Shown piece by piece: positions 1-15,565 of a stretch of 15,565 bases of DNA (the first letter of the stretch is position 1; every line of letters starts with the position of its first letter). Made by a program: the position numbers and the translations under genes. Below the pieces are notes generated by a model. That model was given only the letters and a program-made list of their open reading frames with translations, ran no database searches and was not told the origin of the DNA. The DNA is from an uncultured Peptostreptococcaceae bacterium (GTDB lineage: Bacteria > Bacillota > Clostridia > Peptostreptococcales > Anaerovoracaceae): contig CAJOQI010000094.1 of the NCBI GenBank assembly GCA_905236895.1, positions 1 to 15,565 of the forward strand. The letters run 5' to 3'.

Positions 1-2
1 AG

Positions 3-521
3 ATGAGAGTCCACGACAATATGGGCGCTGCCCTCATTGCGGCAAAGATGTTTATCTTAAACGACGATAGCCCCGTTACTCCCGAAGAAGTGCTTTTCCA
101 GTGGGAGGACGATATGGTTCTGATGAGAGAAGAACCGCTTAAGGAACAGAAGGAAACAAGCCAGATTCAGAGACTGGAGGATGCAGCCAAATTCCTTGGA
201 ATCGAGCTCCAGCTTGTGGGAGAAATGCCTTCCAATTACGCGGTTATGAACCTTATCTGTACGGGCATTCAGGAGTGCATGACCAATGCGATTCAACATG
301 CGGAGGCAACTCAGATGTATGTAGCCATATCCAAGGACGACTTGGAATATCAGGTAAGCTTCAGCAATAACGGAAAACCGGTGGTGGGTGAAATCAAGGA
401 AGGAAGCGGAATGACCATATTGAGGGAAAGCGCGGAAAAACTCGGTGCCACCATGGAATATAAAGAAAGCTTGAGATTTAATTTGATTCTACATATACCT
501 TTGCCTGAAAAGGATGTATAG
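3..521 (+). CDS. Sensor histidine kinase, NarX/LiaS-like, C-terminal part (5' truncated by window)
   Basis: This is the end of a cytoplasmic kinase core that autophosphorylates on His and passes the phosphate to a response regulator. The frame is already open at the window edge, and the first Met lies inside the phospho-acceptor box (MRVHDNMGAAL), so the true start lies upstream. The phospho-His is residue 4 of the visible part. The arrangement HDxxG is typical of HisKA_3 kinases, which pair with NarL-type regulators. An HATPase_c domain follows: N-box around ECMTNAIQHA (residues about 91-100), then NNGKP and a G-box GSGMTIL near the end. The G1 motif reads NNG rather than DNG, which is tolerated in this family. 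The NarL-type regulator 46 bp downstream is the obvious partner. The sensor region is outside the window, so the signal is unknown. Confidence 0.85.
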   Translation: MRVHDNMGAALIAAKMFILNDDSPVTPEEVLFQWEDDMVLMREEPLKEQKETSQIQRLEDAAKFLGIELQLVGEMPSNYAVMNLICTGIQECMTNAIQHAEATQMYVAISKDDLEYQVSFSNNGKPVVGEIKEGSGMTILRESAEKLGATMEYKESLRFNLILHIPLPEKDV

Positions 522-530
522 ATGTATAAT
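501..530 (+). promoter_or_regulatory. Candidate internal promoter for the NarL-type regulator
   Basis: TTGCCT at 501-506 and a perfect TATAAT at 525-530 are separated by 18 bp. They overlap the last codons of the kinase gene and lie about 40 bp before the regulator start. The regulator could therefore be transcribed alone as well as with the kinase. Seen by eye only. Confidence 0.4.
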
Positions 531-567
531 GGTAGTATAGTGTAACGCAGTTTATCAGGAGGGAAAG

Positions 568-1206
568 ATGTACAATGTTCTTGTGGTCGAAGACGACCCG
601 ATGACCAGACAACTTCTGGAAATGTTTATAGAGAGAAGTGATGACTATAGCTTGGCTGCATCGATTGATGATGCGGAGTTTGCGCCGCTCTATTGCTCAA
701 GAAACGATATTGACCTGGTGCTGATGGATATCAGAACAGCAATGAGAGCAAACGGGCTGGACGCAGCGGAAATAATAAAGCAGCGTCATCCTCAGGTCAA
801 AGTTATTATTTGCACTTCCATGCCGGAGTTCTCATATCTTCAGAGAGCAAAGGAAATAGGTGTGGACAGTTTTTGGTATAAGCAGGTTGTGGAGGACGAA
901 TTCTTTGATCTCATGGACAGAACCATGGCAGGAGAGCATATCTTCCCGGATTCCACGCCGGAGCTTACCCTGGGAAAGGCCAAGAGCAGCGATTTTACAG
1001 CGAGAGAGTTGGAAATCTTGAGAGAGCTCATGTCCGGAGACAGCAATCAGGAGATTGCCGACAGGCTTTCCATCTCCGTAAGTACCCTGAAGACCCATAT
1101 CCAGAACCTTCAGGAGAAAACAGGATACAGAAACCGTACAGAGCTTGCAATTAGGGCCAGAGAGATAGGTTTGGTAATAAATGACGCTGCTGCGAAGCAG
1201 GAATAA
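568..1206 (+). CDS. Response regulator, NarL/LuxR family
   Basis: This is a DNA-binding transcription regulator of 212 residues, the usual length for the family. The receiver domain (about 1-120) has the acidic pocket E8-D9-D10, the phospho-acceptor D54 (in LVLMDI), T83 and the conserved K105. A LuxR-type helix-turn-helix occupies about residues 145-205, with FTARELEIL, SNQEIADRLSIS and TLKTHIQNL as its hallmark pieces. AGGAGGGA lies 5-6 bases before the ATG and fixes the start. The gene follows a HisKA_3 kinase, the normal partner class. The receiver has an unusual TAMRANG stretch after D54 where family members more often have MPxxxG. Its targets cannot be read directly; the downstream coiled-coil and cell-envelope genes are candidates by position only. 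Confidence 0.93.
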   Translation: MYNVLVVEDDPMTRQLLEMFIERSDDYSLAASIDDAEFAPLYCSRNDIDLVLMDIRTAMRANGLDAAEIIKQRHPQVKVIICTSMPEFSYLQRAKEIGVDSFWYKQVVEDEFFDLMDRTMAGEHIFPDSTPELTLGKAKSSDFTARELEILRELMSGDSNQEIADRLSISVSTLKTHIQNLQEKTGYRNRTELAIRAREIGLVINDAAAKQE

Positions 1207-1308
1207 TTAATCAAAAAAATAGTACTTTAGGTCGGTGCACAAACATACAAATATATGATAGAGTATGTGCATAAAGAGATGCAGGATGCACTGAGGCAGG
1301 GGGTTCAT

Positions 1309-1677
1309 ATGAATGAAAGTGATCTGCAACAATTGAATAGAGATGAGCTTCTATCCATGTTGCTTACCGTAAGCCAGCGGTGCGATAATCTTGAAAAGCA
1401 GCTTTCAGAGGCGAAAAAGCTGATGAAGGACACCAAGGATATTTCAGAATACGCAGGCCCCGTTACGGATTTGCTGGAGGCCACAAGAAGTAAATGTGCC
1501 GCCATGGAGTCTGAAGCAAAGACAAGATGTGACCAAATGATTGAAAGGGCACAGGCTGAGTCCCAAAGCTATTGGGATGAGGTATATAGCCGTATCAGAA
1601 GATACAGCAAAGCCACAGAGTCCCTTAAGGACATAGTGGCAGAACTGGTTCCCGTGGGAGATTCGGGAAACAAATAA
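1309..1677 (+). CDS. Small coiled-coil protein, function unknown
   Basis: This encodes a 122-residue soluble protein with no signal peptide or membrane segment. The composition is highly charged and helical: LNRDELLSMLLTVSQRCDNLEKQL (about residues 8-31) starts a coiled coil, and a second helix with repeated Ala/Glu/Arg heptads covers about 52-85. The start was placed at 1309 because AGGCAGGGGG lies just upstream; the in-frame ATG at 1255 has no convincing ribosome site. The gene sits between a two-component system and a secreted pseudo-CHAP protein, with only 51 bp to the latter, so it is probably co-transcribed. The N-terminal pattern resembles small DivIVA- or scaffold-like helical proteins I associate with Clostridia, but I cannot assign a family. 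Confidence 0.7.
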   Translation: MNESDLQQLNRDELLSMLLTVSQRCDNLEKQLSEAKKLMKDTKDISEYAGPVTDLLEATRSKCAAMESEAKTRCDQMIERAQAESQSYWDEVYSRIRRYSKATESLKDIVAELVPVGDSGNK

Positions 1678-1728
1678 GACGAGAATTAAAGCGAGAAAGA
1701 TTAAGATAGTTATTGCGAGAGGATATTC

Positions 1729-2946
1729 GTGAAAAGAATCAAAGTAAGAAAGATAATAGGAAGACTGATAGCTCTTATCATATGCATTCCGCTTTTGACA
1801 GGATCTTTGGCTGTGGCAGCTTTCGCTTTTGACGGAGCTTTGGATGCGGGAAGCACTCCTGCAGAGATTGAAGCGCCCCAGGATAAGGGTGATGCTGAAG
1901 CCACGGATGATACTGCCGAAACTGTTGCTGAAGAAGCAGCTGAGGATTTGAAGGCGGAAGTTAAGGATGCTGCCGAAGAACCCGTTGCAGAGGAGCCAAA
2001 GGAAGAGGCAGAAGCCAAACCCGAGGGAGAAGCTGAGGAAGTAAAGGCTGATTCCGGAAGCGAGGCAGCAAAGGAAGAGACCAAGGAAGAACCAAAGGCA
2101 GAAGCAGTAGAAGAAAACAAAGAAGCAGCTGATAATACCGCAGAGGTTAAAGAAGCCGAGAAGAAGGCTAGGGAAGATGCTGACAAGAAATACGAAAGAG
2201 CTCTTTCAAAGCCAAAGCTAACGGGGGACCTTAATAAGGACCTTTTCGCGGTAGCTTTAAGTCAGGTAGGACGTGAAGAAGCATGGAATAACCAGTTTGT
2301 GATTCGTCTTCTGGAAATCGCCCAGGTAAAGGATGTTAAGATCAATTCCGCCGGCCTGGATAAGTGGATTGAGGATATTACAAAGGAAGAAGCCAAGTCT
2401 ATCGAAGCCATCCAGAAGAATCTGGAGCTGGCGGCAAAGGGTAAGGAAACTCAGGTAGTTAAGCTGGTAAGCTATAGACATTATGACTACTATGATGCAA
2501 GCCTTTCCGATTTGGTATTCTTCACAGCAAACGAGAATGGGAAGCCCGTTCTTAAGATTGGCATCTACTCCGAAAACAATTTCAAGAAGGACAGCAAGGG
2601 CGTAGCCAATCATAAAAAAGGAACAGTAACCCTCATTACCGGAGACGAAAAGGGTAATGTAGTGGAGAAGGAATACTATGTTGTAGATGGATTTGACAAG
2701 AATGACAATCCTCTTGAAATCCACGCAGCAGAGGAAAAGGAAGAAATGGAAAAGGCTAAAGCGAATATATCCAAGGCTTTGTTCCTTTCCGAAAAAGAAA
2801 TTGTGATCGACGGAGTGGTTTCCGTCAAGGCCGAAGAGTTTGCCATCAAGGCAGCTGAGAATGTGGAGCCTGAAGTAGAGCAACCTGAGGAAAAACCAGT
2901 GACAATTAAGCCAATGGAGAAAACAATTCCCGAAAGTTTGCTATAA
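1729..2946 (+). CDS. Secreted protein with Glu/Ala-rich linker and degenerate CHAP/NlpC-like domain
   Basis: This is a 405-residue protein with a GTG start preceded by GAGAGG. Residues 1-33 form a Sec signal peptide: a basic N-terminus, a hydrophobic core IALIICIPLLTGSLAVA, then AFA. Residues about 45-158 are a low-complexity acidic Ala/Glu/Lys linker. Residues about 165-320 follow the layout of a CHAP/NlpC-P60 amidase: DLFAVALSQVG helix, W186 with FV..L two residues on, a SLSDLVFF strand, a K-I-G-I strand, and GTVTLITGDEKGN. The catalytic positions do not match: the Cys expected after W186 is N187, the His of the usual HVGI is K276, and the polar residue of the usual EGN is replaced in TGD (304-306). 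I infer a secreted, catalytically dead domain, perhaps a wall-binding or regulatory protein. No LPxTG anchor or C-terminal membrane helix is visible. The domain call rests on pattern memory, not a search. Confidence 0.7.
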   Translation: MKRIKVRKIIGRLIALIICIPLLTGSLAVAAFAFDGALDAGSTPAEIEAPQDKGDAEATDDTAETVAEEAAEDLKAEVKDAAEEPVAEEPKEEAEAKPEGEAEEVKADSGSEAAKEETKEEPKAEAVEENKEAADNTAEVKEAEKKAREDADKKYERALSKPKLTGDLNKDLFAVALSQVGREEAWNNQFVIRLLEIAQVKDVKINSAGLDKWIEDITKEEAKSIEAIQKNLELAAKGKETQVVKLVSYRHYDYYDASLSDLVFFTANENGKPVLKIGIYSENNFKKDSKGVANHKKGTVTLITGDEKGNVVEKEYYVVDGFDKNDNPLEIHAAEEKEEMEKAKANISKALFLSEKEIVIDGVVSVKAEEFAIKAAENVEPEVEQPEEKPVTIKPMEKTIPESLL

Positions 2947-2972
2947 ACACTAATCTTTCTCATATATTCTGC

Positions 2973-3021
2973 GTAAAAGCTGTAATGGATGCCTTTTTAG
3001 GAATCCCTTGCAGCTTTTTAC
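2973..3021 (+). terminator. Terminator-like hairpin after the pseudo-CHAP gene
   Basis: GTAAAAGCTG (2973-2982) pairs with CAGCTTTTTAC (3011-3021). Inside it, GGATGCC (2987-2993) pairs imperfectly with GGAATCC (3000-3006) around a T-rich loop. The T-rich descending arm suggests intrinsic termination. The A-rich ascending arm could also serve the other strand. Confidence 0.55.
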
Positions 3022-3047
3022 TTTATGGTGTGTTGAGGTAAAAACTC

Positions 3048-3075
3048 TTGTTACTTTCATGAAAAAATGTAACAA
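3048..3075. promoter_or_regulatory. Inverted repeat upstream of the S11-like gene
   Basis: TTGTTAC (3048-3054) and GTAACAA (3069-3075) form a perfect 7-bp dyad around a 14-base spacer that itself begins with TTTCATGAAA. The left arm resembles a -35 box and TATAAA follows at 3076-3081, although the spacing is long (22 bp). A repressor or activator site about 45 bp before the next gene is possible; the protein is unknown. Confidence 0.35.
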
Positions 3076-3118
3076 TATAAAGAGAAGATTTCTTATAGGG
3101 AAGACTTCGGAGGTGGAA

Positions 3119-4252
3119 ATGGAAAAACTAAAATGCAATGCTGCGGTCCTCTATGATTTGACAGAGGATAAGATAATAAAAGAGTATAACGAGGATGAAC
3201 AGATGGATGTGGCAGGCCTTGAGGAGGTCATGACAGCTGTTGTGGTTCTGGATTGTTGTAGCAATTTGGATGATGAATTCAAGGTTTCCGATAGAGAGGG
3301 ATCCGCCCGTTACCAAAGCCTGGTGAAGGGAGATAGCCTTAAACCCGGTGAAGAGGTAAAGGTAAAGGATGCTCTTGAATATATGCTTTTAACATCCGCC
3401 CAGGAAGCGAAGGATGCTATCCAGGTTGAATTCGGTGGGTCCATGGCGGACTTCAGGAAACTGATGAATTTTGTTGCCAAGGAACTAAAAATGGACGATA
3501 CCTATTATAGCGAAGAAGGTTGCAAATCCACCGCCCTTGATCAGCTTAAACTCTTAAGGAAGGCCATTGGGATGGAGAAATTCATTGAACTGGCCTCCAA
3601 GGATGAGGGTATTATTGGGGAGTCAAAGCATAGAAAAAAAGCCTATGAATACCACAATCTTAATGAAATGGCAGACTTCCCCAATGAGGTTAGAGTCCTT
3701 AAGCGAGGATTCAAAAATGAAGCGGGAAGCAGCCTTGCTGCAGTGATCAGAAAGGGTGACAAAGACTATCTTGCCATTCTTCTTGGTGGCGGAAAGGAAG
3801 AGGAATTGCTTCATGATATGAATATCTTCCTGGAAGAAGTCAGTGAGCCCCAGGTTGATTTGGACTATAGAGACCTTATCAAATACGACAAAGGAGCCAG
3901 AAAGAAAACCAGGGAGAAATTGAGGAAGGAATTCCTTGGTGAAGAAGAGGCTGAAGTCAGAGAGATAAAAGCAGAAATCGGAGAGGCAGCATATGCAGAG
4001 CCTGAAGAAGTCGGATATATAGATGAGAATGAGGATTTATCCGAATACGAAACCCTTTTAGATGAGGATATGCCGGAGGCAGAGGTAGAAACAAAGCATC
4101 CCTTAAGAGAAAAGGCTGCAGGTCTAATCGGGAGAAGAGAGTCCGGGTCTTTGGTTCTGGAGAAGGAGGATGTTATTCCTGCCGCTGCGGCGGTAGCTGT
4201 TGGAATAATAGCTGTAGGACTTCTTGCCGTCAGAAAGAACTTAAAGAAATAA
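3119..4252 (+). CDS. S11 D-alanyl-D-alanine carboxypeptidase homologue, catalytically degenerate, C-terminal membrane anchor
   Basis: This encodes 377 residues. GGAGG at 3109-3113 sits five bases before the ATG and sets the start; upstream in-frame codons to 3008 add no signal peptide. Residues about 5-225 follow the DacA/PBP5 fold closely, but all three active-site motifs are changed. SxxK reads G33-L-E-E36 in the otherwise conserved context AGLEEVMTA. SxN reads S93-A-Q95. KTG reads K195-R-G197, in the context LKRGF...EAG. The usual SLKPGE, GGS..F..LMN and AKEL.M..T landmarks are present. Residues about 270-350 are an acidic linker, and 353-371 a single hydrophobic helix followed by RKNLKK. 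Known members cleave the terminal D-Ala of peptidoglycan stem peptides; this one should not form an acyl-enzyme. Its location is uncertain because no N-terminal signal is visible. Confidence 0.82.
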   Translation: MEKLKCNAAVLYDLTEDKIIKEYNEDEQMDVAGLEEVMTAVVVLDCCSNLDDEFKVSDREGSARYQSLVKGDSLKPGEEVKVKDALEYMLLTSAQEAKDAIQVEFGGSMADFRKLMNFVAKELKMDDTYYSEEGCKSTALDQLKLLRKAIGMEKFIELASKDEGIIGESKHRKKAYEYHNLNEMADFPNEVRVLKRGFKNEAGSSLAAVIRKGDKDYLAILLGGGKEEELLHDMNIFLEEVSEPQVDLDYRDLIKYDKGARKKTREKLRKEFLGEEEAEVREIKAEIGEAAYAEPEEVGYIDENEDLSEYETLLDEDMPEAEVETKHPLREKAAGLIGRRESGSLVLEKEDVIPAAAAVAVGIIAVGLLAVRKNLKK

Positions 4253-4277
4253 GCTTTGAAAAAAACATGATGCAAAG

Positions 4278-4314
4278 AAAAAACCGAGGAAACGGATATG
4301 GTTCCTCGGTTTTT
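4278..4314. terminator. Bidirectional intrinsic terminator between convergent genes
   Basis: CCGAGGAA (4284-4291) pairs with TTCCTCGG (4302-4309). An A-run (4278-4283) lies before it and a T-run (4310-4314) after it. It can end transcription from the S11-like gene on the plus strand and from the thrH-like gene on the minus strand, which converge here. Confidence 0.88.
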
Positions 4315-4341
4315 CCATGAAAGGGTAGTTTCAAAGGCGAC

Positions 4342-4947
4342 CTATAGGCCAAGTGCCCCCTTGATATAACCCATGAGATCCTCATAGGTTTCACAAGAGA
4401 GAAGGTCCGGATTTTCAGCTTTGATTGTATCCGTGCTTCTGAAAAGGATACCGAGCTTACTTTCCTTTAGCATTTCCAGGTCGTTATAACTATCTCCCAT
4501 AGCAATGGTATCGTAGCCCATTGCGTGGAAGCCTTTGACGGTAGAATATTTGGATCGGTCGATTCGCATATTGAAATCCTCAATCATGCCATCTTCGCCG
4601 ATTACCAATTCGTTGCAGAGAAGGGTGGGATATCCCAGTTTTGCCATTAAGGGCATTCCGAATTGAGTAAAAGTATCGCTTACGATTACTACCTGAGCAA
4701 AGCTTCTCAGTTCGTCCAGGAATTCCTTGGCCCCGGGAAGGGGATCGATTCCGGAAATCGTATCCTGGATTTCTTTGATTCCATAACCCTTTTCACGAAG
4801 AATATTGATGCGATATTTCATCAATTTATCGTAGTCGGGCTCTTCTCTGGTAGTGATTTTAAGTTCGGGGATTCCGCTTTCTTCCGCGAAGGCCACCCAG
4901 ATTTCCGGAACCAGGATGCCTTCCAAGTCACTGCAAACAATATACAT
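4342..4947 (-). CDS. thrH: ThrH-type HAD phosphatase (phosphoserine phosphatase / homoserine phosphotransferase)
   Basis: This is a 201-residue cytosolic HAD hydrolase, full length for ThrH. Motif I is D7-L-E9-G, with the nucleophile D7 followed by the ThrH signature LVPEIWVAFAEESGI. TTREEPDYDKLM then matches the ThrH cap region. Motif II is S90 in VIVSDTF, motif III is probably K133 or K138, and motif IV is GDSYND (151-156). The Pseudomonas ThrH hydrolyses phosphoserine and can move the phosphate to homoserine, linking serine and threonine synthesis; the same activity is inferred here. AGAGAGGA lies six bases before the ATG. The gene stands alone on the minus strand, with its own promoter and a shared terminator, so it is not obviously tied to its neighbours' functions. 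Confidence 0.92.
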   Translation of the reverse strand: MYIVCSDLEGILVPEIWVAFAEESGIPELKITTREEPDYDKLMKYRINILREKGYGIKEIQDTISGIDPLPGAKEFLDELRSFAQVVIVSDTFTQFGMPLMAKLGYPTLLCNELVIGEDGMIEDFNMRIDRSKYSTVKGFHAMGYDTIAMGDSYNDLEMLKESKLGILFRSTDTIKAENPDLLSCETYEDLMGYIKGALGL

Positions 4948-4982
4948 GGTTTTCCTCTCTAATCAATTAAAGTGATAAAATT

Positions 4983-5011
4983 ATTATCCACATAAGGAGG
5001 TCCTTTGTCAA
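4983..5011 (-). promoter_or_regulatory. Promoter of the thrH-like gene
   Basis: On the minus strand a perfect TTGACA (5011-5006) and GATAAT (4988-4983) are separated by exactly 17 bp, about 36 bp before the start codon. A short inverted repeat, AAGGA-GG-TCCTT (4994-5005), lies within the spacer. Confidence 0.82.
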
Positions 5012-5030
5012 GATGATAGGCTCTTGATTT

Positions 5031-5060
5031 TTTACCTTAACCTCACTACTATGATATAAT
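5031..5060 (+). promoter_or_regulatory. Promoter of the sirtuin-like gene
   Basis: TTTACC (5031-5036), an 18-bp spacer and a perfect TATAAT (5055-5060) preceded by TGA, which makes an extended -10. It lies about 42 bp before the start codon and diverges from the thrH promoter. Confidence 0.7.
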
Positions 5061-5101
5061 TTGGCTGTAATAATGCAAGAAAAAAGAGAAATGGATGGAT
5101 T

Positions 5102-5935
5102 ATGGGTTACGAAGTAATGATTGATCTTAAACAAGCTATAGAAGAGGCGGAAGTTATTGTAATAGGTGGAGGAGAGGGATTATCCCTTGCCGCCTTTGGT
5201 GACAGTGAGGAAAGGTTTGGAAAATACTTTGCAGACTTTAAGGGTCAGTATGGTTTTTCTTCAATGAAGGCAGGGATCACATATCCCTTTGCTTCTTCGG
5301 CGGAACGTTGGGCATATTGGTCCAGATATATATTCGTCAATAGATATATGAATCCCTATAGGCCGGTGCTGGAGAAACTCCTTGCCTTGGTTAAGGACAA
5401 AGCCTATTTCGTAATAACCACAACCACGGAATATGTTTTCCAGAAGGCAGGATTTGATAATAATAGAATATTCCCCTGGGCAGGTGACCTGGGTCTTTGG
5501 CAGTGCAGCGAGCCTTGCCATACCAAGACCTACGAAAACTATTATCAGGTTAAGGAAATGCTCCTTGCTCAAGGATTTAAGTTTGAGGATGGAGACAGAT
5601 TGGAAATTCCTCTGGGAGGAACGGTTTTGGATAGCTATCTCAGAACTACCATACCGGATGATCTTATTCCGAGATGTCCAATTTGCGATAAGCCAATGTC
5701 CATGCATCTTAAAAGGAGTGGGAACTTCTTGGAGGACGAGGCATGGCAGACTGCCTCCCGGCGTTACGAAGATTTCCTTGCCAGAAACAGGAATAAGAGA
5801 ACTTTGTTCCTTGAAATAGGCGAGGGGCCGGAAGCGGTGAAGATAATCAAAGAGCCCTTCGAAGAAATGGCCAAGGAGTGGGCCGACGCAAGTCATATCA
5901 CTGTGGCACCGGGAGAGATTTTAAGTAATCTTTAA
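5102..5935 (+). CDS. SirTM-class Sir2 (sirtuin) homologue with altered active site
   Basis: This is a 277-residue cytosolic protein related to Sir2 NAD-dependent deacylases/ADP-ribosyltransferases. The NAD-binding start is IGGGEGLSLAAFG (residues 21-33), a variant of GAGxSxAAG. ERFGKYFADF and WAYWSRYI match the SirTM subclass, and the zinc site is C135-x3-C139 with C192-x2-C195. The catalytic region reads ITTTTEYVFQKAGFD where SirTM proteins have TTNxDHxFQKAGFD: the Asn is T108 and the His is Y111. Nineteen residues later A127 stands in front of GDLG where Gln is expected. From memory, Asn and Gln spaced by 19 are the key catalytic pair in characterised SirTMs, so both appear lost here. No macrodomain, GcvH-like or lipoate-ligase gene is nearby, unlike classical SirTM operons. 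The start is a weak call, since the ribosome site is poor; Met6 is an alternative. The stop codon lies inside the operator array of the next operon. Confidence 0.82.
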   Translation: MGYEVMIDLKQAIEEAEVIVIGGGEGLSLAAFGDSEERFGKYFADFKGQYGFSSMKAGITYPFASSAERWAYWSRYIFVNRYMNPYRPVLEKLLALVKDKAYFVITTTTEYVFQKAGFDNNRIFPWAGDLGLWQCSEPCHTKTYENYYQVKEMLLAQGFKFEDGDRLEIPLGGTVLDSYLRTTIPDDLIPRCPICDKPMSMHLKRSGNFLEDEAWQTASRRYEDFLARNRNKRTLFLEIGEGPEAVKIIKEPFEEMAKEWADASHITVAPGEILSNL

Positions 5936-5962
5936 GTAGGTTTTAAGTAGTCTTCTTATTAT
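5920..5962 (+). promoter_or_regulatory. Three TTTAAGTA direct repeats plus -10 box: operator/promoter of the response regulator operon
   Basis: TTTAAGTA occurs at 5920-5927, 5931-5938 and 5942-5949, an exact 11-bp period, followed by a TATTAT -10 box at 5957-5962. No good -35 is present; the repeats occupy that place, as in PhoB/VanR-type activated promoters. The array overlaps the stop codon of the sirtuin-like gene. The -10 box starts 31 bp before the regulator ATG. The same layout recurs before the VTC gene (8021-8075). Confidence 0.82.
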
Positions 5963-5987
5963 TAAGAAAAAGGAGACGGAGGCGTTT

Positions 5988-6671
5988 ATGAGAATACTTC
6001 TTGCTGAAGATGAAAAGCTTTTATCAGATGCTTTGGTGGAGCTGCTTAAACATAATAATTATTCCGTGGATGCGGTCTATGATGGAGAAGATGCCATAGA
6101 CTATTTGCTTACGGGAGATTATGATGCCGCCATTCTTGACATCATGATGCCCAAAAAGGATGGAATCACGGTGGTAAAGGAGTTGAGGGCCGCAGGCTTT
6201 ATGACTCCTGTTCTTATGCTGACGGCAAAGTCTCAGATTGAGGACCGTGTAGAAGGCCTTGATAGCGGCGCAGACGATTATTTAACAAAGCCCTTCGCCA
6301 TGGCGGAGCTTCTTGCCAGGGTTAGGGCTATCACAAGACGCCAGCCGGAAATGGCAGGAACCAGCCTGGAGTTTGGAGACCTTACCCTAAAGAGAGATGA
6401 CTATAGCTTATCGGGGCCCAATGGGGAAATAAGGCTGGCAAACAAAGAGTATCAAATCATGGAGATGCTCATGACCAATTCCGGAAAAGTAATCCCCACG
6501 GAAAGGTTCATGGAAAAGGTATGGGGTTATGACAGCGACGCGGAAATAAATGTTGTCTGGGTAAATATATCGGGACTTAGAAAGAAAATCGCTGAGCTGG
6601 GTGCAGCAGTGCAGATAAAGGCCGCAAGAGGAGTTGGATATAGCTTGGAGGCTATAGATATAGATGGTTGA
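5988..6671 (+). CDS. Response regulator, OmpR/PhoB family
   Basis: This is a 227-residue DNA-binding regulator. The receiver domain (1-118) has E7-D8, the phospho-acceptor D51 in LDIMMPKKDG, T79 and K101 (TKPF). The OmpR winged helix covers about 125-222, including NKEYQIMEML, VWGYDSDAE and the recognition-helix pattern VWVNISGLRKKI. AAGGAGACGGAGG precedes the ATG. The last bases overlap the kinase start (ATGGTTGA), so the two are translationally coupled. OmpR-family regulators bind short direct repeats in tandem, and such repeats lie before this gene and before the VTC-domain gene. I infer positive autoregulation and control of the VTC/DUF4956/lipoprotein operon. Confidence 0.95.
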   Translation: MRILLAEDEKLLSDALVELLKHNNYSVDAVYDGEDAIDYLLTGDYDAAILDIMMPKKDGITVVKELRAAGFMTPVLMLTAKSQIEDRVEGLDSGADDYLTKPFAMAELLARVRAITRRQPEMAGTSLEFGDLTLKRDDYSLSGPNGEIRLANKEYQIMEMLMTNSGKVIPTERFMEKVWGYDSDAEINVVWVNISGLRKKIAELGAAVQIKAARGVGYSLEAIDIDG

Positions 6672-7971
6672 TAAGCTTAGGAAAAGAGTAATTCTATATA
6701 CAGTCATAGCTGTTGCCCTGGTGCTTCTTCTTTTGATGGGAATTGTCAACGGGGTTAATTTTGCTACCAAGGATAAGGCAGCAAGCCAAATGCTGGAATT
6801 TTTGGCGGAAAACGGAGGAACTTTCCCGGGCAGGCGTGGAGATGGCGTTACTCCCGATATGGGGGAATGGCCTGATGATCAAATAATGGACGACTATTGG
6901 GATCAGGGAGATTTATGGGATGATTTCATCGGAGGAGAACCCTGGAAGAAGAGACCCGGCATGACGGAAGAAACTCCCTATGAAACAAGATTCTTTACCG
7001 TCGATCTTAAGGAGGACAGGACGGTTAAGTCGGTTAATACGGGAAAGATTGCAGCAATAGACAGCAGTCAGGCTGTGGAAATGGCGGAGAAGATAGAAGC
7101 CTCAGGCAAAACCAAGGGTTACGAAGGCAACTATAAATATCTTGTAACGGAGATAGAAGGTGGAAAGAGATTCATATTTGTGGATTGCACCAGAGATCTT
7201 CAGTCCGTAAAGGACTTCTTAAAGACTAGCGTTCTGGTATCTCTTCTCGGGCTGGCAGGTATTGCCCTTTTGGTAACCATTCTTTCGCCTAAGATGGTTA
7301 GGCCTATTGCGGAAAGCTATGCCAAACAAAAAGAATTCATTACCAACGCGGGACATGAACTTAAAACCCCTATGACTGTAATCGAATCCTGCACGGAGGT
7401 TTTGGAATTGGAAGGGGGAGAGAATAAATGGACCAAGGGTATCAAAGAGCAGGTTGAGAAGCTATCCAATCTAACGAGCCATATGGTTGCATTGGCCAAG
7501 ATGGACGAAGGCAGAACCCTTGCCATGAAAGAGGTGAATCTTTCTCGCTTGGTAGAGGACACCTTGGAGGGATTCAAGCTTGGAGCTGAGCAACAGGGAC
7601 GCGAAATCCAAAGCAAGATTGAAGAAGATATAAGCATTAAAGGAAACGAAACCCTTCTTGCGGAACTGGTTTCCATATTGGCGGACAATGCTCTTAAATA
7701 TGGCAGCCCTGATAAGCCCATTATCTTTGCTCTTGAAAAGCAAGGAAAGAAAATAGTCTTAAGAGAAGAAAACTTTGCCGAAGGAATCGAAAAGGGAAAT
7801 CACAAAGAGTTCTTTGATAGATTCTATAGAGGGGATACATCTCACAACAGCGAGAAACCGGGAAGCGGCATAGGTCTATCCATAGCAGAGTCCATTGTCA
7901 CATCCCATGGGGGAGGAATAAAAGCAGAGAGCCCCGACGGAGAAAGATTTGTTATAACCGCAACCTTCTAA
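6664..7971 (+). CDS. Membrane sensor histidine kinase partnered with the OmpR-type regulator
   Basis: This is a 435-residue two-pass membrane kinase. TM1 is about residues 9-30. An extracytoplasmic sensor of about 155 residues follows, and TM2 is about 189-208. The HisKA box has H231 in NAGHELKTPM. HATPase_c follows, with N-box N342 (DNALKYG), FFDRFYRGD and G2 box GSGIGLS (400-406). The G1 box is the NFAEGI form seen in a Clostridia subfamily instead of DxGxG. The sensor loop has a striking acidic/aromatic patch at about 71-94 (DDQIMDDYWDQGDLWDDF), which might bind cations or cationic peptides; that is inference. The gene overlaps the regulator by 8 bp and ends before a strong terminator. Confidence 0.93.
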   Translation: MVDKLRKRVILYTVIAVALVLLLLMGIVNGVNFATKDKAASQMLEFLAENGGTFPGRRGDGVTPDMGEWPDDQIMDDYWDQGDLWDDFIGGEPWKKRPGMTEETPYETRFFTVDLKEDRTVKSVNTGKIAAIDSSQAVEMAEKIEASGKTKGYEGNYKYLVTEIEGGKRFIFVDCTRDLQSVKDFLKTSVLVSLLGLAGIALLVTILSPKMVRPIAESYAKQKEFITNAGHELKTPMTVIESCTEVLELEGGENKWTKGIKEQVEKLSNLTSHMVALAKMDEGRTLAMKEVNLSRLVEDTLEGFKLGAEQQGREIQSKIEEDISIKGNETLLAELVSILADNALKYGSPDKPIIFALEKQGKKIVLREENFAEGIEKGNHKEFFDRFYRGDTSHNSEKPGSGIGLSIAESIVTSHGGGIKAESPDGERFVITATF

Positions 7972-7996
7972 GAATAGAGAAATAAAGTGAGATTAT

Positions 7997-8018
7997 GCCG
8001 GGATTTCCCGGCTTTTTT
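7997..8018 (+). terminator. Intrinsic terminator after the two-component operon
   Basis: GCCGGGA (7997-8003) pairs with TCCCGGC (8006-8012) and is followed by six T residues. It separates the regulator/kinase operon from the repeat array that drives the VTC operon. Confidence 0.88.
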
Positions 8019-8020
8019 AT

Positions 8021-8075
8021 TTTAAGTAAGAATTAAGTAAAAGTTTAAGTAAGTTTTAGGTTATGTCCTTATGAT
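8021..8075 (+). promoter_or_regulatory. TTTAAGTA repeat array plus -10 box: operator/promoter of the VTC operon
   Basis: The core repeats are TTTAAGTA at 8021-8028, ATTAAGTA at 8032-8039, TTTAAGTA at 8044-8051 and a degenerate TTTAGGTT at 8055-8062, with steps of 11, 12 and 11 bp. A TATGAT -10 box lies at 8070-8075. The last repeat starts 15 bp before the -10, exactly as at the regulator promoter (5942 to 5957), and the -10 lies 30 bp before the ATG at 8100. There is no canonical -35, consistent with an activator-dependent promoter. Confidence 0.82.
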
Positions 8076-8099
8076 GTGAATATCAAAAGGAGACAAAGA

Positions 8100-8966
8100 A
8101 TGGAAAAGATAGTAAATGTTTTCGCAAGACACGAAATAAAATACCTGCTGGATGCGGATATGCGTAAAAAGGTGATGGAGGGAATCAAGGATCGTATGAT
8201 TCCGGATCCCCACGGCATGAGCACCATCAGAAATATATACTACGACACCCCGGATTATAGACTCATTAGAAGGTCTCTTGAAAAGCCAAAGTATAAGGAG
8301 AAGATGAGACTAAGAAGCTATGGAAGGCCCAATGAGGATACGGTGGTATTCCTGGAGATGAAAAAGAAATACGACGGGGTCGTATATAAGAGAAGGGTGG
8401 AGCTTAAAGAAAAGGATGCCACAGCCTATATGGCAGGAGAGATAGGTTTTGAAGAAATGCAGGAGAGAATTGTGGACATATCCAATACTCAGATAGCAAA
8501 GGAAATTGACTACTTCAAGAACTATTACGGCAATCTTAAGCCCATGGTATTTCTCAGCTATGACAGATGTGCCTATTTCTCCGAAGAGGATGAAAGCCTG
8601 AGAATAACCTTTGATAAGAATATAAGGTGGAGAGGAAATGATGTAAGGCTCACCGCAGAAGGCGGAGGAGAGGATCTCCTGAAAGAAGGGGAAAGCCTTA
8701 TGGAAATAAAGACAGCTTCGGCACTTCCCATGTGGTTGGTGGAGGTGCTGAGCAAAGTGGGAGCAAGACCCGCAAGCTTTTCCAAATACGGAAATGCTTA
8801 CAGAAGTATAGTTGAAAGAGAGGATGAAACAAATGACAAATATATTTGGCAGCATATTTACGGGGAACGACTTAACTCTGACGGGGTTCATTATCAGCCT
8901 GGTAGCAGCCTTGGTGCTTGGAGCGGTAATAGCCTTGGTTTATTCGTACCACACAGCTCACTCTAA
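8100..8966 (+). CDS. VTC-domain protein (polyphosphate polymerase-like)
   Basis: This encodes 288 residues from the ATG at 8100, which is set by AGGAG at 8088-8092; an in-frame GTG at 8076 would precede the predicted transcript start. The VTC fold, a triphosphate-tunnel domain that makes or binds polyphosphate, is well preserved: RHEIKYLL (10-17), YYDTP (47-51), K68-x-R70-x-R72 (KMRLRSYG), VFLEMKKK (83-90), a YKRR strand, LSYDR (152-156), LRITFDKNI, LMEIKTA (200-206) and the terminal SKYGNAY (228-234). No membrane segment is visible, so it is cytosolic, probably acting with the DUF4956 membrane protein that follows. The last 54 residues after KYGNAY look unlike the family and are encoded partly by DNA that also encodes the next gene (134-bp overlap). 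Bacterial VTC/DUF4956 pairs are known, but their role is not established. Confidence 0.88.
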   Translation: MEKIVNVFARHEIKYLLDADMRKKVMEGIKDRMIPDPHGMSTIRNIYYDTPDYRLIRRSLEKPKYKEKMRLRSYGRPNEDTVVFLEMKKKYDGVVYKRRVELKEKDATAYMAGEIGFEEMQERIVDISNTQIAKEIDYFKNYYGNLKPMVFLSYDRCAYFSEEDESLRITFDKNIRWRGNDVRLTAEGGGEDLLKEGESLMEIKTASALPMWLVEVLSKVGARPASFSKYGNAYRSIVEREDETNDKYIWQHIYGERLNSDGVHYQPGSSLGAWSGNSLGLFVPHSSL

Positions 8967-9513
8967 TGGATTTCTTGTAACTGTAGCCCTTCTTCCGGCT
9001 ATCGTGGCAGTAATAATTATGATGGTTAACGGAAGCATAGGAGCCTCAGTTGCGGTAGCGGGAACCTTCTCCCTGGTAAGATTTCGTTCCGCACCGGGAA
9101 CTGCAAGGGAAATCTGTGCAGTATTCCTGGCCATGGCTGTAGGTCTGGCTTGCGGAATGGGTTATGTGGCCTTTGGTGCAATATTCGCTGTAATCCTGGC
9201 TCTCATAACTGTCATCTACGATAGAGTCGGATTCCTGGAAAAGAGAGACGGAGGTCTGCAGAAAGTGCTTAAGGTGACTGTACCCGAGGATTTGGACTAT
9301 GAAGGAATGTTTGACGATATATTTCAGCAGTATACATCAGATGCAAAACTTACCAGTATTAAAACCAGCAATCTTGGAAGTCTGAACAAGCTTAATTATC
9401 AGGTAACCATGAAGAAGACGGGAACGGACAAGGCATTTATAGACGACTTGAGGTGCAGAAACGGAAATTTGGAAATCAGCCTTGCTATGTTGGCGGATAC
9501 AAGCGAACTATAG
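8833..9513 (+). CDS. DUF4956 integral membrane protein
   Basis: This encodes 226 residues from the ATG at 8833 (AGAGAGG at 8817-8823, 9 bp upstream); TTG at 8812 and ATG at 8824 are less likely. The N-terminal half is hydrophobic, with membrane segments at about 17-38, 46-66, 96-113 and 115-130. The DUF4956 signature GxFSLVRFRSA (77-87) and GLACGMGY (104-111) are visible. The C-terminal 90 residues are a soluble domain, likely cytoplasmic. DUF4956 proteins regularly accompany VTC-domain proteins; a transporter or flippase-like partner is a guess. The start lies inside the upstream gene, and 32 bp separate its stop from the lipoprotein start, so the three genes form one operon. Confidence 0.88.
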   Translation: MTNIFGSIFTGNDLTLTGFIISLVAALVLGAVIALVYSYHTAHSNGFLVTVALLPAIVAVIIMMVNGSIGASVAVAGTFSLVRFRSAPGTAREICAVFLAMAVGLACGMGYVAFGAIFAVILALITVIYDRVGFLEKRDGGLQKVLKVTVPEDLDYEGMFDDIFQQYTSDAKLTSIKTSNLGSLNKLNYQVTMKKTGTDKAFIDDLRCRNGNLEISLAMLADTSEL

Positions 9514-9545
9514 GGATTAAGATGAAGAATAACGGAGGGTTAGTG

Positions 9546-11096
9546 ATGAAAAGAAAACTTGTAATATATATACTTGCGGCCTTGATGATAGGCCTGCTGG
9601 CCATGGGCCTATCCTCCTGCGGCAGCAGTTCCGCAAAAACGGAAGCTGCCGATCAGGATAATATAAAAGAAGGGGACGATGAGTCCGAAACTGCTCAGGA
9701 TGCAGAGAATACTGAAGGAGGCGAAGCGGCGGAGAAGGAGGAATCCACTGAAGCTGCCGGGGAGGCATCCAATGGAGCAAGCGGAGAGGCAAAGGAATAT
9801 GAATACACCGGTGCCGTCCCCGAAGGTTTTACGGAAAGAGACTTTGATATAGGATACTCCGATTACGAAACTGTAAATCTGTCTTCTCTTAAGGAAGACA
9901 CCTATTCCATAACCCAAGCTGGTAATTATCTGCTTAGCGGGGACTACGAAGGACAGATAGTAGTCGACGTTCCGGGAAAGGAAGACAAAGTTCAAATTAT
10001 ACTGGATAATGCCAATATCACCAACGACTCCAGCGCAGCTATTTACGTACTAAGTGCAGATAAGGTCTTTTTTACCACAACGGCAGGTTCTGTGAATAGG
10101 ATTTCCACAACGGGAACCTTTGTTCAGACAGACGAAAACGAGGTGGACGGTGCGATTTTCTCCAAGGACGATATAGTGTTTAACGGGGAAGGAACTCTCG
10201 TAATAAGCTGCGACCAGGGACACGGAATCGTATCAAAGGACAATCTAAAGATAACCAGCGGAACATATGAAATTACTGTAGGAGCAAAGGGATTAAGTGC
10301 AAACGATTTGCTGGCTGTTGCAGGAGGAGATATTTCAATCATCTCGGGAGATGATGGAATAAACTCCGACCTATACGCCACTTTAATCGACGGAAATATT
10401 ACCATTGAGGCTCAGGGAGATGGTGTTCATGCAGATGCCATAGTAACTGTAGATGGAGGAGCTTTAGACATAAATGCTTCTGAGGGTCTTGAAGGTACAG
10501 TGGTTAGAGTAAACGACGGAGATGTTAATATCTACGCATGGGATGATGGAGTTAACGCTTCACAGAAGGTAACAGACTATGATCCTACCATAGAGATAAA
10601 CGGAGGCAATCTCGCTATTGAGATGGCAGGTGGAGATACGGACGCTCTGGATAGTAACGGATATATCTATATCAACGGAGGCACAGTGAACATAAAGGCT
10701 CAGTTTGCATTCGACTACGAATGGGATGGAGTCATCACAGGTGGAGAAGTTTATGTTAACGGCGAGCAGGTAACGGAAATATATAATTCCATGATGGGAG
10801 GAGGCGGCCACTGGGGATCCCAAGGAGGACCGCAGGGGGGAATGCATGGAGGTATGCCCGGTGGAAGCCAGGGTAGTTCCCAATGGGGTCAGGGAGGACC
10901 ACAGGGGGGAATGCCTGGAGGTATGCCAGGCGGCAGCCAGGGCAGTTCCCAGTGGGATCCGGGTAGCGGTGAAAGCGGATTTCCGTGGGATTTCCAAGGG
11001 GGATCAAAGCCTGATGCAACAAGCGGGGCAACCCAGAATGGTGGAGAGGGCGACTCTCAAAGTGAAGAGTCCTCCGAAAATGACAGTATGGTATAA
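9546..11096 (+). CDS. Cthe_2159-type (DUF4353) carbohydrate-binding lipoprotein
   Basis: This encodes 516 residues. GGAGGG six bases before the ATG at 9546 sets the start. The signal peptide ends in a lipobox, L22-S-S-C25, so the protein should be lipid-anchored on the outer face of the membrane. An acidic linker (about 30-85) is followed by a right-handed beta-helix-like domain (about 110-415) of short repeating strands: INGG/VNDGD turns and several DDG or GDG corners (DDGIN, GDGVHADA, WDDGVNAS). This matches the Cthe_2159 family, of which the Clostridium thermocellum member is reported to bind acidic plant polysaccharide. The tail (about 417-516) is Gly/Gln/Met/Ser-rich with a 23-residue tandem repeat. 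It is the last gene of the VTC operon, just before a terminator. Its ligand is unknown; cell-surface polysaccharide or matrix is plausible. Confidence 0.88.
   Translation: MKRKLVIYILAALMIGLLAMGLSSCGSSSAKTEAADQDNIKEGDDESETAQDAENTEGGEAAEKEESTEAAGEASNGASGEAKEYEYTGAVPEGFTERDFDIGYSDYETVNLSSLKEDTYSITQAGNYLLSGDYEGQIVVDVPGKEDKVQIILDNANITNDSSAAIYVLSADKVFFTTTAGSVNRISTTGTFVQTDENEVDGAIFSKDDIVFNGEGTLVISCDQGHGIVSKDNLKITSGTYEITVGAKGLSANDLLAVAGGDISIISGDDGINSDLYATLIDGNITIEAQGDGVHADAIVTVDGGALDINASEGLEGTVVRVNDGDVNIYAWDDGVNASQKVTDYDPTIEINGGNLAIEMAGGDTDALDSNGYIYINGGTVNIKAQFAFDYEWDGVITGGEVYVNGEQVTEIYNSMMGGGGHWGSQGGPQGGMHGGMPGGSQGSSQWGQGGPQGGMPGGMPGGSQGSSQWDPGSGESGFPWDFQGGSKPDATSGATQNGGEGDSQSEESSENDSMV
10821..10958 (+). 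repeat. 69-bp tandem duplication in the lipoprotein tail
   Basis: Two copies of a 23-codon unit (QGGPQGGM[H/P]GGMPGGSQGSSQW plus one residue) lie at 10821-10889 and 10890-10958. The DNA copies differ at several third positions, so the duplication is not very recent. The unit also contains an internal GGMxGGMPGG repeat. Confidence 0.85.
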
Positions 11097-11123
11097 AAAA
11101 TTATAAAAAATCATAAGCCTCAA

Positions 11124-11153
11124 GGCCGTCGCATCTGCGGCGGCCCTTTGTTT
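11124..11153 (+). terminator. Intrinsic terminator after the lipoprotein operon
   Basis: GGCCGTCGC (11124-11132) pairs with GCGGCGGCC (11137-11145), with one G-T pair and loop ATCT, followed by a T-rich stretch, CTTTGTTTAT. Confidence 0.82.
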
Positions 11154-11172
11154 ATAGGAAAAGTGAATATGT

Positions 11173-11201
11173 TAGACAATTAATCATTTCCATATTATAA
11201 T
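11173..11201 (+). promoter_or_regulatory. Promoter of the diguanylate cyclase gene
   Basis: TAGACA (11173-11178), a 17-bp spacer and a perfect TATAAT (11196-11201), about 45 bp before the start codon. Confidence 0.78.
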
Positions 11202-11250
11202 TAGCTTGCACTATGCAGAATAAAAAAGAGATTGAGGGTGGTAATTGAAT

Positions 11251-12882
11251 ATGAATATTCAAAACTATGATTCCAAAACTGTGGAATTGATCGAGAAGGT
11301 ATTCGAACAGAAGCGTTTAATGGACGAAGACATTTTTAATACACTTCCCGTGCTTTTGGAGCGTGCACAGGAATTGGAGGACTATACTCTCCAAGGATTC
11401 GCTCACTTCCACATAGCGGATGCATATTTTGCTTTTGAGAAAGGCTATAAGAAATTCCGAGAGAATCTGGCCAGATGTATTTACTGCTTTAACCTGGGCG
11501 GAGAAAAGGAGCTGTTGACAAGGGCATATAATTTTGTTGCCATTGACGCTCTGAATAACGGAAGCTTTGATGTAGCCTATTTTTATTTAATGAATGCCAT
11601 GCAGACCTGCGAAGGAACGGAAAATAACTATCTGCTCAGCATGTTAAACCATAATATTGGTCAGGTCTTTGCCAGAATGCACAGTTTTGACAAGGCCGTT
11701 GGATATGTGAGGCTGGGGACTGAGTTTCAGCTTCTCTGTCCTGCCGACGATTTTTATTATTATCAGAATCTTACGAATGGTTATTTTTCCGAAGGGGTCA
11801 TCCACGCTTTGATGGGCAATGTGGAAGGAGCCAAGGCTGCGGATAGAGAGATAGCTAGGCTGGAGAATGAAACTGATGTTTCCAATAATCCCAGCGTATT
11901 TATACCGATCATTCTTCTCAGGATTATGATTGCAATCCTCGAAGGGGACGAGGAGGAATACGAGGTAAAAAGCAGGGAACTTATCGAAAAGCTCAGAGAG
12001 TCCCACCGCATATATGATTTCATTACGGATATTGAGGATCTATGCAACTTCCTTTTGGAGAAGAACCATATGGATACGGTGGGGGAAATCCTTTCCATCA
12101 TCAAGGATACGGTTGCAGATACGGATGTGGTGCAGATGCAGAAGATCGTTTCATCCATAGAGGTTGCTTATTATGACAAGCTGGGTGATGCGGAGAAGGT
12201 AAATGAATGCCTGAGGGAGCAGTATCATCTCTCCAAGCAACAGCAGATGGAGCAGAACCGTATCTACCAATACTCTATAGACTTGATTAACAGCATGGAT
12301 GAACAAAGGAAGGAACAGGAGAGAGTTCGTCTTGAGAACGAGTATCTCCAGTCCCAGGTTCAGACGGATCCATTGACGGGTATACCAAATAGATTCATGT
12401 TGGATAGCACAATTCCTCAGTTCTTAGAGGAAGCCAAGAAGGAAGGCAAGTCCTTCGCCGTATCCCTTATGGATATTGATAAATTCAAGCAGTATAACGA
12501 TACCTATGGCCATCTGGATGGCGACATATGCCTGCAGAAGGTAGCAAAGGCCATAGAGAAGGTTTCCGATAGACCGGGAGTCTCTTGCGCTCGTTACGGC
12601 GGCGACGAATTCATCATGCTCTATTGCAATAAGACCGACGAAGAGATAATGAAGATTGCCGCGGAACTTAAGGAAGAGATCAAAGCTCTCAATATTCCCC
12701 ACAGTGCCATGGGAGAGGGTGGATGCGTATCCCTTTCTCAGGGAATCTGCAATGATATTCCAAGGAGTGAGCATAAACATGGTGACTATTTGAACGAAGC
12801 GGACAATGCTCTCTATGTGGTGAAGAAGAGAATGGATTCACCGGGAAAGAAGGAAACCTTTAGGCTGGTACATTTGCCATAG
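11251..12882 (+). CDS. Diguanylate cyclase with helical (TPR-like) N-terminal region
   Basis: This is a 543-residue cytosolic protein with no signal or membrane segment. The C-terminal GGDEF domain (about 370-535) makes c-di-GMP from GTP. DPLTGIPNR (373-381), D408 in SLMDID, KxYNDTYGHLDGD and an intact GGDEF (450-454) are present, so it is likely active. The product-inhibition I-site RxxD is not present at the usual place (R441-P-G-V444). Residues about 15-330 are a series of paired helices with TPR-like spacing, for example A..YF.LM.A and HNIGQVFARM..F.KAV. Residues about 330-370 are a coiled coil that probably joins dimers. The N-terminal part presumably senses a protein or small ligand. 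The start was taken as ATG at 11251; TTG at 11245 has slightly better spacing to GAGGGTGG and would add two residues. The gene is monocistronic, with its own promoter and terminator. Confidence 0.92.
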   Translation: MNIQNYDSKTVELIEKVFEQKRLMDEDIFNTLPVLLERAQELEDYTLQGFAHFHIADAYFAFEKGYKKFRENLARCIYCFNLGGEKELLTRAYNFVAIDALNNGSFDVAYFYLMNAMQTCEGTENNYLLSMLNHNIGQVFARMHSFDKAVGYVRLGTEFQLLCPADDFYYYQNLTNGYFSEGVIHALMGNVEGAKAADREIARLENETDVSNNPSVFIPIILLRIMIAILEGDEEEYEVKSRELIEKLRESHRIYDFITDIEDLCNFLLEKNHMDTVGEILSIIKDTVADTDVVQMQKIVSSIEVAYYDKLGDAEKVNECLREQYHLSKQQQMEQNRIYQYSIDLINSMDEQRKEQERVRLENEYLQSQVQTDPLTGIPNRFMLDSTIPQFLEEAKKEGKSFAVSLMDIDKFKQYNDTYGHLDGDICLQKVAKAIEKVSDRPGVSCARYGGDEFIMLYCNKTDEEIMKIAAELKEEIKALNIPHSAMGEGGCVSLSQGICNDIPRSEHKHGDYLNEADNALYVVKKRMDSPGKKETFRLVHLP

Positions 12883-12909
12883 AGGGAAGAATAGTACAAG
12901 TATAAAGAG

Positions 12910-12936
12910 GCTCAGAGCGTTGACTCTGAGCTTTTT
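12910..12936 (+). terminator. Intrinsic terminator after the diguanylate cyclase gene
   Basis: GCTCAGAG (12910-12917) and CTCTGAGC (12924-12931) form a perfect 8-bp stem with loop CGTTGA, followed by five T residues. Confidence 0.9.
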
Positions 12937-12980
12937 CCGTTGTGGCGGGTTATATATTGGTGAAAAAACAGATGGATCTG

Positions 12981-12989
12981 TGATAGAAT
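12981..12989 (+). promoter_or_regulatory. Possible extended -10 promoter
   Basis: TGATAGAAT is an extended -10 (TG-N-TAGAAT) about 60 bp before the small membrane-peptide ORF. No -35 lies at normal spacing; TTGGTG at 12957-12962 is 21 bp away. Weak call. Confidence 0.3.
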
Positions 12990-13049
12990 AAAAATAGATA
13001 TTATAGCTATGACTTATTTGTATTCATTTGCGGAAAGGGCATAAATAGC

Positions 13050-13139
13050 ATGAACAAAAAATTTCTTATAATTGTAGCCATTCTTGCAGTGATTCTGGTT
13101 TTATTATTTGCCATTCCCACTATTTATGGTGGCAGATAG
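13050..13139 (+). CDS. 29-residue single-pass membrane peptide, possibly a truncated gene
   Basis: This is a 29-codon ORF: MNKK, a hydrophobic helix of about 18 residues (FLIIVAILAVILVLLFAI), then PTIYGGR and a stop. GGAAAGGG lies about 10 bases upstream. It could be a genuine small membrane protein. It could also be the front end of a longer Clostridial family that starts with a similar helix and continues with a short extracytoplasmic tail containing DGG; the tail breaks off at GGR here. It is followed by a broken phosphotransferase gene, which favours decay. Confidence 0.4.
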   Translation: MNKKFLIIVAILAVILVLLFAIPTIYGGR

Positions 13140-13154
13140 CCTGAATATATAGAG

Positions 13155-13543
13155 ATGAAAAGAGTTCCAGTGTTTCTTTCGGAGGAGTTTCCGGAATCGG
13201 TCCAAGAGATCATAAAGGATGGAAATCTATATAATAGCAGCTGCTCTCCGGAGGCTCAGGTGTTTTTTGTGGACAAAGGAGAAGGACTGTTTTTCATTCC
13301 CTTGGCTTGTCCGCAGAGGTTGTATATTACGATTCGATTGAGGGCAAGGATTATTTAATCACCAGACGGATTCCGGGAGAAGACTGCACTTATGAAGAAT
13401 ACCTGGACAATCCCAAGAAACTTTGTGATATAAGAGGTGAGCTACTTAGGACGCTTCATGAAACAAAGGGCCAGGGATGTCCGATTAAGGATAGGATGGA
13501 AAAATACGAATATCAAGAGAAACAAATAAGGAGGACATTATGA
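13155..13543 (+). pseudogene. Aminoglycoside phosphotransferase-like gene, frameshifted and C-terminally truncated
   Basis: Two adjacent frames carry one family. Codons from 13155 give MKRVPVFLSEEFPESVQE, then YNSSCSPEAQVFFVDKGEG, the N-lobe start of APH(3')-like kinases. From about 13292 the sequence continues in another frame with HSLGLSAEVVYYD, EGKDYLITRRIPGEDC and LCDIRGELLRTLHETKGQGCPIKDR. The joint is a frameshift plus loss of the segment that normally lies between the glycine-rich strand and HSLGLSAEV, including the ATP-lysine region. The catalytic HGDxxxxN and metal-binding IDxG parts are missing: the ORF ends at 13543, overlapping the next gene's ATG (ATGA). It is therefore not a functional kinase or resistance gene. 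The family assignment is by recognised pattern. Confidence 0.8.
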
Positions 13544-13905
13544 GAGTAACTGATTATTATCCGGTTTTTTATACGGAGAATGTGGAGGCAGAAGCCAAAC
13601 GCTTTACCGAGGATTTAGGTTTTACAGTAAAGCATAACCCCCAGCTTGAATATCTGGATTATGTGGTTTTGGAAAACGAGAACAAAAGGCGTATCGATCT
13701 TGTGTGTTCCCATTTTCCTGCAGACTCCTTCAAAGAAGGCTATCTGGGTATGCGTGTAAACGTTGACAATTACGATGAGGGCCTTTCATATTTCGAATCA
13801 CAGGGATATTCGCTCTTCGGTACAGCCCACGAGACGGAGGCGTCAATACACGCTTTGCTCTCCAAGGAAGACGGCTCCATTATCGTTCTGTTCCATCATA
13901 AATAA
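13540..13905 (+). CDS. VOC superfamily protein (glyoxalase/bleomycin-resistance fold)
   Basis: This is a 121-residue single-unit VOC protein of normal length. YYPVFYTENVEAEAKRFTEDLGFTVKHNP is the first beta-alpha-beta-beta half, and LGMRVNVDNYDEGLSYFESQGY begins the second; it ends with EDGSIIVLFHHK. VOC proteins are dimers that bind metals or hydrophobic ligands; the metal ligands and substrate cannot be fixed here. AAGGAGG lies just before the ATG. Its start overlaps the stop of the broken phosphotransferase by the ATGA arrangement, so the deletion of that gene placed this one directly behind it or preserved an older coupling. Confidence 0.85.
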   Translation: MRVTDYYPVFYTENVEAEAKRFTEDLGFTVKHNPQLEYLDYVVLENENKRRIDLVCSHFPADSFKEGYLGMRVNVDNYDEGLSYFESQGYSLFGTAHETEASIHALLSKEDGSIIVLFHHK

Positions 13906-13963
13906 ACAGATAATGATGCCCTTGGCTTTTGGGCTATGAAAACACCGGTGGAGGAGGGATAGA

Positions 13964-14665
13964 ATGCTTGGGAAAATGAAAGCCGGCCTTATAGTCGCTA
14001 TTGAGATAGATGCCATTTTTACGCATTATCCCAATGTGAAAGAGCTTGATGCACCAAGTGGATACAAGCTATTTCTTGTTGAAAAAGAATCATATGACCT
14101 ATATGTTCTTCAGGCGGGCATGGGCGAAATTGCTGCCGCAGCCGGTACTCAGTTTCTAATAACAAAATGCGGTGTAAGCACCATCGTGAACTTTGGCGTA
14201 GTGGGCGGACTTACCACGGATATGAAGAGAGAAAAAATCTGTATTGTGGATCGAGTTGTCCATTATAAATACGATTGTTCTGAGTTCATGGATCTTGCAG
14301 TGGGCCAGGTAGCCGGCCATGATTCCATATTCATTAAAACCTCAGAGGAACTTGTAAAGAGTGCACTTTCCATAATGGACCATCTGCCTCTTGCAACATG
14401 TTGCTCCGGTGATAAATTTATAAGCACGGAAGAAGAAAAGAGATATCTCCACGATACATTTGAAGGGGATATCTGCGACATGGAATCAGCAGGGATCGTT
14501 TTGACATGCCAAGCAAATGATGTACCCTGCCTTTTGCTTAAGAGCGTATCAGACGGTCTTGCTGATGGTGCAGAAGGATTCTATAACGAATTGCAAAGCG
14601 CATCCCTAAAATGTCTGCTTGCGGCGGACACTATTGTTGAAGGTCTGGCAGGGAAACCTCAGTAA
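13964..14665 (+). CDS. Nucleoside phosphorylase / MTA-SAH nucleosidase-like protein
   Basis: This is a 233-residue cytosolic protein of the PNP_UDP_1 fold, the size of MtnN. Landmarks are LIVAIEID at the N-terminus (where MTANs have AMEEE), AGMGEIAAAAGTQFLI (51-66), NFGVVGGL (76-83), CSGDKFIS (147-154), the ribose-binding CDMESAG (171-177) and SVSDGLADGA with catalytic-type D197. Family members cleave the glycosidic bond of methylthioadenosine, S-adenosylhomocysteine or other nucleosides. The altered N-terminal motif and DMESAG instead of DMEGAA make the substrate uncertain, so I give no gene symbol. GGAGGAGGGA precedes the ATG. Confidence 0.85.
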   Translation: MLGKMKAGLIVAIEIDAIFTHYPNVKELDAPSGYKLFLVEKESYDLYVLQAGMGEIAAAAGTQFLITKCGVSTIVNFGVVGGLTTDMKREKICIVDRVVHYKYDCSEFMDLAVGQVAGHDSIFIKTSEELVKSALSIMDHLPLATCCSGDKFISTEEEKRYLHDTFEGDICDMESAGIVLTCQANDVPCLLLKSVSDGLADGAEGFYNELQSASLKCLLAADTIVEGLAGKPQ

Positions 14666-15264
14666 TGCGGGGCTTTGGCAAAGGTGAAATAATGACTAAA
14701 AAACTATTCATTTGCTGGGGCATTCCTTTCCTTAAGAACAAAAAACCTTGAAATAACAAGGCTTGCGGCAATTTGCGAAGCAACCTTCAATAATATACAA
14801 CAGATTTACAACAGTTGACCTAAGAAAAAAGAGTCTCTTCATGAAGATAAGAATAGCGAGATTACACTGCAGATAAGAAATAGTTTCCGGAAAGGATTTG
14901 GAGGATAGCACAGGCCTTGTTTGGGATTTTAATTTCGAATGTATCCAAGACTTTGAAATAAGTGCAGATTGCGTTTTGGGCTTCTTTATTGATGAAGTAA
15001 TAAAGGGTGACAAAGGAAACGAGGTCTTTTTAAGACTACACAATGGCATATTATCGATAGTGGCTGAGAAGGTATCTCTCGGAATACCAAGCGGCGAGAG
15101 CTGATAAAAAGCGTGGATACAATTAATAGGTGCATAGATGCCAGCATTGAAGACATCAAGACAACAGCATCTTCAATGTATGAGGATAAGAATGCCACAT
15201 GATATGAGTTAAATAAAATGTTTATAGAGGAAGTTACAACTCTATAACAGAGGAGGGTAGGAAT
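14666..15264 (+). pseudogene. About 600 bases of decayed coding sequence, no intact gene
   Basis: No convincing complete gene was found, but three coding-like fragments on the plus strand are interrupted by stops and frame changes. (a) 14696-14818 gives a 40-codon open frame without a start, containing SLRTKNLEITRLAAICEA. (b) 14877-15104 contains DSTGLVWDFNFECIQDF and FLRLHNGILSIVAEKVSLG; only a TTG at 14898 could start it, with no ribosome site. (c) 15101-15247 encodes SVDTINRCIDASIEDIKTT, then a TGA at 15200-15202, then YELNKMFIEEVTTL in the same frame. I do not recognise the families. The minus-strand open frames here look like shadows. Confidence 0.45.
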
Positions 15265-15324
15265 ATGTCGAGCCCTGTTCCGGAAAGCATTACATGTCAA
15301 AAATGTGGAAAAGAAGGTAGTTAA
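15265..15324 (+). CDS. 19-codon mini-ORF with a CxxC knuckle
   Basis: AGGAGGG at 15251-15257 lies seven bases before an ATG that opens MSSPVPESITCQKCGKEGS and stops two bases before the next ATG. The strong ribosome site and the CQKCG pair suggest either the intact start of a zinc-ribbon protein cut by a frameshift, or a leader peptide coupled to the next gene. It is too short to decide. Confidence 0.35.
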   Translation: MSSPVPESITCQKCGKEGS

Positions 15325-15325
15325 A

Positions 15326-15565
15326 ATGGTACACATACAACGTTTGCCTGGGTTTAATTCCAGGGTGGACGATTATCAGGAGTACATAGAAAGAACAGAG
15401 GAATTGCATATCAAATCTTATGAAGACTACCTAGCAAAAGGGCATGAATGGTGCTGGTGCCTTGTTGGTAATGTTGTTAAAGAACATGAATTTGGAGAGG
15501 ATAAGGAAATAAGACAGGGTACTAAATGCTTAATAGTCAATAATGTGGACACAAAAATGAATGAA
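15326..15565 (+). CDS. Hypothetical protein, 3' end beyond the window
   Basis: This frame is open from the ATG at 15326 through the window end (80 codons). AAGG lies eight bases upstream. The protein starts MVHIQRLPGFNSRVDDYQEY and has a helical N-terminus; WCWCLVGNVV and EHEFGEDKEIRQGTK follow. The WCxVGN..xxHxxGE..EIRxGTK pattern resembles uncharacterised Bacillota proteins I recall, but I cannot name a family. No signal or membrane segment is visible in the part present. Confidence 0.55.
   Translation, partial: MVHIQRLPGFNSRVDDYQEYIERTEELHIKSYEDYLAKGHEWCWCLVGNVVKEHEFGEDKEIRQGTKCLIVNNVDTKMNE

Follow-up and report, generated by a model that had tools for sequence, protein, structure and literature searches.

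A candidate CiaR-like activator for a VTC–DUF4956–Cthe_2159 operon of Clostridia and for its own gene

Considering that short direct repeats precede both the gene for an OmpR/PhoB-type response regulator and a nearby gene for a VTC-domain protein, the question raised by this locus is whether the regulator reads these repeats and thereby controls both promoters. The literature searched contained no description of how the operon of VTC, DUF4956 and Cthe_2159-type genes is controlled, and no paper joining the VTC domain and DUF4956. The features of the window, the whole 15,565-nt stretch analyzed here, that bear on this question are the following.

5920..5949, plus strand: three perfect half-sites TTTAAGTA (5920, 5931, 5942) before the response-regulator gene, read directly
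5957..5962, plus strand: TATTAT, the −10 box predicted for the regulator gene, without a −35; read directly
5988..6671, plus strand: OmpR/PhoB-type response regulator, receiver and winged-helix DNA-binding domain (Pfam PF00072, PF00486)
6664..7971, plus strand: sensor histidine kinase partner, HisKA and HATPase_c (Pfam PF00512, PF02518)
7997..8012, plus strand: terminator-like hairpin GCCGGGATTTCCCGGC then TTTTTTATTT, from a pattern scan
8021..8062, plus strand: array before the VTC gene, TTTAAGTA (8021), ATTAAGTA (8032), TTTAAGTA (8044), TTTAGGTT (8055), read directly
8070..8075, plus strand: TATGAT, the −10 box predicted for the VTC operon, without a −35; read directly
8100..8966, plus strand: VTC-domain (polyphosphate-polymerase type) protein (Pfam PF09359, 164.4 bits)
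8836..9513, plus strand: DUF4956 protein, inferred start overlapping the VTC 3′ end (Pfam PF16316)
9546..11096, plus strand: Cthe_2159-type carbohydrate-binding lipoprotein (Pfam PF14262)
11124-11145: terminator-like hairpin after the Cthe_2159-type gene, from a pattern scan

Direct reading of the sequence confirmed both arrays at the positions given in the original prediction. The 11-bp period that it assigned to both held for the regulator side (11, 11) but not for the VTC side, where the spacing is 11-12-11 and the period is not uniform. The repeat at 8032 carries one mismatch and that at 8055 two; the latter had been called degenerate, which is correct as to its letters, but in relatives this fourth repeat is the best-conserved one and forms the promoter-proximal half-site. 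The conserved working dyad at the VTC promoter is 8044+8055, and we take as the working unit TTTAAG-N5-TTTA(A/G)G, located 9–10 nt before the −10 box; the regulator-side dyad 5931+5942 lies 9 nt from its −10 box. The predicted promoter geometry was borne out: at both promoters 15 nt separate the start of the last repeat from that of the −10 box, the −10 box starts 31 nt (ATG 5988) and 30 nt (ATG 8100) before the start codon, and there is no good −35, the hexamers at a 17-nt spacer being AAGTAG and AAGTAA and a σ70 scan finding no plus-strand site at either promoter. The same scan returned one minus-strand consensus match (5946-5918). The upstream ORF ends within the second regulator-side repeat, its stop codon lying at 5933-5935. 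The hairpin at 7997..8012 would separate two transcription units, and is to be read as a consensus match only, because 12 terminator-like sites were found in the region against 5.8 expected.

The regulator contains the two domains that mark the OmpR/PhoB family (PF00072, 104.5 bits; PF00486, Trans_reg_C winged helix, 73.6 bits), and it reached no NCBIfam cut-off among the matches listed (25 of 95). Promoters of class II controlled by PhoB or PhoP have tandem repeats that replace the −35 region next to the −10 box, with box letters that differ from the TTTAAG type; the score of the window regulator against the PhoB equivalog was 167.3 bits, below the cut-off of 296.2. The sequence layout here would fit a class II promoter, with a predicted −10 box, no −35 and a box over the −35 region at a fixed distance. 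Closer in its letters is the CiaR promoter pattern of streptococci, given in the available text of PMC3091779 as TTTAAG-N5-TTTAAG, ten nt and TATAAT; that ten-nt spacing was a search criterion there for CiaR-driven RNAs, and the consensus for strong CiaR activation was derived from the promoters of these RNAs. The locus resembles CiaRH in the hexamer, the 11-bp spacing, the roughly ten nt to the −10 box (the window dyads end 9 nt before it) and the OmpR-type regulator (PMC3091779, same text), and, if our reading is correct, in feedback on its own operon (PMC3091779 and PMC8317062, as far as available). The recognition helix of the window regulator, VVWVNISGLRKKI, is identical at 7 of 13 positions to the S. 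pneumoniae CiaR helix VVEVYVSKVRKKL (PMC3091779, available text), and does not conform to the CiaR helix pattern VVEVY(V/I)SK(V/I)RKKL. The two systems also differ in host (Clostridia here, streptococci for CiaRH, with CiaH homologues described as streptococcal in the text available from PMC3091779), in the W at helix position 3, and in the VTC–DUF4956–Cthe_2159 targets. Acinetobacter PmrA (PmrA/BasR) shares the TTTAAG-N5-TTTAAG box, with YTTAAK repeats (PMC10927774, portion available); the window regulator scored 176.7 bits against the PmrA equivalog, whose NCBIfam cut-off is 330, and the E. coli BasR helix TLEVHIHNLRDKV has 5 of 13 residues in common with its helix.

A box that covers the −35 region could also allow the regulator to repress one or both promoters, and CiaR negatively controls one operon, manLMN (available text of PMC8317062). 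However, the −35 element is absent at both promoters, and therefore a factor seems needed; in addition, the 9–10 nt to the −10 box are close to the ten nt by which those CiaR-driven RNAs were found (PMC3091779, available text). We consider repression improbable, and box position together with the CiaR analogy suggests activation.

To what extent are the boxes confined to these promoters? In the source assembly (1.37 Mb, ~79% complete), a search for TTTAAGTA-N3-TTTAAGTA with up to three mismatches gave 22 matches (33 in the reversed control); all 4 matches with 0–2 mismatches fall in the two arrays, and the other 18 have three. Thus, as far as the ~79% complete genome reaches, two-copy matches with at most two mismatches occur at these two promoters only, in agreement with the expectation that the box would not be common elsewhere. 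A larger regulon was not borne out, as the composite pattern matched only the two promoters (2 versus 1 in the control; 79% of the genome), and "regulon" here means two promoters in that portion. Family-wide, the strict pattern TTTAAGTNNNNTTTAAGT showed no genome-wide enrichment, with 13 matches in 197 family genomes versus 17 in the reversed control (summed by eye); two of the 13 were those of the window, two were VTC promoters and one was a Cthe_2159-type promoter. The composite pattern gave a modest excess in 349 genomes (99 versus 73 in the reversed control, both summed by eye); within the window's genus, represented by 13 genomes, it gave 16 matches versus 1. Half of the 30 loci taken from that scan (15) were before VTC genes, counting L123, which was assigned by its position beside the G135 VTC match. 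A phage search with the regulator-gene promoter gave no match.

The composite matches included two htrA-type promoters (L173 of G246, L175 of G032), and HtrA was considered as a target shared with CiaR. With the best 30 loci per side from 40 searched genomes each, boxes at threshold 10 were found in 6 of 30 loci of regulator-positive versus 5 of 28 of regulator-negative genomes, and at threshold 11 in 5 versus 1. G246 had been placed among the regulator-positive genomes because of its htrA match, its regulator (61%) being confirmed afterwards; without it the counts are 5 of 29 and 4. In the window's genus, no box of at least 10 of 12 was found in 13 htrA loci (3 without the upstream part), and more box models with a different scan range gave a box in 1 of 9. 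The CiaR-like HtrA link is weak here, and we do not claim it.

Before VTC genes, by contrast with 5 of 1818 regions upstream of the non-VTC genes of the same loci, the box with a −10 at 9–10 nt (the distance both searched and found) was present in 70 of 128, using box models that were fixed after the data had been seen; shuffles averaged 0.4, with a maximum of 2 in 40 rounds. The five other boxes also lie within regulator–VTC clusters, two of them directly before DUF4956. Many Clostridia, mostly of gut or rumen origin, carry such boxes; in the window's genus they precede 8 of 9 main VTC orthologs and none of the 4 VTC copies that are more distant. The locus also occurs in a cultured relative, Roseburia inulinivorans DSM 16841 (L242). 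Third half-sites 6–30 nt further upstream numbered 30 in 73 promoters, 7 starting 12 nt and 7 starting 23 nt up, positions that agree with the 11-12-11 spacing of the window. Could the repeats be AT-rich sequence that no regulator reads, such as curved DNA, an UP-element or remnants of a terminator T-tract? The VTC array directly follows a terminator-like T-run, and the window contains single TTTAAGTA copies, one mismatch allowed, no more often than chance (16 versus 15.7 expected). The same-composition shuffles, the spacing to the −10 box and the co-change with the recognition helix described below speak against this explanation, which we find scarcely credible.

A regulator ortholog was linked in 54 of 130 VTC loci, in four relative arrangements. 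The VTC box was found in 41 of 54 loci with the regulator linked, in 3 of 9 with another regulator and in 26 of the 65 that have none, which shows that a box can occur without linkage. This last class, together with the 11 first-look OmpR-type candidates of the source genome, would also fit a different OmpR-type regulator of the same genome reading the boxes, the regulator next to them being there by coincidence. At the genome level, however, the box goes with the clade of the adjacent regulator: 47 usable family loci comprised 18 with regulator and box, 8 with the regulator only, 2 with the box only and 19 with neither (Fisher p 7e-5). The two boxed genomes counted as regulator-negative were G067, which has a 47% relative just below the cut-off used, and G125 (88% complete), which yielded no relative at E 1e-40.

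Box letters also follow the recognition helix. In 39 loci with a linked WV-helix regulator, the VTC promoter carried TTTAAG in 30, TTTCAG in 1 and no box at the threshold used in 8, whereas EA..KK helices went with TTTCAG (6 of 6), EA..RK with TTTAAG (4 of 4) and EV with TTCAA (3 of 3). Where they have a box, the regulators' own promoters obey the same rule, with one exception (L280). The rule is broken by L268 (WV helix, TTTCAG box) and by G050 (EA helix, VTC box typed TTTAAG), where the regulator is on another contig; among regulators separated in this way from a boxed VTC gene, the helix agreed in 4 of 5 read (G021, G091, G098 and G148). Each helix/box class is a clade, and the co-changes therefore count as about three events. 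A switch from EA..KK to EA..RK, with TTTCAG becoming TTTAAG, would possibly rest on few helix residues. Our literature search on helix/box co-evolution found no paper combining all terms. A different regulator as the reader of the boxes is therefore unlikely, and the proposal that the adjacent regulator and the VTC operon form a regulon gains comparative support.

Self-activation, the other half of that proposal, fared less evenly: the window has its three perfect repeats, but an own box was found for 6 of 10 same-genus and 12 of 39 WV regulators, being absent in 27 of 39 WV loci. Judging from the promoter sequence, autoregulation appears well supported in the window and is less conserved in relatives.

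Since the boxes recur across Clostridia and change with the DNA-reading helix, the regulator very probably switches on the VTC–DUF4956–Cthe_2159 operon and, in this organism, itself. The observed sequences, their conservation, spacing and co-occurrence, and the helix/box co-change are best explained, in our view with good probability, by a regulator acting as a tandem dimer on the predicted boxes, with class II activation of the VTC operon and positive autoregulation. The kinase (6664-7971) presumably phosphorylates the regulator (5988-6671), which would bind TTTAAG-N5-TTTA(A/G)G at 8044+8055 and at 5931+5942. The box would replace the missing −35, the last hexamer ending 9 nt before the −10 box at both promoters, a placement from which we infer that the bound dimer recruits RNA polymerase as in the published CiaR layout. 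Further regulator, perhaps as a second dimer, probably occupies the additional half-sites upstream (5920; 8021 and 8032, the VTC-side ones starting 12 nt further up). The operon would thereby be induced, and the regulator of this organism would also raise its own expression.

A polyphosphate-polymerase-like gene and a DUF4956 gene also stand together in Pel clusters (PMC7112168, available text). The accessory genes there include CotH, whereas the third gene here is of the Cthe_2159 type; a Pfam search of 9 window proteins showed no Pel domain, and the available text describes no regulator of the present kind. The operon may have an envelope or surface function.

The best reading is thus a CiaR-like activator of the OmpR/PhoB type that would act on VTC–DUF4956–Cthe_2159 and on its own gene; such a regulon would be new, its kind already known. 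On balance we lean towards a two-component circuit that is widespread in Clostridia and so far undescribed, CiaRH-like with targets of its own, which would control a polyphosphate/carbohydrate surface operon and whose specificity would have co-changed several times (TTTAAG, TTTCAG, TTCAA(G/T)). The finding provides a transcriptional handle on this operon and predicts its controlling two-component system across many Clostridia. The regulator/box pairs are a ready-made set on the co-change of OmpR-family recognition helices and their boxes and, if the reading is true, would form a natural series of regulator–DNA specificity switches.

A domain search gave the gene order OmpR-type response regulator (5988..6671), sensor histidine kinase (6664..7971), VTC domain (8100..8966), DUF4956 (8836..9513), Cthe_2159-type lipoprotein (9546..11096) and then a GGDEF protein. 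Direct sequence reading found both repeat arrays where the original prediction had placed them:

Regulator-gene array: three perfect TTTAAGTA copies, spacing 11 and 11
VTC-gene array: in order TTTAAGTA, ATTAAGTA, TTTAAGTA, TTTAGGTT; spacing 11, 12 and 11
5957: −10 box of the regulator gene, TATTAT
8070: −10 box of the VTC gene, TATGAT
7997-8012: terminator-like hairpin between kinase and VTC gene

As predicted, the final repeat begins 15 nt ahead of the −10 box at both promoters and neither has a −35 element; the proposed 11-bp period holds for the regulator-gene array but not for the VTC array, with its 12-bp interval. Since the hairpin separates the kinase from the VTC gene, the latter should require its own promoter. 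The VTC and DUF4956 reading frames share about 130 nt (8836-8966), with a similar overlap in another locus, L053. A 277-aa ORF (5102-5935) without Pfam or NCBIfam match ends within the second regulator-side repeat. A second response regulator (568-1206), its C-terminal part LuxR-like by eye, adjoins an ORF (3-521) resembling the end of a kinase.

The fourth VTC repeat (8055), present as claimed, had been called degenerate. It can alternatively be read as TTTTAG at 10-bp spacing, the best fit in 11 of 73 promoters. Because VTC promoters of the genus (the window and genomes G261, G259 and G264) share TTTAAG-N5-TTTAGG, we read 8055 as the conserved proximal half-site. Variants occur in G144, G175, G258 and G260, and none was found in G265 at the threshold used; the box is thus present in 8/9 genus VTC promoters and additionally in G262, at a contig edge. 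None of the four more divergent VTC genes of the genus (L163, L164, L165, L166) has it. Third half-sites 6-30 nt further up (n=30) started at 12 nt in seven cases and at 23 nt in seven, the register of the window array, which fits two dimers.

In the window's own genome (78.8% complete; 1.37 Mb on 174 contigs) the two-copy pattern matched 22 times: four matches had at most two mismatches, all of them in the two arrays, and 18 had three mismatches. The repeat is therefore not common elsewhere in this genome. Here the composite pattern TTAAG-N5-TTTARG-N9/10-TANNNT matched the two promoters only, versus one match for the reversed control. Across the genus (13 genomes) it matched 16 times versus 1, three of the 16 being one repeated sequence in G011, and across the whole family set (349 genomes) 99 times versus 73 (sums by eye). 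A stricter pattern gave no excess over 197 genomes (13 versus 17). These counts indicate that the genomes hold few copies of the motif and that its location is what stands out.

The VTC protein had matches in 71/197 family genomes. Apart from the window, 50 places scored E below 1e-20; we took all but a second G064 copy at the first base of a contig (49 places) and added 80 loci from named genomes, nearly all Clostridia (the best 80 of at least 575 confirmed relatives). This gave 130 VTC loci including the window, of which 128 have 160 nt or more of upstream sequence. With box models defined after the alignments were inspected, counts depended on threshold: a box matching in 10 or more of its 12 letters and lying 9-10 nt from a −10 preceded 70/128 (shuffles: mean 0.4, maximum 2, 40 rounds), one matching in 11 or more preceded 46, and a perfect one 17. 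Upstreams of other ORFs (≥150 aa) in these loci matched in 5/1818 cases, all within the cluster by position: between regulator and VTC genes (L256, L276), about 1.3 kb ahead of the regulator gene (L063), or directly before a DUF4956 gene that stands apart from VTC and so has its own box plus −10 (L059, near 10261; L070, near 1570; both numbered with VTC on the plus strand). The VTC gene of L070 has no box. When tandem hexamer pairs followed by a −10 were sought without fixing their letters, the top pair was of TTTAAG, TTTCAG or TTCAA type at many loci; other loci gave unrelated or low-complexity pairs or no pair.

Boxes with a −10 also lie directly upstream of Cthe_2159-type lipoprotein genes (L111, L176, L177), and the composite box precedes an alanine racemase-like gene (named by eye) in L127 and L137, loci from two genomes of one genus. 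Some boxless VTC promoters (L075, L077, L082 and others) carry TTTCACA-like repeats by eye; other OmpR-type regulators (31 and 33% identity) lie close by in L075 and L082, where a regulator swap is possible.

A linked relative of the regulator (≥45% identity) was found in 54/130 VTC loci: upstream on the opposite (25) or same strand (20), or downstream on the same (8) or opposite strand (1). The box occurred in 41/54 loci with this regulator, 3/9 with another regulator linked and 26/65 with none linked. A family search with the regulator (E 1e-62) matched 40/197 genomes. Among 47 family loci with usable upstreams (two with short upstreams skipped; TTTAAG, TTTCAG and TTCAAG types counted), 18 had regulator and box, 8 regulator only, 2 box only and 19 neither (p 7e-5 at genome level). 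In two of the regulator-only loci (G144, G175) the VTC gene is a second copy; the box-only genomes are G067, whose 47% relative falls slightly below the cut-off, and G125, which has no relative at E 1e-40. The predicted two-promoter regulon of the adjacent regulator is thus supported, with corrections. Self-activation is predicted with good support in the window, yet it is not a general property: the regulator gene has its own box in 6/10 genus regulators and in 12/39 regulators of recognition-helix class WV.

Helix and box were compared for 52 regulators, 2/54 being dropped as incomplete. VTC boxes were TTTAAG in 30 WV loci, TTTCAG in one (L268) and absent in eight; TTTCAG in 6/6 EA..KK loci, the second hexamer often TTTAAG; TTTAAG in 4/4 EA..RK loci; and TTCAA in 3/3 EV loci. 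The regulator genes' own promoters carried the class-typical box in 12/13 EA and EV cases, and among WV cases TTTAAG in 11, TTTCAG in one (L280) and none in 27. For regulators on a different contig from a boxed VTC gene and with the helix read, helix and box agreed in G021, G091, G098 and G148 and disagreed in G050; G012 and G169 lack the VTC box and so allowed no comparison. In the regulator tree EA and EV group together (99/99), and within the EA part EA..RK (100/99) is neighbour to an EA..KK row; the box therefore seems to have reverted to TTTAAG as RKK became RRK. The co-changes amount to about three events, not 52.

The regulator dimer would sit on the dyad adjoining the −10 box, taking the place of the −35, and activate transcription. 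PMC3091779 gives the CiaR pattern as TTTAAG-N5-TTTAAG, ten nt from TATAAT in its search, matching the window box in position and letters, and PMC10927774 reports a gel shift of PmrA on the same box. By analogy, the window regulator probably works like CiaR and PmrA; we claim membership of neither, because its helix is not the CiaR helix and it falls below the PmrA model cut-off. CiaRH is reported to feed back on itself and to control one operon negatively (PMC8317062). Some htrA-type protease genes (L173, L175, L300, L305 and L306) have the box too, a parallel to the CiaR regulon; this was not clearly commoner in genomes with the regulator than in those without. The cluster is best regarded as a predicted new regulon, supported with corrections, whose regulator is of a known kind; it stands out for how widely it occurs in Clostridia and for the joint change of helix and box.
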